Below, piece by piece: positions 1-64,000 of a stretch of 64,000 nt of DNA. Position 1 is the stretch's first letter. Each line of letters begins with the position of its first letter. The notes under the pieces were generated by a model, which saw nothing but the letters and a program-made list of their open reading frames with translations, was not told the origin of the DNA and did no database searches. Both the position numbers and the translations under genes were made by a program. The DNA comes from Halomarina salina. Its GTDB lineage: Archaea; Halobacteriota; Halobacteria; Halobacteriales; Haloarculaceae. The stretch spans positions 496,001-560,000 of the forward strand of contig NZ_JALLGW010000001.1 of NCBI RefSeq assembly GCF_023074835.1. The letters are read 5' to 3'.

Positions 1-914
1 GCGAGGAGGACGCCGAAGAAGGCGGCGGGGTCGAGTCGCCCGACGACGGGCAGCGTCGCGCCCACTTCGAGGAACTCGACGACGACGATGACGAAGAACG
101 TGTACACCATCCCGTTGGCGAACCGGACGAGCGTGTCGCCGACGAGCAGCGGCGGCAGTTCCTCGGGGAGCGAGCGCAGGTCCGCGACCACCTGGCCGAC
201 GCCCGCGAACGACTTGCCCAGGGTGTCCTCGGTGGCGTCGTAGAGGCGGTGCTGGGCGACGGTGCCGACGAACGCGACGGCCGCCGCGATGGCGAGGACG
301 ACGCGGAAGCCGTCCTCGAACGCGTAGGTGGCGAGGACGGCCGCCGCGACGAGCGGTCCGAGCAGGAAGGCGAGCCTGCGCACGGTCTCCGTCGAGGCGA
401 ACCCGGTCGCCAGTCGCTCGGGCGTGGTGGCCTGCTTGACGACGGCGAACGTCGCGCCGAGACCGAACGAACTCCAGCACTGCGCGAGCAGGAGTCCGAG
501 GAAGACGCCGACGGGTATCGTCAGTTCCGGCAGCGAGACCGGCCCCAGCGTCACCGGGCCGGTCGTCACGACGCCGAACACGTCCGCGAACAGCCAGACG
601 ACGAACCCCAGCGACGACAGCAGGCCGAACAGCGTCAGCGCCCGGCGCGACCCGATGCGGTCCGACAGCGCGCCGCCGGGGTACGGGTACGCGAAGCTGA
701 TGACGTTCCCGAGCGTGCCGAACAGGCCGATGACGACCGCCCCCGCACCGAGGACGCGGAGGTACTCGGGGACGTAGCGACTCGTCATCTGGAACGCGAG
801 GCTGAACGCGAACATCGCCAGCGAGAGCACCAGCACGTCGCGCTCGAACGAGACGAACTGCCGGAGCACCCCCCGGACGCTCGACTCGGCCTCCGACTCC
901 GCCCCGGTTGCCAT
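1..914 (-). CDS. MFS transporter, truncated by window edge
   Basis: Reads leftward from ATG at 914 (MATGAESEAESS...) and is open to base 1, so the C-terminus lies outside the window. About 304 residues are visible. After a short acidic N-terminus come alternating hydrophobic segments. The loop YPGGALSDRIGSR near residue 70 matches the MFS motif-A pattern (G-x-L-[AS]-D-R-x-G) between helices 2 and 3. The family consists of 12-helix secondary transporters in the cytoplasmic membrane; the substrate cannot be told. It stands alone, with no regulator beside it in the visible part. The family call is firm, the specificity unknown. Confidence 0.85.
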   Translation of the reverse strand, partial: MATGAESEAESSVRGVLRQFVSFERDVLVLSLAMFAFSLAFQMTSRYVPEYLRVLGAGAVVIGLFGTLGNVISFAYPYPGGALSDRIGSRRALTLFGLLSSLGFVVWLFADVFGVVTTGPVTLGPVSLPELTIPVGVFLGLLLAQCWSSFGLGATFAVVKQATTPERLATGFASTETVRRLAFLLGPLVAAAVLATYAFEDGFRVVLAIAAAVAFVGTVAQHRLYDATEDTLGKSFAGVGQVVADLRSLPEELPPLLVGDTLVRFANGMVYTFFVIVVVEFLEVGATLPVVGRLDPAAFFGVLL

Positions 915-1065
915 ACGGACCCACCGACGCGCCGGGACAAGAAATCGCCTATGTCCGTCACCGACCGCTACTGTGAGAAACGGAGACGCGCCGCCGACGA
1001 GGGGAGAGCAGTCGAGAGCGAAGCGCGAGCGAGAGAGTGCGGAAGAACGTCGGTCGACTCGGGCG

Positions 1066-2334
1066 TCAGCGACGCCGGGCGAGGAACCCGAGGGTCGTCA
1101 CGAGCGCGAGCAGGGCGAGCAGTCCGGTGAACCCGGGACCCGACCCGCCGGAGGAGTCGGCGGTCGTGATGACCCCGTCGGACGCCGTCGGCTCGGTCGT
1201 GGTGGACGTGACGGTCTCGTCCGCCGTCGTCGGCTCGGTCGTGGTGGGCGTCCCCTCGGCGGCCTGCTGGCTCGAGACGCCCTCGACGACGACGGCCTCG
1301 GAGCTGACGCCGGCCTTCACCGCGGTGACGTCGTGCTCGCCGGCGCCGTCGATGGAGAATCGGACGCTCCCCTGGTCGTTCGTCGTGCCGACGGTCTCAC
1401 CGTCGGCGCGGAGGGTGGCGTCGGCGACCACGTCACCGTACTCGTCGGTGACGTCCACCAGGACGGTCTGGCCGACGACGACCTGGGTGTTCGTCGGCGA
1501 GACCGTCAGCGCGGGCGTCCGGTTGACGGTGAGCGTCATCGTGTCGTCGGACTCGCCGATGCGGACCGTCTGGGTGGTCGTCCCGTAACCCCCCTTCGAG
1601 ATGCCGACCTCGAACTCGGCGTTGACGGGGACGCCGATGGAGAACGTCCCGTCCTCGGAGGTGTTGAACTGGCCGAGCGAGCCGACCTTCACGGTCGCCC
1701 CCGCCAGCGTCCGCGCCTCGTCGAAGTGGTCGTCGACGACGCGGAACCGGGCGGTCACCGCACCCTTCTCGACGGAGACCGTCTGGAAGGAGTACGACGA
1801 GCTGACCGACAGCGAGCGTTCGACGGAGTAGTAGCCCGACTTGACGACTTTGAGGTCGTAGTCGCCGCGTTCGAGCGTCTCGGCGTAGAAGCCGCCCTTG
1901 TCGTTCGTCGTCCCGTGGGCGACGGTCGTCCCGTCTCGGCTGATGGCGACGCGAGCATCGGAGAGCGCCTCGCCCTCGGCGGACTCGACGCGGACCGTCG
2001 CCGACCCTTCCTTCGCCACGTCGACCGTCACCGCACCGCCCTCCGCGGAGGCGACCATCTTGGGCACGTTCCGGACGTACTCGTCGTCCTCGACGTCGAT
2101 GGCGACGCTCGCCCCCTCCGGGACGTCGATGAGCGCCTGTCCGTTCGCACGGGTCGTCTCGGTCACCGCTCCACCGTCCCAGGACGCGGTCAGGTTCGCG
2201 CCGCCGACGGAGTCACCGCTCTGGTCGACGACGGTCACCGTGAGTGTCACCTGCTGTTGGGCCGCGAGCGCCGTCGGCGCGCACGCCGAGACGAGCACCA
2301 ACAGTGCCACGAACGAAACGTACTTCCTGTGCAT
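1066..2334 (-). CDS. PGF-CTERM surface protein with Ig-like/carboxypeptidase-regulatory-like repeats
   Basis: This 422-residue protein starts with a Sec-type signal peptide (residues 1-24, ending APTALA before AQQQ). About four beta-sandwich repeats follow (roughly 28-110, 110-185, 185-275, 275-352), each with the pattern of a charged loop, 'G-x-T-x-x-x-G' turn and a final strand, as in carboxypeptidase-regulatory-like domains. A Thr/Glu-rich linker (about 355-395) leads to a C-terminal PGF motif (400-402), a hydrophobic segment and RRR. In haloarchaea this tail is known to be cut by archaeosortase ArtA and replaced with a lipid anchor. The product is therefore probably an exported, lipid-anchored, glycosylated stalk protein. 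Its ligand is unknown. Confidence 0.85.
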   Translation of the reverse strand: MHRKYVSFVALLVLVSACAPTALAAQQQVTLTVTVVDQSGDSVGGANLTASWDGGAVTETTRANGQALIDVPEGASVAIDVEDDEYVRNVPKMVASAEGGAVTVDVAKEGSATVRVESAEGEALSDARVAISRDGTTVAHGTTNDKGGFYAETLERGDYDLKVVKSGYYSVERSLSVSSSYSFQTVSVEKGAVTARFRVVDDHFDEARTLAGATVKVGSLGQFNTSEDGTFSIGVPVNAEFEVGISKGGYGTTTQTVRIGESDDTMTLTVNRTPALTVSPTNTQVVVGQTVLVDVTDEYGDVVADATLRADGETVGTTNDQGSVRFSIDGAGEHDVTAVKAGVSSEAVVVEGVSSQQAAEGTPTTTEPTTADETVTSTTTEPTASDGVITTADSSGGSGPGFTGLLALLALVTTLGFLARRR

Positions 2335-2352
2335 ACTGTCGGCTGAGGAAGA

Positions 2353-2366
2353 GGGTTACTAATCAG
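2353..2366 (-). promoter_or_regulatory. TATA-like element of the PGF-CTERM gene
   Basis: On the minus strand GATTAGTAA is centred about 26 bases before the ATG at 2334. This spacing fits an archaeal TATA box driving a leaderless transcript. It is called by position and composition only. Confidence 0.45.
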
Positions 2367-2498
2367 TATCGTCTCACATGATTGCCCCGTCGGAGCGACG
2401 AGGCCGCGACCGAGGTGCCGGCGTGTTCGACCCTCCTCGGCAGCGGTGGCGGCCCGAGAGCACCGAACGCACCGAGCGACCGGTCGCTCGGTGGTCGC

Positions 2499-3446
2499 TC
2501 AGCGGTCGGCCTCGTCCATCGCCGCGATGGTCGCCCGGTACTCGTCGGCGGTCGCCGTGAGGACGGGACCGGCGACGGTACGGGCGAGCGTCGCCCCCGC
2601 GACGCCGAAGTCGAGGGCTTCGGCGACGCGAGCCCCGGCGAGCGACCGCGAGAGGAACGCACCCGCGAACGCGTCGTGTGACCCGGTCGGGTCCACCGTC
2701 GGCGTCTCGACCGCCCGGCGCTCGTTGACCGTCGAGTCCTCCCAGACGATGGCTCCCCGCTCGCCGCGGGTGATAGCCACCTGCTCGACGTCGTAGCGCG
2801 ACGCCAGCGTGTGCGCCATCTCGCGGGGCGTCTGGTCCGGACGCTCGACCAGTCGGGCGGCGTCCGACTCGCGGGCGACGAGCACGTCCACGTCGGGCAG
2901 CACTCGCTCGGCGGCGTCGCGGGCCATCTCCTCGGTCCAGCGCCCGCGGTCGGTCAGCGAGAACGCCGTCCGCACGTCGTTGCTGACGGCCGTCTTCATC
3001 AGCGTCGCGCAGGTCCGCGCGAGGTCCCTCGAGAGCGCCATCGTCGCCGCGGAGGTGTAGAACGCGTCGGCACCGGCCAGTCGCTGGACGGCGAGTTCCT
3101 CGGCGGAGACGGTCGTCACTGCCGCGTCCTCGACGTCGTCGACCGCGTGGTCGGCGCGGGGGCCGTTCCCTCGCTCGAAGAACCGCACGCCCTGTCGCCC
3201 CTCGTGGACCCACGTCGCGTCCACGTCGATGCCGTACCCGCGGAGCGCCCCCGCGACCCGTTCGCCGAGTGGCGTCTCGGGGAGACGCGACAGCCACACC
3301 GCGTCGGTGTCCAGGCTCGCCGCCGTGACGGCCGCGTTGCTCTCGACGCCGTCGACACGGACCCGGAGGCTGTCGGCGCTCGACAGGCGGTCGCCCGTCG
3401 GCGGTGCCAGCCACAGCGACGCCTCCCCGAACGTGACGAGCGTCAC
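2499..3446 (-). CDS. PfkB-family carbohydrate kinase
   Basis: This 315-residue sugar kinase of the ribokinase/PfkB fold begins MTLVTFGEASLWLAPP. The early 'FGE' and the 'G(V/I)ESNAAVTAASL' substrate region near residues 33-46 fit 2-keto-3-deoxygluconate kinases and related haloarchaeal kinases. The C-terminal ATP and anion-hole motif is DPTGSHDAFAGAF (about 253-265). It keeps the catalytic Asp but has S-H where the family usually has A-G (GAGD). Haloarchaeal kinases of this type phosphorylate sugars such as KDG or fructose; the substrate here is unknown. It lies downstream of the SnoaL-like gene on the same strand, separated by a hairpin, so it is probably transcribed separately. Confidence 0.8.
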   Translation of the reverse strand: MTLVTFGEASLWLAPPTGDRLSSADSLRVRVDGVESNAAVTAASLDTDAVWLSRLPETPLGERVAGALRGYGIDVDATWVHEGRQGVRFFERGNGPRADHAVDDVEDAAVTTVSAEELAVQRLAGADAFYTSAATMALSRDLARTCATLMKTAVSNDVRTAFSLTDRGRWTEEMARDAAERVLPDVDVLVARESDAARLVERPDQTPREMAHTLASRYDVEQVAITRGERGAIVWEDSTVNERRAVETPTVDPTGSHDAFAGAFLSRSLAGARVAEALDFGVAGATLARTVAGPVLTATADEYRATIAAMDEADR

Positions 3447-3557
3447 GGTCGCACCACCCTCTCGTCTGAACTGTCGAACTTCTTGAGAGTCATGCGCGAG
3501 GTGAAGGAGTGGGGGGTCAAAGTCGTTCCGCCGCCAGTGACGACGAGTGATAATCGG

Positions 3558-3588
3558 GTGGACAGGGCGGGAGACACCACCCTGTCAC
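3558..3588 (-). terminator. Hairpin downstream of the SnoaL-like gene
   Basis: An inverted repeat GTG-(G)-ACAGGG / CCCTGTCAC has nine pairs, one bulged G and a 12-base loop. It lies just past the stop of the gene ending at 3600 and before the next gene at 3446. It could end or stabilise the transcript; no strong U-tract follows. Confidence 0.4.
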
Positions 3589-3599
3589 GGACGGCCGCG

Positions 3600-4034
3600 T
3601 CACTCGAAGGGCGACGCCACCACGCCGAGTTGCGTCAGCATGCCGAGCGTGTCGGGGTGGACCCACCGCTCGGCGATCATCCCGTCCTCGACGCGCGTGA
3701 ACACCACGTTGTCCACCTCGAAGGACCGGCCTGTCGGTTCGATTCCCGCGAACTCGCCCTCGTGCGTGCCGCGGAGCGTGACGCGCATCGCGACGGTGTC
3801 GCCCTCGGCGACGCACTCCTCGACGCTCGCGGTCAGGTCCGGGAACGCGTCCAGCAGTCGTTCCATGTCCGCCCGAATCCACTCCCGGCCGTGGTGGTCT
3901 CCCATCGGGTCGTGTTCGACGGCGTCCTCGGCGTACACCTCGTCGACGAGGTCGAGGTCCTGTCGCGTGGCGATGTCCTCCGGGACGCGTCGAGCGATGC
4001 GCTCGTTCTCCTCCGTGCTTGTCGTTGCTACCAT
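3600..4034 (-). CDS. SnoaL-like (NTF2 fold) ester-cyclase-type protein
   Basis: I take ATG at 4034 because GAGGTG lies six bases upstream. An in-frame GTG at 4043 overlaps that ribosome binding site. The 144-residue product has the SnoaL-like polyketide cyclase pattern: 'YAEDAVEHDPMGDHHGREWI' is split over residues about 34-53, 'FPDLTASVEECVAEGDTVAMR' follows, then '(G)THEGEFAGIEPTGRSFEV' and a terminal 'IAERWVHPDTLGMLTQLG'. Proteins of this group are small cone-shaped cytosolic barrels. Many are annotated ester cyclases but few have a known substrate. It stands alone between mutL and the PfkB kinase. Confidence 0.75.
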   Translation of the reverse strand: MVATTSTEENERIARRVPEDIATRQDLDLVDEVYAEDAVEHDPMGDHHGREWIRADMERLLDAFPDLTASVEECVAEGDTVAMRVTLRGTHEGEFAGIEPTGRSFEVDNVVFTRVEDGMIAERWVHPDTLGMLTQLGVVASPFE

Positions 4035-4236
4035 CGGTGTCACCTCGTGCGCCGCACGACCGGGTCACGACGCCGACGGACTCTCGGAGCGAGCGCCGAG
4101 CGACCTAGAGCGCTCTCCGACTAACTGTTGTCGGCCACGAGTCAGGTTCCGGGGGCGTTCGGCGCACAGCGCGGCGGCCGAGTGAGTCGGGCGAACGGGA
4201 GGACGGGCGAGTGAGCCGGGGGAGAAGAGGACCGGA

Positions 4237-6408
4237 CTACAGTTCGTCTCGACGGCCGCCGTGGCCGGGGTAGTCCCGTTCGAACCGGTCCTCAATGTCC
4301 CCGCGGTCGAACGCGACGATGGTGGGGCGGCCGTGCGGGCAGGCGTAGGGGTTCTCGCAGTCGTCGAGCGCCGACAGCAGGTCGACGACCGTCCCCTCGC
4401 GCAGCGACGTGTTCCCCGTGATGGAGGGGTAACACGCCAGGTCCGCGAGCAGTTCGTCTGCCGCCTCGGTCACCGTCGCCGCGCCGTCGCCCGCGACGAA
4501 CGCCGTCAGCAGGTCCGGGACGAGGTTCTCGTGGCCGGTCAGCAGCGCTGGCACCGACCGGACCTCGACGGTGCGCTCGTCGGTCAGTTCCGCGTCGAAC
4601 CCGAGGTCGGTCAGCGCCTCGCGGTACGGGTCGAACAGCGTGGCCTCGCGCGCGGTGAGTTCGAGTTCGACCGGTTCGGCGAGCGTCTGGGCCGTCACGC
4701 CCTCGGCGAACTCCTCGCGGAGGCGCTCGTAGTTGATGCGCTCGTCCGCGGCGTGCTGGTCGACCAGGAGCAGGCCGTCCTCGGCGGCCGCGACGAGGTA
4801 CGTCTCGTCGTACTGCCCGAGCACCCGCAACGGCGGCAGCCGCTCGTACTCGGGGTCCGGTGGGCGCTCGGAGAGCCGCGTCTGCTCGACCGGCCCCCTG
4901 AACTTCCGGTCCGGGTCGCTCTGGGCCGCAGTCTGTCGGTCTCCATCCGAAACGGAGGGGGTTCGGGAACCACTCACATCCGGGGTGGTCGCCGGGTCGT
5001 CGGCGTCGTCCTGCCGATCCGGGCGGGAGGACGCACCCGTCTGCTCGGACGACCCCGACGACGAACTCGAACGCGCACCCGCGGGCCGACCCCGACCGCT
5101 CGACTGCTGGCGGCCGGACCGCGTCGCGGGCGTGTCGGGAAGGCCACGCGGGTCCGCGCCCGTCGCGTTCGTCCGGTTCGTGTCGGTAGAGGCGTCGGCC
5201 GACGAGGAGTGGTCTCCGGACGTAGTAGTGTTCGTACCGCCGTTCGCGTCTGCGGCGGCTGACTGCTCCTCGTCCGTGTCGCTCGCTCGCTCGGGAGCGA
5301 TGTCGGTCTGCTCGGGGGCCGACCGGCCGCGGGGCGCGCGCGACCGAATCAGTCCCGCGTCCAGCAGCGAGCGCTCGACGCTCGTCTCGACCTGCGCTCT
5401 GACGCCCTGTTCGTCTTCGAACCGGACCTCCAGTTTGCGGGGGTGGACGTTGACGTCGACCGTCGCCGGGTCCACGTCGAGGAAGACGACGGCGAACGGG
5501 TAGCGGTCGGGGGCGAGTTGCCCGCCGTAGGCCCCCACGACGGCCTCGCGGACGGCACGGGCGGTGACCCAGCGACCGTCGACGAACGTGGCGACGTACT
5601 CCGGACTCGCGCGCGTCGTCTCCGGGTGGCTGACGAGTCCCGAGACGCCCGCCAGTGGCCCGTCGGGCGCGTCGGCGTCGACGGACGTCATCGAACTCGC
5701 CACCTCGCGGCCGTACACCGACATGACCGCCGAGCGCAGGTCGCCGCGCCCCGTCGTGGCGAACCGCTCGCGGCCGTCGGTCTCGAAGGTGACCGCGACG
5801 TCCGGGTTCGCCAGGGCGTAGCCCGTGACGACCCGCTGGACGTGGTCGGCCTCCGTAGTTGGCTGTTTCAGGTACTTCCGGCGCGCCGGGACGTTGTAGA
5901 ACAGGTCCTCGACGACGACGGTGGTGCCCTCCGGACAGCCGGCGGGACCGACGTGGGTCGTCTCGCCACCCTCGACCCGTACCTCGGTCCCCCGTGCGCC
6001 GCCGTGCGGTTTCGTCGTGACGGTCAGCCGCGACACCGCGGCGATGGCGTACAGCGCTTCACCGCGGAAGCCGAGCGTGCTGACCCCCGCTTCGAGGTCG
6101 TCGATGTCGCGTATCTTCGAGGTGGTGTGCTTCTCGACGGCGCGACGGGCGGCCGACTCGCCCATCCCGTGACCGTCGTCCTCGACGCGGATGCCGTCGA
6201 TACCGCCGTTCTCGACGGCGACCCGTACTCTGGAGGCGTCGGCGTCGATAGCGTTCTCGACGAGTTCCTTCACGACCGAGGCGGGTCGTTCGACGACCTC
6301 GCCCGCCGCGATGCGCTCGACGGTGGTGGCGTCGAGTTCGCGGATGGCGGGCGAGTCGTCCTCGTCAGTCGTTCCGGAACCGTCCGTGTCGTCGCCGCTC
6401 CCGGTCAT
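4237..6408 (-). CDS. mutL: DNA mismatch repair protein MutL
   Basis: GHKL-type ATPase of mismatch repair, about 723 residues. The N-terminus has the three classic motifs: ERIAAGEVVERPASVVKELVENAIDA (spread over residues about 25-50), DDGHGM and TLGFRGEAL. A hydrophilic low-complexity linker (about 370-510) joins it to the C-terminal dimerisation domain. There DQHAADERINYE fits the DQHA(X)2E(X)4E metal-dependent endonuclease motif, and CPHGRP follows near the end, so a nicking MutL is expected. ATG at 6408 overlaps the stop of the NUDIX gene by ATGA, which favours it over the ATG at 6423. MutS lies about 17 kb away at 23592-26291. Confidence 0.97.
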   Translation of the reverse strand: MTGSGDDTDGSGTTDEDDSPAIRELDATTVERIAAGEVVERPASVVKELVENAIDADASRVRVAVENGGIDGIRVEDDGHGMGESAARRAVEKHTTSKIRDIDDLEAGVSTLGFRGEALYAIAAVSRLTVTTKPHGGARGTEVRVEGGETTHVGPAGCPEGTTVVVEDLFYNVPARRKYLKQPTTEADHVQRVVTGYALANPDVAVTFETDGRERFATTGRGDLRSAVMSVYGREVASSMTSVDADAPDGPLAGVSGLVSHPETTRASPEYVATFVDGRWVTARAVREAVVGAYGGQLAPDRYPFAVVFLDVDPATVDVNVHPRKLEVRFEDEQGVRAQVETSVERSLLDAGLIRSRAPRGRSAPEQTDIAPERASDTDEEQSAAADANGGTNTTTSGDHSSSADASTDTNRTNATGADPRGLPDTPATRSGRQQSSGRGRPAGARSSSSSGSSEQTGASSRPDRQDDADDPATTPDVSGSRTPSVSDGDRQTAAQSDPDRKFRGPVEQTRLSERPPDPEYERLPPLRVLGQYDETYLVAAAEDGLLLVDQHAADERINYERLREEFAEGVTAQTLAEPVELELTAREATLFDPYREALTDLGFDAELTDERTVEVRSVPALLTGHENLVPDLLTAFVAGDGAATVTEAADELLADLACYPSITGNTSLREGTVVDLLSALDDCENPYACPHGRPTIVAFDRGDIEDRFERDYPGHGGRRDEL

Positions 6409-6815
6409 CGGCGCCCACCCCACGCCCGTTCGATGGCGACGGCGAGCGGCTCGCCGCGCACTCGCTGGGCCGCCTGCTTCGGAGGCAGCCAGACGTAGTC
6501 GTCGTGTTCGTCGTTGAGCGTGACCGCCCGTTCCTCGGCCTCACAGCGGTAGACGACGGTGAACATCGGTTCGCCGTCGTCGTTGGTCCAGAGGTCGGTG
6601 CCTGTGAGCACCGGCCGCTCGACGGTGACGGTGAGGGACGTCTCCTCGCGCATCTCGCGTATCAGCGCCGCCTCGGCCGACTCACCGGCGTTGACGCGCC
6701 CACCCGGAATGACCCACTTCCCCTCGGGGTGCTGGACGAGCAACACGTCGCCGGCCGGGCCGAACGTCACCGCCTTCTGGGTTACGTTCCCGCGGAAGTG
6801 CGTCTCCTCGGTCAC
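6405..6815 (-). CDS. NUDIX hydrolase (MutT-like)
   Basis: I place the start at GTG 6815 (VTEETHFRG...), preceded by GGAGG about nine bases upstream; the open frame extends further but is unlike protein there. The 136-residue product carries a full NUDIX box, GGRVNAGESAEAALIREMREET, split here as G-x5-E-x7-R-E-x2-E-E (residues about 42-65). Members hydrolyse nucleoside diphosphates linked to another moiety and often clean oxidised nucleotides. Its stop overlaps the mutL start by four bases, so the two are translationally coupled. That supports, but does not prove, a role in genome or nucleotide maintenance. Confidence 0.9.
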   Translation of the reverse strand: MTEETHFRGNVTQKAVTFGPAGDVLLVQHPEGKWVIPGGRVNAGESAEAALIREMREETSLTVTVERPVLTGTDLWTNDDGEPMFTVVYRCEAEERAVTLNDEHDDYVWLPPKQAAQRVRGEPLAVAIERAWGGRR

Positions 6816-7117
6816 GCCCGGCCCCTCCGCCGGTCCCCGCGGGGGCGACCGACAGTCGTCGTCTGCCTGCCGATGGTCATCGGCGATACCTCGATACGGA
6901 GCGCCATCAATCCGGCGTTGACCGTTCCTCGACACACGTTGTCATTCACCAACCGAAGCCGACTGTTCGGGCACCAAGGCACAGGCAAAACGTACACCGA
7001 GTCGAACACTTTTTCAGGTCCGACCCGAACGACGCGGCACACGATGTTACTCACAGGACCCAGTCCGTCGAGCAGTTGCGACGCCGTCGAACTGCCCGCG
7101 TGCGGGGTGGTCACCTG
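6816..7117. other. Intergenic region between nudix-mutL and tauE-like gene
   Basis: About 300 bases separate two divergent genes and should hold both promoters. The stretch around 6950-7020 is relatively AT-rich and includes ACACTTTTTCAGG before the exporter gene. Open frames crossing it look like shadows. I see no RNA gene. Confidence 0.5.
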
Positions 7118-8071
7118 ATGTTCGGCACGGGCGTCTCGGCGGTCGGCCTCGTGGTCCTCGTCCTCCTCGGGTTCGTCATCGCGACGACGGTCAACACGTT
7201 CGCGATGGAGGCGGCGGTGCTGTTCACCCCGGCGTTCATGTTCGTCTTCCCCGTCCTCGTGCCGGGGTTCCCGAGCGTCGGCGTCAACGCCGCCATCGGA
7301 CTGGCGCTGTTCGTCGAACTGTTCGGCTACAGCTCCAGCGTCTCGGCGTACTGGTTCCGCCACCAGATCGACTTCCACGTCGCCGCGAAGCTGCTGGCCA
7401 TCACCGTTCCCGTCGCCGTCGTCGCCCGCGTCGGGTCGTACCTCGTCCCGTCGGACCTGCTGATGCTGGCGTTCGGAGGCCTGCTGGTGACGCTCTCGGT
7501 CGTCCTCTACGAGTCCCACGAGCGCGGCCCGTCCATCCTCGACACGCTGCTGGAGAAACCCGTGCTGGGGCTGACCGACGCGGTCCCCGACGAGTACGAG
7601 CCGCGGACGCGCGTCCTCGCCGACGGGGGGACCGTCGAGGCGGGGACGCGCGACGGGTTCGACCTCGAACCGCTCGACACCGCCGTCACGTTCGTCGGCG
7701 GCCTGCTCGCCGGACTCGTCGGCATCGCCGTCGGCGAACTCACGCAGACGATGCTCACCGTGCGGAAGAAGGTGCCAATCGACGTCTCCACGGGGACGAG
7801 CGCGCTCGTCCTCCACGTCACCATCGTCGCGGCGCTGGTGACGAACCTGCTCCTGCTCCGGTTCGCGCCCGCCATCGCTGGCGAGGGGTTCACCGTCCCG
7901 TTCGGCGTCGGAACGTTCGTCGCCGTCGGCTGTCTGTTCGGCGGACAGATGGGCGCGTTCCTCAACAACCGACTCTCGGAGGAGACGGTCCTCCAGATGC
8001 TGATGGTCGCGTACTTCGTCATCGGCGTCTTCGTCGTCGGGCGGACGCTGCTGGCTGGCACCGCACACTGA
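7118..8071 (+). CDS. TauE/SafE-type sulfite exporter-like membrane protein
   Basis: I take ATG at 7118 (MFGTGVSAVGLVVLV...), the first Met before a hydrophobic helix. The 317-residue protein has about eight membrane segments in two halves separated by a charged cytoplasmic loop (about 140-190). The second half has the family pattern 'GGLLAGLVGIAVGELTQ' (in place of the usual G-x-G-G-G-x-x-x-P) and a final 'FGGQMGAFLNNRLSEE' block, as in TauE/SafE/YfcA permeases. Such proteins export sulfite, sulfonates or related anions in some bacteria. The substrate here is unknown. No sulfur gene is adjacent. Confidence 0.8.
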   Translation: MFGTGVSAVGLVVLVLLGFVIATTVNTFAMEAAVLFTPAFMFVFPVLVPGFPSVGVNAAIGLALFVELFGYSSSVSAYWFRHQIDFHVAAKLLAITVPVAVVARVGSYLVPSDLLMLAFGGLLVTLSVVLYESHERGPSILDTLLEKPVLGLTDAVPDEYEPRTRVLADGGTVEAGTRDGFDLEPLDTAVTFVGGLLAGLVGIAVGELTQTMLTVRKKVPIDVSTGTSALVLHVTIVAALVTNLLLLRFAPAIAGEGFTVPFGVGTFVAVGCLFGGQMGAFLNNRLSEETVLQMLMVAYFVIGVFVVGRTLLAGTAH

Positions 8072-8077
8072 CCGCTG

Positions 8078-8094
8078 CGGAGCGCACCGCTCCG
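8078..8094. terminator. Hairpin between convergent genes
   Basis: CGGAGCG and CGCTCCG form a perfect 7-bp stem with a CAC loop, seven bases after the stop of the exporter gene and before the end of the convergent small gene. The position suits a terminator or transcript-end structure usable from both sides. Confidence 0.5.
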
Positions 8095-8126
8095 GCCCTC
8101 CGTCGACGGGCACTACTCGACGCCGC

Positions 8127-8381
8127 TCACACGAGCGAGACGACGAGTCTGAACGGACTCTCCGTCTCCTCGACGTGGAGTCCGTAGCGCTCAGCGACGG
8201 TCTCGACTGACTCCCTGAAGGAGTCGCTATCGAACGTCAGGGGGACCGGGTTCACGACCTCGAACCGACCATCGAGCGCGTCGCTCGTGTGAATGTCGAT
8301 GTACTCGTCGGCCCGGAGCAGACGCTCGCATTCGGACAGCCGTTCCGAATCTGAGCGAACGTTCGTTTGGCGTATCGCCAT
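8127..8381 (-). CDS. Small hypothetical protein, haloarchaeal
   Basis: This 84-residue acidic soluble protein (MAIRQTNVRSDSERL...) is one I do not recognise. It has no Cys pair and no membrane segment. The pattern of the second half (alternating 'VETVAERYGLHVEETESPFRLVVSLV') suggests a small alpha/beta fold. The ATG at 8381 follows an AT-richer stretch (TACACAACCAATT), compatible with a leaderless start. The reading frame is supported by acidic composition and third-position GC, but function is unknown. Confidence 0.6.
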   Translation of the reverse strand: MAIRQTNVRSDSERLSECERLLRADEYIDIHTSDALDGRFEVVNPVPLTFDSDSFRESVETVAERYGLHVEETESPFRLVVSLV

Positions 8382-8554
8382 AATTGGTTGTGTATCGTCA
8401 ACACCATAGTTGTTCCCCCCGTTACCCCGGTATGACGCGTCTTAACCGGAGCGACGAGGTGCGGTTAGCGGACTCCTACCACCAGTAGAGAGGCATTTCG
8501 GAGTGAGCGAACGGGGCGAATTGCCGCCGAAAGGAGAAACTGGTCGAACGTGGG

Positions 8555-8857
8555 TTACATCAGCTGCGTCGAGTCCGACACTTCGTACTTGTACAGTTCG
8601 ACGTCGCCGCCCGCGAACGACGGGAGTCGCTCCTGGAACGTTCCGAAGTGGTCGCTGGTCATGTGTGCCTCGACCGCCTCCTCGTCCTCGTACTGCTCGA
8701 CGATGCGGACCGTGTGCTCGTCGTCCACGTCGCTGGTGACGCGGTAGTCGACGACGCCCGACTCCGCGCGCGACTGCTCGCCGAGTTCGGTGAGCGCCTC
8801 GATAGCCTCGTCGCGACTGTCCGGGTCGATGGGGATGACGGCGTACTGGAGTATCAT
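8555..8857 (-). CDS. Antibiotic biosynthesis monooxygenase (ABM) domain protein
   Basis: A 100-residue single-domain protein of the ABM/quinol monooxygenase type (dimeric alpha-beta barrel). It begins MILQYAVIPIDPDSRDEAIE, continues with 'SGVVDYRVTSDVDD' and has the typical 'VRIVEQYEDEEAVEAHMTSDHFGTF' core (residues about 50-75) where the conserved E/W and H residues of the family lie. Members act on quinones or serve in stress responses, often without cofactor. It stands alone, and an unexplained 590-base gap lies upstream. The family call is good; substrate unknown. Confidence 0.8.
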   Translation of the reverse strand: MILQYAVIPIDPDSRDEAIEALTELGEQSRAESGVVDYRVTSDVDDEHTVRIVEQYEDEEAVEAHMTSDHFGTFQERLPSFAGGDVELYKYEVSDSTQLM

Positions 8858-9448
8858 CGCACGTCACGTGCGTCGGTGAACGGCAAAAAGCCCCCGTCGA
8901 ACTGAGTCGCTCGCGACCCGTCAGACTGCGGTCGAGTGAAGAACATCGCTGAAGTTTTCCGAAGCTATAAACTTCAATTGAGTTTCTTCTATCCGTCCCC
9001 GTGCTCATCTCGTCTCGCCTGGAGACGTGACATCGTCGAGCACCGAATCGGCTCCATCGAGCGGCCCCAGAACCGCCATGAGCCCCAGTTCCCACTGCCG
9101 AAGGGCAGAGAGCCTAGTGTCGCGAGCGTCGGGGCGTGGTCCTGGGCGGACGGCCAGATCGGGCCCGACGTCGTGTACCTAAAACCACCACGTTCGTCGG
9201 TCTAGAACGGTTTGAACACCATTTCGTGCTCAGTGACGGTCCGACGAACGTCCGAGAACCGATACTCGGAGAGACCTATCCTAGAGACGACGTTCGAGCG
9301 TAGTAAACGGTAATATCGTTTAACTATTCTGTAGTTCTATCATTCAGGAGTCAGTAGAGAGGACGATGCTGATTCGACACGACGGGTCCGCGGGTCGACG
9401 AATGGTCTCACCACCGAGACGAGCGCAGCGAGGGGAGATCCCCCGAAG
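8858..9448. other. 591-base gene-poor interval, AT-richer than surroundings
   Basis: The interval holds stretches such as GAAGCTATAAACTTCAATTGAG (from about 8960) and TAGTAAACGGTAATATCGTTTAACTATTC (from about 9300), both promoter-like. An 89-codon plus-strand frame at 8936-9205 has an un-haloarchaeal composition (many Arg, Ser, Phe) and I do not support it. No tRNA or repeat is recognised. It may be decayed DNA between two loci. Confidence 0.4.
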
Positions 9449-11605
9449 TCACCGATTCGAGGTCGCGTCGCTGGTCTCGACCGGTTCCGACATCTCCTCG
9501 ACCGAGAGGTGGCAGGCGATGTGGTGCCCGTCGCCGACGTCCTCCAGCGCCGGGTCGTCGCGTTCGCAGACGTCGCCGATCTTCTTCGGACAGCGAGTCC
9601 GGAAGGAACAGCCCGAGGGCGGGTCGATGGGACTCGGGACGGTTCCCTCCAGCAGCACGCGGTTCGTCCGTCTGGTCGGGTCGGCGTGGGGGACCGCCGA
9701 CAGCAACGCCTGCGTGTACGGGTGGAACGGCACGTCGAACACGTCCTCGACGGTGCCGAACTCGGCGACCTCGCCGAGGTACATCACCGCGAGGCGGTCG
9801 CAGATGTGCTTGACGACGCCGATGTTGTGCGAGATGAACAGGTAGGCGATGTTCTCCTCGGCCTGTATCTCGTTGAGCAGGTTGAGGATCTGCGCCTGGA
9901 CGCTCACGTCGAGCGCCGAGACGGGTTCGTCGCAGACGATGAGTCGCGGTTCGACTGCGAGCGCGTGGGCGATGGCGACGCGCTGCTGTTGCCCGCCGGA
10001 GAACTCGTGGGGGAACTTCCCCGCGGCGTTCGCCGAGAGGCCGACACGTTCTAGCAACTCGCCGACGCGCTGGCGCTTCTCCTCGCCCGTCGCGACGCCG
10101 TGTTTCTCCATCGCGCGGCCGATGATGCCCCCCACGGTCTTGCGGGGGTTGAGCGAGGAGCCGGGGTCCTGGAATATCATCTGCATCTCCGCCCGCAGGC
10201 TCCGTATCTCGCTGTCCCCCAGTTCGTGGAGCGGCTGGTCGTCGAAGTACACCGCGCCGTCGGTGGGTTCGAGCAGTTGCAGGACGGTCCGTGCGACCGT
10301 CGACTTCCCACAGCCGGACTCGCCGACGAGTCCGACCGTCTCGCCGGGGTAGATGTCGAAGTCCACCCCGTCGACGGCCTTGACGTACCGTCGTTCGAGC
10401 TTCGGCAGGCCCCCTCCCGAACTATCGAACGAGAGGCTCCCGAGCAGTCCGTCACCGGCCGAGAAGTGCTTCTTCAGTCCCTCGACGCGCAACAGCGGGT
10501 CGCCCGAGCGGTCGACCGCCTTGCCGACGCCAGCGGCCTCCGGTACCCGTCCCTCGGAGAGGTCGAGTTCGTCGGCGCGGACGCAGGCCGCGGCCGATGG
10601 CGTCCCCTCGACGGGTTCCAGCGGTGGGTCCCCGGGCGTCTTGCACCCTTCTTCGGCGTACCGACAGCGCGGGGCGAAGTTACAGCCGGTGGGGAGGTCG
10701 GTGAGGTCCGGCATCGACCCGGCGAGCGTGGGGAGTTCGTCGTACTCGCGGTCGGTCTCCGGGATGGAGTCGATGAGCCCGCGAGTGTACGGGTGCGTCG
10801 GGCGGGCGAACAGCGCCTCCAGTTCGGCCTTCTCGACGAGGTTGCCGGCGTACATCACGCCGACGGTGTCGCAGGTCTGGGCGACGACGCCGAGGTTGTG
10901 CGTGATCATCAGGATGGCCATCCCGCGTTCGGCCTGCAGTTCGTTGAGCAGGTCGAGTATCTTCGCCTGCGTCGTCACGTCGAGCGCCGTCGTCGGTTCG
11001 TCGGCGATGATGAGGTCGGGTTCGCAGGCGAGCCCGATGGCGATGAGGACGCGCTGGCGCATCCCGCCCGAGAACTCGTGCGGGTAGTCCGAGAACCGGT
11101 CGGCGGCGTCGGGGATACCGGTCTCGGCCATCGCGTCGACGGCGATACGCTTCGCCTCGGACTCCGAGACGTCCTGGTGGCGCTCGACGGTCTCGACGAT
11201 CTGACTGCCGACCGTCAGCACGGGGTTGAGCGACCGCATCGGGTCCTGCGGGACGAGCGCGATGCGGTTGCCCCTGACGGCCTGCATCTCCCGCTCGGAC
11301 TTGGCGGCGAGGTCCTCGCCGTCGAAGAGAATCTCGCCCCCGCTCACCTCGCCGGGCCAGTCGACGAGGCCCATGATGGAGCGAGCGGTGACGGACTTGC
11401 CGGCTCCGCTCTCCCCGACGATGCCCATCGTCTCGCCCCGGTCGAGGGTGAACGAGACGTCGTTCACGGCGACGACCGGGTCGTCGTCGGTGTGGAACTC
11501 CGTACGCAGGTCCCGCACGTCGAGGAGCGGGTCGCCGGTGGCTCCTGCGCTCGTCGCGTCCGTGGCCGCGGTCGTGGTCGAGGTGGTGTCGTAGCTCTCA
11601 CTCAT
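9449..11605 (-). CDS. Fused peptide-type ABC importer ATPase (DppD-DppF)
   Basis: This 718-residue protein contains two complete ATPase domains of the Dpp/Opp family. The first has Walker [11 protein letters not shown], signature FSGGMRQR, Walker B LIIADEP, and an oligopeptide C-terminal extension with the Cys cluster [14 protein letters not shown]. The second (from about residue 375) has [24 protein letters not shown] and a second extension [15 protein letters not shown]. The Cys-rich tails bind an iron-sulfur cluster in characterised Opp/Dpp ATPases. It ends the operon and starts four bases after the dppC-like gene. It energises uptake through the two permeases. Confidence 0.93.
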
Positions 11606-11609
11606 GGTT

Positions 11610-12512
11610 TCACTGCTCCACCGTGTCGACCTTCGGGTCCAGCACGTCGCGCAGGCCGTCGCCGAGCATGTTGAACCCGATGACGGCGAAGGCGATGGCG
11701 AAGCCGGGGAAGATGATCATCCACGGTGCGGTCTGCATGAACCCCCGACCGTTGTTTATCATCAGCCCCCAGGACGGTTTCGGGGGCTGTGCGCCGAGGC
11801 CGAGGAACGACAGCGACGCCTCCGCCAGCATGGCGAAGGCGATGTTTATCGAGGCCTGCACCAGCAGCGGCGCGAGGCAGTTCGGGAGCACCTCCCGGAA
11901 CACGATGTAGGAGTCCGTCTCGCCGCGAGCGACGGCGGACTCGACGTACTCCTCGTTGCGTTCGGAGAGCGCCGCCGACCGCCCGACGCGGGCGATGTAC
12001 GGGGTGTAGACGAACGCCAGCGCGAGGACGACGTTGTTCAGGTTCGGCCCGAGGACCACCATCACCGTCAGCGCGAGGAGGATGGGCGGGAACGCCATCG
12101 CGGCGTCCATCACGCGCATCAACCCCTCGTCGACGAGTCCGCCGGAGTAGCCGGCGACGACGCCGATGGTCGTCCCGACGAGCAACGCGCCGACGATGGA
12201 GCCGAAGCCGACGTACAGCGAGATGCGACTCCCCATCACGATGCGGCTGAAGATGTCGCGCCCGAGGTCGTCCGTTCCGAACAGGTGGTCCGCCGACGGG
12301 GCCTCCGAGCGGTCCGCGACGTTCGTCTCCGAGATGGAGTACGGCGCGATGACCGGCGCGAGCGCCGCGACGAGGACGAGCGTCAGGACGACGACCAGCC
12401 CGAGCATCGCCTTCGTGTTGTGGCGGAACTGCCGGGCGAGGTGTCCGTAGCGCTCTTTCTGGGCAGTCGAGAGGCCGAAGCGCGAACTCGTCGTCGAGGA
12501 GTCCGTCGCCAT
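11610..12512 (-). CDS. Peptide-type ABC transporter permease (DppC-like)
   Basis: A 300-residue inner permease subunit. A soluble N-terminus and 'RQFRHNTKAMLGLVVVLTLVLVAAL' (first helix, residues about 27-52) are followed by a periplasmic-type loop with 'HLFGTDDLGRDIFSRIVMGSRISLYVG', the hallmark of OppC/DppC proteins, and a BPD_transp_1 core with the EAA-type loop 'RNEEYVESAVARGE'. About six helices are expected. Its ATG shares one base with the stop of the DppB-like gene (TGATG), and the ATPase gene follows after four bases, so expression is coupled. Confidence 0.93.
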   Translation of the reverse strand: MATDSSTTSSRFGLSTAQKERYGHLARQFRHNTKAMLGLVVVLTLVLVAALAPVIAPYSISETNVADRSEAPSADHLFGTDDLGRDIFSRIVMGSRISLYVGFGSIVGALLVGTTIGVVAGYSGGLVDEGLMRVMDAAMAFPPILLALTVMVVLGPNLNNVVLALAFVYTPYIARVGRSAALSERNEEYVESAVARGETDSYIVFREVLPNCLAPLLVQASINIAFAMLAEASLSFLGLGAQPPKPSWGLMINNGRGFMQTAPWMIIFPGFAIAFAVIGFNMLGDGLRDVLDPKVDTVEQ

Positions 12513-13474
12513 CAGCTCTCACCCCCGTAGCGGATGCGCGGGTCGAAGTACGCGTACAGCACGTCGGCCGCGAGGTTCGACAGCATGTACATCACCGCGA
12601 CGACGATGATACAGCCCTGTAGCAGGGGGATGTCCCGCGACTGGATGGCGGTGAGGGTGAGCTGTCCCATCCCCGGCCAGAAGAACACCTGTTCGAGGAC
12701 GACGATGCCCCCGAAGGCGTACGCGAACTGGAACGCGACGACCGTGATGACCGGGATGACGGCGTTGCGAAACGCGTGTCTGAGCACGACGACGCGTTCG
12801 CTCATCCCCTTCGCGCGGGCGAGTTTGACGTACTCGTCGCCCAGTTCCTCGAGCATCGACGACCGCGTCATCCGCATCACGTACGCCGTCAGCGCGAACC
12901 CCATCGACGTCGCCGGCAACACGAGGTGGCGGAGCGTCGTCCCCCACCCGTCCTGCGACGGCGGGGCGTAGCCCCCCGTCGGGAACCAGTTCAGCCAGAC
13001 GGCGAACACGAGGATGAACACCAGCCCCCAGAGGAAGATGGGGATGGAGACGCCGACGAACCCGAACATCGAGGCGGCGACGTCGGCCGGTTCGTTCTGC
13101 TTCACGGCGGCGATGACGCCCAGCGGCAGCGACATGACCACGGCGAACGCCGTCGCGGCGACCGCTAGCAGCAGCGACCGCGGCAGTCGCTCGGCGATGA
13201 GCCCCCAGACGGGGCCGCCGAAGCGGATGGACTCCCCGAGGTCCAGGTGGAACAGCGCCCACAGCCAGTCGACGTACTGCTTCCAGAGCGGCTCGTTCAG
13301 CCCGAGGTCCGCACGCAACGCCTGCAGGCTCGCCTCGTTGGCGTTCGGACCGAGGATGAGCACCGCGACGTCGCCCGGCAGCACGTTCGTGACGACGAAC
13401 GTGATGAGCGTCACGAACAGCAGGGTCACCGAGAGGAACCCCACGCGCCGCAGCAGGTAGCTGACCATCGACAT
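12512..13474 (-). CDS. Peptide-type ABC transporter permease (DppB-like)
   Basis: I place the start at ATG 13474 (MSMVSYLLRRVGFLS), two bases after the binding-protein stop; the frame is open further upstream but only in shadow sequence. The 320-residue protein has the DppB/OppB pattern: first helix 'VTLLFVTLITFVVTNVLPGD', then 'NLDLG'-type text as 'FHLDLGESIRFGGPVW', and the EAA-type loop 'LGDEYVKLARAKGMSERVV' with 'HAFRNAVIPVITV'. Six membrane helices are expected. It forms the translocation channel with the adjacent DppC-like subunit. Confidence 0.93.
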   Translation of the reverse strand: MSMVSYLLRRVGFLSVTLLFVTLITFVVTNVLPGDVAVLILGPNANEASLQALRADLGLNEPLWKQYVDWLWALFHLDLGESIRFGGPVWGLIAERLPRSLLLAVAATAFAVVMSLPLGVIAAVKQNEPADVAASMFGFVGVSIPIFLWGLVFILVFAVWLNWFPTGGYAPPSQDGWGTTLRHLVLPATSMGFALTAYVMRMTRSSMLEELGDEYVKLARAKGMSERVVVLRHAFRNAVIPVITVVAFQFAYAFGGIVVLEQVFFWPGMGQLTLTAIQSRDIPLLQGCIIVVAVMYMLSNLAADVLYAYFDPRIRYGGES

Positions 13475-13476
13475 GG

Positions 13477-15141
13477 CTAGCTTTCGAGCCAGTTGTCGTG
13501 GAAGCGCAGCGTCGACCCGTCGGGCGTGCCGATCTTCCCCTTGTACCGGGGCTGTGCGCCGTAGAGGTTCGCCTGCCAGAACAGCAGCAGGTGACCCGCA
13601 CGGTCGTCGTGCATGATCTGCGTCGCCTCCTTGTACAGTTTCGCGCGCTCGGCCTCGTCGTACAGGTGTCGCGCCTCCTCGACCTTGCTGTTGTACTCGT
13701 CGTTCGACCAGCCGGTGAAGAAGAACGCCCCCTCCGGGTGGAGGAACTTGTAGAACGACACGTCGGGGTAGTAGAGCGCGAGGTACGACGACGTGGTCGC
13801 CTCGAAGTTCTTCTTCGAGTAGACGTCGCTGAGCCACGAGTTCCAGGTTATCTTCTGGATGTTCAGTTCGATACCGGCCTCGCTGGCCTGGTCGGCGATG
13901 ACCTGTGCGGCCTGGACCTGCGCGGGGTACGACTGGGGTATCTTGAACGAGACGCTGAACCCGTCGCCCATCCCCGCGTTCTCCAGGTGCTCCTGGGCCT
14001 TGTCGAGGTCACGCGGTCGCGGTTGCACGTCCTCGTTCACCCAGGGACTCTCGGGCGTCGCCGGACTCGCCGTCGGCTGACCGGTGCCGTACAGCGCCGC
14101 CTCCGTCACCTCCGCCTTGTCGAACGAGTAGTCGAGTGCGAGCCGCGCGTCCCGGTTGTCGAACGGCGCCTGCTCGCAGTTCATCCCGAGGTAGACGAGC
14201 GACTTGGGGAAGTTCTTCTCGAAGCGGACCGAACCGTTCTGCTGGATGCGCTGGACGTCCTTCGGCGGGATGCCGTTGATGAAGTCGTACTCGCCCGCCG
14301 TGAACGACTGGAGGCGGACGCTGGCGTCGGCGATCTCGGACTTGACGACCTTGTCGATGAACGGCCCGTTCTCCTCGCTCGCCGCCCAGTAGTCGTCGAA
14401 CTTCGTCATCGTGAACGACGACTCGACCTCGCGGCTGTCGTACTGGTACGGTCCGGTACCGATGGGCTCCTTTATCTCGCTCTTCTCGGCCTCCGACGCC
14501 GGCACCACCGCGAGTTCCGCCGTCGACATCTTCGCGATGAACGGGGCGAACGGCTCGGACAGCGTCACCGAGAACTCGTAGTCGCTCGGGGCCGCCATCG
14601 AGTCCACCATCTGCATGAACCCGTTGGCGACAAACTTCTCGTTGCCGGCGACCCGCTCGTAGGAGGCCTTCACGTCTTCGGCGGTCATCTCCTCGCCGTT
14701 GTGGAACGTCACCCCCTCGTGGAGCGTGAACGAGAGCTTCGTGTTGTCCTCCGACGTCTCCATCTCCTTCGCCAGGAGCGGCTCGAACGTGTAGTCCGGC
14801 TGGAGTCGGACGAGCCCCTCGACCATGTTCTCCAGGACGCGCTTCGACGCCGCGGCCGTGTCGATGTGCGGGTCGAGCCCCTGGACCGGGACCGCGCCGC
14901 CCCACTTGAGCGTCCCGCCGGACTGGGCGTTGCCCACGTTGGCGGTGGTCCCTGTGGCACCACCGGTACCGCCGCCTCCGCCCCCGCCGGTGGTTCCGCC
15001 GCCGTCTCCGTCGGAGCCGCCGCCACCGAGGCAGCCAGCCAGACCGAGAGCCCCCGCCGACGCTGCCGCGATGAAACGCCGCCGGGCGAGGCCGGTTCTA
15101 TCACTGTCGTCGCTGTCGTGCCCGCTGCTATCCCGCCGCAT
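13477..15141 (-). CDS. Tat-exported lipoprotein, peptide/solute-binding protein (SBP family 5)
   Basis: I choose ATG 15141 (MRRDSSGHDSDD...) because a twin-arginine signal 'GLARRRFIAAASAGALGLAGC' follows directly, with lipobox LAGC, and a TATA-like box lies 27 bases upstream. The 554-residue product is a Gly-rich-linker lipoprotein anchored outside the membrane. The SBP_bac_5 fold is shown by 'GLDPHIDTAAASKRVLENMVEGLVR', 'LHEGVTFHNGEEMTAEDVKASYER' (both split by the length rule) and 'EPIGTGPYQYDSRE'. It captures peptides or similar solutes for the permeases encoded immediately downstream (2-base gap). Confidence 0.94.
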   Translation of the reverse strand: MRRDSSGHDSDDSDRTGLARRRFIAAASAGALGLAGCLGGGGSDGDGGGTTGGGGGGGTGGATGTTANVGNAQSGGTLKWGGAVPVQGLDPHIDTAAASKRVLENMVEGLVRLQPDYTFEPLLAKEMETSEDNTKLSFTLHEGVTFHNGEEMTAEDVKASYERVAGNEKFVANGFMQMVDSMAAPSDYEFSVTLSEPFAPFIAKMSTAELAVVPASEAEKSEIKEPIGTGPYQYDSREVESSFTMTKFDDYWAASEENGPFIDKVVKSEIADASVRLQSFTAGEYDFINGIPPKDVQRIQQNGSVRFEKNFPKSLVYLGMNCEQAPFDNRDARLALDYSFDKAEVTEAALYGTGQPTASPATPESPWVNEDVQPRPRDLDKAQEHLENAGMGDGFSVSFKIPQSYPAQVQAAQVIADQASEAGIELNIQKITWNSWLSDVYSKKNFEATTSSYLALYYPDVSFYKFLHPEGAFFFTGWSNDEYNSKVEEARHLYDEAERAKLYKEATQIMHDDRAGHLLLFWQANLYGAQPRYKGKIGTPDGSTLRFHDNWLES

Positions 15142-15163
15142 GATACCACCAACCGCACACCGA

Positions 15164-15176
15164 CTAATAAATTTAT
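15164..15176 (-). promoter_or_regulatory. TATA-like box of the dpp-type operon
   Basis: On the minus strand CATAAATTTATTAG is centred about 27 bases before the ATG at 15141. This is the AT-rich island expected for an archaeal TATA box and implies a leaderless operon mRNA. The divergent hydrolase gene starts 237 bases away. Confidence 0.65.
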
Positions 15177-15378
15177 GGAAAGTCGGTCTGTCGCTCGTGT
15201 CAGCACGATTGAACGGCTCCCTGCCCAGTCCGTCGACGGACGTGCAACTTACCCGCGCGGAAGGAACTGGAGTCGAGCGCACACGGGAGCGGGCAATCGA
15301 GGATGAGTAGCCGAAGTGTCACATTCCCCGCAGGTGCCGGAATCGTGAAGTACGAGCGCTCGAAACGCGGTATCCAAC

Positions 15379-16620
15379 ATGCCCATCCGAGAGGCACGAC
15401 TCCGCGACGACCTCGAGGCGAACGCCGCACTCGGGGCCGTCGAGGGGCCGGGACACGGCCGCACCGTACTCACCGGCACCGACGCCGACCGAGCCGCCAG
15501 GGACCAGTTCGTCGACCGACTGGAGGACGCCGGACTCGCGGTCCGGGTCGACGCCGTCGGCAACGTCGTCGGTCGGTGGACGCCCGACGGGGCGGACCCG
15601 AACGCCGCACCGGTCGCCGCCGGGAGCCACCTCGACTCCGTCCCCGAGGGCGGCATCTTCGACGGCCCGCTGGGCGTCTACGCCGCGCTCGAAGCCGTCC
15701 GCGCGCTCCGGGAGGACGACGCGGACCTCGCCCGACCGGTCGAGGTGGTGAGCCTCACCGAGGAGGAGGGTCAGCGGTTCGGCGGCGGCCTCGTCGGCAG
15801 CAGCGTCGCCAGCGGCGACACGTCGCTCGAAGCGGCGCTCTCGCTCGACGACGACGGCGAGACGCTGGAGGAGGCGCTCGCCGCCATCGGCTACCACGGC
15901 GAGGGACGACTCGACGCGAGCGAGTGGGACGCCTGGGTCGAACTCCACGTCGAACAGGGGACGCGACTGGAGGCGGCCGCGGTTCCGGCCGGTGTCGTCA
16001 CCAGCATCACCGGCCTCGCTCGCTGCTCGGTCACGGTGACGGGGGAAGCGAACCACGCGGGAACGACGCCGATGGGCGAACGCGCCGACGCGCTCGCCGC
16101 CGCCAGCGAGTTCGTCCTGGACGTCGAGCGTGCCGCCGAGGCCCGGACCGAGGTCTCCGAGTCGGCGGTGGGGACCGTCGGCCACCTCGACGTCGCGCCG
16201 AACGCGCCGAACGTCATCTCCGGCCGCGTCGAGGTGACCGTCGACGTACGCGACGTCGACTACGACTCGGTCGAGGCCATCGTCGCCGCCGCCCGCGACA
16301 GTCTCGACCGCCTCGAACGCGAGCGTGGCGTCGAGACGACGTTCGAGCGGCCGTGGGAGCGTCGGCCCGTCCCGATGGACGACCGGGTCCGCGAGGCGTT
16401 CCACGACGCCGGCGCGGCCCGCGGCGTGACGACGACCGACCTCCACTCCGGGGCGGCCCACGACACGATGCACCTCGCGAACGTCACCGACGCCGGTCTC
16501 CTCTTCGCTCCGTCGCGCGACGGCGTCTCGCACAACCCCCGCGAGTGGACCGACTGGAGCGACTGCGCCGCGGCGACCGAGGTGCTCGCTGGCGCGATCG
16601 CCGACCTCGCCGCCGACTGA
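15379..16620 (+). CDS. M20-family zinc amidohydrolase (hydantoinase/carbamoylase type)
   Basis: This 413-residue enzyme belongs to the group containing N-carbamoyl-L-amino-acid hydrolases, allantoate amidohydrolases and beta-ureidopropionase-like enzymes. Visible metal-site motifs are GSHLDSVPEGGIFDGPLG (His and bridging Asp, about residues 75-92), EEEGQRFGGG, ELHVEQG and the C-terminal SHNPREWT. The lid domain begins near 'GEANHAGTTPMGERAD'. It cleaves a ureido or amide bond in the cytoplasm. It is divergent from the peptide-type importer and followed by an IclR regulator, so the three probably form one uptake and breakdown unit. The exact substrate is not shown. Confidence 0.9.
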   Translation: MPIREARLRDDLEANAALGAVEGPGHGRTVLTGTDADRAARDQFVDRLEDAGLAVRVDAVGNVVGRWTPDGADPNAAPVAAGSHLDSVPEGGIFDGPLGVYAALEAVRALREDDADLARPVEVVSLTEEEGQRFGGGLVGSSVASGDTSLEAALSLDDDGETLEEALAAIGYHGEGRLDASEWDAWVELHVEQGTRLEAAAVPAGVVTSITGLARCSVTVTGEANHAGTTPMGERADALAAASEFVLDVERAAEARTEVSESAVGTVGHLDVAPNAPNVISGRVEVTVDVRDVDYDSVEAIVAAARDSLDRLERERGVETTFERPWERRPVPMDDRVREAFHDAGAARGVTTTDLHSGAAHDTMHLANVTDAGLLFAPSRDGVSHNPREWTDWSDCAAATEVLAGAIADLAAD

Positions 16621-16626
16621 CGAATC

Positions 16627-16666
16627 GGCGACTCGGCAACTCGGTGACCCGGCGACCCGGCGACCG
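16627..16666 (+). repeat. Five tandem 8-bp repeats (GGCGACYC-like)
   Basis: The units read GGCGACTC, GGCAACTC, GGTGACCC, GGCGACCC, GGCGACCG, starting seven bases after the hydrolase stop codon. They are imperfect but in register. They may be a simple slippage repeat, a transcript-end element or a binding array. Confidence 0.7.
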
Positions 16667-16765
16667 CAGACCCCCGACTGGCCCCGTCACTCGTCGCTAC
16701 CGTCCTCTCGAAACCGTCCGAGAGCGCCGCTACCCGCCACTCCGAGCCTAACGACGGGGTGTTCT

Positions 16766-16779
16766 CACATAGCGAACGC
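16766..16779 (+). repeat. Direct repeat copy 1, CACATAGCGAACGC
   Basis: This 14-base element recurs with one mismatch at 16902-16915. It shares the half-site GCGAACG with the inverted repeat at 16814-16838. It lies about 180 bases before the IclR start. Confidence 0.7.
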
Positions 16780-16813
16780 GATTCGGTCACAGACCGGTCG
16801 GAAACGGCGTTCT

Positions 16814-16838
16814 GCGCGAACGTGTGCACCGTTCGCGC
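16814..16838. promoter_or_regulatory. Perfect inverted repeat upstream of the IclR gene, candidate operator
   Basis: The arms GCGCGAACG and CGTTCGCGC match perfectly over 9 bp with a 7-base spacer TGTGCAC. The whole site is about 106-130 bases before the IclR ATG. Perfect 9-bp symmetry in front of a regulator gene suggests an autoregulatory operator; an RNA hairpin is the alternative. Confidence 0.6.
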
Positions 16839-16901
16839 TGGTTTGTTGAGATAGCTCGAATCCGGCCGGTTCGGGGGTTGGAGTGGAGACTCTCGATTCC
16901 G

Positions 16902-16915
16902 CACATAGCAAACGC
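16902..16915 (+). repeat. Direct repeat copy 2, CACATAGCAAACGC, overlapping the likely TATA region
   Basis: This is the second copy of the element at 16766, with A for G at one position, 136 bases downstream. ACATAGCAAA lies about 35 bases before the IclR ATG at 16944, so the repeat coincides with the likely TATA position. A bound repressor here would block the basal machinery. Confidence 0.6.
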
Positions 16916-16943
16916 CTTTGTGCCTCCGTGACACACCGTCCGT

Positions 16944-17759
16944 ATGACCGACCGCGACCCGCCGACCGGGACCCGCACGCTCACGACGGTACAGCACGCC
17001 TTCGACGTCGTGCGCGCACTGGAGGAGCTGGACGGGGCCGGCGTCACCGAACTCGCCGACCGACTCGGCATGTCGAAGAGCGCGGTGTACAGCCACCTCG
17101 CGACGCTGAAGGAGGAGCGCTTCGTCGTGAAAGAGGGCACCACGTACGAGCTGAGCCTCCAGTTCCTCCTGCTCGGCGAGTACGTCCGCAATCGCCACGT
17201 GCTGTACCGGCACGGTAACCGGGTCCTCGAAGAGCTGGCCGAGGAGACGGGCGAGTACGCCCACCTCGCGACCGAACAGCACGGTCTCGGCGTGAACCTC
17301 TACAAGGTGCGTGGCGAGAAGGCCGTCGGCAGCGACTACCAGACCTCGAAGCTCCAGCGCCCGGACTTCCTCCACTTCTCGGCGACGGGCAAGGCCATCC
17401 TCGCCTCCCTCCCCGAGGAGCGCGTCCACGACATCGTCGACCGCTACGGACTCGAACGGAAGACCGAGCGCACCATCACCGACCGCGACGCCCTGTTCGC
17501 CGACCTCGAACGGGTTCGCGAGCGCGGCTACTCGACGAACGACGAGGAGGAGGTGAAGGGACTCCAGGCGGTCGGCGCACCGGTCCGGGACGCGAGCGGA
17601 CGAGTGCTCGGCTCCATCTCCGTCTCCGGGCCGGTCAACCGCATGCGCGAGGAGGAGTACCACGACTTCGTCATCGAGCGGGTCACCAACGCCGCCAACG
17701 TCGTCGAGGTGAACGTCAACATGGCGGGCACGGCCACGGACCTGCCGACGTTCGACTGA
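16944..17759 (+). CDS. IclR-family transcriptional regulator
   Basis: This 271-residue regulator has an N-terminal winged helix-turn-helix (about 15-75: 'VTELADRLGMSKSAVYSHLATL', 'ERFVVKEGTTYELS') and a C-terminal GAF-like effector domain (about 90-260: 'GNRVLEELAEETGEYAHLA', 'LHFSATGKAILASL', 'APVRDASGRVLGSISVSGP'). IclR proteins bind small metabolites and repress or activate catabolic operons. The gene lies 324 bases behind the amidohydrolase on the same strand, so the importer/hydrolase locus is its likely target. The repeats upstream are candidate operators. A decayed IclR HTH lies less than 400 bases downstream. Confidence 0.92.
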   Translation: MTDRDPPTGTRTLTTVQHAFDVVRALEELDGAGVTELADRLGMSKSAVYSHLATLKEERFVVKEGTTYELSLQFLLLGEYVRNRHVLYRHGNRVLEELAEETGEYAHLATEQHGLGVNLYKVRGEKAVGSDYQTSKLQRPDFLHFSATGKAILASLPEERVHDIVDRYGLERKTERTITDRDALFADLERVRERGYSTNDEEEVKGLQAVGAPVRDASGRVLGSISVSGPVNRMREEEYHDFVIERVTNAANVVEVNVNMAGTATDLPTFD

Positions 17760-18721
17760 GGTCGTCGGCCGTCGGCTCGAACCAGCCACGGTCGGAGTGT
17801 CGTTCCGCTCCCGAAGTATCGTCGGTGCGGTGTCGGGTGGTCACGACAGGCGGCCAGTGCGACGCACCGTCGGGTCGTTCGTGACCTACGAACGCGTCCG
17901 GCCGAGAATGCGGAATGGACTCGTACACGGCTCTACCGGCCGTCTCGGTTCGACGGGAGAGGTAGTCGGTCCCCGTCGGATAACGGGTCTAAGACTGTTA
18001 TCTCGGGAGCCGTCGCGCCGCTGCCAGGCGTTCCCGGTGAGCAGTCCCCGGCCCTTCGTCAGGAACGGTTCTCCTCGTCGTCCCGTCGGGGTCGACGTCG
18101 ATGCGGTCCGTCGTCGGAGACGGCGTGTCCCTTCCTCGCCGGCGTCGCGGAGTGGCTATGTACCGTCCCCTTCGAGAGACCTGCTTCCTCCGCGGGGTCG
18201 GTGACGCCTACACCGCCGAGGTGCTGTGGAGACGCGAGGCTGCCCAGCGACTTCCCGACCGCGTCGGGCGTTCCGGGGTCGTCGGACACGGGCGCGCCGA
18301 AGTGGCACACGCAGACCACGCTATTCGAGGCGTTCGAACGGTTGCTTCCGAACCGGACGCTTGGGGCAGAGATAGCTAGAGATAGGAAGCGGCACGCGAC
18401 GAGACCGACGACGTCGAGTGGCGATACGGACCGACGAGGCACGGCGGCCGGACGGCGAGAACGGTCGTACCGGACCGCCATTGCGAACGAGGCCCCCGAA
18501 AACCTGGGTGGTATATTGTTCGGCAAGATAGAACGGCGTTTCGGCCCGGATTGAGAAGCCAAAATAGCGATTCGTGCGCGCTATCCAGTCGGAGCGGCGA
18601 ATTAGTGACCGCCAACCGCCCATATTTCCTGTTCGAAAGGGTCGAACGCACACCGACCTCGGAGACGCCGACCGCGGTGGCACAGGTACAAGTAGCCTAA
18701 CGACCAACCTCCGATATCCCA
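17760..18721. other. 962-base gene-poor region with a decayed IclR fragment
   Basis: No intact gene is convincing between the IclR gene and rdfA. Open frames here are Arg/Ser/Pro-rich shadows and the base composition is less GC-biased than around it. The only recognisable content is the IclR helix-turn-helix remnant described separately. AT-rich text near 18500-18720 probably includes the rdfA promoter. Confidence 0.55.
18086..18262 (-). pseudogene. Remnant of an IclR-type helix-turn-helix
   Basis: Minus-strand translation reads KSLGSLASPQHLGGVGVTD, then PAEEAGLSKGTVHSHSATP and ARKGHAVSDDG. This follows the IclR pattern 'L..LGGVGVTELAEE-GLSKGTVHSHLATLREKGYVV' closely, with Leu-to-Pro and Leu-to-Ser changes in both helices. 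The frame then runs into unrelated Arg-rich text and a stop, and no effector domain can be found in any frame toward 17760. Two helix-breaking changes and loss of the second domain argue for a dead copy. It is oriented opposite to the intact IclR gene at 16944-17759. Confidence 0.65.
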
Positions 18722-19357
18722 ATGAACGATTCGCAGGACGACACGGGCGGACGTCCCTCCAGCAAGGTCGCACGCCTCATCGACGAGTACGACCTCGGGT
18801 CGACGTTCGGCGAGCGTCTGGAACGGCGCTGGACGGCCGACGGCAGCGAGCGGATGAGTCTCCGTGACCTTGCCGACCTGTTCAACAGACGTGTCCTCGA
18901 CGCCGCGATGACGCGGGCGGACATGTCGATGGTCGACGGCGAGGTGGACAACTTCTACCGCCTGCTGACAGACGACGACGTGAGCAGTGGGATGCGGACC
19001 GAGGCGCGGAGCCGTCTCGACCGGGAGGGCGTCGACGTCGACCAGCTCGAGCGGGACTTCGTCACGTACCAGGCCATCCGCACCTACCTCAAGGAGTACC
19101 GCGGTGCGGAGTACGAGAAGACGAGCGACGCCGACCGGGTCGAGACGGTCACCGACACCATCCAGCGACTCCGGACCCGGCTGCGCTCGGTCACCACCCG
19201 CAGCCTGGAACAGTTGCGGAACACCGGTCGCATCCGACTCGGGGAGTTCCGCCTGTTCGTCGACGTGGAGGTGCTGTGCGAGGAGTGTGGCGCGCAGTAC
19301 CGCATCGACGACCTGCTGGCGCGCGGTGGCTGTGACTGCGAGTCGAGCGAGGCGTGA
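18722..19357 (+). CDS. rdfA: RdfA-family protein (rod-determining factor)
   Basis: A 211-residue haloarchaeal protein. The N-terminal part (about 14-130) has the RdfA pattern 'SKVARLIDEYDLGSTFGERLERRW', 'ERMSLRDLADLFNRRVLDAAM' and 'VSSGMRTEARSRLDREGVDVDQLERDFVTYQAIRTYL' (each quoted only in part). A helical stretch follows, and a small zinc-ribbon-like end has C186-x2-C189 and C204-x-C206. In Haloferax volcanii RdfA is required for rod cells and its gene sits beside an SMC-like gene. Here the SMC-like gene also lies next door, in convergent orientation. The name rests on my recognition of the family, without a search. Confidence 0.75.
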   Translation: MNDSQDDTGGRPSSKVARLIDEYDLGSTFGERLERRWTADGSERMSLRDLADLFNRRVLDAAMTRADMSMVDGEVDNFYRLLTDDDVSSGMRTEARSRLDREGVDVDQLERDFVTYQAIRTYLKEYRGAEYEKTSDADRVETVTDTIQRLRTRLRSVTTRSLEQLRNTGRIRLGEFRLFVDVEVLCEECGAQYRIDDLLARGGCDCESSEA

Positions 19358-19518
19358 CAGTCGTACGTTTGTTATGCGGCCGCGCAGTCGGTCGATTGTC
19401 GAGGTGACCCGGCGACCGCGAGTGACGACGAGTTGGTGAGGTGCGGCGGGGCAGCGAGAGACGGCAGCGCGGCGAGAAGCAGGGAGAGCGGAGCGAGAGT
19501 GAGCGGTGTGGTGGCCCC

Positions 19519-21465
19519 TCAGATGTCGGTGATGCGGGTGTACTCGTCGTCGAGCGCCTGCGCGTCTTCGGGGAGGAGCGCGACGACGAGGAACTCCGCG
19601 TAGTCGGCGATGTAGGCGACGAGGTCGGCGATACGCTCGGAGTCGATGGCCTCCAGCGAGTCGAGCAGGACGAACGGCACCGTCTCGTGGAGGTCGTGGA
19701 CGAGGTAGCCCGCGAGGCCGAACACCAGCCCCGTCACCTCCCGCTCGGACTCGCTGAGGTGGTCGACGGTGTCCTCGTACGTCGCACCCGACGCCGTCGA
19801 CCGGACGACGTGGAGTTCGAACATGCTCTTGTCCACCTTCCGCCGGCCCTCCCGGACCGTGCGCTCGACGCGTTCGATCCAGATGCGTTCGAGGTTCTGG
19901 TAGTCGAGGATACCGAGCACGGCGTCCATGTGGTCGTTGAACTGCTCGATGGCACCCGCTTCGAGCTGGTCGATGCGGGTGCGGAGGTCGGTGAGTTCCT
20001 CGGTGAGCTGGTCGCGCTGGTCGCGGAGCTGGTCCTCCTCGGCGAGGCGGTCCTCCACGGTCGCGATGCGGTCGGTGACATCGTCGAGGTCCGACTCCAG
20101 ACGACCGAGTTCGAACTCCAGTTGGTTCGCCTCCCGGTGGAGGTCGAGGATCTCGCTGAAGTCCTCCGATTCGAGCGACTCGACCTCCTCCTCCAGGGAC
20201 TCGATCTCCTCGTTCAGCTCCTCGCGGTCCTCGCGGAGGGACTCCAGCGCCTCGCGACGCCGGTCCAGTTCGTCGGTCACGTCCGCGAGACGGCGCTCGA
20301 CGTTCTCGCGCTGGCGCTGCTGTTCCTCGCGTTCGCGCTGGGTGGCCTTCAGGTCGTCCAGGTCGTCCTCGATGCCGCGGATGGTCTCCAGCTTCTCCTT
20401 GCGCAGGTCGCGGAGGTGGTCGAGCGTCGACTCGATGCTGTCGCTCTCGACCGTCGAGCCACAGGTCCAGCAGACCACGCCGTCGTCGGCGACGAGCTGG
20501 TCGGTGACCGAGCCGTCGGTCTCCTCCTCCCGGAGGGCGCTCCCGACCGTGTCGTCCCCGCCCTCGAGCATCTCCTCGTTGAACCCGATGACGTTCTGGA
20601 GCTCGCTGATGTCGGCTTCCAGGGCCTCCTTGCGCTGGCGGAGGCGCGTTATCTCGCCGTCGAGCTCCTGGTGCTCGCCCATCGGCGTCTCGGGGAGGTC
20701 GTCGCGCTCCGCCTCCAGTTCGCGGCGTTCGCTCGTCAGCGACTCGATGCTCTCCTGCTGGACGTCGATGTCAGAGCGGATGCGCTCGGCGTCCGAGCGT
20801 CGGTTCCGGAGGTCGTCGAGCCGCGACTCGAGTTCGCGTTTCTCCTCCTGGGTCTCGCCCACGTCGGCGTCCTGGTCGGCGATCTCCTCTTCCTTCTCGG
20901 CGAGTTCGGCACGCTTCTCCTCGATGTCGGTCTCGAGGCTCGTCCGTCGCTCTTCGAGGGAGGGGAGGTCGTCCTTCAGCTCCTCCAGCTCCTCCAGTTC
21001 GTCGTCGAGACGGTCCCGTTCCGCCTCGAGGTCTCGAATCTCGGCCTGGATGGCGTCGGTGTCGACCGGCCGCATGATGAGCTCGCGGAGGTCGGCGCTC
21101 TGGGCGACCGCCTGCCGGGCGTCGTTCGATTCGAGGAGGAACGCGAAGAGGTCGGCGACCGTCGCGTCGTCGAGGTACGGGTCGCCGCCGGCGGAGACGT
21201 TCCCGTTCGACCGTGTGAACGTCCGGACGTACTCGTCGCCGGCGATTTCGAGTTCCGCGTGTCCCTCCTCGGCGTCGCCCTTCAGCGAGGCGTTGTCGCT
21301 CCCCATCGCCGCCATGATGGCCTGCAGGAACGACGTTCGATTGGTCGCGTTGCGACCGGTCAACACCGTCACGCCGGGTGGGATATCCACCGACGTCTCG
21401 TCGATTCCACCGATGTTCCGTGCGTAGACCGAAGCGACGTGCTCCGATGTCTTGACCGCGTCCAT
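19519..21465 (-). CDS. Archaea-specific SMC-related protein (Rad50/SMC-like coiled coil)
   Basis: I start at ATG 21465 (MDAVKTSEHVASVYARNIGG), giving 648 residues. N-terminal ATPase head to about 130, long coiled coil about 140-505, a CxxC zinc-hook-like apex (C332-W-T-C335) and a C-terminal head. The ATPase motifs are atypical. The P-loop position reads GRNATNRTS (37-45), with no GKS/T. The signature reads LSESER (570-575), and the Walker B position VPFVLLDS (596-603) has Ser where the catalytic Glu is expected. Haloarchaeal relatives pair with rdfA genes. It may form a ring or clamp on DNA; whether it hydrolyses ATP is doubtful from sequence. Confidence 0.85.
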   Translation of the reverse strand: MDAVKTSEHVASVYARNIGGIDETSVDIPPGVTVLTGRNATNRTSFLQAIMAAMGSDNASLKGDAEEGHAELEIAGDEYVRTFTRSNGNVSAGGDPYLDDATVADLFAFLLESNDARQAVAQSADLRELIMRPVDTDAIQAEIRDLEAERDRLDDELEELEELKDDLPSLEERRTSLETDIEEKRAELAEKEEEIADQDADVGETQEEKRELESRLDDLRNRRSDAERIRSDIDVQQESIESLTSERRELEAERDDLPETPMGEHQELDGEITRLRQRKEALEADISELQNVIGFNEEMLEGGDDTVGSALREEETDGSVTDQLVADDGVVCWTCGSTVESDSIESTLDHLRDLRKEKLETIRGIEDDLDDLKATQREREEQQRQRENVERRLADVTDELDRRREALESLREDREELNEEIESLEEEVESLESEDFSEILDLHREANQLEFELGRLESDLDDVTDRIATVEDRLAEEDQLRDQRDQLTEELTDLRTRIDQLEAGAIEQFNDHMDAVLGILDYQNLERIWIERVERTVREGRRKVDKSMFELHVVRSTASGATYEDTVDHLSESEREVTGLVFGLAGYLVHDLHETVPFVLLDSLEAIDSERIADLVAYIADYAEFLVVALLPEDAQALDDEYTRITDI

Positions 21466-21572
21466 GGTCGGACTCACGACAGTGGAGTGCAAAAAGGTGT
21501 TGTAAACCCATCGGGAACGAATCCGGAAAGAAAAACACGCAGACTCATTACCCGCGACCTCCTGGAGTCGAC

Positions 21573-21998
21573 ATGGCTCGACTCGAAGGCGTCCCGGTCG
21601 CGGACCTGCTCGACGCACTCGACGCGGCGACGTCCGCGAAGGCGACGAAGCGGTTGATGGTCGCCGTCCTGTACAAACGCGGCCACTCGGTGCCGGTCGT
21701 CGCCGACTGGTTCGGGATGCGCGAGAACACCATCTACGCCTGGTTCGACCGTCTCGAAGCCGAACCAATCGAGCAGGCGGTGCGCGATAGGCCACGTCCC
21801 GGCCGGCCGCCGAAACTCGACGAGAACGAACGACGCGAACTCGACGCGACGCTCCACGAACCCCCCACAGCGGCCGGGTACGACGCGGACGCCTGGTCGG
21901 TGTCGCTCGTTCGGCGACACATCGCCGAGACGTACGACGTGGAGTACACGCACCGACACGTCCGGAACCTCGTGGACGACGCCGGCGTGTCGTCGTGA
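21573..21998 (+). CDS. Stand-alone IS630-type helix-turn-helix protein
   Basis: This 141-residue protein matches the DNA-binding N-terminus of IS630-family transposases: 'KRLMVAVLYKRGHSVPVVADWFGMRENTIYAWFDRLE' (partly quoted, residues about 26-62), the DRPRPGRPPKL linker (72-82), and a second HTH-like part ending in 'HVRNLVDDAGVSS'. The frame stops there, and the following 245 bases show no DDE catalytic domain. It is therefore either a transposase remnant or a domesticated regulator. It is divergent from the SMC-related gene (107 bases apart), a position that suits a local regulator. Confidence 0.75.
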   Translation: MARLEGVPVADLLDALDAATSAKATKRLMVAVLYKRGHSVPVVADWFGMRENTIYAWFDRLEAEPIEQAVRDRPRPGRPPKLDENERRELDATLHEPPTAAGYDADAWSVSLVRRHIAETYDVEYTHRHVRNLVDDAGVSS

Positions 21999-22243
21999 CG
22001 GCGTGGTTCGTCGGGTCGCTGGAACCGCCAGCGGGTCGGTAACACGGGCAGCGGAGGCGGCCGACGACGGCCGCCGGGCAGACGTCACTCGGCAGTCGAG
22101 TCTGCGTAGTCCGACCCGACGAAACCCGACGGCGCCCGATTGTATGATTGCGGTTATTTATTTCAAATTCGTACGCTGGATGTCGTCGCCGTCGTCCGAG
22201 AACCACCCACTGATTCATCGTCGCTCGACACCTATCATCGACA

Positions 22244-22915
22244 ATGAACACAACTCGTCGGTTCGTACTGGCCGCCGGACTGGTCGCCCTCGGCGGTGTC
22301 GCGAGCGTCCTCGCCGCGCCGTCGCTCCCCGACCAGGTGGTCACGCACTGGAACGCCGCGGGCGAACCGGACGGAACGATGGCGAAACTCCCGGCTCTCG
22401 CGCTGATGCCGCTCCTGTCGGCGTTCCTGGTGGGCCTGTTCGCCGTGATTCCGCGTCTCGACCCGCTCGGTGAGAACATCGGCGAGTTCCGGCCGTACTA
22501 CGACTGGTTCGTCGTCGTCTTCGCGGCGTTCATGCTCCTGGTCCACCTCGGAACGCTGGCGTTCAACCTCGGCTACGACGTCGACATTACGCAGGTCGTC
22601 CTCGCGGGCGTCGCCCTGCTCTTCTACTACGTCGGCGTGTTGCTCGGCCACGCCGAACGCAACTGGTTCGTCGGCGTCCGGACGCCGTGGACGCTCAGTA
22701 GCGACGAGGTGTGGGCTCGGACCCACCGGCTCGCCGGTCGGCTGTTCAAACTCACCGCGCTGGTCTCGCTGGTCGGCCTCCTAGTCGGCGACTACGCGGT
22801 GTACTTCCTGCTCGTGCCCGCACTGGCGACCGCTGCGGTCACCGTCGGCTACTCCTACTACCTCTACGAGCGCCTCGAACGCGCCGGGGAGCTATCGCCG
22901 AACTCCGGCCTCTGA
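22244..22915 (+). CDS. SdpI-family membrane protein (DUF1648 + SdpI)
   Basis: A 223-residue protein with about six membrane helices. The N-terminal half is DUF1648-like: after the first helix comes 'LPDQVVTHWNAAGEPDGTMAKL' (about residues 28-49). The C-terminal half has the SdpI pattern 'YYVGVLLGHAERNWFVGVRTPWTLSSDEVWARTHRLAGRLF' (quoted in part, about 125-165). In Bacillus SdpI gives immunity to the SdpC toxin and signals to a repressor. In archaea the role is unknown. It is a single gene with an AT-rich upstream region (TTGCGGTTATTTATTTCAAA near 22150) that probably holds its promoter. Confidence 0.88.
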   Translation: MNTTRRFVLAAGLVALGGVASVLAAPSLPDQVVTHWNAAGEPDGTMAKLPALALMPLLSAFLVGLFAVIPRLDPLGENIGEFRPYYDWFVVVFAAFMLLVHLGTLAFNLGYDVDITQVVLAGVALLFYYVGVLLGHAERNWFVGVRTPWTLSSDEVWARTHRLAGRLFKLTALVSLVGLLVGDYAVYFLLVPALATAAVTVGYSYYLYERLERAGELSPNSGL

Positions 22916-23044
22916 CCGGGGCCGTCGGTGACGTACGCAGCGGTTACCTGCCTATCGGCGGCCTGTTTCAGCTACCTGCCCATCCGCTACCCGCCTATCG
23001 GCGCTCGACACGCCGACGGCGGCGTCGCGAGAGCGTGAGAGTCG

Positions 23045-23362
23045 TCACTCCTCGGGCGGGTCGTGTGGGGTGATCTCGATTCGCCCGTCGGCGGTGATGA
23101 CGACGGCGTAGCCGTCGACCCTGAACCTGGTGAGGCCGTCGTAGCGTGCGCTCCCGTCGTGGCGCTGCTGGAACAGTCGGTCGAGCGAAACCGGGTCGAT
23201 GCTCTCGTAGAGCACCCGCTCGGCACGTCGCACGTCCGTACCCATGAGGTCGGCCAGCCTGTGGACGAGGATGGTACTGAGCTTCCGCGACCCGGTCGGG
23301 TCGTAGTACGAGACGTAGCGCTCGGACTCGCGATTCGGTCTGTCTGGGGACGATGGAACCAT
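23045..23362 (-). CDS. HalOD1-domain protein
   Basis: I start at ATG 23362 (MVPSSPDRPNRESERY). The 105-residue protein is essentially one halobacterial output domain 1: 'KLSTILVHRLADLMGTD', 'VLYESIDPVSLDRLFQQ' and 'VDGYAVVITADGRIEI' mark its helices and final strands. HalOD1 occurs alone or attached to response regulators in Halobacteria, and its molecular role is not established. It lies between the SdpI-like gene and mutS. Two further solo candidates of this type are in the window, the clearer one at 49808-50101. Confidence 0.8.
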   Translation of the reverse strand: MVPSSPDRPNRESERYVSYYDPTGSRKLSTILVHRLADLMGTDVRRAERVLYESIDPVSLDRLFQQRHDGSARYDGLTRFRVDGYAVVITADGRIEITPHDPPEE

Positions 23363-23591
23363 GTCGATACCTTCGGACGCGACGGACAGTGCCGGAACTG
23401 GCGACTGTACGCCGCAGGGGGTCTGCGACCTCCGCACAATACTCTGGGTCGTGGTGCACGATAACGACAGCGTCAGGTGACGGGTCGACTGGACGTGACG
23501 CTGTTCGGTCGCCACGTCGAGAACGACGTCGAACCGAACCAGTCGGAGATGCCGACGACCCGGACCGGTCGGCGGTGAGAACGACCCGACG

Positions 23592-26291
23592 CTACCGGTC
23601 GTCCAGTCGCGACTGCCACTCCTGGACCTTCGACATGAGTTCGACCGGCGGCGTCTCGTTCACGTCCGTCTCGCGGAGTTCTCGCAGTACCGACTCCATC
23701 TCCGGGTCGGGCGACTGCGATGTCGAATCGGGCGATGCCGCGTCGGACGACGTCGCACCGGACGACGACGGCGTCCCGCCGTCCGCACTCGCGCCGCCTC
23801 TGAAGCCGCCCGACCCGAGGTCGAAGACGGCCTGGACCGTCTCGCCGCCGCCCGACCCCTTCGCCTCGATGGCCTTCTCCTCGCGCAGGCGGTCGAGCAC
23901 GTCGCCCGCCCGGCGGACGACGGGGTCGGGGACGCCCGCGAGGTCCGCGACGTGGACGCCGTACGAGCGGTTCGTCGCCCCCTCCTCGACGGTCCGGAGG
24001 AACGTCACCTCGCCGTCCGACTCGTCGACGGACACGTGGACGTTCGCGACGCGGGGCAGGTGCTCGGCGAGACCAGTCAGTTCGTGGTAGTGAGTCGCGA
24101 ACAGCGTCTTCGCGCCGACGGTGTTGTGGAGATACTCGGTGGCAGCCCAGGCGATGGAGATACCGTCGTAGGTCGCCGTCCCGCGGCCCACCTCGTCGAG
24201 GATGACCAGCGAGTCCTCGGTGGCGCTGTGGAGGATATTGCTCAGCTCCTGCATCTCGACCATGAACGTCGAGCGGCCCTGCGCCAGTTCGTCGAGCGCG
24301 CCGACGCGGGTGTAGATACCGTCGACGACGCCGACCGTCGCGGAGCGCGCCGGGACGAAGCTCCCGACCTGCGCGAGCAGGGTGACGAGCGCCGCCTGAC
24401 GCATGTAGGTGGACTTCCCGCTCATGTTCGGCCCGGTGACGATGAGGAACCGGCGCTCGGCGTCGAGGTGGAGGTCGTTCGGGACGAACGAGACGTCGGT
24501 CTCGACGACCGGATGCCGCCCCGCCTCGATGTGCAGCGGTCCCGACTCGACGAGTTCCGGGCGCGTCCAGTCGTGCTTGACGGCGTGGGTGGCGAGACAC
24601 GCCAGCGCGTCGAGTTCCGCGAGCGCTCTCCCCACGTCCTGCAGCAGTTCGGCGTGGCCGGCGACGTCCTCGCGCAGCTCCTCGAACAGTTCGTACTCCA
24701 GGTCGCCGCGCCGCTCTTCGAGGCGGAGTATCTCGCGTTCGCGTTCGCGGAGTTCGTCGGTGACGTACCGCTGGGAGTTCTTCAGCGTCTTGATGCCCTC
24801 GTAGCGCTCGGGGGCGGCGTCGGCCTGGGACTTCGCCACCTGGATGTAGTAGCCGTCGGTCTTGTTGCGGTCCACGGAGAGGCGGGCGATGCCCGTCTGC
24901 TCGCTCTCCCGCTCGGCGAGCGTGTCGAACCACTCGACGCACTCCTCGTGGCGCGCGACGAGGTCGGCCAGTTCCTCGTCGTACTCGGGACGCAACAGAC
25001 CGCCCTGCGTGACGGTGTTCGGCGGGTCCTCGGCGAGGGCGGTGTCGAGCGTCTCGCGGAGGTCCGCGGCCGCATCGCGGTCGATGCGGTCCAGCACGTC
25101 GGCGACCGACGAGTCGGCGAGTCGCGGCGTCGCGTCGAGCGTCTCGGCGAGTCGAGGGACGAGCGCGAGCGTCTCCTTCGCGCGGAGCAGGTCGGTCGCG
25201 CCAGCGCTCCCCGACACCGTCCGACTCGCCAGCCGTTCGAGGTCGTACGCCTCCGAGAGCGTCTCCCGGAGTTCCTCGCGGGCCAGCGCGGCCTCGCAGA
25301 ACGCGCCGACGCACGCCTGGCGGCGCTCCAGTTCGCCTCGGGCGCGTCGAGGGCGGCCGAGCCACTGCTTGAGGAGGCGACGGCCCGCGCTCGTCTCGGT
25401 GTGGTCGACCGTCTCGAACAGCGACCGGCCCGCGCCGGTCATCGTCTCGGTGAGTTCGAGGTTGCGCTGGGTGGTCGCGTCGACGGCGACGTGGTCGTCC
25501 GGCGTGTACGTCCCGAGGCGCGTCACCGACGCCAGCGCGCCGGTCCCCGTCTCGGCGAGGTAGTCGAGCGCCGCGCCCGCCGCCTGTACGGCGAGCGTCG
25601 AGTCCAGTCCCAGACTCTCTTCGACCTCCCCGAACTGCTCGCGGAGCACGTGTCGGGCTTTACCGGGTGCGAACGCCTCGGTCGCGTGCAGGGTGAGGGT
25701 CGCGTCGGTCCGTTCGCGGACGGTGGCGAGCAGGTCGTCGTCGGTCCGCACCGCTGGGCCGGGGAGTATCTCGGTCGGCGCGAAGCGGTACAGTTCGGTG
25801 AGGACCGCCGGTGCGTCCGCGACCGCCGTGACGTGGAATCTGCCGGTGGTGACGTCGACGAACGCGAGGCCGTACGCGTCGTCCCCCGCGTCGCTCCCGG
25901 TGCCGCCGTCGGCGCTCCCGTCCGAGACGAGACTCGCGAGGTACCGCGCGTCGGCGTCGTTCGTCTCGAGGAGCGTGCCGGGGGTGACGACCCGCTCGAT
26001 GCGGCGCTCGTGGCCGTCCTCGGTGGCGTACTGGTCGGCGACGGCGACGCGGTAGCCGCGTTCGACCAGAGCGGACAGGTACGGCGTGAGGTCGTCCAGC
26101 GGGACGCCCGCCATCTTGTACGCGTCGCCGCCCGACGAGCGCTCCGAGACCTTGAGGTCCAGTTCGCGCCCGACGAGTTCGGCGTCCTCGTGGAAGAACT
26201 CGTAGAAGTCGCCCATCTGCATCGCCAGCACGTCCGCGTCCGTCTCCTCCTTGAGCGCGAGATACTGGCCGACGATACCCTCCGCAGTCAT
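23592..26291 (-). CDS. mutS: DNA mismatch repair protein MutS
   Basis: This 899-residue protein recognises mispairs. The N-terminal mismatch-binding domain has the Phe-x-Glu wedge in MGDFYEFF (F29, E31). Connector, lever and clamp domains follow, and the C-terminal ABC-type ATPase shows Walker A TGPNMSGKST, the 'STFMVEMQELSNIL' segment, Walker B LVILDEVGRGT and FATHYHEL. A Ser/Asp-rich linker (near residues 810-860) precedes a short C-terminal helical part. The length is normal for archaeal MutS1. It acts with MutL (4237-6408). It is probably monocistronic. Confidence 0.97.
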   Translation of the reverse strand: MTAEGIVGQYLALKEETDADVLAMQMGDFYEFFHEDAELVGRELDLKVSERSSGGDAYKMAGVPLDDLTPYLSALVERGYRVAVADQYATEDGHERRIERVVTPGTLLETNDADARYLASLVSDGSADGGTGSDAGDDAYGLAFVDVTTGRFHVTAVADAPAVLTELYRFAPTEILPGPAVRTDDDLLATVRERTDATLTLHATEAFAPGKARHVLREQFGEVEESLGLDSTLAVQAAGAALDYLAETGTGALASVTRLGTYTPDDHVAVDATTQRNLELTETMTGAGRSLFETVDHTETSAGRRLLKQWLGRPRRARGELERRQACVGAFCEAALAREELRETLSEAYDLERLASRTVSGSAGATDLLRAKETLALVPRLAETLDATPRLADSSVADVLDRIDRDAAADLRETLDTALAEDPPNTVTQGGLLRPEYDEELADLVARHEECVEWFDTLAERESEQTGIARLSVDRNKTDGYYIQVAKSQADAAPERYEGIKTLKNSQRYVTDELREREREILRLEERRGDLEYELFEELREDVAGHAELLQDVGRALAELDALACLATHAVKHDWTRPELVESGPLHIEAGRHPVVETDVSFVPNDLHLDAERRFLIVTGPNMSGKSTYMRQAALVTLLAQVGSFVPARSATVGVVDGIYTRVGALDELAQGRSTFMVEMQELSNILHSATEDSLVILDEVGRGTATYDGISIAWAATEYLHNTVGAKTLFATHYHELTGLAEHLPRVANVHVSVDESDGEVTFLRTVEEGATNRSYGVHVADLAGVPDPVVRRAGDVLDRLREEKAIEAKGSGGGETVQAVFDLGSGGFRGGASADGGTPSSSGATSSDAASPDSTSQSPDPEMESVLRELRETDVNETPPVELMSKVQEWQSRLDDR

Positions 26292-26384
26292 GCTTCGAGA
26301 CTGTCGCGGGGGCGGTGAAAACGGTGTGGGTTCGCTCCCGACGCGGCGGCAGCTATCGGGTGGCCACGCTCCGCGTGCGCCCGG

Positions 26385-26729
26385 TCAGACCGACACGCCC
26401 TCGGTGTGCGTGTCGAGGAACTCGACGACGGACTCCGCACCCTGGAAGCCGTCGGCCAGTCGCGCGACTTCCGCGCCGTCCTCGAACAGGACGAGCGTCG
26501 GTACCGAGCGCACGTCGTACGTCTCGACCAGTCCGATGTCGTCGCCGGGGTTCACCATCGCCACGGTGACCTCGGTCGCACGCTGGACAGTGCCGAGGAC
26601 GGGTTCCATCGCCTGGCACATCGCACAGCCAGCGGTGTAGAACTCCACGAGGACCAGGTCGTGGGTCGCGAGTACGTCGCGCAGGTCGTCGCCGTCGGTC
26701 GGTCGTAGGGGCTTGGCGGTGAGGGTCAC
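26385..26729 (-). CDS. Thioredoxin-fold protein with CAMC active site
   Basis: I start at GTG 26729 (VTLTAKPLRPTDGDDL); sequence upstream of it is not protein-like. The 114-residue protein has the thioredoxin order: 'LVLVEFYTAGCAMCQAMEPVL' with a C35-A-M-C38 active site in place of CGPC, 'VAMVNPGDDIGLVETYDVRSVPTLVLF' with the cis-Pro, and a final helix. The unusual middle residues suggest a reduction potential different from classic thioredoxin. It probably serves as a general disulfide reductase or redox carrier in the cytoplasm. The glycosyltransferase gene starts divergently 132 bases away. Confidence 0.88.
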   Translation of the reverse strand: MTLTAKPLRPTDGDDLRDVLATHDLVLVEFYTAGCAMCQAMEPVLGTVQRATEVTVAMVNPGDDIGLVETYDVRSVPTLVLFEDGAEVARLADGFQGAESVVEFLDTHTEGVSV

Positions 26730-26860
26730 GGGACGTAGTAGGCGGGCGAGCGGTTTAGCGGACGTGGCTCGACGGGGCGCCACACGGACCCCGTCCGGCG
26801 GTAGCGACACCACCGACCGTACTCGGTGCGTTTTTGGTCCGGAGGCCAGCAGTCGGTGGT

Positions 26861-27988
26861 ATGGTCTCGCTCGCGGACCTCGACGTGGCGGTCGCCCACT
26901 GGGGCATCGACTCCCCCGGCGGGGCGGAAGCCGTCGCCGTCGCTCTCGCCGACGCCCTCGACTGCGACCGCATCTACACGCTCGGCGTTCCGGACGTCGG
27001 CACCCGCGAGACGTACCCGGACGTCGAGTTCTACGATCTGCTCGACGACGCCGCGCTCGAACCCCTCCGGCGTGCGCAGGCCCGTATCGACCGCGTGTTC
27101 GAGTACGCCCTCTGGGAGGACGTCGACTGGCGAGCGTACGGCCCGCCGGACGTCCTCGTCACATCGGGCGCGACGACGCGAGCGGTCCTCACCCCCGACG
27201 AGACGCTCCACCTCAACTACTGTCACTCCCCGCCGCGGACACTGTACGACCGGTACCACGACCGGACCGACGGTCTCCCCGGCGTGCTCGCTCGACCGCT
27301 GGTCCGGTACCTCCGGCTCCGCGACGCCGCGGTCGACGACCGGGTCGACGGCTACCTCGCGAACAGCCCCGTCATCGCCCGCCGACTGTGGAAGTTCTAC
27401 GACCGGGACGCGGAGGTGCTGTACCCGCCTATCGACGTGGCGGCGCTCGGTCACCTCGACCGGGAACGCGGCGACCGCTACCTCCACCTCGGCCGCCTCG
27501 ACGTCGAGAAGGGCGTCCCCGAGGTGGTCGCCGCCTTCGAAGAACTCGACCAGCCCCTCGACTTCGTCGGCCCACGCGGTGACGTGCCCGGCGACGTCCT
27601 CGACCGCATCGACCGCGCGCCGAACATGCGCTACCTCGGGTTCGTCGACGCCGCCGAGAAACGCCGCCTGCTGGTCGAGAGCCGCGCGGTCGTCTTCAAC
27701 GGCGTCGCGGAGGACTTCGGCATCGTCCCCGTCGAGGCCGTCGCCGCGGGGGCGGCGTGTCTCGCCCGCGACGAGGGGTTCCCGAGCATGTTCGTCGACG
27801 AGGGAATCGGTCTGCGTCACGACGGCACCGGCGCTGGCGTTCGGGACGCCGTCGAGCGGTTCGAGGCCGACCCGTTCGACGCCGACCGGCAGCGTGCCGA
27901 AGAGTTCTCCCGCGAGGCGTTCGAGAGCCGACTGGAGACGACGGTGACCGAGCGCTACGAAGCGTTCGACGCGCGGTTCGGCCGCTGA
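26861..27988 (+). CDS. Glycosyltransferase, GT4-like
   Basis: I use ATG 26861 (MVSLADLDVAVAHWGIDSPGG). The 375-residue GT-B enzyme has an N-terminal acceptor domain with 'SPGGAEAVAVALADAL' and a C-terminal nucleotide-sugar domain with 'YLHLGRLDVEKGVPEVVAAF' and 'VFNGVAEDFGIVPVEAVAAGA', the E-x7-E signature of retaining GT4 transferases. Such enzymes add sugars from NDP or GDP donors to a lipid-linked glycan at the cytoplasmic side of the membrane. It is the first gene of the glycan cluster that runs to 37447. Confidence 0.87.
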   Translation: MVSLADLDVAVAHWGIDSPGGAEAVAVALADALDCDRIYTLGVPDVGTRETYPDVEFYDLLDDAALEPLRRAQARIDRVFEYALWEDVDWRAYGPPDVLVTSGATTRAVLTPDETLHLNYCHSPPRTLYDRYHDRTDGLPGVLARPLVRYLRLRDAAVDDRVDGYLANSPVIARRLWKFYDRDAEVLYPPIDVAALGHLDRERGDRYLHLGRLDVEKGVPEVVAAFEELDQPLDFVGPRGDVPGDVLDRIDRAPNMRYLGFVDAAEKRRLLVESRAVVFNGVAEDFGIVPVEAVAAGAACLARDEGFPSMFVDEGIGLRHDGTGAGVRDAVERFEADPFDADRQRAEEFSREAFESRLETTVTERYEAFDARFGR

Positions 27989-28005
27989 GCGAAGCCCAGT
28001 ACTGG

Positions 28006-28013
28006 TTTATATT
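28006..28013 (+). promoter_or_regulatory. TATA box of the phosphodiesterase gene
   Basis: TTTATATT is centred 27 bases before ATG 28037, which implies a leaderless mRNA covering the phosphodiesterase and the overlapping deacetylase gene. Confidence 0.7.
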
Positions 28014-28036
28014 CGACCGACATACGGCGAGCTAGT

Positions 28037-29548
28037 ATGCCCGACACCATCGTCGTCGGTCTGGACGGCGCGAACTGGGCGCTGCTCCGCCCGTGGCTCG
28101 ACGAGGGACGGCTCCCGAACGTCGATGCGCTGCGCGACGACGGCGTCTACTCGGAGATGGAGAGCTGTCTCCCGCCAGTCACCTGCCCGAACTGGCGGTG
28201 CTACACGACCGGGAAGAACCCCGGCAAACTCGGCGTGTTCTGGTGGGAGAAGATCGACACCGCGAACCGGACGCTCACGACGCCCACCTCGCGGTCGTTC
28301 GACAGCGCGAACTACTGGGACTACCTCAACGAGGACGGGAAGACGGCCGGTATCGTCAACGTCCCGATGACGTACCCACCGTTCGAGCTGGACGGCTTCC
28401 TCGTCGCCGGCGGACCGGGGAGCGAGCAGGAGGAGTACACCGACCCACCGGAGCTGAGCGACGACCTCGACGGCCGGGGCTACCGACTCCACCCGGACGT
28501 GCCGGTCACGGCCGACAGCGACAGCGAGGCGGCCGACGCGGTCGTCGACCTCATCGACGACCGACTCTCGACGTTCCGCGACCTCGTCGACGAACGGCCC
28601 GTCGACGTGGCCCACTGCACGGTCTTCTACATCAACGTCCTCCAGCACTTCTTCTGGCGCGGCGAGCCGACCCGTCGCGCGTGGGAGGTCATCGACGACC
28701 ACCTGGGCGAACTCCGAGAGGCGCACCCCGAGGCGACGCTCATGCTCATGTCCGACCACGGCTGTACGGAGATCGACACCGTCTTCAACGCCAACAGCTG
28801 GCTCGAATCGATGGGCTACCTCTCGACCGAGCGCAGCGCGTCGGACCTGTTCGGTCGCGTCGGACTCAACAAGAAACGCGTCTCCGCGCTCGCCCACCGG
28901 TTCGGCGTCCACGACCTCGTGGTCAGACTCGCACCGGAGCGGCTGAAGAGCTCCGTCCCGGAGGACGAGGAGGGGTTCAAACGCGAGCAGAAGCTCGACC
29001 GCGTGAACTGGGACGAGACCAGCGCCATCGCCAGCGGGCAGGGCCTGATCTACGTCGTGGACGACGACGAGGAGACCGTCGAGTCGCTGGTGAGCGACCT
29101 GGAGAACCTGCGGAACCGGGAGGGCCGCCCCGTCGCCAGCGAGGTGCTGCGCCGCGAGGAGGCCTACAGCGGGTCGCACGTGGACGAAGCCCCCAACGTC
29201 GTCTTCGACCAGCGCGAGGGCGTCCACACCAGCGGGGCCATCGGCGACAACCCCGTCTTTGACGGCCCCGGAACGTGGGCCGCCGAGAACGTCCGTACGG
29301 GCCTGTTCCTCGCCTCGGGTCCCGAGGTGTCGGGCGCACTCGACGAGACCATCTCCATCCTCGACGTCGCCCCGACGGTCCTCCGGAGCGTCGGCAGTGC
29401 CGTCCCGACGGACATGGACGGCCGCGCGCTCGACCTGTTCGGCGACGACGCACCCGCCGAGCGCGACCCCATCCCCGCGTCGGCCGTCGACAGCGCCTCC
29501 GATCAGGCGGTGCAGGACCGACTGGAGGACCTCGGCTACCTCGAATGA
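28037..29548 (+). CDS. Alkaline-phosphatase-superfamily phosphodiesterase (NPP-like)
   Basis: A 503-residue metalloenzyme of the type I phosphodiesterase/nucleotide pyrophosphatase group. Visible sites are the metal Asp in IVVGLDGANW (residue 9), the likely nucleophile Thr in PPVTCPNW (about residue 49), and the second metal site LMSDHGCTE (about 236-244). No signal peptide or anchor is seen, so it is cytoplasmic. Homologues occur in glycan clusters of Halobacteria; possible roles are transfer or removal of a phospho-group on sugars or lipid carriers. The C-terminal 'DLGYLE' resembles that of the sulfatase-like neighbour. Its stop overlaps the next start (ATGA). Confidence 0.82.
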   Translation: MPDTIVVGLDGANWALLRPWLDEGRLPNVDALRDDGVYSEMESCLPPVTCPNWRCYTTGKNPGKLGVFWWEKIDTANRTLTTPTSRSFDSANYWDYLNEDGKTAGIVNVPMTYPPFELDGFLVAGGPGSEQEEYTDPPELSDDLDGRGYRLHPDVPVTADSDSEAADAVVDLIDDRLSTFRDLVDERPVDVAHCTVFYINVLQHFFWRGEPTRRAWEVIDDHLGELREAHPEATLMLMSDHGCTEIDTVFNANSWLESMGYLSTERSASDLFGRVGLNKKRVSALAHRFGVHDLVVRLAPERLKSSVPEDEEGFKREQKLDRVNWDETSAIASGQGLIYVVDDDEETVESLVSDLENLRNREGRPVASEVLRREEAYSGSHVDEAPNVVFDQREGVHTSGAIGDNPVFDGPGTWAAENVRTGLFLASGPEVSGALDETISILDVAPTVLRSVGSAVPTDMDGRALDLFGDDAPAERDPIPASAVDSASDQAVQDRLEDLGYLE

Positions 29549-30321
29549 CGGTCTGCCTGACCGGTGACGTCCACCACATGTCGTTAGAGACCCGCGACCA
29601 AGCGTACGTGGACGGGACGGAGATGGAGGCGGCCGTCGAGTACGCGCACATCGCCGACGACCACGACCTGCCGGTGACGCTGTTCGTCACCGGGAAGGCG
29701 CTCCGCGAGGAACCGGAGCGAGCGCGGACGCTCGCCGCGATGAACAACGTCGAACTCGGCGGTCACAACTACTACGCGTTCAGCACGCCGGTTCACAAGC
29801 TCTGGCGAGGGCTGACGGGGTCGTGGAACGGCCCTCGCCCGTTCCAGGCGTGGGAGATTCGGCGGACGCTCACCGCGTTCGAGGAGGTGGGCGTCGACGT
29901 CCGCTCGTGGCGCGACCACGCCTACCGCCACGACTCGAACACCGCGGAACTGCTCGCCCGCTACGGCGTTACACACTTCTCCGACGCCGTCGAACCCGGC
30001 GGCGAACCGCGCGAGGAGGACGGCGTCCGTGTCCTCCCCATCAACACGCCACCCGACCACGACCACGTCTACCACTCGTTCCGGACGCCAGCGTTCGTCG
30101 CCGAGAGCGACTTCGAGGGGCCGTTCGGGGCCGACGCGGTGTCGCCCGACGAGTGGGTCGACTGGGTGCTGGAGTGCGTCGATAACGTGGAGACGGCGAC
30201 GGTACTGGCACACCCTGCGTGTATGCAGTTGGCCGACGGGTTCGAGGCGTTCGAGGCGTTGTGCGAGCGTCTCGGCAAGTACGAGACGGCCCCGATAGCG
30301 CTCGCGGACCGCAAGCCGTGA
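29545..30321 (+). CDS. Divergent polysaccharide-deacetylase-like protein
   Basis: A 258-residue protein whose ATG overlaps the phosphodiesterase stop. The NodB-like barrel is suggested by 'MTVCLTGDVHHMS' at the first strand, 'LPVTLFVTGKALREE', 'ELGGHNYYAFSTP', and 'VRSWRDHAYRHDSNTAELLARYGVTHFSDA'. The usual metal motifs are altered. TFDDG becomes TGDVHH, and the H-x3-H motif keeps its first His, but position +4 is Ala. Catalysis on N-acetyl sugars is therefore uncertain. Related proteins are frequent in haloarchaeal glycan loci. It shares a transcript with the phosphodiesterase. Confidence 0.75.
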   Translation: MTVCLTGDVHHMSLETRDQAYVDGTEMEAAVEYAHIADDHDLPVTLFVTGKALREEPERARTLAAMNNVELGGHNYYAFSTPVHKLWRGLTGSWNGPRPFQAWEIRRTLTAFEEVGVDVRSWRDHAYRHDSNTAELLARYGVTHFSDAVEPGGEPREEDGVRVLPINTPPDHDHVYHSFRTPAFVAESDFEGPFGADAVSPDEWVDWVLECVDNVETATVLAHPACMQLADGFEAFEALCERLGKYETAPIALADRKP

Positions 30322-30325
30322 CGAC

Positions 30326-31519
30326 TTACTCCAGGTAGCCCAACGCTTCAAGTTGCTCTTTCGACGCGGCGGCGACGTCCGATGTCGAGTCGTTTGGCCG
30401 AAACTCCTCAACTAGCGCAGGCCGGAGGGACTGGGGGTCTACCGACCCGTAGACGAGTTCACGGTCGCCGAATGTGCGGAGGAGGCGCCACATCTGGTAC
30501 GGCGAACGTGAACGGTTCGCCGGTGCCTGTGCACCCTTGACGAGTTTCCGGTGGATTGCGAACGCGACGCGCTCACTGGCACGCCCGTGGTGACGGACGA
30601 CTCCGCCGTCCCGATTCCAGGCTGAACTCGCCCCGTAAGAGACTCGACCACCTTTCGCCCAGAACTCGGAACGGACGACTCTGTCCGCCGAGGGCGATTT
30701 GGTCCAGACATCCACCCCCTCGACATCGTCGGGGACGGTCTCGCCACGTGCGGCGATAGCTGTCGGCGCGAGGTCTACGCCCGATAAGAGTTCGTCGTAT
30801 ACTTCGCCTTCTGGGAGGCCAGCCCCCATAAAGACGGTCGGCACAGAGACGAGTTCGGGACAGACCGGCGCGCCATGAGCGTAGACGCCGCCGCGAGATG
30901 GCTCCCCAAGCAACTCACCGTGGTCGCTTGTGAAGACGACAAGCGTGTCATCGTACAGTTCGCGGTCGTGAAGCATGTCGACCAGTCCCTCAAACCGTTC
31001 CGCGGCCGTCGTCGCACCCCGCTGGTAGAGGTTCCGGAGTTCCTGGTCGCGCCCGGCGAAGTGACGGAAGAACTCGGGAGAGGTGTCCCACCGGACGTTG
31101 GTGTAGTCGTAGGGGGCGTGTGCACCCTTGTCGTGGACAAGGAGCGTAAACGGTTCGCCGAGGCCCTCCAAGGTGCGCTCTTCGGTCACACGGAGGATGC
31201 GATTCGGCGGCTTCTCCGCAGGCGACTCCACGTGGTCCCAGACGTTCCGGAGGTCGGTACCGCAGTGCTCACCCGCCAGCAGTTCGGGCGTCTCGGGAAG
31301 GACATCGTCGAAACTCCAGACGCGGTGCGTTGCCGGATACAGACCGGACGCCATCGAAGGGATGCTCGTCGCAGTGTACGTACTGGCCGCCACCGTCCGT
31401 GCCGTGACGCCTCGCTGGGCGATTCGTGATGGAAGAGAGTCGAAGCGGAGGCTGTCCGCAACGAATATCAAGACGTTGTTGACCGTGCCACGCTTGGCAA
31501 GATCGGAAAGAGCGGCCAT
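30326..31519 (-). CDS. Sulfatase-like hydrolase/transferase (alkaline phosphatase superfamily)
   Basis: This 397-residue protein has the sulfatase fold: 'NVLIFVADSLRFDSLP' (metal Asp), 'TYTATSIPSMASGLYP' (nucleophile loop, about residues 47-62) and 'VVFTSDHGELLGE' (second metal site). The usual C/S-x-P-S-R reads S-I-P-S-M, so the formylglycine Cys is absent and Arg is Met. A Ser- or Thr-nucleophile phospho- or sulfo-transferase is possible. An ATG at 31519 follows a good ribosome site (GAGGAGG) and a TATA box. Codons are less GC-biased than in neighbouring clusters. It probably modifies a surface glycan. Confidence 0.8.
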   Translation of the reverse strand: MAALSDLAKRGTVNNVLIFVADSLRFDSLPSRIAQRGVTARTVAASTYTATSIPSMASGLYPATHRVWSFDDVLPETPELLAGEHCGTDLRNVWDHVESPAEKPPNRILRVTEERTLEGLGEPFTLLVHDKGAHAPYDYTNVRWDTSPEFFRHFAGRDQELRNLYQRGATTAAERFEGLVDMLHDRELYDDTLVVFTSDHGELLGEPSRGGVYAHGAPVCPELVSVPTVFMGAGLPEGEVYDELLSGVDLAPTAIAARGETVPDDVEGVDVWTKSPSADRVVRSEFWAKGGRVSYGASSAWNRDGGVVRHHGRASERVAFAIHRKLVKGAQAPANRSRSPYQMWRLLRTFGDRELVYGSVDPQSLRPALVEEFRPNDSTSDVAAASKEQLEALGYLE

Positions 31520-31540
31520 GCCTCCTCAGATTGCTGGCTC

Positions 31541-31550
31541 GATATAAAAG
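31541..31550. promoter_or_regulatory. Shared TATA-like box between two divergent sulfatase-type genes
   Basis: GATATAAAAG lies 22-31 bases before the minus-strand ATG at 31519 and about 68 before the plus-strand ATG at 31614. It is the only strongly AT-rich element in the 94-base gap, so it may serve both directions or mainly the minus one. Confidence 0.5.
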
Positions 31551-31613
31551 CTCCCGGCCGTGTTCGTCGGTGCGGACGGACAACGCTTTGTATTCCTCAT
31601 CGCTATCCGCGGT

Positions 31614-32516
31614 ATGTCCATCCGGGCTGCCCTCAACACGCACCTCACTCAACAGTACGAGGAGCTGGCCGAGTACTACGACAGTCCGATGTGGTGGTAC
31701 AACCAGACGAAACAGTACGCCCTTTTCCCTCTCCACCGCCTCCGCTACGCCGGGCAGGGGTACACCCGCATTCTAGATGAGGACTGGGACTCACTGTTCG
31801 TTCTGGACGGGTGTCGTGCGGACCTGTTCCGGGAGGTAGCCGACGTCTCTCGGTTTGACGAGTACACCGAGGTGAACAGTGGCGCCAGCGCGACCAAGGA
31901 GTGGGTCGGCCAGCAATTCTACGGTCGCGCTCACAGCGACACGATATACGTTAACGGGAACGCCGTCGTCTCGGAGAACGTCACAGGGGCGTTCAGGGAG
32001 TTCATCGACGTGTGGCGGGATGCGTACGACGAGGAACGACGACTCATACCGGCAGAACCCGTTGCGGAGGCCGCTCGTCACGCCCGCGAGGAGCACCCCG
32101 ACGCTCGACTTATCGTTCACTTCTGTCAACCTCATTATCCCTTCCTCTCGGCACCAGAGCTCCAGTTTGATGGGAGCGATGGCGGCCCGAGTAACGTGTG
32201 GCAGGCACTCCGACAAGGGAAGGCAGCCCTCGACGATGTCTGGGAGGCCTACGCCGAGAATCTGCGGTACGTGCTGGAAGTCGCCGAGCCGCTAGCCGAG
32301 GAGTTCGGCGAACGAACCGTCCTTACAGCCGACCACGGGAACCTAGTCGGCGAGCGAATCTATCCAGTGCCGCTCCGGCAGTGGGGCCACCCGCCAGGGC
32401 TCCGACATCCGAACTTGACGACCGTCCCGTGGGCGGTGGTCGACGGCGAGCGTACGACCAAACAGAGCGTTGACGCGGACGTGAACGAGCAGCTCTCGGC
32501 ACTCGGTTACCGGTAA
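31614..32516 (+). CDS. Alkaline-phosphatase-superfamily protein of a glycan locus
   Basis: I use ATG 31614 (MSIRAALNTHLTQQYEEL); an upstream in-frame ATG at 31560 falls close to the promoter element. In the 300-residue product, 'WDSLFVLDGCRADLF' supplies the first metal Asp, 'SGASATKEWVGQQF' sits where the nucleophile Ser/Thr would be, and 'TVLTADHGNLVGE' gives the second metal site. It is shorter than classic sulfatases and no anchor is seen. Similar proteins recur in haloarchaeal polysaccharide loci without a proven reaction. It converges on the next glycosyltransferase with a 13-base gap. Confidence 0.72.
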   Translation: MSIRAALNTHLTQQYEELAEYYDSPMWWYNQTKQYALFPLHRLRYAGQGYTRILDEDWDSLFVLDGCRADLFREVADVSRFDEYTEVNSGASATKEWVGQQFYGRAHSDTIYVNGNAVVSENVTGAFREFIDVWRDAYDEERRLIPAEPVAEAARHAREEHPDARLIVHFCQPHYPFLSAPELQFDGSDGGPSNVWQALRQGKAALDDVWEAYAENLRYVLEVAEPLAEEFGERTVLTADHGNLVGERIYPVPLRQWGHPPGLRHPNLTTVPWAVVDGERTTKQSVDADVNEQLSALGYR

Positions 32517-32529
32517 TGGAGCGACCGGG

Positions 32530-33609
32530 TCAACGGACACCAACCTGATGAGCGAACTCGGCACGGACCTCCTCCCACGCAATCTCCTCCCCTCGTTCGC
32601 GGGCCGCTTCCGCCAGTCCGTGCCGGTCGGCGAGCGAGAGCGCCGATAGGTCGTCAAGGGCCGTCGCGACGGCATCTGCTCTCGGGGCGACGTACCGACC
32701 GGCGTCCTTCGCGATGTAGCGCATCCCTGGGAAGTCGGAGACGAGAGGAATCGTCGCCCCCGCCAGGTACTCCCCGACCTTGATGGGCGGAGCGTACTGC
32801 CAGTCGGTCCGCGGTGGGAGGACGCAATAACCGACATCGGCCTCGCGGACGCCGTCAAGCGCCTCCCGGTGAGGGACGCGCCCATTGAATCGGAGGACAT
32901 CGTCGACTCCGAGTTCGACCGCCAGCGATTCGACGCGGGGGTCCGTAGTCCCGTAGACATCGACCAGCAATGACGAGTCAGTCCTCGCGAGCCCCTCCAC
33001 GAGTAGTTCCCCACCCCGGTCCAGTCGAGGGCTCCCAACCCACGCGACGTGGAGCGTCGATCGGTCGGCATATTCGGGATCGACGATGGACACCGGCGCA
33101 CCGTTGGGGAGGAATCGACGGTCGGAACCGTACTGATAGGGAGTCTCAGGGTGGAACGAGTGGACAGCGCGTCCGGCCCGGTGCAACAGGCCAGCGAGAC
33201 CCCGGGCAGTCACCTGGTGGTACGTCCGTGGCTGGTTGAGTCGGTATTGGGCGGGCGTCTCGTAGACGTCCGGTACCCAGCGGACGCCGTACTGTTTCGC
33301 TATAAATCCTGCGAGTACCGCCTCGTAGTGGTAGGAGGTGACGAAGGTGGTCGAATCGGGGGCACTCGTCGCGACCGACGCGGCGGTACGCCCCCTGTCG
33401 AGGACGCCCTCGGCGTCGACGATGCGCGTCGTGGTCCTCTTGGCGAGGGCGTCGGGGACCGGGGCGTTGCTGACGACGATGGACTCGTCGGCCGCCTCAA
33501 CGAGTCCGAGGGCGTGCTGGTAGCGGTCCGTGCTCCAGACGTCCGGAATCGTCGGCACATAGTACACGATCGACTCTAACACGAAGGAACCGTCCGAACA
33601 CTGCCGCAT
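32530..33609 (-). CDS. Glycosyltransferase, GT-B fold
   Basis: I take ATG 33609 (MRQCSDGSFVLESIVYYVPT); the longer open frame would run into the flippase gene. The 359-residue protein has a variable N-terminal half and a C-terminal donor domain with 'LHVAWVGSPRLDRGGELLVEGLA', 'VLRFNGRVPHREALDGVREADVGYCVLPP' and 'APPIKVGEYLAGATIPLVSD', where E in KVGEYLA corresponds to the usual GT4 donor-binding Glu. It probably extends the glycan carried by the flippase encoded 20 bases upstream on the same strand. Base composition is less GC-rich than the flanking clusters. Confidence 0.82.
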   Translation of the reverse strand: MRQCSDGSFVLESIVYYVPTIPDVWSTDRYQHALGLVEAADESIVVSNAPVPDALAKRTTTRIVDAEGVLDRGRTAASVATSAPDSTTFVTSYHYEAVLAGFIAKQYGVRWVPDVYETPAQYRLNQPRTYHQVTARGLAGLLHRAGRAVHSFHPETPYQYGSDRRFLPNGAPVSIVDPEYADRSTLHVAWVGSPRLDRGGELLVEGLARTDSSLLVDVYGTTDPRVESLAVELGVDDVLRFNGRVPHREALDGVREADVGYCVLPPRTDWQYAPPIKVGEYLAGATIPLVSDFPGMRYIAKDAGRYVAPRADAVATALDDLSALSLADRHGLAEAARERGEEIAWEEVRAEFAHQVGVR

Positions 33610-33629
33610 AGGTGCACCGGTCGGCGTTC

Positions 33630-35180
33630 TCAGGAGAAGCGTCTGACAACCGCGTCCAGCGGCCCCAGCGGGATACCATAGCGCTCCTCGAGCGAGCGGA
33701 TAAGCATGACCTCCTCGGGACGGATGCCGAGTACCACGAGAACTGTAACGATGTAGACGAGTCCGAAGACCGCCGTGAACCCGACTATCCAGAGGATTCT
33801 GCCGGGGACGAAGTCGCGGAGTAAGAAGGCGCTCACAAGCAACGGAACGGCGATAATACCGGGTTTTGCGACGGTGAGTCCGAACGGGAAGACACCGACA
33901 TAGTACCTCACCTCGACGACCATCAGCAGGTCGACAAGGAAGTATGACGCGATCGTCGCCAGGGCAGCTCCGAGAATTCCGATTTCGGGGATGAGCCACA
34001 CGTTCAACCCGACGTTCAGGCTCGCGGCGAGGATGTTGTTGAAGGCAATCTCGCGCGAGCGGCCGAGCCCCTGTAGGAGGCTAGTGTGGGCGTCAAGCAC
34101 GTTGTGGACCGCGAAGCCGAGCGCGAGAACCGCCAGTGTGAGGCTCCCGCTCGCGTACTTCGACCCGTAGACGGCACTGATGAACGCTTCGGGGAAGAGG
34201 ACGAACGGAATCAGCGTCGGAATCGTCGCGATGACGAGCAGCCGGAGGACCGAGCGGTGGACGGACAGCATGTCGCGGACGTTCTCCCCGGCTTCGAGTT
34301 CGCTGGCGACGGGTGCACCAAGGAAGTTGAACGCTGTCGAGAACATGACGATAAGGCGGGCGGCGGCGTACGCCACGCCGTAGGTGCCGACCGCCTGACT
34401 GTCCAAGAAGTAGAGGACGATGAAAACATCGATGCTTCGGTACATGAACCCGGCCGCCCCCGAGACGATGAACGGCAGCGAGTACCGCGTCATCTCCCGG
34501 GTCGAACCGCTCTGGAGCGTAGATTCTTCAAGGATGCCTGGAAGTACCCTGAACAGGTAAAACACGGCGACGAGCGCCCCCACGGCATAAGGGACGGCGT
34601 ACGCGGTGGCGAACCCCAACTGTCCGAGCCCCACCGTGACGACCGCGAAGACGAGACTGAGGCGGACGATGGGCCGGATGAAGTTCTCGACGTAGACACG
34701 GTATTTCGACACCTTCTGACCGCGGATGCCGCCGATAGCGACGTTCAGGGCCGTGGCGAATGGGATGGTGAGCCCAAACACGAAGATACTGGGCGTGACC
34801 TCAGGATCTCCGAAGATGCCGCTGGCGATGAACTCGGCGTTCAGTGCAATGCCGACACCCATGACGACCGCGACGGGCAACGAGGAGACGAACGCCGTCC
34901 TGACGAGGGCGCGCTTCGCCGGCGGGTCGGTCCGTGGCAGGTACCTCGTCAGACCGCTCGCCATACCGAGACTGGCGACGAGACCGCAGATGTTGACCAT
35001 CGACGTCCCGACGGTTAGACCACCGAACCCGCCAGTGGTGAGGTACCTCGCGGCGATGACCTGCGCTATGAACGCGATGACCACCTCCGCGAGGAGACCG
35101 GCGTAGACGACGCTCGCTCCCTTGACGACGTCTCGAATCGCCTGGTTCCGTTCCTGGTTACTGGACGACCCTTCACTCAT
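33630..35180 (-). CDS. Polysaccharide flippase (Wzx/RfbX type)
   Basis: A 516-residue membrane protein with about 14 helices and a hydrophilic N-terminus (MSEGSSSNQERNQAIRDVVKG). The MATE/PST pattern is seen in 'LTRYLPRTDPPAKR' (early cytoplasmic loop), 'GLTIPFATALNVAIGGIRGQ', 'YRSIDVFIVLYFLDSQAVGTYGVAYA' and 'LGRSREIAFNNILAASLNVGLNVWLIPEIG'. These proteins move lipid-linked oligosaccharides across the membrane for N-glycans or exopolysaccharides. Its start overlaps the stop of the upstream glycosyltransferase gene by 8 bases, and a second glycosyltransferase follows, giving a three-gene unit. Third positions look AT-richer than in the gene at 35173-36276. Confidence 0.92.
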   Translation of the reverse strand: MSEGSSSNQERNQAIRDVVKGASVVYAGLLAEVVIAFIAQVIAARYLTTGGFGGLTVGTSMVNICGLVASLGMASGLTRYLPRTDPPAKRALVRTAFVSSLPVAVVMGVGIALNAEFIASGIFGDPEVTPSIFVFGLTIPFATALNVAIGGIRGQKVSKYRVYVENFIRPIVRLSLVFAVVTVGLGQLGFATAYAVPYAVGALVAVFYLFRVLPGILEESTLQSGSTREMTRYSLPFIVSGAAGFMYRSIDVFIVLYFLDSQAVGTYGVAYAAARLIVMFSTAFNFLGAPVASELEAGENVRDMLSVHRSVLRLLVIATIPTLIPFVLFPEAFISAVYGSKYASGSLTLAVLALGFAVHNVLDAHTSLLQGLGRSREIAFNNILAASLNVGLNVWLIPEIGILGAALATIASYFLVDLLMVVEVRYYVGVFPFGLTVAKPGIIAVPLLVSAFLLRDFVPGRILWIVGFTAVFGLVYIVTVLVVLGIRPEEVMLIRSLEERYGIPLGPLDAVVRRFS

Positions 35181-36276
35181 CGTTCACGAGACGCGACAGC
35201 GAGCGTTCGTACCGGTCGTACAGCTCCGACCACGTGAACCCCGCCTCGACGGCCTGCCGACCCGCAGATCCGAGCCGCCGTCGCTCCTCGTCGTCCGTGG
35301 CGAGACGGTCGATAGCCGCCGCGAGCTCGGCGGGCGAGCGTGGCGAACAGAGCAGCCCCGTCTCGCCGTCGTCGACTATCTCGGGGACGCCGCCGACCCG
35401 TGTCGCGACCACGGGCGTCTCCGTCGCCTGTGCCTCCAGCACGACCCGAGGCAGTCCCTCGGTGTGCGACGGGAGGACGAAGGCGTCGACGGCGCGGTAG
35501 AGCGCCGGGACGTGCTCGTAGGGGACGGCCCCGAGGAGCGTGAGCGCGTCGCCGCCGCGTCGTTCGAGTCGTTCGCGGGCGGGACCGTCGCCCGCGACGA
35601 CGGCACGGACGTCCGCCGCACAGCGCTCGGTCGCCTCCAGCAGGTCGAACACGCCCTTGTACCGGTGGAGGCCGCCGACGAACCCGATCCGAAACCCCCC
35701 GTCGGGGACTCGGTCGGCGTACTCCTCGGGGAGCGAGGGACCGGTCGACGAGAACCGCTCGACGTCGACGGCGTTCCGGACGTCGTGGATACGGTCGGCG
35801 GCGATACCCCGCCGACGGAGCTGTCGGGCGATGTACTCGCAGACGACGAGGTAGCCGTCGTGCGGGGCGCGGAGGCGGGCCTCGACCGACCCGGCGTCGA
35901 GTCGGTCGCGGAGCGACCCGTCGACGGAGCCGAGTGTCGACCCGACGTGGACCGCGTGAGGCACGCCGAGGGCTCGGGCGGCGAGGAGACCGGGGAGGTA
36001 CGTCTTTCGGGTCTTCGAGACGACGACGTCCGGAGCGCGACGACGGCCGACCGTCACGGCCCGGACGAGCGTTCGGAGCGGTCCCTCCACCGGTCCGACG
36101 CGGGGGACGACCGAGTGCTGGAACGGGTATTCGGGGGCCGGGTTCCAGTCGACGAGCGTCACGTCGTGGCCACGCTCCCGGAGGGCGGCGACGACGTTGC
36201 GGACGTGGATAGCTCCCCCTCTCACCATCGCGCCGGAGAAGCTGATGGTCTCCTCGGTGAGATAGAGGATTCGCAT
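35173..36276 (-). CDS. Glycosyltransferase family 4 protein
   Basis: ATG 36276 (MRILYLTEETISFSGAMVRGG) is a classic GT4 N-terminus and is preferred to the in-frame ATG at 36303. Of 367 residues, the N-domain has 'GGAIHVRNVVAALRERGHDVTLV' and the C-domain has 'IGFVGGLHRYKGVFDLLEA' and 'VLPSHTEGLPRVVLEAQATETPVVA', the E-x7-E signature. It overlaps the flippase gene by 8 bases. It transfers a sugar to the lipid-linked glycan. Its strong GC bias resembles the chromosome rather than the flippase, so the island edge may lie here. Confidence 0.9.
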   Translation of the reverse strand: MRILYLTEETISFSGAMVRGGAIHVRNVVAALRERGHDVTLVDWNPAPEYPFQHSVVPRVGPVEGPLRTLVRAVTVGRRRAPDVVVSKTRKTYLPGLLAARALGVPHAVHVGSTLGSVDGSLRDRLDAGSVEARLRAPHDGYLVVCEYIARQLRRRGIAADRIHDVRNAVDVERFSSTGPSLPEEYADRVPDGGFRIGFVGGLHRYKGVFDLLEATERCAADVRAVVAGDGPARERLERRGGDALTLLGAVPYEHVPALYRAVDAFVLPSHTEGLPRVVLEAQATETPVVATRVGGVPEIVDDGETGLLCSPRSPAELAAAIDRLATDDEERRRLGSAGRQAVEAGFTWSELYDRYERSLSRLVNDE

Positions 36277-36370
36277 TGGCCTTCCTTCAGCAGGCCCCGT
36301 CAAGTGTCCTTCGAGACGTTCACGCAGGCCCCGTCCCCGGGTCGCGTCGGGGTCACACCTGCACGTCGGG

Positions 36371-37447
36371 TCACACCTGCGCGTCGAGGACGTCCACGAT
36401 GTGCTCGCCCGCCGTCCCGTCGCCGTAGAGGTTCGGGTGGCCGGTCATCGCCGCGCGCTCGGCGTCGTCGGTCAGGAGCGTCTCCAGTCGGTCGCCGAGG
36501 TCCTCGGGTTCGACGAGCTGGTTGACGCCAGCGGAGACCGTCTCGGGGCGCTCGGTGTTCGGCCGGACGGTCAGACAGGGCACCTCCAGGATGGACGCCT
36601 CCTCCTGGATGCCGCCCGAGTCGGTGACGGCGACGCGGGCGTTGTCGAGCAGTTTGAGGAAGTCGAGGTAGTCGAGCGGGTCGACGAGGCGCAGCGACCC
36701 CGACGGCTCGTACCCGATATCGTCGAGGACGCTCGTGGTTCGCGGGTGGGCCGGGAGGACGACGGGTGCGCTCGCGGTGTCCAGAGCGTCCATGATAGCG
36801 CGGAGGCGGTCGGGGTCGTCGGTGTTGCTCGCGCGGTGGATGGTGGCCGCGACGTAGTCCCGACCCGCGATATCGAGGTCGGTGAGGACCGTCGAGCGCT
36901 CCTCGGCCATCGGCGCGTGGTCGCGGCAGGCGTCGACGATGGTGTTTCCCGTCTCGTAGACGCCCGCGGAGATGCCCTCGTCGTCGAGGTGCTGGACGGC
37001 CTGGTCGGTCGGCGCGAACGAGAAGTCCGCGACGTGGTCCGCGACGACCCGGTTGACCTCCTCGGGCATCGTGCGGTCGAAGCTCCGCAGTCCGGCCTCG
37101 ACGTGGCCGAACTTCGTCGGGAGTTTCGACGCGGCGAGCGCCGTCGACACGACGGCGTTCGTGTCGCCCAGCGCGAGGACGGCCGCGGGGTCGCGCTCGA
37201 CGAGCATCGACTCGACGCCGACCAGTCCGGAGGCGGTCTGTTCGGCCTGGGACCCCGAGCCGATCTCGAGGTTGTCGTCGGGCGTCGGCAGGTCGAGGGA
37301 CTCGAAGAACGCGCCGCTCATCTCCTCGTCGTAGTGCTGGCCCGTGTGTATCAGGTGGAGGTCGAACCGACCCTGCGCGGCCCGGATGACCGGGGCCATC
37401 TTGATGATTTCCGGTCGGGTACCGACCACGACCGCGAGTTCTCGCAT
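36371..37447 (-). CDS. wecB: UDP-N-acetylglucosamine 2-epimerase (non-hydrolysing)
   Basis: This 358-residue enzyme converts UDP-GlcNAc and UDP-ManNAc. Family motifs are complete: VVGTRPEIIKMAPVI (residues 7-21), HTGQHYDEEMSGAFF, VLALGDTNAV, HVEAGLRSFDRTMPEE, TIHRASNTDDP and VTDSGGIQEEAS. The length is usual for bacterial and archaeal WecB. The product feeds ManNAc or ManNAcA into surface glycans, which fits its place at the end of the glycan cluster, 94 bases upstream of the glycosyltransferase gene. No dehydrogenase (WecC) is adjacent. Confidence 0.95.
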   Translation of the reverse strand: MRELAVVVGTRPEIIKMAPVIRAAQGRFDLHLIHTGQHYDEEMSGAFFESLDLPTPDDNLEIGSGSQAEQTASGLVGVESMLVERDPAAVLALGDTNAVVSTALAASKLPTKFGHVEAGLRSFDRTMPEEVNRVVADHVADFSFAPTDQAVQHLDDEGISAGVYETGNTIVDACRDHAPMAEERSTVLTDLDIAGRDYVAATIHRASNTDDPDRLRAIMDALDTASAPVVLPAHPRTTSVLDDIGYEPSGSLRLVDPLDYLDFLKLLDNARVAVTDSGGIQEEASILEVPCLTVRPNTERPETVSAGVNQLVEPEDLGDRLETLLTDDAERAAMTGHPNLYGDGTAGEHIVDVLDAQV

Positions 37448-37525
37448 ACGAACTACGCCGACGGACGACCACTTGCTTCTTTCTCCCGCTACTGTGCGTG
37501 AAATCCTCTCGCAACTGTGAACGAG

Positions 37526-37533
37526 CCTATATG
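37526..37533 (+). promoter_or_regulatory. TATA-like box of the acyl-CoA synthetase gene
   Basis: CCTATATG is centred about 34 bases before ATG 37564, in the 116-base gap to the divergent epimerase. This would give a very short leader. Confidence 0.5.
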
Positions 37534-37563
37534 TCCTCGTGAGACCAATAGCGTCCGGATATC

Positions 37564-39381
37564 ATGGCCATCGAGCACACGCAGAGCGGGCGAACTGTCG
37601 GAGAGATACACCGCGGCGAGCCACTGGACGTCCCCGACGGACCGCTGGCACGCTGGTTCAGCGACCGGGTCCGGTCCTACGGCGACCTCCCGGCGACGGT
37701 ACACCGGGAGAAGGAGGGGGCGGCGTTCGTCGAGACGACGTACGAAGCGCTCTACGCCGAGGCCGTCGCGGTCGCCGGCGGATTCCTGGAGACGATGGAG
37801 CCGGGCGACCGCCTCGGCATTCGCGCCGAGACGCGCTACGAGTGGTCGCTCGTCGACCTCGCCAGCGTCCTCGCGGGCCTCGTCCTCGTCCCCGTCTACC
37901 CGTCGTTCAGTCCGGAGCAGGCGCGGTACGTGATCGAAGACGCGGGGGTCCGAACCCTCGTCACGGAGGAGGAACTCCCACTCGACGTGGCGGGGGCCGT
38001 CGAGTGGGTGGTCGACATCACCGACCTCCCGCGCGAGGAGGACACCGCAGCCACCGACCTGCCGGGGTTCGACGCGACGGACGACGACGTGACGAGCATC
38101 ATCTACACCTCGGGGACGACCGGGTTCCCGAAGGGGTGTGAGCTCACCCACCGGAACGTCCTCGCGGAGATGGCCGCCATCGGGGGGATACTCCCGGCGG
38201 TCCCCGGAGACACGGGGACCTGCTTCCTCCCGCTGAGCCACATCTACCAGCGCGTCTCGAACTACGCGGACTGGGACCGCGGCGTCGCCGCTGTGTTCAT
38301 CACGATTCCGACGCTCGTCGAGGACCTCGGCGCGATCGAGCCGAACGGATTCGTCACCGTCCCCCGCGTCTACCGCCGAATGTACGACGGCGTCCAGCGC
38401 CAGCTCCGCGAGGCGGCGGGGCCGCGCGGACGCATCGCCCGCTGGGCGGTCGCCGTGGCCCACGAGTACGGCCGCGCCATCGACGACGGCGGCGTCCCCG
38501 CCGCCGGGCTCCGCGCCCGCCACGCGCTCGCAGAGCGACTCGTCTACGGCCAGTTGCGCGAACAGCTGGGGCTGACCGAGGTCCGGTACGCCATCACCGG
38601 CGCGGCGAGCATCGACCCCGACCTGCTCCACTTCTTCTGGGGTATCGGCGTCCCCGTCCTCGAGGGCTACGGCGCGACCGAGACCACCGCCGGCGTGACG
38701 CTCAGCCGACCGGGTGAACGCCGCGCCGGGACCGTCGGCAGACCCCTCCCGGGCGTCGAAATCGCGCTCGCCGACGACGGCGAGGTGCTGGTCCGCGGCC
38801 CCCAGGTGTTCCGGGGCTACTGGAACGACCCCGACGCCACCGCGGCGGCCCTCGACGACGACGGCTGGTACCACACCGGCGACGTCGGCGAGTGGGTCGG
38901 CGACTGCCTCCGCATCGTCGACCGGAAGAAGCGCCTGCAGGTGCTCGACACGGGCAAGAACGTCTACCCCGGCCCCATCGAGACGGCGCTCCGGCGCAGC
39001 CCGTACGTCGCGGAGGCGATGGTCGTCGGCGAGGGTCGGAAGTACGTCTCGGCGCTCGTCCAGCCCGACTTCGACGCGCTGGTGGCGTTCGCCGAGGCGG
39101 AGGGCATCGCGTTCGACGCCGACGACCTCGTCCGCGACGAGCTGGGCACCGTCGTGTCGGTCCCGACCGACCTGCTCGACCACGAGGCGGTCCGCGACCT
39201 GCTCCAGTCGGAGGTCGACGCCGTCAACGAGGGGCTCGCGGAGTACGAGCGCGTCAAGCGCATCGCGGTCGTCGAGCGGGCGTTCAGCGTCGAGCAGGAG
39301 GAGCTGACGCCGACGCTGAAGAAGCGTCGCGGGACCATCGGCGAGCACTTCGGGGAGCGCATCGAGGCACTGTACGCCTGA
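37564..39381 (+). CDS. Long-chain acyl-CoA synthetase (AMP-forming)
   Basis: A 605-residue ANL-superfamily ligase. The phosphate-binding loop IIYTSGTTGFPKG (about residues 179-191), the 'GYGATETTAGV' acyl-adenylate motif, 'YHTGDVGEW' and 'VDRKKRLQVLDTGKNVYPGPIE' with the hinge are all present. The size and the 'VLDTGKNV' C-terminus fit the long-chain (FadD15/LACS) branch. The enzyme activates fatty or branched-chain acids with ATP and CoA in the cytoplasm. The ABC exporter gene follows after 40 bases and may be co-transcribed. The acyl substrate is not defined by sequence. Confidence 0.93.
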   Translation: MAIEHTQSGRTVGEIHRGEPLDVPDGPLARWFSDRVRSYGDLPATVHREKEGAAFVETTYEALYAEAVAVAGGFLETMEPGDRLGIRAETRYEWSLVDLASVLAGLVLVPVYPSFSPEQARYVIEDAGVRTLVTEEELPLDVAGAVEWVVDITDLPREEDTAATDLPGFDATDDDVTSIIYTSGTTGFPKGCELTHRNVLAEMAAIGGILPAVPGDTGTCFLPLSHIYQRVSNYADWDRGVAAVFITIPTLVEDLGAIEPNGFVTVPRVYRRMYDGVQRQLREAAGPRGRIARWAVAVAHEYGRAIDDGGVPAAGLRARHALAERLVYGQLREQLGLTEVRYAITGAASIDPDLLHFFWGIGVPVLEGYGATETTAGVTLSRPGERRAGTVGRPLPGVEIALADDGEVLVRGPQVFRGYWNDPDATAAALDDDGWYHTGDVGEWVGDCLRIVDRKKRLQVLDTGKNVYPGPIETALRRSPYVAEAMVVGEGRKYVSALVQPDFDALVAFAEAEGIAFDADDLVRDELGTVVSVPTDLLDHEAVRDLLQSEVDAVNEGLAEYERVKRIAVVERAFSVEQEELTPTLKKRRGTIGEHFGERIEALYA

Positions 39382-39421
39382 TTCCCGGGGGTTTTCCGAC
39401 GCGCGCCCCCGATTCGAAGGC

Positions 39422-41326
39422 GTGTCCGACGAACACGGGGGGTTCGAACACGTCCGCGAGAGCGTCGACGGCCACCCGATGGCCCGCCTGCTGTCGTACG
39501 CCCGCCCGTACTGGGCGCTGCTGTCGGTCGGCGTGCTCGCGTCGTTCCTGACGCGGTTCGCCCGTCTCGTCCCGCCCATCGTCGTCGCCGTCGCCATCGA
39601 CCGGGTCGTCCTCGGACCGGGCGAACCGGGGATGCTCGCGCGATACGGCGTCGTCACGTCCGCGGAGATAACGGGACGGGCCGCACGACTGGGCCTGCTG
39701 GAACGCCTCGTCGCCATCGCGGCGCTGGCGTACGTCGTCCGGTCGGTGTTCCGGTTCGTCTCGCGGTACGTGCTGCAGGCGACCGCCCAGAAGATACAGC
39801 GCGACCTGCGCGACGACACGTACGACCGCCTCCAGCACCTCTCGATGGACTTCTTCGCCGACCACCAGACCGGCGGGATGATGTCCATCCTCGGGTCGGA
39901 CATCAACCGCCTCGAACAGTTCCTCAACACGGAGTTCCGCCAGTTCGTCCGCGTCGTCGCCACCGTCGGGGGCATCGCCGTCGTCCTCTACATCCACTCG
40001 CCGAAGCTGGCGGCCATCGCGCTCGCGCCGGTGCCGGTCATCGGCGTCGCCAGCGCGCTGTTCCTCAAGCGCATCGAGCCGCGCTACAAGTCCATCCGAG
40101 AGACGGTCGCGCGCCTCCACACGCGACTGGAGAACAACCTCGGCGGCGCGGCGGTCATCAAGACGTTCGACCGCTACGCCTTCGAGCGCGGCCGGGTCGC
40201 CGAGCAGAGCCAGGCGTACCACGACGAGAAGGTCGGTGCCCTGCGCGTCCGGCGGGCGTTCTTCGCCACGCTCCGCCTGCTGACGGGCGTCGTCTTCGTC
40301 GTCGTGCTGTTCGTCGGCGGCCGCGACATCATCCTCGGGACGCCCGGCGCGCTCTCCACAGGGGCGTTCGCGCTGTTCTTCCTCTTCCTCCGGCGACTGT
40401 ACTCGCCGATGCGCCGCGTCGGGAAGTCGGTCAACAAGTACCAGCTCGCGAAGTCCAGCGCCGAGCGCGTCTTCGGCCTGTTCGACCAGGAGCCGACGGT
40501 GACGAACCCGGCCGACCCGTACGTCCCGTCGGCCGTCGCGGGCGACGTCCGCTTCGACGACGTCACGTTCGGCTACGAGGACGACCAGCCACCGGTCGTC
40601 CGCGACGTGAGCCTCGACGTGCCCGCAGGAACGACCGTCGGTCTGGTGGGGCCGACGGGCGCGGGGAAGTCGACGCTGCTGAAGCTCATCCCGCGACTCC
40701 ACGACACCGACGAGGGGAGCGTCGGCCTCGACGGCCGTGACGTCCGGGAGTACGACCTCGACGCGCTCCGGGGGTCGGTCGCCGTCGTCGAGCAGGACCC
40801 GTACCTGTTCTCGGGGACTGTCGCGGAGAACGTCGCCTACGGCGACCGCGAGACGCTGCGTGCGGAGACCGCGAGCGGCGAGACGCCCCGCGAGGCACGC
40901 GACCGGGTCGTCGAGGCCGCCGACGCCGCCGAGGCCCACGCGTTCGTCAGCAATCTGCCCGACGGCTACGACACGCAGGTCGGCGAACGCGGCGTGAAGC
41001 TCTCGGGCGGCCAGCGCCAGCGCCTCGCCATCGCCCGCGCGCTGCTGAACGACCCGGCGGTCATCGTGCTCGACGAGGCGACCTCGGACGTCGACACCGA
41101 GACCGAAGAGCGCATCCAGCGCTCGCTGGAGCGCCTCGTCGAGGACCGGACGGCGTTCGTCATCGCCCACCGCCTCTCGACCGTCCGCGACGCCGACCGC
41201 ATCGTCGTGATGGACGACGGCGAGGTGGTCGAGCGCGGCGACCACGAGGCCCTGCTCGACGCGAACGGCGACTACGCCGACCTCTGGGCCGCGCAGGCCG
41301 ACACGTCGCTGCCGGCCGACGACTGA
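39422..41326 (+). CDS. ABC exporter, fused permease and ATPase (MsbA/MDR-like)
   Basis: A 634-residue half-transporter starting at GTG 39422 (read as Met). The six-helix exporter domain spans about residues 20-335 ('FADHQTGGMMSILGSDINRLEQF' is a typical intracellular coupling helix region). The ATPase has Walker A VGPTGAGKSTLLK, signature LSGGQRQR, Walker B VIVLDEATSDVD and switch His in IAHRLST. It should work as a homodimer exporting lipids, drugs or peptides, or as a heterodimer. A paralogue of the same layout is encoded at 57042-58943. It probably shares a transcript with the acyl-CoA synthetase. Confidence 0.93.
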   Translation: MSDEHGGFEHVRESVDGHPMARLLSYARPYWALLSVGVLASFLTRFARLVPPIVVAVAIDRVVLGPGEPGMLARYGVVTSAEITGRAARLGLLERLVAIAALAYVVRSVFRFVSRYVLQATAQKIQRDLRDDTYDRLQHLSMDFFADHQTGGMMSILGSDINRLEQFLNTEFRQFVRVVATVGGIAVVLYIHSPKLAAIALAPVPVIGVASALFLKRIEPRYKSIRETVARLHTRLENNLGGAAVIKTFDRYAFERGRVAEQSQAYHDEKVGALRVRRAFFATLRLLTGVVFVVVLFVGGRDIILGTPGALSTGAFALFFLFLRRLYSPMRRVGKSVNKYQLAKSSAERVFGLFDQEPTVTNPADPYVPSAVAGDVRFDDVTFGYEDDQPPVVRDVSLDVPAGTTVGLVGPTGAGKSTLLKLIPRLHDTDEGSVGLDGRDVREYDLDALRGSVAVVEQDPYLFSGTVAENVAYGDRETLRAETASGETPREARDRVVEAADAAEAHAFVSNLPDGYDTQVGERGVKLSGGQRQRLAIARALLNDPAVIVLDEATSDVDTETEERIQRSLERLVEDRTAFVIAHRLSTVRDADRIVVMDDGEVVERGDHEALLDANGDYADLWAAQADTSLPADD

Positions 41327-41388
41327 GCGCCCCCGTCGCTCGAACGGCCCACCGAACGCCCGACGGTCGGTCGTCGCGACGGTACGCG

Positions 41389-43173
41389 TCAGGACGCGCC
41401 GTCCTCGCTGCGCTCGCTCGCTCCCGACAGCACGTCGCCCTCGTAGACGACGCCGCGTTCGGCGTCCACGGTGACGCGCGTCCCGTCGGGCACCGCCTCG
41501 GCGTCGAGTTCCGCGCCGGACACCATCGGGACGTCGAGTTCGCGGGCGACGATGGCCGCGTAGCCCGTCAGCCCTCGCTCGGCGGCGACGATGCCGCCGA
41601 CCCGCGAGAGGTCGCCGTCGAACTCCTCGTCGAACGTCCGCGGGAGGACCAGCACCGCTCCCTCCGGCGCGTCCGCGAGGTCGCCCGTCGTGTGGAACAC
41701 CGGCCCCGTCACCCGCCCGGAGACCGTGCTGGTCCCGGCTGCCAGCGTCTCGGCGGCGACGTGTATCTTCAGCGTGTTCGTCGTGTCCGTCCCGAGGTCG
41801 CTCATCATCCCGGAGAGGACGACGACGGTGTCGCCCGACGTTGCGACGCCCGCGTCGAGGGCCGCCTCGACCGACCGCTCGATGAGCGAGGGCGCGTCGC
41901 TGACGTGCTCGACGGCCGCCGGGCGGATGCCCCACGAGAGCGCCAGTCGTCGCCTGACGCCGTCGTTCGGCGTCGTCGCGACGACCGGGGCCTCGGGGCG
42001 GTACTTCGCCACCTTGCGCGCGGTGTAGCCCGACTCGCTGGCGACGACGACGGCGCTCGCACCGACGTCGCGGGCGAGGTAGCGGGCGGCCCGCGCCAGC
42101 GAGTCCGTGCTGGTCGGTTCCGCACCGGGGACGTGGCGGTCGCGCTGTTCGGCGTACTCCTCACTCCCCTCCACCTCGGCGACGATGGTCCGCATCGTCT
42201 CGACGACGCGCACCGGGTGGTCGCCGACGGCCGTCTCCGCCGACAGCATCACCGCGTCCGTGCCGTCGAGGATGGCGTTGGCGACGTCCGACGCCTCCGC
42301 CCGCGTCGGTCGCCGGGCGTGGGCCATCGAGTCGAGCATCTCCGTGGCGACGATGACCGGGACGCCCGCCCGCTGGGAGCGCCGGATGGCGCGTTTCTGG
42401 ATGAGCGGGACGTCCTCCAGCGGGTACTCCACGCCGAGGTCGCCCCGTGCCACCATGACGCCGTCCGCCGCCTCGACGATGGCGTCGAGGTGTTCGATGG
42501 CACCGGCGCGTTCGAGTTTGGCGACGACCGGCACGTCGCCGTCGAACTCCTCGACGACGCCCGCCACCGACAGGACGTCCTCGGCGTCGCGGACGAAACT
42601 CGCCGCGACGAGGTCGGCGTCCTCCTCGACGGCGAGGCGAATCTCCTCGCGGTCGTCCTCGGTGGGGACCGGCAGCGAGAGGTCGACGCCGGGGAGGTTG
42701 ACGCCCTTCCGGCCTCCGAGGTCACCGCCCGAGTCGATACGGGCGACGACGGCCTCGCCGTCGACGCGCAGGACGGTCGCGGCGATGCGACCGTCGTCGA
42801 GGAGTATCCGGTCGCCCGGGTCCGCGTTGTCGATGGCGTGCGAGAGGCCGACCTCCTCGGGGGTCGCGTCGTCGCCCGCGACGAACCGAACGTCGCTCCC
42901 CTCGGCCAGCGTGATGGGGTCGTCGAGCGGCGCGGTGCGGACCTCCGGCCCCTGAAGGTCCACCATCGTCGCGACGGGCGTGCCGAGGTTCTCGGCGACA
43001 GCCCGGACCCGTCCGGCGAGTTCGCGGCGGTCCTCCCGCGACCCGTGGCTGGCGTTCAGTCGGGCGACGCGCATCCCCGCGTCGACCAGCGCGCGGATGG
43101 TCTCCCGGTCGTCGGAGGCCGGGCCGAGCGTGCAGACCACCTTGGCGTTCGTCTGTGGCGTCGCGTCGGTCAT
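41389..43173 (-). CDS. pyk: Pyruvate kinase with C-terminal PEP-utiliser-like domain
   Basis: ATG 43173 (MTDATPQTNAKVVCTLGPAS) starts a 594-residue enzyme, longer than the usual 470. Glycolytic motifs are GMRVARLNASHG, 'FVRDAEDVLSVAGV', VMVARGDLGVEYP and 'GVPVIVATEMLDSM', and the allosteric C-domain follows. After about residue 500 an additional domain resembles the phosphohistidine domain of PEP synthases, but the usual T-S-H-A-A-I reads T-G-Y-A-A-I (Tyr near 538), so it cannot carry phosphohistidine. Pyruvate kinases of Bacillus and of Halobacteria carry this kind of extension. It makes pyruvate and ATP from PEP and ADP. Confidence 0.95.
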   Translation of the reverse strand: MTDATPQTNAKVVCTLGPASDDRETIRALVDAGMRVARLNASHGSREDRRELAGRVRAVAENLGTPVATMVDLQGPEVRTAPLDDPITLAEGSDVRFVAGDDATPEEVGLSHAIDNADPGDRILLDDGRIAATVLRVDGEAVVARIDSGGDLGGRKGVNLPGVDLSLPVPTEDDREEIRLAVEEDADLVAASFVRDAEDVLSVAGVVEEFDGDVPVVAKLERAGAIEHLDAIVEAADGVMVARGDLGVEYPLEDVPLIQKRAIRRSQRAGVPVIVATEMLDSMAHARRPTRAEASDVANAILDGTDAVMLSAETAVGDHPVRVVETMRTIVAEVEGSEEYAEQRDRHVPGAEPTSTDSLARAARYLARDVGASAVVVASESGYTARKVAKYRPEAPVVATTPNDGVRRRLALSWGIRPAAVEHVSDAPSLIERSVEAALDAGVATSGDTVVVLSGMMSDLGTDTTNTLKIHVAAETLAAGTSTVSGRVTGPVFHTTGDLADAPEGAVLVLPRTFDEEFDGDLSRVGGIVAAERGLTGYAAIVARELDVPMVSGAELDAEAVPDGTRVTVDAERGVVYEGDVLSGASERSEDGAS

Positions 43174-43242
43174 ACCGTCGTTCGCTCCGGGAGAGTGCAA
43201 AAAAGCTCGCGTGAGTCGCTCGCGGCGACCGTCTCGCCCCGC

Positions 43243-43473
43243 CTACCGGAACGCCACCTCGCTCATCGCGCGGACGAGGACGAACGGGAGCGCCGTCACG
43301 ACGGCCACACCCACGGCGAGTGCGAACGCGCCGAGGAGGACGCTCACCGTACCTGCCGCCAGGGCGTTCCCGACGACGACGGCGAGCGCGAGCAGTGCGA
43401 CGAACGCCACGGCGGCGAACGCGAGACGGTCGAATCGGGGGCGGCGCGTGGTGGTCGTGGTGGTTCCGAGCAT
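43243..43473 (-). CDS. Small membrane protein, hypothetical
   Basis: Two hydrophobic segments (about residues 17-35 and 41-66, counted from the Met at 43473) sit in a 76-residue product beginning MLGTTTTTTRRPRF. A longer start at 43518 is possible, but the AT-rich element ATTATGATTATT lies over it and fits a TATA box for the shorter form. I do not recognise the family. It ends about 70 bases before the pyruvate kinase start on the same strand. Confidence 0.55.
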   Translation of the reverse strand: MLGTTTTTTRRPRFDRLAFAAVAFVALLALAVVVGNALAAGTVSVLLGAFALAVGVAVVTALPFVLVRAMSEVAFR

Positions 43474-43621
43474 GGTTCCGTTCACGGTTGGACCGAGGAC
43501 CCATCCGGCAATAATCATAATCTGAACTACATTTCTGTAACGGGAGTTACTGAAATCGCGTTCAGTCGATCCGCAGCGCGTTCCAGTGCGGACAGCAGGC
43601 GGACCGAAAACGGCGGTGACG

Positions 43622-44614
43622 TCAGGCCTCGTCGCCGACGCGGGGGTCGAGGTAGCCGTACGAGAGGTCCTGTACCAGCGTCCCGACGACGCCCGCGGCG
43701 ACGACGACCGTCGTGATACCGACGACGAGCGGCAGGTCGCGGGCGAAGATGGCCGTGTACGCCATCGAGCCGATTCCGCGGACTGGGAAGATATACTCCA
43801 GGACGAACACGTCGACGACCAGCACCGCGAGCACCTCGGTGAAGAATAGCGCGACGAGCGGGAGCGCGGCGTTGCGGAGGACGTGTCGTGCGAGGCGGAG
43901 CCGTCCCGCGCCCTTCGCTCGGACGAGGCGGACGAAGTCCGCGCGAGCGTACTCTAGCGTCTCGGTCCGGGCGTAGCGAATCTGGCTGCCGAGGAGCGCC
44001 AGCGTGAGGACGAAGATGGGAAGCAGCGTCCCGTGGACGCGAACCGGCCCGAGCGTGCGTGGCAGTCCCGACCCGAGGAGGTCCAGCGGTATCGCCAGGA
44101 CGACGGGGACGAGGATGGCGAGGTAGAAGTTCGGGAACCCGCCGCCGAAGTACGCCGCCATCGACGCGCCCCGAGCGAACCGCGAATCGGGCTCGAACGC
44201 CGCGTACGTCCCGATAGCCGTCCCGAGCACCACCGCCAGCAGGATGGCCGGCACCACGTATCGCAACGTGTTCGGAAGTCCCTGGGCGAGCGCCGTCGTC
44301 ACGCGCGTCGGCTGTGGCTCACCGTCCGGTCCGGGGTGGGTCACGGACGTCGACATACCCCAGTCGAACGTCGCGAAGTCGCCAGCCCAGTCGAGGTAGC
44401 GGTCGAGAGCCGGGTCGTCGTCCCCCTTCAGTGCGGCGAGTCTCGCCGCCTTCTCCTCCTGGCTGAGCTGGTCGTTGGTGTTGATGGCACGCTCGGCCAT
44501 CGCCTCGTTCGGGTCGGGCGTGAGCGCGATGCTCGCCCACGTCATCGAGACGACGAGCCACACGACGCAGGCCGCGAACACGAGCCGACGAACCGCGGTC
44601 AGCCAGCGCGCCAC
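43622..44614 (-). CDS. Peptide-type ABC permease (DppB-like), orphan
   Basis: GTG 44614 is chosen because a near-perfect ribosome site GGAGGTG lies seven bases before it; the open frame begins earlier. The 330-residue product has a first helix (VFAACVVWLVVSMTWASIAL), a charged exterior loop including 'NEAMAERAINTNDQLSQEEK' and a BPD_transp_1 core with 'LPNTLRYVVPAILLAVVLGTAIG', the EAA loop 'YARADFVRLVRAKGAGRLRLARHV' (cut here) and 'FPVRGIGSMAYTAIFARDLPLVVG'. It is unusual in that neither binding protein nor ATPase lies nearby. The divergent gene at 44744 encodes the partner permease. Confidence 0.88.
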   Translation of the reverse strand: MARWLTAVRRLVFAACVVWLVVSMTWASIALTPDPNEAMAERAINTNDQLSQEEKAARLAALKGDDDPALDRYLDWAGDFATFDWGMSTSVTHPGPDGEPQPTRVTTALAQGLPNTLRYVVPAILLAVVLGTAIGTYAAFEPDSRFARGASMAAYFGGGFPNFYLAILVPVVLAIPLDLLGSGLPRTLGPVRVHGTLLPIFVLTLALLGSQIRYARTETLEYARADFVRLVRAKGAGRLRLARHVLRNAALPLVALFFTEVLAVLVVDVFVLEYIFPVRGIGSMAYTAIFARDLPLVVGITTVVVAAGVVGTLVQDLSYGYLDPRVGDEA

Positions 44615-44653
44615 GTGACGACACCTCCGCGCATGGTACGAGCGCATCGGGAG

Positions 44654-44676
44654 GTGACAAATACACGGCGTGTCAC
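44654..44676. promoter_or_regulatory. Inverted repeat between divergent permease genes
   Basis: GTGACA and TGTCAC flank an 11-base spacer in the 129-base gap. The site is 40-62 bases before the minus-strand GTG, where its TATA box would be expected. It is a candidate operator for both genes. Confidence 0.45.
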
Positions 44677-44743
44677 TGAAAACGGGGTTTGAGTCACCGG
44701 ACAGGACTTACCCGGATGACGAGCAGACGCGTGACAGAGAGGC

Positions 44744-45943
44744 ATGGCGGGGGACAGGGACGACCGGTTCGAGGCAATCGAGTGGGACGCGGAGGGGTCG
44801 CGCCGGCGACTCGGCCTGCAGGGGACGGCCACGCTCGCGGTGCTGGTCCTCGGCGTGCTCGGCTACGTCTACGAGACGCACCTGCTGGACGGCGACGACC
44901 TCGTCCCGCCGAACGGTGGACTGGTCGAACTCACCTGGCCCATCTCGACGGTCGACTGGCTGTTCGTGGTCGCGCTGGGTCTGTTCGCGGTCAACACCGT
45001 CGTCCCGCTGTGGCGCAACCCCGACCGGGCGCGGCGCTACTGGCGACGCCTGCGCGCCGACCGCCTCGGGAGTGCGGCCGCCGCCTACCTCGCCGTCTTC
45101 TTCGTCCTCGGCCTGTTCGGACCGATACTCCTCGGCAGTCCGACCATAGACAAGGCCATCGCCTTCCAGCCGCCCGTCCTGTTCACCATCGACGCCCGGA
45201 CGCCGAACGTCTGCGTCGGCCCCGTCTTCCTCTCGCGGTGCGTCGGCACGATGGCCCACCCGCTCGGGACGACCTACGAGGGCAAGGACGTGCTCCTGAT
45301 GGTCATCATGGCGATGCGCATCACGCTCCAGGTCGGTGTCATCGCGGCGGCCATCATCGTGCCCGTCGCCACCGCCGTCGGCACCGCCGCGGGCTACCTC
45401 GGCGGCTGGGTCGACGACGTGCTGATGCGCTACGTCGACGTCCAGCAGGCGATTCCCGCCTTCCTCGTCTACATCGTCGCCATCTTCGTCTACGGCCGCT
45501 CGCTGTTCCTCATCGTCGTCGTCTTCGGCCTGTTCTCGTGGGGTGGCGTCGCCCGCATGGTACGCTCCGAGGTGCTCCAGCGCCGCGAGGAGATGTACGC
45601 CATGGCCGCGCGGTCGGCCGGTGCGAGTCACTTCCAGGTCGTTCGTCGCCACATCCTGCCGAACGTCTCCGGGACGGTGGTGACGGCGACGACGCTCCAG
45701 GTCCCCGCCATCGTCCTCGCGGAGGCGGCGCTGTCGTTCCTCCGTCTCGGGAAGTCGACGCTCCCGTCCTTCGGCGACCTCATCGCTGGCGGGTCCATCG
45801 GGGCCATCCTCCGGTGGACCGACTTCACCGAGGCGTGGTGGATAGCGACCATCCCGGCCGTCTTCCTCGCCCTGACGGTGCTGTCGTTCGGGTTGCTCGG
45901 CGATGCGATGCGGGACGTGTTGGACCCACGCGGTTCGGAGTGA
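44744..45943 (+). CDS. Peptide-type ABC permease (DppC-like), orphan, extended N-terminus
   Basis: A 399-residue permease, about 100 longer than usual. Extra hydrophobic segments near residues 26-42 and 68-87 precede the OppC/DppC portion that starts near 'AAAYLAVFFVLGLFGPILLG'. The typical exterior loop reads 'AHPLGTTYEGKDVLLMVIMAMRITLQVG' and the EAA-type loop 'RREEMYAMAARSAGASHFQVV'. It should dimerise with the divergently encoded DppB-like subunit. An ATPase (for example from a different locus) is needed for function. The stop is followed by a hairpin. Confidence 0.88.
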   Translation: MAGDRDDRFEAIEWDAEGSRRRLGLQGTATLAVLVLGVLGYVYETHLLDGDDLVPPNGGLVELTWPISTVDWLFVVALGLFAVNTVVPLWRNPDRARRYWRRLRADRLGSAAAAYLAVFFVLGLFGPILLGSPTIDKAIAFQPPVLFTIDARTPNVCVGPVFLSRCVGTMAHPLGTTYEGKDVLLMVIMAMRITLQVGVIAAAIIVPVATAVGTAAGYLGGWVDDVLMRYVDVQQAIPAFLVYIVAIFVYGRSLFLIVVVFGLFSWGGVARMVRSEVLQRREEMYAMAARSAGASHFQVVRRHILPNVSGTVVTATTLQVPAIVLAEAALSFLRLGKSTLPSFGDLIAGGSIGAILRWTDFTEAWWIATIPAVFLALTVLSFGLLGDAMRDVLDPRGSE

Positions 45944-45945
45944 GG

Positions 45946-45970
45946 CGTGGCCGAGCAACGCGAGGCCACG
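45946..45970 (+). terminator. Hairpin just after the permease stop codon
   Basis: CGTGGCC and GGCCACG form a 7-bp stem around an 11-base loop, three bases after the TGA at 45941. The position suits a transcript-end structure. No U-tract follows. Confidence 0.45.
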
Positions 45971-46447
45971 ATACCGAGCGGGGAGCGAAGCGACCAGCGA
46001 GGAGCGACCGAAGGGAGTGAGACCGAGATTCGGAGCGGTCGAGCGCCAGTGAGCGAACGGCGACTGAACGGGGCCGTGAGCAGCGACTCGGTCGGAGAGA
46101 CTCACCCTCCGACCGCTGCCCCGCGAAGAGCGCGACGAGACGGTCGTACAGCAGACGGGCGAGCCGCGAACGCGTGACGCGCCAGACGGGCAGACTCACG
46201 ACGGAGTGTATACTTCGTCCGAATCAACGTACCCGTCGCCGGACGGTGCCCTGGATTGGCATCTCGACGGCCGGACGAACGTGGCTCCGGAGCCGGTGAC
46301 GGCGGCTCGCGTGCAGTTCTCGATTCGACAGGGTGTCGTCGGTTCGGGAGGCTGTCCCGCCGCGACCAGTCACCCGCGCCGGACCGTCGCCATCGCCTGC
46401 AAAAGTAGTAATATAGTTGACACTGACTGCGACGATGGTGGCAACAC
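45971..46447. other. Gene-less 480-base interval, purine-rich repeats then promoter
   Basis: The first half has the low-complexity GAGCGA/GAGTGAG-type text common after haloarchaeal genes. Frames here are Arg-rich shadows. The last 60 bases hold the TATA-like element of the alcohol dehydrogenase gene. I see no RNA gene. Confidence 0.5.
46409..46416 (+). promoter_or_regulatory. TATA-like box of the alcohol dehydrogenase gene
   Basis: TAATATAG, within AAAAGTAGTAATATAGTTGAC, is centred about 36 bases before ATG 46448. This gives a leader of about ten bases. Confidence 0.6.
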
Positions 46448-47614
46448 ATGTCAATGGAAGCAGTCGTCTACAAAGGACCGAACGAAGTGGCCGTCGAGGA
46501 GGTCGACGAACCGGAGCTGCAGCACCCGAACGACGTCGTCATCGACATCACGACGTCGTGCATCTGCGGGTCGGACCTGCACATGTACGAGGGACGAACC
46601 GGCGCCGACCCCGGCATCGTCTTCGGCCACGAGAACATGGGTATCGTCCGAGCGGTCGGTGACGGCGTCGATACACTCGCCGAGGGGGACCGCGTCGTCG
46701 CGCCGTTCAACGTCGCCTGCGGGTTCTGCGAGAACTGCGAGGACGGCTACACCGGGTTCTGTACGAACGTCAACCCCGGGTTCGCGGGCGGCGCGTACGG
46801 CTACGTCGCCATGGGGCCGTATCAGGGCGGGCAGGCCGAGAAACTCCGCATCCCGTACGCGGACTTCAACGCGCTGAAGCTCCCCGAGGGGGACGAACAC
46901 GAGGACTCGTTCGCGCTGCTCGCGGACATCTTCCCGACCGGGTGGCACGGGACGGAGCTCGCCGGGCTGGAACCGGGCGAGTCCATCGCCATCTTCGGGG
47001 CCGGGCCGGTCGGGCTGATGGCCGCCTACAGCGCGAAGATCAAGGGCGCGGCGGAAATCTACGTCGTCGACCGAGTCCCGAGCCGACTCGAACTCGCGGA
47101 ACAGCACTGTGACGCGAAACCGATCAACTTCGAGGAGGGCGACCCGGTCGAGCAGATCACGGACGCCCACGGCGGCGAGGTCGACCGGGGCGTCGACGCG
47201 GTCGGCTACCAGGCCATCGACCCCGAGACCGACCCCGGTTCGGACGCTTACGACCCGGCCCGCGAGAACCCGGCGGTCGTACTGAACCAGCTCGTCCAGA
47301 CCGTCAGACCGACGGGACAGCTGGGGATTCCGGGTCTCTACGTCCCCTCGGACCCCGGTGCGCCCGACGAGATGGCCGCGCAGGGCCGTCTCGGCATCGA
47401 CTTCGGGAAGCTGTTCGAGAAGGGCCAGCGCCTCGGGACGGGCCAGTGCAACGTCAAGCAGTACAACCGCGAACTCCGCGACCTCATCATCGAGGGACGG
47501 GCGGACCCGAGCTTCGTCGTCTCACACCGCGTGGGACTGGAGGAGGCCCCCGAGATGTACGAGCGGTTCGACAACCGCGAGGAGGGCGTGACGAAGGTGC
47601 TCCTCGAACCGTAG
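46448..47614 (+). CDS. Zinc-dependent alcohol/formaldehyde-type dehydrogenase (MDR family)
   Basis: A 388-residue medium-chain dehydrogenase. Catalytic zinc ligands are in TSCICGSDLHMYEGR (Cys about 39) and GHENMG (His/Glu). The structural zinc cluster CGFCENCEDGYTGFC has four Cys. The Rossmann motif GAGPVGLMAAYSAK binds NAD(P). The insert 'AIDPETDPGSDAYDPARENPAVVLNQ' (cut here) and 'GIPGLYVPSDPGAPDE' are typical of the glutathione-independent formaldehyde dehydrogenase branch, which oxidises aldehydes. The substrate is not proven. It is monocistronic. Confidence 0.92.
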   Translation: MSMEAVVYKGPNEVAVEEVDEPELQHPNDVVIDITTSCICGSDLHMYEGRTGADPGIVFGHENMGIVRAVGDGVDTLAEGDRVVAPFNVACGFCENCEDGYTGFCTNVNPGFAGGAYGYVAMGPYQGGQAEKLRIPYADFNALKLPEGDEHEDSFALLADIFPTGWHGTELAGLEPGESIAIFGAGPVGLMAAYSAKIKGAAEIYVVDRVPSRLELAEQHCDAKPINFEEGDPVEQITDAHGGEVDRGVDAVGYQAIDPETDPGSDAYDPARENPAVVLNQLVQTVRPTGQLGIPGLYVPSDPGAPDEMAAQGRLGIDFGKLFEKGQRLGTGQCNVKQYNRELRDLIIEGRADPSFVVSHRVGLEEAPEMYERFDNREEGVTKVLLEP

Positions 47615-47663
47615 CGGAGCACTGGAACCGCGAGCGGAGGGCGGAGGAGCGCGCCGGGCGTGC

Positions 47664-47786
47664 TCAGACCCGGAACCACCTGTCCGGGTGGTGTTCGCGG
47701 AGGTGGTCCTGGTAGAGTCGGACCATCTCCGGATGCGACGCCGTCAACGCCTGCCAGTCACAGTGGTCACAGCGGCCGGTTATCAT
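47664..47786 (-). CDS. Micro-protein with C-x2-C and C-terminal His residues (zinc-binding-like)
   Basis: A 40-residue product from ATG 47786 (MITGRCDHCDWQALTASHPE) ends 'LYQDHLREHHPDRWFRV'. C6, C9 and the His pair in REHH give a C2H2-like set, a pattern common among small haloarchaeal zinc-finger proteins. A longer in-frame opening upstream is shadow sequence. Function unknown; probably DNA- or protein-binding. Confidence 0.6.
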   Translation of the reverse strand: MITGRCDHCDWQALTASHPEMVRLYQDHLREHHPDRWFRV

Positions 47787-47960
47787 ACGACGACTTCGGC
47801 CGAGTCGTGCTTCGACGTGCGGGCTACCCTCGTTGCCCTGGGGGCTACACACGTACCCCGCGGTCGGCCGACGGTCGCCAGCCACGGGTGCAGCGCCCGC
47901 GTGAGAACTTCTCGGTGACCCCACCGAACCGTTATCCACCGCGACGGAGAAGGGCGCTCC

Positions 47961-48107
47961 ATGTGTCTCTACTGCACGATGGGTGAGGGCTGGTCGGCGC
48001 TCCTCCAGTACGACGAGGTGTACCAGACCGCCGTCGGGGGCACGAGCGAGGCGACCTACGGCTTCCACGAGTCGTACGACGAACTGCGCGAGCAGGTCGG
48101 GCCGTAG
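47961..48107 (+). CDS. Micro-protein with N-terminal CxxC
   Basis: A 48-residue frame begins MCLYCTMGEGWSALLQYDEV and ends YDELREQVGP before TAG. It is acidic and has haloarchaeal codon use, but only one Cys pair (C2, C5). The CCATCG-free upstream region 'GAGAAGGGCGCTCC' shows a modest purine run. It is not recognised. I list it because composition suggests coding and the gap is otherwise empty. Confidence 0.45.
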   Translation: MCLYCTMGEGWSALLQYDEVYQTAVGGTSEATYGFHESYDELREQVGP

Positions 48108-48201
48108 CCGTCGCCGGAAGGCGCTCCTCGGCGAGTCGATACGAACCGACACGGACCGATACGGAGCGAGACGTGACGACGCCTGACGGCCCACCAGGCA
48201 G

Positions 48202-49377
48202 TCAGTCCAGCACCGACTCCCGCGGGAACGGGTCGTCGGCCGCGTCGGGCGGGTCCGCACGCTCCTCGTCGCTGGCGAGGCAGGCGTCGAGTTCCTCGGC
48301 GAGTCGGTCCGGGTCGAGGTCCTGCCCGATGAACACCAGTCGCGTCGCCGGGTCGTCGTCCCCCCACTCGCCGATGGGACCGACGCGAATCGACGGTCCC
48401 GCCTGACTCAGGCCGACGACCCGCTCGGAGCGACTCGTCAGCCAGCAGAAGCCCTTCGCGCGGACGACGCTGCCGTCCCAGTCGTCGAGCCACGCGTCGA
48501 ACCGGTCCGGGTCGAACGGTCGCTCGCGGCGGTAGACGGTCGACTCGACGCCGTGGACAGCGGCCGCCGGACGGTCGCCGTGGCCACCGTGGTCGTGGCT
48601 GCTCTCGCCTCGCCCCGCCCCGTGGTCGTGACCGTCGCGGTCCGTCCCCGCACCGCTCAGTTCGCGCTTCCAGCCCTGCTCCCGACTCGCCGCGGCGAAG
48701 TCGAACCGGCCGGTGTCGAGGACGGCGTCGGCTGGCACGTCGCACTCGACGGTCCGGTAGCGGGTCGCTCGCGGCTGGAGTCGGTCGACGACGGCCTCCA
48801 TCCCGTCGAGCACGTCGTCCGGCACCAAGTCGCACTTGTTCAGGAGGAGCACGTCGCAGAACTCGATGCCGTCGACCAGCACGTCCGCGAGCGGTCGCTC
48901 TGGGTCGTGGCCCGCGGGGAGCGACTCGCCCGCGTCGAACTCCTTCCAGAAGCCGTAGGCGTCGACCACGCTGACCATCGTGTCCAGTCGGAACCGGTCC
49001 GCGGTGGAGCGGCTATCCCCCTCCGCACCGCCCCCCTCGACCAGCGTCCGGGCGATGGGAATCGGCTCGGAGATGCCCGAGGCCTCCACGACGACGACGT
49101 CGAACGTCCGGGTCCGGGCGAGTCGGTCGAGCGACTCCAGCAGGTCGTCGCCCAGCCGACAGCAGATACAGCCGTTCGAGAGGTCCACGACGCCGTCCGC
49201 CGAGCGCTCGACGAGTTCGGCGTCCACGTTCAGTTCACCCATGTCGTTGACCACGACGGCGACGTCCCGGTCGCCGGGGTCCCGGAGCAGCCGGTTGACG
49301 AGCGTCGTCTTCCCCGCGCCGAGGACACCCGTCACCACCGTCACCGGAACGCGGTCGTCCCCATCCGCGTCACTCAT
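48202..49377 (-). CDS. CobW/COG0523-family GTPase (metal-chaperone-like)
   Basis: A 391-residue G3E GTPase. Walker [16 protein letters not shown] (about residues 17-31), Walker B '[10 protein letters not shown]', the hallmark metal site [11 protein letters not shown], and the 'LLLNKCDLV' guanine-specificity motif are present. A His-rich segment ([19 protein letters not shown]) precedes the CobW C-terminal domain, consistent with metal binding. Such proteins deliver zinc or cobalt to target enzymes. The target here is not evident, since neighbours are not metalloenzymes of known need. The ATG lies just after GTTTAC. Confidence 0.92.
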
Positions 49378-49807
49378 GTAAACACCTTGGTCGTCCGATA
49401 CGTATCAACCCCCGCGACGACGAGTGTGACGTTCTCCTCGCCAGGGAGGAACCGCTCGATTCGACGACGACCCCGTGCTCGGATCGACCCACACGGTGCG
49501 TCTACGATTCGCATCACACCGGTACTACGATTCGGAGGGAAGTATTACGAAAACAACAAATCGGCAGACGGCACCCGACTGTTCTGCAAACATTCTCATC
49601 TATATATCAAAACGAAGCGACAATACTCATAGGGCTGGGAGTCGTCGTAGCTAACGCTAGTAAGACGACAGCGCAGAGAAAGGGGTCCGTGGTGGTACAC
49701 GCCCAGTTCTCTCTCGGGCGGCATAAGCGTTCCCACGAGTGGCGACGCCGACGCTCCCGGCGGTCGGCCGCACCCGGCGTCCTCGCGGCACCACGAGTCA
49801 CTACTAC
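49378..49807. other. 430-base gene-less interval with an AT-rich island
   Basis: Promoters of the CobW gene and the HalOD1 gene should lie here. The island around 49530-49625 (GAAAACAACAAATCGG, CTATATATCAAAACG) is the most AT-rich stretch nearby and lies about 200 bases from both genes, farther than a normal TATA box. No protein or RNA gene is supported. Confidence 0.45.
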
Positions 49808-50101
49808 ATGCCAGACGAAAACGGAACGTGCGACTGGGAGTCGACGGTCGTCGTCGTCCACGACTGGGACGGCGACGACCCACTGGAGCGGTCGATAGCC
49901 GAAGGGGTGGTGGACCTCTGTTCGAACGACGGCCTGACCTTCCCGACGGCGGAGGAGTCAGAGCGCGTCGAGACGGTCGACCGGCTGTTCTCCGGGACCC
50001 ACCTCGTCAGCGGGGAGGTGGTGGTCACCTACGCGGGGTGTGACGTCACCGTCAAGAGCAACGGCGTCGTGCGAATCGAAGGCCCTGCCGACGTGGACTG
50101 A
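49808..50101 (+). CDS. HalOD1-like small protein
   Basis: ATG 49808 (MPDENGTCDWESTVVVVHDW) opens a 97-residue product. The C-terminal half 'SGEVVVTYAGCDVTVKSNGVVRIEG' has the two final strands of the halobacterial output domain 1, and 'ERVETVDRLFSG' corresponds to its last helix. The N-terminal half is less typical. An isolated output domain has no proven mechanism. It lies between the CobW gene and mobA, with a 110-base gap to the latter. Confidence 0.68.
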   Translation: MPDENGTCDWESTVVVVHDWDGDDPLERSIAEGVVDLCSNDGLTFPTAEESERVETVDRLFSGTHLVSGEVVVTYAGCDVTVKSNGVVRIEGPADVD

Positions 50102-50211
50102 CCCCGTCGAGTCGCGACGCGTCGTCGACGCCCGACCCGGTGACCGACGCCCCGCTTGGCGACCGACGGTCGCACACAGCGGTTTTCCCTGCTCCCGGCC
50201 AACGAGAGACG

Positions 50212-50826
50212 ATGCCAGGAGGCGTGGTGCTCGCGGGCGGCCGTTCGACGCGGTTCGGCGAGGGCGACAAGGCCCTCGCCGACCTCGCCGGGGTACCGAT
50301 GGTTCGACGGGTCGCCGACCGTCTCGTCGACTCCGTCGAGACGCTCGTCGTCAACTGCCGACGGGAGCAGCGTGCGGCCATCGAGCGGGCGCTCGCGGAC
50401 TACCCGCACCCGGTCGGCTACGCCGTCGACCCGGACCCCGACCGCGGGCCGCTGGCCGGTATCGCGACCGGTCTGCAGGCCGTGGATAGCGAGTACGCGT
50501 TCGTCTGCGCCTGCGACATGCCGTTCGTCGACGGCCGGGTCGTCGACCTGCTCGCCGACCGCGCGGCGGGCCACGACGCCGCCGTCCCGCGACTCGACGA
50601 CGGCTGGCACCAGCCGACCCACGCCGTCTACCGCGCTTCGTCGACAGCCGACGCCTGCGACCGGGCGCTGGCCGACGACGAGCGCGCGGCGCTCGCGGCG
50701 CTGGAGCAGCTGGACTGGGTCGTCGTCTCGGAGGACGAGATTCGCGCCCACGGCTCCGTCGAGACGTTCACGAACTGCAACACCCGCGAGGAGGTCGAAC
50801 GGGCAGCAGCGCGGCTGGAGGGGTGA
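50212..50826 (+). CDS. mobA: Molybdenum cofactor guanylyltransferase
   Basis: ATG 50212 (MPGGVVLAGGRSTRFGEGDKAL) is used; earlier in-frame text is not protein-like. The 204-residue enzyme has the nucleotidyltransferase signature LAGGRSTRFGEGDKAL (residues 7-22), 'PDRGPLAGIATGL' and 'AFVCACDMPFVDG' with the metal Asp, typical of MobA/GlmU-like folds. MobA attaches GMP to molybdopterin, making the dinucleotide cofactor used by archaeal oxidoreductases. No other cofactor gene is adjacent. Confidence 0.9.
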   Translation: MPGGVVLAGGRSTRFGEGDKALADLAGVPMVRRVADRLVDSVETLVVNCRREQRAAIERALADYPHPVGYAVDPDPDRGPLAGIATGLQAVDSEYAFVCACDMPFVDGRVVDLLADRAAGHDAAVPRLDDGWHQPTHAVYRASSTADACDRALADDERAALAALEQLDWVVVSEDEIRAHGSVETFTNCNTREEVERAAARLEG

Positions 50827-50901
50827 GGTACGTCGATCACCGCCGCTGGTCGATGCGAAGAACGTGAGAGTCGGAAATCGCTGCGACGCGCGGCGAGTCC
50901 G

Positions 50902-51492
50902 TTACTTGCCGCGGTTGTCGTTCGAACCGACGGACGGACGGACCCGCTCCGCGCCCGTGCCACGGTTGCGGAGGCCACGGCCCTTCTGCCCGGCGCTCGT
51001 CTTGCCGCGGAACGCGCGGCCCTTCTGGGACTCGTCGCAGATCCAGTTGAGGTCGTCGTCGTTCTGGATGGCGGGGTGGTTCGGGTCGAGGAGGATCACC
51101 TCGAACCACTTCTGCGACCCGTCCTCACCGACCCAGTAGCTGTTGAGGACGCGCAGGTTGCGGTACCGGCGCTGGGAACGCTCCTCGGCGATGCGCTGGA
51201 GGTTCTTCCGGCGAGTGATCTTGTTGACGCCCTGGCGCTTCGAGCGACGACCCGCCTTGAAGCGCTGTTTGCGCGCACCGCCCTTGCGGACGGAGATGCG
51301 GGCGACGACGACGCCCTGCTTCGCCTTGTAGCCCAGTTCGCGGGCGCGGTCGAGGCGGGTCGGGCGCTCGATGCGCTCGATCGCGCCCTGTCGACGCCAC
51401 TCCTGCTGTCGCTGCCACTGCAGCTCTGCGAGTTTCCCCTCCTTCGGGGTCTCCCAGGCCTCCTTGATGTGAGAGTAGAAGCTTCGTGCCAT
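50902..51492 (-). CDS. rpl15e: Large-subunit ribosomal protein L15e (eL15)
   Basis: A 196-residue basic protein starting MARSFYSHIKEAWETPKEGK. The family hallmarks 'RLDRARELGYKAKQGVVVARISVRKGG' (part), 'KRQGVNKITRRKNLQRIAEERS' (part), 'RNLRVLNSYWVGEDGSQKWFEVILLDP' (part) and 'KGRAFRGKTSAGQKGRGLRNRG' (part) span the whole length. It is shared by archaeal and eukaryotic ribosomes and binds 23S rRNA. Its unusually basic composition stands out among acidic neighbours. A strong hairpin lies in its 5' region. Confidence 0.98.
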   Translation of the reverse strand: MARSFYSHIKEAWETPKEGKLAELQWQRQQEWRRQGAIERIERPTRLDRARELGYKAKQGVVVARISVRKGGARKQRFKAGRRSKRQGVNKITRRKNLQRIAEERSQRRYRNLRVLNSYWVGEDGSQKWFEVILLDPNHPAIQNDDDLNWICDESQKGRAFRGKTSAGQKGRGLRNRGTGAERVRPSVGSNDNRGK

Positions 51493-51530
51493 TGTGTTTC
51501 ACCGACGGGCGTTGGCGGTTCAGCCGCGAA

Positions 51531-51551
51531 CGTGGCTCCGTCGGAGCCACG
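51531..51551 (-). promoter_or_regulatory. Hairpin upstream of rpl15e
   Basis: CGTGGCTCC and GGAGCCACG form a perfect 9-bp stem with a GTC loop, 39 bases before the rpl15e ATG. It could be a leader regulatory structure for the ribosomal protein or the end of the upstream permease transcript, which stops at 51675. Confidence 0.45.
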
Positions 51552-51674
51552 CGGGCCACATTCCGGCCTGCCGTAGCAGGTGCCCGCTGGTGCCCGTCCG
51601 TCCAGCGAGTTACCGTCGGTACTTCCGTGGCCTACTTGAGGCCTTCGAAGCCCCTCGAACGGGCGTGTGGCGTG

Positions 51675-53858
51675 TCAGAACACGACGCGTTCGAGCAGGC
51701 GACGGACCAGCCTCGGTCGGCGAGACTCGTGGGGGTAGACCGTCAGTTCGGTACACGCGGGCGGCGTGTTCGGGTCGCGGTCGAACAGCGCCCCCCGGAG
51801 GCGGTGGTCGGCCCCACGACGAACGACGAGGTCCGGGGTCGGTGGGAGACCGCCGTCGGTCCGGTAGGAGGCGGCCGCAACGGGCGCGGAACAGAGCTCC
51901 GCCAGGTCCCGCTGATAGTCGGCCAGCGTCCGTTCGGCACGTTCGGGCGGGTCGGCCGACGCGCCGAACCGGAAGGCGACCTGTCCGCCGGTGGCGCTGG
52001 CGAGTCTGTCGGCGACGGCCACCGTCCCCGGGTCGAACGGGCCGTCGTCGCTCTCGAGGACGACGGTCCGTGGCGCGTCGTACCCGCGGTTCTCGACGAG
52101 TACCACGTCGCAGGGCGCGTGGCGGACCACCCAGTCGATGGGGTCGCCGACGACCCGCGAGCGCAGGCGGAGGCGCTCGTGTTCGGCGACGATGGTGTCG
52201 ACGCCGCGGTCGGCAGCGTGGTTGACGACGGCGTGTTTCGTGTCGTGGCTGACGACTTCGCCCGTCTCGACGGGGACGTCGAGGTCGCTCGCCAGCGCGG
52301 CGAGGCGCTCCTCGAAGGCGACGTCGGCCGGCGACTGTGCCGTCGCCGTCTCGTCGAGCGGTGTCTGGTCGGGGACCTCCTCGAAGCGGACCACCTCGAC
52401 GCGGCCGTCGCGGTCACGGACGAGGTCGGCGGCCAGCCGGACGAGCGCCGCCTCACGGTCGGGGGCCGCCTCGCGGGTGAGCGCGACGAGCACCTCGGGA
52501 GTGTCGTCGTCCGCGACGGCGTCGGCAGTCACCGCGAGCGCGTCACGGCCCACCTTCCGCCGGACGATGTCGGTCGCCGCCCCCTCGCGGTGGACGCGGC
52601 GGCGAGCGTAGCCGTAGTACCACGCGACGCCGACGAGCACCATGACCAGTGCGCCGACGAGCGGGACCGTCCCCATCTGCGTGAGCAGCGCCAGTCCGCT
52701 CAGGACGCCGAACACCTGAATCCAGGGGTAGAGCGGCGACTCGAAGCTGGGGTCGTAGTCGGCGCTCCCCTCGCGGAAGGCGACGACGGCGGCGTTGACG
52801 AGGGCGAAGACGAGTATCTGGAACGCACTGGCGAGTTTCGCGATGTCGAGGACGGGGACGAACGCGATGAGCGCGAGCATGACCACGCCGGTGAGCGTGA
52901 TGGCCTGCGTCGGCGTCCCGAACCGGTCGTGTATCTTCCCCAGCGAGGGTGGGGCGAGACGGTCGCGGCTCATCGCGAACGGGTAGCGCGACGACGAGAG
53001 GATGCCGGCGTTCGCCGTCGAGACGAGTGCGAGCATCGCGGCACCGACGACGGCCCACAGACCGACCGTGCCGAGCGTGACCTCGGCGGCGGCGGCGACG
53101 GGCGTGTTCGACCCGGCGACGGTCCCGGGTTCGGTGACGCCGACGATGACCGCGACGATACCGACGTACAGCAGCGTCGTGAACACGAGCGACCCGAGGA
53201 TGCCGAGCGGGATGTTCCGTCCAGGGTCCTCTACCTCCTCGGCGACGCTGGCGACCTTCGTCACGCCCGCGTAGGAGACGAAGACGAGGCCCGTCGCCGC
53301 CAGCAACCCGCCGATGCCACCGGTGAGGAACGGTTCGAAGTTCGCCTGTTCGACGGACCCGGCACTGCCGACGACGAACCACGACAGGGCGGCGAGCATG
53401 GCGACCACGATGACGACCTGGAGTCGTCCGGTCTGTTTCGCCCCCAGCAGGTTGACGACGACGAGGAACGCCGCCAGTCCGAGCGCGACCGGTTGGACGG
53501 GCAGGTCGAACAGGATGACGAGATACGGCACCCCGCCGACGAGCGCCAGCGCGCTCTTGAACGACAGGGAGAACCACGTCCCGAGGCCGGCGACGGTGCC
53601 GAGTAACGGCCCCATCCCACGCTCGATGAAGATGTAGGTCCCGCCGGCTTCGGGCATCGCCGTCGCCATCTCCGACTTCGAGAGCGCCGCCGGGACGACG
53701 AGCAGGCCCGCCAGCAGGTAGGCGACGACCACCGCGGGACCGGCGATGCTCAGCGCCAGCGCCGGCAGGATGAAGATGCCGCTGCCGACCATCGCGCCGA
53801 TGCTGATCGCGAGGACCGCACCCAGTCCGAGGTCGCGTTCGAGCGTCTTGCCCGTCAT
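51675..53858 (-). CDS. Amino-acid permease (APC family) fused to two UspA domains
   Basis: A 727-residue protein. Residues 1 to about 410 are a 12-helix APC transporter with the consensus 'LGAVLAISIGAMVGSGIFILPALA' (part) and 'GPAVVVAYLLAGLLVVPAALSKSEMATAMPEAGGTYIFIERG' (part). Two UspA-like domains follow (about 437-570 and 575-727), the first with 'DTIVAEHERLRLRSRVVGDPIDWVVRHAPCDVVLVEN' (part), close to the ATP-binding G-x2-G-x9-G pattern. The fusion suggests transport controlled by nucleotide binding. The start overlaps the TrkA-N gene by ATGA. Confidence 0.92.
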   Translation of the reverse strand: MTGKTLERDLGLGAVLAISIGAMVGSGIFILPALALSIAGPAVVVAYLLAGLLVVPAALSKSEMATAMPEAGGTYIFIERGMGPLLGTVAGLGTWFSLSFKSALALVGGVPYLVILFDLPVQPVALGLAAFLVVVNLLGAKQTGRLQVVIVVAMLAALSWFVVGSAGSVEQANFEPFLTGGIGGLLAATGLVFVSYAGVTKVASVAEEVEDPGRNIPLGILGSLVFTTLLYVGIVAVIVGVTEPGTVAGSNTPVAAAAEVTLGTVGLWAVVGAAMLALVSTANAGILSSSRYPFAMSRDRLAPPSLGKIHDRFGTPTQAITLTGVVMLALIAFVPVLDIAKLASAFQILVFALVNAAVVAFREGSADYDPSFESPLYPWIQVFGVLSGLALLTQMGTVPLVGALVMVLVGVAWYYGYARRRVHREGAATDIVRRKVGRDALAVTADAVADDDTPEVLVALTREAAPDREAALVRLAADLVRDRDGRVEVVRFEEVPDQTPLDETATAQSPADVAFEERLAALASDLDVPVETGEVVSHDTKHAVVNHAADRGVDTIVAEHERLRLRSRVVGDPIDWVVRHAPCDVVLVENRGYDAPRTVVLESDDGPFDPGTVAVADRLASATGGQVAFRFGASADPPERAERTLADYQRDLAELCSAPVAAASYRTDGGLPPTPDLVVRRGADHRLRGALFDRDPNTPPACTELTVYPHESRRPRLVRRLLERVVF

Positions 53859-54313
53859 CGAAGGCGACTCGCGATTCCGTCCTCGACGTTGCTCGTCGTA
53901 CAGACCGTCTCGTAGTCGAGCGGCCGGAACGTCTCGACGTGGTCGGGGTCGTTCACCCGAACGACGACCGTCTCGACGCCGAACCGTGCGCGGGCGAGCT
54001 GTGCGATGAGCAGGTTCGACCCGTCGCTCGTCGTCGCGGCGACGACCGCGTCGGCGTCTGCGAGGCCGGCCCGTTCCAGCACGTCGGAGTCCATCGGGTC
54101 GCCTTCGACGACCGGTATGCCGGCCGCCATCGACTCGGTGACGACGTCGGGCGTGTCGTCGACGAGCGACGCCCAGTTCCCGTCGGAGCGGAGTCGGTCG
54201 GCCAGCGCACGGCCGACCCGCCCGCCACCGACGACGTGGATGGTTCGAGCGCGCTCCGGACTACCGGCCGGAACCGACGCCCGGCGTGTCGAGGGTGGTG
54301 TCGATGTCGTCAT
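53855..54313 (-). CDS. TrkA-N (RCK) domain protein
   Basis: A 152-residue Rossmann protein. A short polar N-terminus leads to 'IHVVGGGRVGRALADRLRSDG' with the nucleotide-binding G-x-G-x2-G, then 'VVEGDPMDSDVLERAGLADADAVVAATTSDGSNLL' (part), the ordinary TrkA-N order. It lacks a TrkA-C domain. TrkA-N/RCK domains bind NAD(H) and gate channels or transporters. Its stop overlaps the start of the permease-Usp gene by four bases, so it is a likely regulator subunit of that permease. Confidence 0.87.
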   Translation of the reverse strand: MTTSTPPSTRRASVPAGSPERARTIHVVGGGRVGRALADRLRSDGNWASLVDDTPDVVTESMAAGIPVVEGDPMDSDVLERAGLADADAVVAATTSDGSNLLIAQLARARFGVETVVVRVNDPDHVETFRPLDYETVCTTSNVEDGIASRLR

Positions 54314-54340
54314 CGTTGGCTACCCGCTCGTCCGACACGG

Positions 54341-54349
54341 AAGTATAAG
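54341..54349 (-). promoter_or_regulatory. TATA-like box of the TrkA-N/permease operon
   Basis: On the minus strand CTTATACTT is centred about 32 bases before ATG 54313, giving a leader of a few bases. Confidence 0.6.
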
Positions 54350-54397
54350 AATTTCTCTATTCTCCTCGTGATTCCGCAAAATGTGGACCGATAATTG

Positions 54398-54865
54398 CTA
54401 ATCTGTCCTCTCGAAGCCGTGGTACGGGTTCGCAAAGTCGTTGCGGATGAGGTCCTCGTCGACGATCTCGAACCCGACGTCGTTCAGTTCGCGACCGATA
54501 CGACTCAGGTCGTCGCCATCGGTCCCGACGACGCCGATGTGGACGTTCTCGGCCCCGGTCATCACCTCCCGAACCGAGACGACGCCCTCGATGTCGAGGG
54601 CGGTCCGCGCGAGTTCCTCACGCTGGGGGATCGGAGCGGTACAGACGATGAGCGTGTGCAGTTGGTAGCCGGCTAGTTCGTAGTCCACGTCGGCGTGGTA
54701 GCCCCGGATGATACCGGTCTCTTCGAGACGGCCGATACGGTTCCGGACGGTGCTCGCGGAGACACCGACGTCCTCGGCGATGGCCGACGACGAGGTGTGG
54801 CGGGCGTCGGCCTGGAGCGCGTGGATGATGGCTCGGTCGATGCTGTCGAGGTCCACATCGGGCAT
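54398..54865 (-). CDS. Lrp/AsnC-family transcriptional regulator
   Basis: ATG 54865 (MPDVDLDSIDRAIIHALQAD) begins a 155-residue regulator. The winged HTH spans about 5-65 ('TSSSAIAEDVGVSASTVRNRI' with 'GRLEETGIIRGY'), and the RAM ligand-binding domain follows ('LIVCTAPIPQREELARTALDI', 'GVVSVREVMTGAENVHIGVVG'). Such proteins sense amino acids. Neighbouring amino-acid permease and sulfur amino-acid enzyme genes are natural targets. The frame upstream of 54865 is not protein-like. Confidence 0.93.
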   Translation of the reverse strand: MPDVDLDSIDRAIIHALQADARHTSSSAIAEDVGVSASTVRNRIGRLEETGIIRGYHADVDYELAGYQLHTLIVCTAPIPQREELARTALDIEGVVSVREVMTGAENVHIGVVGTDGDDLSRIGRELNDVGFEIVDEDLIRNDFANPYHGFERTD

Positions 54866-54950
54866 AGCAGACCCACAGCGTACCGGGCGAAATAACCACC
54901 CGGTCGGACGGAACGGTGGAGAAACGAACCGCAGAAGTCGCCGAGAGAGA

Positions 54951-56177
54951 CTACGCCGACGGCGACTGGTGGGCCCGTTCGACGGCGGCGAAGCCGAGGT
55001 CGAGGTCCGCGAGCAGGTCGTCGACGTGTTCGATGCCGACGGAGACACGAATCAGCGTGTCCGTGATGCCGACCGCCTCACGCTCCTCCTTCGGGATGGG
55101 TTCGTGGGTCATCGCGGCCGGGCACTCGATGAGGCTCTCGACGCCGCCGAGGCTCACCGCCAGCCTGAACTCCTCCAGTGCGCCGAGGAACGTCACCACG
55201 TCGTCCAGGTCGCCGTCGAGTTCGAACGAGAGGACGCCGCCGAACCCGCTCATCTGCTCGCACGCGAGGTCGTGTTGCGGGTGGGAGTCGAGGCCGGGGT
55301 AGAGGACCCGATTCACGCCGTCGTGGTCGTCCAGGTACTCCGCGATGGCCTGCGCGTTGGCCTCGTGCTGGCGCATCCGCACGGGGAGCGTCTTCGTCCC
55401 GCGCAGGAGGAGGTAGCTGTCGAACGGCGCGAGCATGTTACCGAGAGCGATCTGCTGGAGGAAGCCGAGCGACTCGGCCAGTTCGTCGCAGTCGGTGACG
55501 AGCGCGCCACCGACGCTGTCGGAGTGGCCGTTGAGGTACTTCGTCGTGGAGTGAGCGACGAGGTCCGCACCGAGCGCGAGGGGGCGCTGACAGAGCGGAC
55601 TCATGAACGTGTTGTCGACGCCGAGCAGCGCGCCGTGGTCGTGAGCGACGGAGGCGATAGCGCCTATGTCGCACAGCTTCAGCAGCGGGTTCGTCGGCGT
55701 CTCCATCCAGACCAGACGGGTGTCCTCGCGCATCGCGTCTGCGACGGCCTCGGTGTCGGTCGCGTCGACGAACGACACCTCGACGTTCAGACGCCCGACG
55801 AACAGTTCTTCGAGCATCCGGCGGGTGCCGGCGTAGAGGTCGTCGAACGCGACCACGTGGTCGCCCGGTTCGACGGTGGCGAGCAGGGCCGTGTTGATGG
55901 CCGCCGTCCCCGAGGAGAACGCGAAGCCGTGCCGTCCGCCTTCGAGGGCGGCGAGGCGCTGTTCGACGGCGTGGCGCGTGGGGTTCGAGAGTCGGGAGTA
56001 GAGGAACTCGCCGTCGTCGGGGTTCACGTCTTCGAGCGACAGACCGGTGTCGAGTGCTGGCAGCGCGAACGTCGACGCGAGGTGGATGGGCGAGACCACG
56101 TCGCCGCGGCCCTCCTCGGGCGACGGCTCCTCGCCGTGACCGACCGCGAGCGTCTCGACGTGCGAGTCGTGGGACAT
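54951..56177 (-). CDS. Cystathionine gamma-synthase/lyase-type PLP enzyme
   Basis: A 408-residue Cys/Met-metabolism PLP enzyme. Markers are 'SRLSNPTRHAVEQRLAALEGG', 'FSSGTAAINTALLATVEPGDHVV', 'WMETPTNPLLKLCDI', 'VDNTFMSPLCQRPLALGADLVAHSTTKYLNGHSD' (part), where K in TTKYLNGHSD binds PLP, and a final 'SLGGVESLIECPAAMTH'. The family includes cystathionine synthase, lyase and methionine gamma-lyase; substrate choice cannot be read here. An Lrp regulator gene lies 85 bases downstream. Confidence 0.92.
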   Translation of the reverse strand: MSHDSHVETLAVGHGEEPSPEEGRGDVVSPIHLASTFALPALDTGLSLEDVNPDDGEFLYSRLSNPTRHAVEQRLAALEGGRHGFAFSSGTAAINTALLATVEPGDHVVAFDDLYAGTRRMLEELFVGRLNVEVSFVDATDTEAVADAMREDTRLVWMETPTNPLLKLCDIGAIASVAHDHGALLGVDNTFMSPLCQRPLALGADLVAHSTTKYLNGHSDSVGGALVTDCDELAESLGFLQQIALGNMLAPFDSYLLLRGTKTLPVRMRQHEANAQAIAEYLDDHDGVNRVLYPGLDSHPQHDLACEQMSGFGGVLSFELDGDLDDVVTFLGALEEFRLAVSLGGVESLIECPAAMTHEPIPKEEREAVGITDTLIRVSVGIEHVDDLLADLDLGFAAVERAHQSPSA

Positions 56178-56258
56178 ACCCGGAGGTCACCGCACGCCGC
56201 GAAAGACCTTTCGTAAATCTGATAATAATGAGGTTCGCAAAAATTACCTGAATTCATC

Positions 56259-56280
56259 CGTCCGGTCCGACGACCGGACG
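56259..56280 (-). terminator. Hairpin and T-run after the doxX-like gene
   Basis: CGTCCGGTC and GACCGGACG form a perfect 9-bp stem with a 4-base loop. Reading on the minus strand it follows the doxX-like stop at 56319 and is followed about a dozen bases later by TTTTT (near 56240). Confidence 0.55.
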
Positions 56281-56318
56281 GGCCGACAGGTTCCGACTCG
56301 ACCGGTCGTTCGCCCCGC

Positions 56319-56792
56319 TCAGCGCTCGCCCGCGCGGACGAGGAAGGCGAGTGCACCGCCGAGCATGGCGACGTTCTTCAGGAACGCGTTCGTCTCGGTC
56401 TGCTTGCTCTCCTCGTCGGCGTTCCAGAAGTCGTGCATGGTCGGCGTGGCGACGACCAGGAACGTCGCGGCTGCGCCCGCTGCGAGCTTCGGGAGCTTCC
56501 AGAACGCGATGCCGAGGCCGCTGGACACGAGCAGGCCACCGGAGAGCGGCACCATCGTCTCCGCCTCGGGGATGCCCTTCGCGTCGGCGTACTGGACGTA
56601 GCCCTCCAGCTGTCGGAAGTGGGTGAGGCCGGTGTAGACGAGCACCGCGCCGAACAACAGGCGTGCCAGTCGGAAGAACAGGCTGTTGTTCGGGACGGGG
56701 TCGGGCGCGACGTCGTCGTCGTCCGTTCCACCGTCTTCCGCGGCCACCTCGTCGAGGTTCTCGGGAGCGTCAGTCTCTGTGGCGGTTGCCAT
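56319..56792 (-). CDS. DoxX-family membrane protein
   Basis: A 157-residue protein with an acidic N-terminus (about 1-35) and four hydrophobic segments. The DoxX pattern is visible in 'LFFRLARLLFGAVLVYTGLTHF', 'VPLSGGLLVSSGLGIAFW' and 'KNVAMLGGALAFLVRAGER'. In archaea DoxX-type proteins are subunits or relatives of thiosulfate:quinone oxidoreductase; many are of unknown function. It is a single gene with a hairpin behind it. Confidence 0.85.
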   Translation of the reverse strand: MATATETDAPENLDEVAAEDGGTDDDDVAPDPVPNNSLFFRLARLLFGAVLVYTGLTHFRQLEGYVQYADAKGIPEAETMVPLSGGLLVSSGLGIAFWKLPKLAAGAAATFLVVATPTMHDFWNADEESKQTETNAFLKNVAMLGGALAFLVRAGER

Positions 56793-57041
56793 ACCTCACC
56801 CACGTAGTTATCCGGGATAACGGTTGTCCAGACGGCGAACGCTCCCGGAATCGGTGACGTGGACGTTACCGCATTCGGTCGGTGTTACCACCCGCTCGAC
56901 GACGGCACCAACTGTCCACACACCGAATCCGACGCCAGCGCCGAGTCCGACGCCACCGCTCTCGTTATCTCCGTGCGACGCTTACCCGAGGTGAATGAGA
57001 ACGACCCCCAGAGCCGTCGGTCCGGGCGCGCAGGAGGGTGA

Positions 57042-58943
57042 GTGAGTCCGCACTGGTGGGGCGGGCCGGACGACCCGCTGACGTTCGACGTCGAGGGCGA
57101 CCCGCTGCGCGACCTGTTCGGCCGCTACGCGCGGGCTGACTGGCCGCTGTTCGTCGTCGGCGTCGTCACGAGCGTCCTCGGCCGACTGGTGAGTCTCGCG
57201 CCGCCCCTCGTCCTGGGCGTCGCCATCGACGCGACGTTCAACGACGACGTCCCCTACGAGATTCCGTTCGTGCCCGCCGACCTGCTGCCGGCCACGCAGA
57301 GCGAGGAGGTGCTCTACTCTGTCGGTATCGTCGTCGCCGCGCTGGTCGGCTCCGTCCTGCTGACGTGGACGAACGGCGCGGCGCTGTCGCTGTTCTCGAA
57401 CCGCGTCCAGCACTACATCCGCGTCGACACCTACGACGCGATGCAGCGCCTCGACATGGCGTTCTTCGACGACAAGCAGACCGGACAGGTCCTCGCCATC
57501 CTCAACGACGACGTCCGCAACCTCCGGATGTTCCTCGGCTCGACGGTGTCGAGCGCGCTGCAACTCGTCGCCACCGTCGTCGGCATCGCTGGCTTGCTGT
57601 TCTACCTGAACTGGCAACTCGCGCTCGTCACGCTCGTCGCGGTGCCCGCGCTCGCCGTCTTCACGCTCTGGTTCATGCGGACCATCCGGCCGCGCTACCG
57701 CGCCCTGCGCGCCTCGGTCGGCGAACTGAACACGCGACTGGAGAACAACCTCGACGGGATGGAGGTCATCAAGACCGCCCACACCGAACGCCACGAGACC
57801 GACCGCATCCGCGAGACGTCGTGGCAGTACTACCTCCGGACGTGGGCCGTCGCCAAACTGGAGTACCTCTATCAGCCGACGATGGACCTCCTCGCCGGAC
57901 TGGCGTTCGCCGCGACGTTCCTCCTCGGCGGCCTGTGGCTCGTCGGCGGCGCGCCCGGCCCGTTCACCGGTGACCTCCGCGTCGGCGAGTTCGTCACGTT
58001 CCTGTTCATGACCCAGCGGTTCGTCGACCCGCTCTCGGGCGTGGGACGCATCGTCACCAGCTACGAGGACGCCCGCGCCAGCGGCGAGCGCATCGTCGGC
58101 CTCGTCTCCCGTCCGGTGGTCGTGCAGGACCGCGAGGACAGCGTCGTCCGCGACCACGTCGAGGGACACGTCGAGTACGACGACGTGACGTTCTCGTACC
58201 TCCCGGACCGGCCCGTCGTCCGGAACCTCTCGTTCACGGTCGAGGCCGGTGAGACGGTCGCGTTCGTCGGTCCCACCGGGGCTGGCAAGTCGACGGCCGC
58301 GAAGCTCCTGTTGCGCCTCTACGACGTCGACTCGGGGAGCGTCCGCGTCGACGGCGTCGACGTGCGCGACCTCTCCCTGGAGACGCTCCGCTCGAACGTC
58401 GGCTACGTGAGCCAGGACGTGTTCCTCTTCGACGGCACCGTCGCCGAGAACGTCAGGTACGGCTCGTTCGACGCCACCGACGAGGCGGTCGAGGCCGCCG
58501 CCAGACTCGCCGAGGCACACGCGTTCGTCGAGAACCTCCCCGACGGCTACGACACGCGCGTCGGCGAACGCGGCGTGAAGCTCTCCGGCGGGCAGCGCCA
58601 GCGCCTCGCCATCGCGCGAGCGATGCTGCAGGACCCCGCCATCCTCGTCCTCGACGAGGCCACGAGCGCCGTCGACACCGAGACCGAACTGCTCATCCAG
58701 CGCGGGCTGGCGCGTCTCACCGCCGACCGGACGACGCTCGTCATCGCCCACCGCCTCTCGACGGTGAAGGAGGCGGACCAGTTGCTCGTCGTCGACGACG
58801 GTCGGGTCGTCGAGCGCGGCACCCACGAGCGCCTGCTCGACGAGGACGGCCTCTACGCCACGCTCTGGAACGTGCAGTCCGGCGCGAGCGCCAGCGAGGA
58901 GTTCATCGCGGAGGTCGTCGCCCGCGCCGACCGGGGGACCTGA
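57042..58943 (+). CDS. ABC exporter, fused permease and ATPase
   Basis: A 633-residue half-transporter from GTG 57042, with GGAGG four bases before it. The exporter domain spans about 30-345, with 'FFDDKQTGQVLAILNDDVRNL' near the first coupling helix. The ATPase has Walker A VGPTGAGKSTAAK, signature LSGGQRQR, Walker B ILVLDEATSAVD and IAHRLST. It is close in layout to the product at 39422-41326. It would form a dimer moving lipids or toxic compounds outward. No neighbour hints at the substrate. Confidence 0.92.
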   Translation: MSPHWWGGPDDPLTFDVEGDPLRDLFGRYARADWPLFVVGVVTSVLGRLVSLAPPLVLGVAIDATFNDDVPYEIPFVPADLLPATQSEEVLYSVGIVVAALVGSVLLTWTNGAALSLFSNRVQHYIRVDTYDAMQRLDMAFFDDKQTGQVLAILNDDVRNLRMFLGSTVSSALQLVATVVGIAGLLFYLNWQLALVTLVAVPALAVFTLWFMRTIRPRYRALRASVGELNTRLENNLDGMEVIKTAHTERHETDRIRETSWQYYLRTWAVAKLEYLYQPTMDLLAGLAFAATFLLGGLWLVGGAPGPFTGDLRVGEFVTFLFMTQRFVDPLSGVGRIVTSYEDARASGERIVGLVSRPVVVQDREDSVVRDHVEGHVEYDDVTFSYLPDRPVVRNLSFTVEAGETVAFVGPTGAGKSTAAKLLLRLYDVDSGSVRVDGVDVRDLSLETLRSNVGYVSQDVFLFDGTVAENVRYGSFDATDEAVEAAARLAEAHAFVENLPDGYDTRVGERGVKLSGGQRQRLAIARAMLQDPAILVLDEATSAVDTETELLIQRGLARLTADRTTLVIAHRLSTVKEADQLLVVDDGRVVERGTHERLLDEDGLYATLWNVQSGASASEEFIAEVVARADRGT

Positions 58944-58986
58944 GACGGGTGACGGTACCCCGAGATTGCAGGCCACTCGTCCACGC

Positions 58987-59829
58987 TCAGGAGTCGGGAA
59001 GGTACGGCAACGGGCTCACCGGACAGAACATCGGCGCTTCGTCGAACAGGTGGCGCAACACGCGGATGTGGCCCGACCCGACGAGCAGGAGGACTCGCTC
59101 GGTGTCGGGGTCGACGGCCCGCCACGTGTTGTGGACGGTCCGGATGTTGCGCTCGTACCACCCGGCGAGCAGGGAGGGACCGTCGAACGACTCGCCCTCC
59201 CCTCGGATGAGCCACTCGAACATCCCGTCGTGGTTCAGTCTGAGTTCGGGTTCCCGGTTCCCCTCGGCCAGGTACTCGGCGACGGTCGACTCGCGGAGCA
59301 ACTCGGCGCCCTCGTCGGCCACCGCCTGGAAGTCCGGGAGGTCGTAGTCGCCCTTCTTCGGCGGGACGGGGTCGCGCTCGTCGGGCGGCACCCACGCCTC
59401 GCCCTCCAGCCTCGCCGTGTAGTCGACGGCGGCGACCCGCTCGTGGTCGAGTCGGTCCGCGAGGCGGTACCCGACCTGCACGACCTCGTTCCGACACTCG
59501 ACGCCCACCGCCTCGCGCTTCGGGTCGGGCGACTCGGCGGCCTCCTCGCGGTCGTAGCGGCGCTCGCCCGAGCGGTACTGTTCGTAGAGGTCGTTGACCG
59601 CCTCGCGCTTCTCGTAGGGCCGTTCGAGCGCGACCAGTTCCGGCGACCAGTCGGCGAGTCGAGCGACGAGGTCCCGGAGTTCGCGCTGTCGTCGCTCCGT
59701 GAGGACGTCGTCGGCGTCGAACGTCGTCGCGTCCATGTCGGGGTTGTCCATGTGGTAGGTCCCGAGCAGCATGACGCGAATCTGGCCGGCGGCCGGCGTC
59801 GGCCACCCGTCGGGAACGTCGTCGGTCAT
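58987..59829 (-). CDS. DUF5694-like protein
   Basis: A 280-residue soluble protein. The early 'VMLLGTYHMDNPDMDATTFDADDVL' (part) with 'RQRELRDLVARLADWSPELVALE', and the terminal 'DTERVLLLVGSGHIRVLRHLFDE', fit the DUF5694/TraB-PrgY-like group, in which the first GT-H and the later G-S-G-H-I-x-x-L motifs are conserved. The group may be metal-dependent hydrolases, but no reaction is established for it. Converges on the ABC exporter gene with a 43-base gap. Confidence 0.75.
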   Translation of the reverse strand: MTDDVPDGWPTPAAGQIRVMLLGTYHMDNPDMDATTFDADDVLTERRQRELRDLVARLADWSPELVALERPYEKREAVNDLYEQYRSGERRYDREEAAESPDPKREAVGVECRNEVVQVGYRLADRLDHERVAAVDYTARLEGEAWVPPDERDPVPPKKGDYDLPDFQAVADEGAELLRESTVAEYLAEGNREPELRLNHDGMFEWLIRGEGESFDGPSLLAGWYERNIRTVHNTWRAVDPDTERVLLLVGSGHIRVLRHLFDEAPMFCPVSPLPYLPDS

Positions 59830-60000
59830 CGGCTCACCAGGGCTCGATTCTCCATTACAGGGCCGTCTCGGCCCGCCGACAAGAAGCGTTCCCCCGGCGA
59901 CACGACGGCCATTCCATATCGCACTATACGGTTTATCTCCCGTGGCCCAGCCATCGCGGTCGGATTGCGAGAACAGTACGGAGAAAGCCGGAAGCGTCCG

Positions 60001-60906
60001 TCAGCGGTGGTCGCGGACCGATTCGAACTCGTCGTCACGCACTGCCTGCGCGACGGCACCGATGTCCGGGTCGCCGACCCGGTTCGGGTACTTGCGCTCG
60101 AAGTAGCCCACCAGATTGCGCAGGTCTCGCTCCAGGAACTCGTCTGCGTTCTCGTGGTCGGTGGGGACGGCCTGCGGCCAGTCGAAGATCGTGACGCCGT
60201 CGCTGTCGACGAACACGTTGTACTCGCTCATGTCGGCGTGGACGTACCCCGCCCGGTACGCCGCGGCGAGTTCGTCGAGTATCAGGTCGAGGACGCCGAC
60301 GGCCTGCTCGGGGTCGAGTTTCGCCTTCGAGAGTTCGACGCCCGAGAGCTTCTCCATCACGATGGCGTGGCGGTTCTGGTCGATGGGCCGGGGGACCCGC
60401 ACGTCCGGGTACACCGTCTCCAGCGCCTCGTACTCGCGTTCGGCGGCCTTCCGGGCCGTGTAGAACCACGAGATGTGCTTGTTGTCGGAGGTGTAGTCCC
60501 GTTCCTTCTGTACCTCGCGGAAGTTGGTGTACCCCTCGCGGTGGAACTTCAGCGCGAGCGGTTTGTACGACCGGACCTCGTAGACGTCGCTCTCCTTGCC
60601 GACGCCGAGCGGTGCGCCGAACCCCTCGATGGTGTCTCGCTCGGCGAACGTCCGCAACGCGAGCGCGTCGTACCCCTCGAACGTGAGTCGGAAGCCGAGA
60701 TACTGGATGGTCTTGCGTTCGACCAGCTCCCGGTCCTCACACCGGTCGAGGCGGTAGGTGACCTCCTCGCTGTCGAGACGGGCGAACTCGGCGAGCTTCT
60801 CCTGGGCGACCCACTCGGAGAAGCGCATCCCGTGTTCGAGCCCCGAGAGCAGATAGAAGTCCTCCGTCTGGAGGTCGGGGAAGAAATCGGCGACGTTCCG
60901 CACCAT
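60001..60906 (-). CDS. rio2: RIO-type serine/threonine kinase Rio2
   Basis: A 301-residue atypical protein kinase. An N-terminal winged helix (about 1-85: 'NVADFFPDLQTEDFYLLSGLEHGM' in part) is specific for Rio2. The kinase has 'GFGAPLGVGKESDVYEV' (flexible loop and nucleotide site), the Lys in LALKFHREG, catalytic loop HADMSEYNVF and metal site IFDWPQ. Rio2 acts in maturation of the small ribosomal subunit. A TATA-like CTATATCG lies far upstream (near 60980), so the promoter could be at about 70-80 bases. Confidence 0.95.
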   Translation of the reverse strand: MVRNVADFFPDLQTEDFYLLSGLEHGMRFSEWVAQEKLAEFARLDSEEVTYRLDRCEDRELVERKTIQYLGFRLTFEGYDALALRTFAERDTIEGFGAPLGVGKESDVYEVRSYKPLALKFHREGYTNFREVQKERDYTSDNKHISWFYTARKAAEREYEALETVYPDVRVPRPIDQNRHAIVMEKLSGVELSKAKLDPEQAVGVLDLILDELAAAYRAGYVHADMSEYNVFVDSDGVTIFDWPQAVPTDHENADEFLERDLRNLVGYFERKYPNRVGDPDIGAVAQAVRDDEFESVRDHR

Positions 60907-61068
60907 ACCCGCTGTTCACGGGCCGCAGGGAAAAGCCCCGCGCGTCCGCCGTGTGAGGGGTAGTAAATCGCATCTCGCGATATAGAATCGCCGTGAAGGC
61001 GTCAGCTACCGCTCGGCAGGAAGTGACGAGAGAACGGTCGAGCGCGCGAAAATCGGCGGTTCGAGTCG

Positions 61069-61371
61069 TCAGGCGACCTGGAACCCCTCGTCGCGGAGGA
61101 CGTCGGGGAGGCGGTCGGCGTGGTCGCCCTGGAGTTCGATGGTCCTGGAGTCCTTCTCGACGGTGCCGCCGGTCGCGAGGCGACGTTTCAGCGTCGAGGC
61201 GAGGTCCTTGAGGTCGACGGTGCCGTCGTCGAACCCGCCGACGATGGTCATCGGTTTCCCGTAGCGTCGGCTCTCGACGCGAACCGTGAGGTGCTGTTCC
61301 GCTCGTGCGAGGTCGTCCCCGATTCCGAGGTCGTCGGGGAGACCGGTGACGTCGCTGAAGTCCTTTGGCAC
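61069..61371 (-). CDS. SUI1/eIF1-type translation factor
   Basis: GTG 61371 (VPKDFSDVTGLPDDLG) is the best start; sequence before it is not protein-like and a TATA-like TTATCC lies about 30 bases upstream. The 100-residue protein has the SUI1 fold: 'VRVESRRYGKPMTIVGGFD', 'DLKDLASTLKRRLATGGTV', 'TIELQGDHADRLPDVLRDEGF'. Archaeal eIF1-type factors help start-site selection on the small subunit. The gene is monocistronic and lies between Rio2 and a VOC dioxygenase. Confidence 0.92.
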   Translation of the reverse strand: MPKDFSDVTGLPDDLGIGDDLARAEQHLTVRVESRRYGKPMTIVGGFDDGTVDLKDLASTLKRRLATGGTVEKDSRTIELQGDHADRLPDVLRDEGFQVA

Positions 61372-61489
61372 TACAGGTGTGCTAGGTCGTCTGGAAGGAT
61401 AACCTTGCCGCGGGTCCGGGAGTCGATACACGACCGGGGGCGACGAGCCGAATCGAGGAGGACCGGGATGCGCCGGTCCGGGTCGTCGC

Positions 61490-62431
61490 TCAGTCGTCGA
61501 GCGCCAGCGGGGGCAGGTTCGCCTCGATGCGCTCGCGGTTCGCCTCGAACTTCGGCGGGAGGACGAGCGACGAGCCGAGTTCCGCCAGCGGTTCGTCCAC
61601 GGTGTAACCGGGTTCGTGGGTCGCGAGTTCGAACAGGACGCCGCCGGTGTTCGCCGACTGGATGCCCCCGCGGAAGTACACCGAGTGGAACCACTCGCGG
61701 TCGATGACGGGCGTCGGGTCGAACCCGAGGTCGACGAGCGTCTCGCGCCACGCCTGCTGGTCCTCGTCGGTCGGCGTCCGGAAGGCGACGTGGTGGACGG
61801 TACCGTAGCCGGGTCGCCCCGCCTGCTGCGTGGGAATCAGGTCGACGACCGCGCCGAGTTCGCCCGAGGAGACGTACCGGACGCGTTCGTCGGTCTCCTC
61901 CGTCCGCTCGTACCCCATCGTCTCCAGCAGTTCGCCGGTCGGGCCGGTGTCGCGGACGAGCAGCGCGACGCCGTGGAACCCGCGGATGGCGTGCTCGGCG
62001 TCGACGTGCTCGGTCCACGGGTCGGCGGCGTCCTCGCCCTCGACCAGTTCCAGCGGGAGGCCGTCGGGGTCCTCGAACGGGAGGACGCGCTCGCCGAACC
62101 GTTCGGTCGGCTCCTCGCGGGTGACGTCGTGCTCGTCGAGGCGGTCGGCCCAGAAGTCGAGCGACCCCTCCGGGATGCGGAAGGCGGTGACGCCGACCTG
62201 CCCCGCACCGACGGTGCCGCTGGTCGCGCCGGCGAACGGGAAGAACGTCATGCTCGTTCCGGGCGACCCGCGGCTGTCGGCGTAGAACAGGTGGTACGTC
62301 GATGGGTCGTCCTGGTTGACCGACCGCTTGACCAGTCGGAGGCCCAGCACGTCCGTGTAGAAGTCGTAGTTCCGCTTCGGGTCGCCAGCGACGGCGGTGA
62401 CGTGGTGGATGCCGGGGATTCGTTCGGGCAT
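61490..62431 (-). CDS. Two-domain VOC protein, ring-cleaving dioxygenase-like
   Basis: A 313-residue protein with two glyoxalase/VOC modules: residues 5-130 ('PGIHHVTAVAGDPKRNYDFYTDVLGLRLVKRSVN', cut) and about 150-300 ('IRGFHGVALLVRDTGPTGELLETMGY', 'VHHVAFRTPTDEDQQAWRETL'). Candidate metal ligands are His near residue 9 and His in VHHV, with a Glu near the end of each module. Relatives (MhqO/MhqA type) are linked to quinone and aromatic stress. The substrate is unproven. Confidence 0.88.
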   Translation of the reverse strand: MPERIPGIHHVTAVAGDPKRNYDFYTDVLGLRLVKRSVNQDDPSTYHLFYADSRGSPGTSMTFFPFAGATSGTVGAGQVGVTAFRIPEGSLDFWADRLDEHDVTREEPTERFGERVLPFEDPDGLPLELVEGEDAADPWTEHVDAEHAIRGFHGVALLVRDTGPTGELLETMGYERTEETDERVRYVSSGELGAVVDLIPTQQAGRPGYGTVHHVAFRTPTDEDQQAWRETLVDLGFDPTPVIDREWFHSVYFRGGIQSANTGGVLFELATHEPGYTVDEPLAELGSSLVLPPKFEANRERIEANLPPLALDD

Positions 62432-62563
62432 AGTAGTCGGTAGAACGCGGACGTACTTCAGTCGGCGCGGACGCGGGCGTCGGGTGGTGACACGAGTGTT
62501 ACCGGGCGTGGCTGGTCGGCGCTGGGCGCTGGGCCGACGCTCCGCGTCCCGCTGGAGCGCCGT

Positions 62564-63145
62564 TCAGCGCCCCGACGCCTGCTCGCCCCGGAGCGTGAGA
62601 CACGTACTGGAGAGTCGCGCGACGAGCCGGTCCTCCTCGTCGTGGACGTCGCACTCGACGAGGCCGACGGTCCGCCCGCCGGAGACGACGCGGCCGGTCG
62701 CGGTCAGGCGGTCGTCCCACACCGGCCGGAGGTAGTTCACCTTCAGTTCCAGGGTCGTGAACGACTCGTCGGAGTCGAGCGTGCTGGCGTAGGCCGTCCC
62801 CATCGCCGCGTCGCCCAGGTCGCAGAGGACGCCGCCGTGGAGCGTCCCCATCGGGTTGGCGTGTTCCGGTCCCGCCTCCAGGGTGAGACGGGATTCGCCG
62901 CCGGCGACGTGGTCGACGTCGAAGCCCACCAGCGCCCCGATGGGTGGCGGTGGCGTCTCGCCGTCCGCGACGAGCGAGCCGTCGGGGTCGCGGAAGCCAC
63001 CGCCCTGGGTGAACGCGACCGACTCCGCGAGTTCGACCCGACGGAGCACCGCCTCGCGGGCCAGTTCCTCGGGGTGGTCGGTCACGTCCGTCAGTCGGTC
63101 GTACTCCTCGTCGCTGAGCGCCAGTTCGAGCGTTCGCTCGGCCAT
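62564..63145 (-). CDS. PaaI-type hotdog thioesterase with N-terminal extension
   Basis: A 193-residue protein whose C-terminal two-thirds (about 65-190) is a PaaI/acyl-CoA thioesterase: 'ANPMGTLHGGVLCDLGDAAMG' gives the HGG motif and Asp of the active site, then 'LELKVNYLRPVWDDRLTATGRVVSGGRT' (part). The first 60 residues ('LELALSDEEYDRLTDVTDHPEELAREAVLRRVELAESV', cut) form a helical extension not normally present. It hydrolyses acyl-CoA in the cytoplasm. Extension function unknown. Confidence 0.83.
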   Translation of the reverse strand: MAERTLELALSDEEYDRLTDVTDHPEELAREAVLRRVELAESVAFTQGGGFRDPDGSLVADGETPPPPIGALVGFDVDHVAGGESRLTLEAGPEHANPMGTLHGGVLCDLGDAAMGTAYASTLDSDESFTTLELKVNYLRPVWDDRLTATGRVVSGGRTVGLVECDVHDEEDRLVARLSSTCLTLRGEQASGR

Positions 63146-63260
63146 GTTCGCAGTGGCACCGGCGAGACGATATAGCTCCGTGTCAGCGCTGGTGACGCGA
63201 AGGCTATCTCCCCGTGTCGCCTACGAACGTCATGATCTGGACCAGTAGCGCGGAGGTCGC

Positions 63261-64000
63261 GTGGCAGTAGCCGACGACTCCTCGCCGGCCCCTCGGGACG
63301 GCCCGGACTCGCGACTGGTCGTGTTCACCCTCTGGCTGCTGGTGTTCGGCGTCGGCAGCCAGGCGATGCTCATCGCCCCCATCATCCCGCAGATAGCGAC
63401 GCAACTCGACGTCGACGAGGCGGCGCTCGGGACGCTCATCACCGCCTACAGCGTCGCCGTCGGCGCGTTCGCGCTCCTCGTCGGCCCCATCTCGGACCGA
63501 ATCGGTCGCCGGCCCGTCCTGCTCGCCGGGACGGGACTCATGACGGGCGCACTCGCACTGCACTGGCTGGCCGGGGACTTCCTCGGCCTGTTCGCCGTCC
63601 GCCTGCTGGCTGGCGTCGCCGGGGGCGTCCTCAACGGCGCGGCCATCGCCTACGTCGGCGACTACTTCCCGCCCGAACGCCGCGGGTGGGCCAACGGCTG
63701 GGTCATCAGCGGGTTCGCCGCCGGACAGATCGCTGGTATCCCCATCGGGACGCTCCTCGCGGCGGAGTTCGGCTTCCGCGCGCCGTTTCTCGCGTTCGCC
63801 GTCGCCACCCTGGTCGCGTTCGGCCTCGTCGTGGCGTTCCTGCCCGCGCCCGACGTGACGCTCGCCACCACTCGACTCACCGTCCGGTCGTTCGTCGGCG
63901 AGTACGCCGCGCTCCTCCGGCGACGGGAGATACTCGCCGCGACGCTCGTCTTCTTCCTCATGTTCGGCGGGTCGGCGCTGTACACCACGTTCCTCCCGAC
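63261..64000 (+). CDS. MFS transporter, truncated by window edge
   Basis: GTG 63261, with GGAGG six bases before it, starts MAVADDSSPAPRDGPDSRL (GTG read as Met). About 246 residues are visible with at least seven hydrophobic segments. 'LVGPISDRIGRRPVLL' is MFS motif A, and a 'FAVRLLAGVAGGVLNGAAIAYV' helix follows, typical of the DHA1 drug-efflux branch. The rest lies beyond base 64000. The gene is divergent from the thioesterase gene. Substrate unknown. Confidence 0.88.
   Translation, partial: MAVADDSSPAPRDGPDSRLVVFTLWLLVFGVGSQAMLIAPIIPQIATQLDVDEAALGTLITAYSVAVGAFALLVGPISDRIGRRPVLLAGTGLMTGALALHWLAGDFLGLFAVRLLAGVAGGVLNGAAIAYVGDYFPPERRGWANGWVISGFAAGQIAGIPIGTLLAAEFGFRAPFLAFAVATLVAFGLVVAFLPAPDVTLATTRLTVRSFVGEYAALLRRREILAATLVFFLMFGGSALYTTFLP

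Follow-up and report, generated by a model that had tools for sequence, protein, structure and literature searches.

The genome of Halomarina salina contains a gene of the rod-determining factor A (RdfA) family beside a gene encoding an archaea-specific SMC-related protein (ASRP) whose two catalytic ATPase residues are replaced, as in most haloarchaeal members of its family; the RdfA-linked ASRPs of Methanosarcinaceae and Methanoperedens have both residues. The RdfA-ASRP pairing has already been published (PMC10869688), and what we describe here is a further occurrence of this known pair, in another genome; it is the motif loss, together with the pairs of the methanogens, that makes it worth following. 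Our preferred reading, to which we assign a probability of roughly 0.55, is that the two proteins form one unit in which ASRP may be a hooked, Rad50-shaped scaffold or clamp with little or no ATPase activity, and RdfA its adaptor. That RdfA and ASRP constitute one functional unit is, taken alone, very probable.

Deletion of either rdfA (HVO_2174) or sph3 (HVO_2175) locks Haloferax volcanii in the disk form, and 42 of the 54 RdfA genes and 42 of the 50 genes for SMC-like proteins in 24 haloarchaeal genomes are adjacent (Schiller 2024; PMC10869688). H. volcanii is the only species in which RdfA is known to be needed for rod shape (PMC10869688). The contribution of SMC-like proteins to cell shape is a standing question in the cell biology of archaea. 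Should the SMC-like partner of haloarchaea be unable to hydrolyze ATP, motor models such as loop extrusion would be out, and scaffold or clamp models would be in. This distinction lends itself to study by point mutation, as a tractable organism is available.

The RdfA-ASRP pair and its distribution

The stretch of DNA analyzed (the window) is 64,000 nucleotides long. Within it, rdfA (positions 18722 to 19357, + strand) encodes a protein of 211 amino acids that matches the Pfam profile PF21811 over its full length (positions 1-195 of 195; 274.7 bits, curated cut-off 27; E 5.8e-82). The ASRP gene (19519 to 21465, - strand; 648 amino acids from the ATG at 21465) is convergent with rdfA, and its product, a member of the Sph/coalescin family, matches the whole of the ASRP profile NF045487 (positions 1-593 of 593; 707.7 bits, curated cut-off 300). 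ASRP was computed on 19522-21468, so that the residue numbers given below carry one extra residue relative to this ATG. A preliminary description had recognized an RdfA protein and a convergent gene for an SMC/Rad50-like coiled coil at this locus, and the profile matches bear out both assignments. In RefSeq, such pairs on named plasmids are labeled "rod-determining factor RdfA" and "archaea-specific SMC-related protein".

The convergent 3' ends of the two genes are separated by 161 bp (19358 to 19518), in which a terminator-like signal was looked for and none was found. On its other side, the ASRP gene is separated by 107 bp from a divergent ORF encoding a solo IS630-type helix-turn-helix (HTH) protein of 141 amino acids (21573 to 21998, + strand), a neighbor that is probably outside the unit. 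Together, the three genes span 3.3 kb. A whole-genome profile search detected one copy of RdfA and one ASRP above the cut-off, the other matches to the ASRP profile being SMC, Rad50 and other coiled-coil proteins. Since the single RdfA and the single ASRP of the genome adjoin, their adjacency is more than chance. The same two families are adjacent in H. volcanii, but the Halomarina salina pair differs from HVO_2174/HVO_2175 in being convergent. The likeness to RdfA/Sph3 is at the family level, and the pair may be the orthologue or another paralogue pair.

Among 392 genomes of the order, 332 contain both families, 8 RdfA only, 1 ASRP only and 51 neither; the two together are thus present in about 85% of the sampled genomes. 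Scored at the distance of 5 kb that the preliminary description had proposed, an rdfA gene accompanies 65 of the 70 haloarchaeal ASRP genes in a sample drawn evenly from the phylum, nearly always within 300 bp; three ASRP-like matches (L109-L111) were left out of this survey because they are Rad50 beside Mre11. The view that the pairing is conserved thus holds. All four orientations occur among the 65 pairs (RdfA followed by ASRP, 34; ASRP followed by RdfA, 15; convergent, 9; divergent, 7). Orientation changes 13 times on the ASRP tree, compared with 33 times for shuffled labels; it is conserved within clades, and the Halomarina salina pair falls in a clade with the convergent orientation.

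The distances in the RdfA and ASRP trees are correlated (r = 0.93), and none of 999 permutations was as good. When partners were shuffled within the 16 genomes that contain at least two pairs, the mean r was 0.68 and none of 2000 shuffles reached the observed value. The link is looser from RdfA to ASRP than from ASRP to RdfA: a sample of 44 genomes contains 23 solo RdfA copies, indicating that an ASRP next door is not needed by every RdfA. Given all four orientations together with matching partner trees, co-transcription alone does not explain the linkage. Convergent and divergent pairs are not simple operons, and it therefore appears that selection maintains the linkage and the matching of the two genes on other grounds. 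The simplest explanation would be a direct RdfA-ASRP complex, although linkage and co-evolution can also arise in a shared pathway without contact. The physical unit that the preliminary description had envisaged gains plausibility from the adjacency in all four orientations and from trees that co-vary paralogue by paralogue.

The pair was also found outside haloarchaea, at seven distinct loci in Methanosarcinaceae and Methanoperedens. Three genomes of methanogen families in the phylum-wide sample (L099, L100 and L102) have the ASRP gene followed by rdfA; the weakest Pfam RdfA score at these three loci is 22 bits and the next 26.4, for a cut-off of 27. Scores well above the cut-off were obtained at independent loci of Methanosarcina sp. 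UBA10923 (55 bits), Methanosarcinaceae UBA9310 (53 bits), Methanosarcinaceae E21 bin 6 (43.5 bits) and Methanoperedens nzgw24 (45 bits), and the RdfA of Methanosalsum natronophilum (L162) is the same as that of L102. These loci indicate that the pairing reaches beyond haloarchaea into the sister lineage named in 2022. Methanosarcinaceae are mostly coccoid, and the presence of the pair in this family suggests that rod shape was not its original role. The Methanosarcinaceae and Methanoperedens pairs run against the 2022 statement that the genes flanking ASRPs show no consensus (PMC9389158), as RdfA is a consensus neighbor of haloarchaeal ASRPs and is found next to those of Methanosarcinaceae too.

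At all of these loci outside haloarchaea, the pair is followed by a small winged-helix gene. Its length in Methanosarcinaceae is about 160-177 codons, and there it invariably comes after ASRP and RdfA (L099, L100, L102 and L159-L161). ASRPs of other archaeal families (L101, L103-L106 and L108) are encoded in a different operon without RdfA, in which genes for a zinc-finger protein of about 285 aa, an AAA+ ATPase (PF00004; about 245 aa) that resembles IetA/TRIP13 of the defence library, a small protein and ASRP follow each other on one strand. Several of these operons also encode another zinc-finger protein, about 300 aa long. This setting is apparently uncharacterized, and one genome (G411) contains both the RdfA-type and the AAA+-type setting.

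ATPase motifs of ASRP and metal sites of RdfA

Walker A and B motifs have been described as present in ASRPs (PMC9389158), whereas those of haloarchaeal ASRPs are degenerate, a feature that the preliminary description had missed. In Halomarina salina, the Walker A motif reads GRNATNRTS (21331 to 21357, - strand), with Arg replacing the P-loop Lys, and the Walker B motif reads FVLLDS (19657 to 19674, - strand), with Ser replacing the catalytic Glu; the ABC signature region LSESE is located at 19744 to 19758 (- strand). In an alignment of 101 haloarchaeal ASRPs, 88, including that of Halomarina salina, combine an NATNRTS-like Walker A having Arg for Lys with a Walker B of the type hhhDS, and the Walker B Glu is absent from all 101. 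In eleven shorter paralogues, GKS is retained and Walker B has DG or DR; two proteins are intermediate (Lys with DA). The same motif loss is seen in two Haloferax ASRPs and in the H. salinarum protein called Sph2 in the literature (NATGRTS and LLDSLEAID), whose gene, like that of the Halomarina salina ASRP, adjoins rdfA. All seven non-haloarchaeal RdfA-linked ASRPs contain N-A-[ST/A]-G-K-T-S and hhhDE, that is, they keep both Lys and Glu, and these Methanosarcinaceae and Methanoperedens pairs provide an ancestral state with which the haloarchaeal ones can be compared.

Within the main clade, conservation of the replacing residues is 97% or more, which indicates that the sites are maintained and not decaying. 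Moreover, Rad50 and SMC of Halomarina salina both contain GSGKS, and SMC also ALDEVDAFLD; as these proteins of the same genome keep the P-loop, the motif loss is no general effect of halophily or salt. Judged from the motifs, ATP hydrolysis by haloarchaeal ASRPs is probably impaired, being poor or absent, while ATP may still be bound. It is conceivable that the Glu two residues beyond the Walker B Ser (DSLE) takes the role of the base. A search of the open-access literature returned no paper on degenerate Walker motifs of haloarchaeal SMC-type proteins, and the novelty of this observation is not certain.

In the AlphaFold2 model of ASRP (pLDDT 86.8), the degenerate Walker A is situated between the strand formed by residues 32-37 and the helix formed by residues 44-55, the usual place of a P-loop, and the Walker B Ser follows the strand 599-602, again its usual place. 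A sequence search of the PDB with ASRP alone gave nothing useful. Foldseek analysis of the model identified Rad50 as the nearest fold (1.7e-17), and also SMC and Lamassu LmuB (TM 0.40). The Halomarina salina ASRP has the split N-/C-terminal Rad50/SMC head fold of the SMC superfamily in its model and, of the catalytic residues, has neither the Lys of Walker A nor the Glu of Walker B. It also has the hook of its family, a CWTCG sequence in the middle of the coil (CWTC at 20461 to 20472, - strand), and the CxxC is invariant in all 55 aligned ASRPs. Head, coiled coil and zinc hook are shared with Halobacterium Sph1/Sph2 and Sulfolobus coalescin, which belong to the same NF045487 family. Rad50/SbcC and SMC have the head-coil-head fold in common with ASRP, and Rad50 also the zinc hook, but ASRP is 648 aa long, has no recognized Mre11 or kleisin partner and has its ATPase residues replaced.

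The AlphaFold2 model of RdfA (mean pLDDT 92) consists of a helical domain (residues 15-126), a long helix (136-167) and a C-terminal ribbon. The CxxC...CxC cysteines of this zinc ribbon (C186, C189, C204 and C206; codons within 19277 to 19339, + strand, read from the sequence) are at least 90% conserved among 67 sequences. Comparison of the model with the PDB and with viral models gave no match at E <= 0.001 (best E 0.7 and 0.25, respectively), and a sequence search of the PDB with RdfA returned nothing useful. RdfA was considered as a kleisin, a KITE protein or LmuC, and no such fold was recognized, a missing match not being a disproof.

Non-haloarchaeal and divergent haloarchaeal RdfAs contain a second set of Cys/His residues (Cys14, often Cys17, a His at about 122 and a Cys at about 126). 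Among 108 pairs, both halves of this set are present in 24, neither half in 82 and the first Cys only in 2. The set is kept in all seven non-haloarchaeal RdfAs and in all 11 partners of the shorter ASRP paralogues; it is present in 5 of the 88 RdfA partners of Arg/Ser ASRPs and is missing from the group of Halomarina salina. The natural reading is that these residues would form an ancestral metal site that was lost. The set changes three times on the RdfA tree, and with so few events the tie between the loss of this site and the loss of the ASRP residues may reflect shared ancestry alone. Solo RdfA relatives that contain the second set, with no ASRP adjoining, are present in two genomes of another archaeal family (L112 and L113).

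Possible modes of action

In the model that we favor, RdfA and ASRP would most likely form a direct complex. ASRP would be a dimer-forming coiled coil of Rad50 fold with a zinc hook, and its head would keep the ABC fold. With Arg in place of the Walker A Lys and Ser in place of the Walker B Glu, the haloarchaeal protein would hydrolyze ATP poorly or not at all, and would work not as a cycling motor but as a clamp or scaffold, either static or switched by binding. RdfA, with its helical domain, long helix and zinc ribbon, would be the dedicated adaptor that loads or positions ASRP. The target of the clamp may be DNA or the cell cortex, and the output would be rod shape in Haloferax and, for paralogues, also gene conversion. 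We put forward only tentatively the bolder version that haloarchaeal Sph/ASRP proteins are "pseudo-ATPase" clamps that lost catalysis after the split from methanogens and have since been strongly selected as scaffolds, with RdfA as an obligate adaptor, so that a chromosome machine would have turned into a shape determinant.

Published genetics tie the SMC-like partners to both shape and gene conversion (PMC11276520), and ASRP might instead be an active ATPase of chromosome organization or repair whose motifs are unusual yet functional, shape being changed indirectly through defects in the nucleoid or in gene conversion. In favor of such an enzyme, each of the four Sph proteins plays a part in gene conversion, as its deletion cuts survival in the assay, and a double deletion of sph2 and sph4 was not obtainable, the two being synthetically lethal (2024 study; PMC11276520); coalescin (ClsN), of the same family, organizes Sulfolobus chromosomes (PMC9389158), and the nearest fold is that of Rad50. 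We nevertheless consider it rather unlikely, given that Lys and Glu are both replaced in 88 of the 101 haloarchaeal ASRPs and Glu in all of them, that the non-halophile partners keep both, and that deletions of sph2 and sph3 have opposite effects on shape and the same effect on gene conversion (PMC11276520).

It is improbable that the pair is a mobile accessory module for replicon maintenance or Lamassu-like defence that happens to affect shape. Although 127 plasmid records contain RdfA and 113 contain ASRP, with several copies per genome and with ParA beside the pair on two plasmids, ParA homologues are near none of the 65 sampled pairs, RdfA occurs in none of 50,697 phage records, the pair families are as widespread in the order as described above, and deletion has a rod phenotype (PMC10869688). 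A viral origin of RdfA was likewise rejected, the viral contigs having yielded no RdfA and a single weak pattern. LmuB is a close fold match of ASRP, of similar length, and its best match in the defence library, but the SMC part is the only part of Lamassu that matches there; no effector gene is present beside the pair, with no LmuA in 18-23 kb of the window, and RdfA has no fold match to LmuC. The three genes lie close together, and adjacency could in principle be accidental here, with the HTH gene and not RdfA as the functional partner; we regard the probability of this as negligible, because the survey, the co-occurrence of RdfA and ASRP and the agreement of their trees refute it for these two, and HTH homologues are found beside few loci and in varying places.

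Neighboring genes

An IclR-type regulator is encoded upstream of rdfA (16944 to 17759, + strand). Of the 19 genomes in the clade of Halomarina salina, 15 have an IclR gene no more than 3 kb from the pair, compared with 0.2 expected for random placement, the genomes being related and the 15 cases not independent events. The IclRs of this clade (that of Halomarina salina and those of L174-L193) lie on differing sides of the pair and come from different IclR lineages. In the even sample, an IclR gene is found beside 20 of 69 loci, and the IclRs next to the pair are spread over the IclR tree (13 changes, versus a mean of 17.3 and a minimum of 11 for shuffles). A dedicated IclR regulator was therefore rejected, and the scatter points to a recurrent locus type, not a single co-inherited regulator.

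On two haloarchaeal plasmids (NZ_CP054588.1 and NZ_CP085329.1), which were picked near record starts, rdfA and ASRP come immediately after ParA and a small gene, all on one strand. The count for the 65 pairs given above led us to reject a partition link through ParA as a general feature. In Halolamina, this row of genes also includes a second rdfA, which comes after an Lrp/AsnC gene.

Downstream of the HTH gene, an SdpI/DUF1648 membrane protein is encoded at 22244-22915, for which no link to RdfA-ASRP was seen. The HTH protein itself matches positions 2-111 of a 299-residue IS630 transposase model, below the cut-off, and also HTH_32/HTH_29. A full IS630 transposase (HTH plus DDE) was rejected, as only the HTH part is present and no DDE-like reading was seen downstream. 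The preliminary description had counted the HTH gene as a member of the module; the few and variably placed homologues beside related pairs led us to drop it as a third member. The ORF is intact and resembles the N-terminal third of IS630 transposases. Stand-alone IS630-type HTHs of about 140-163 aa without DDE, such as this one and those of L195, L196, L185 and L012, are found in several copies per genome and look intact, as if domesticated.
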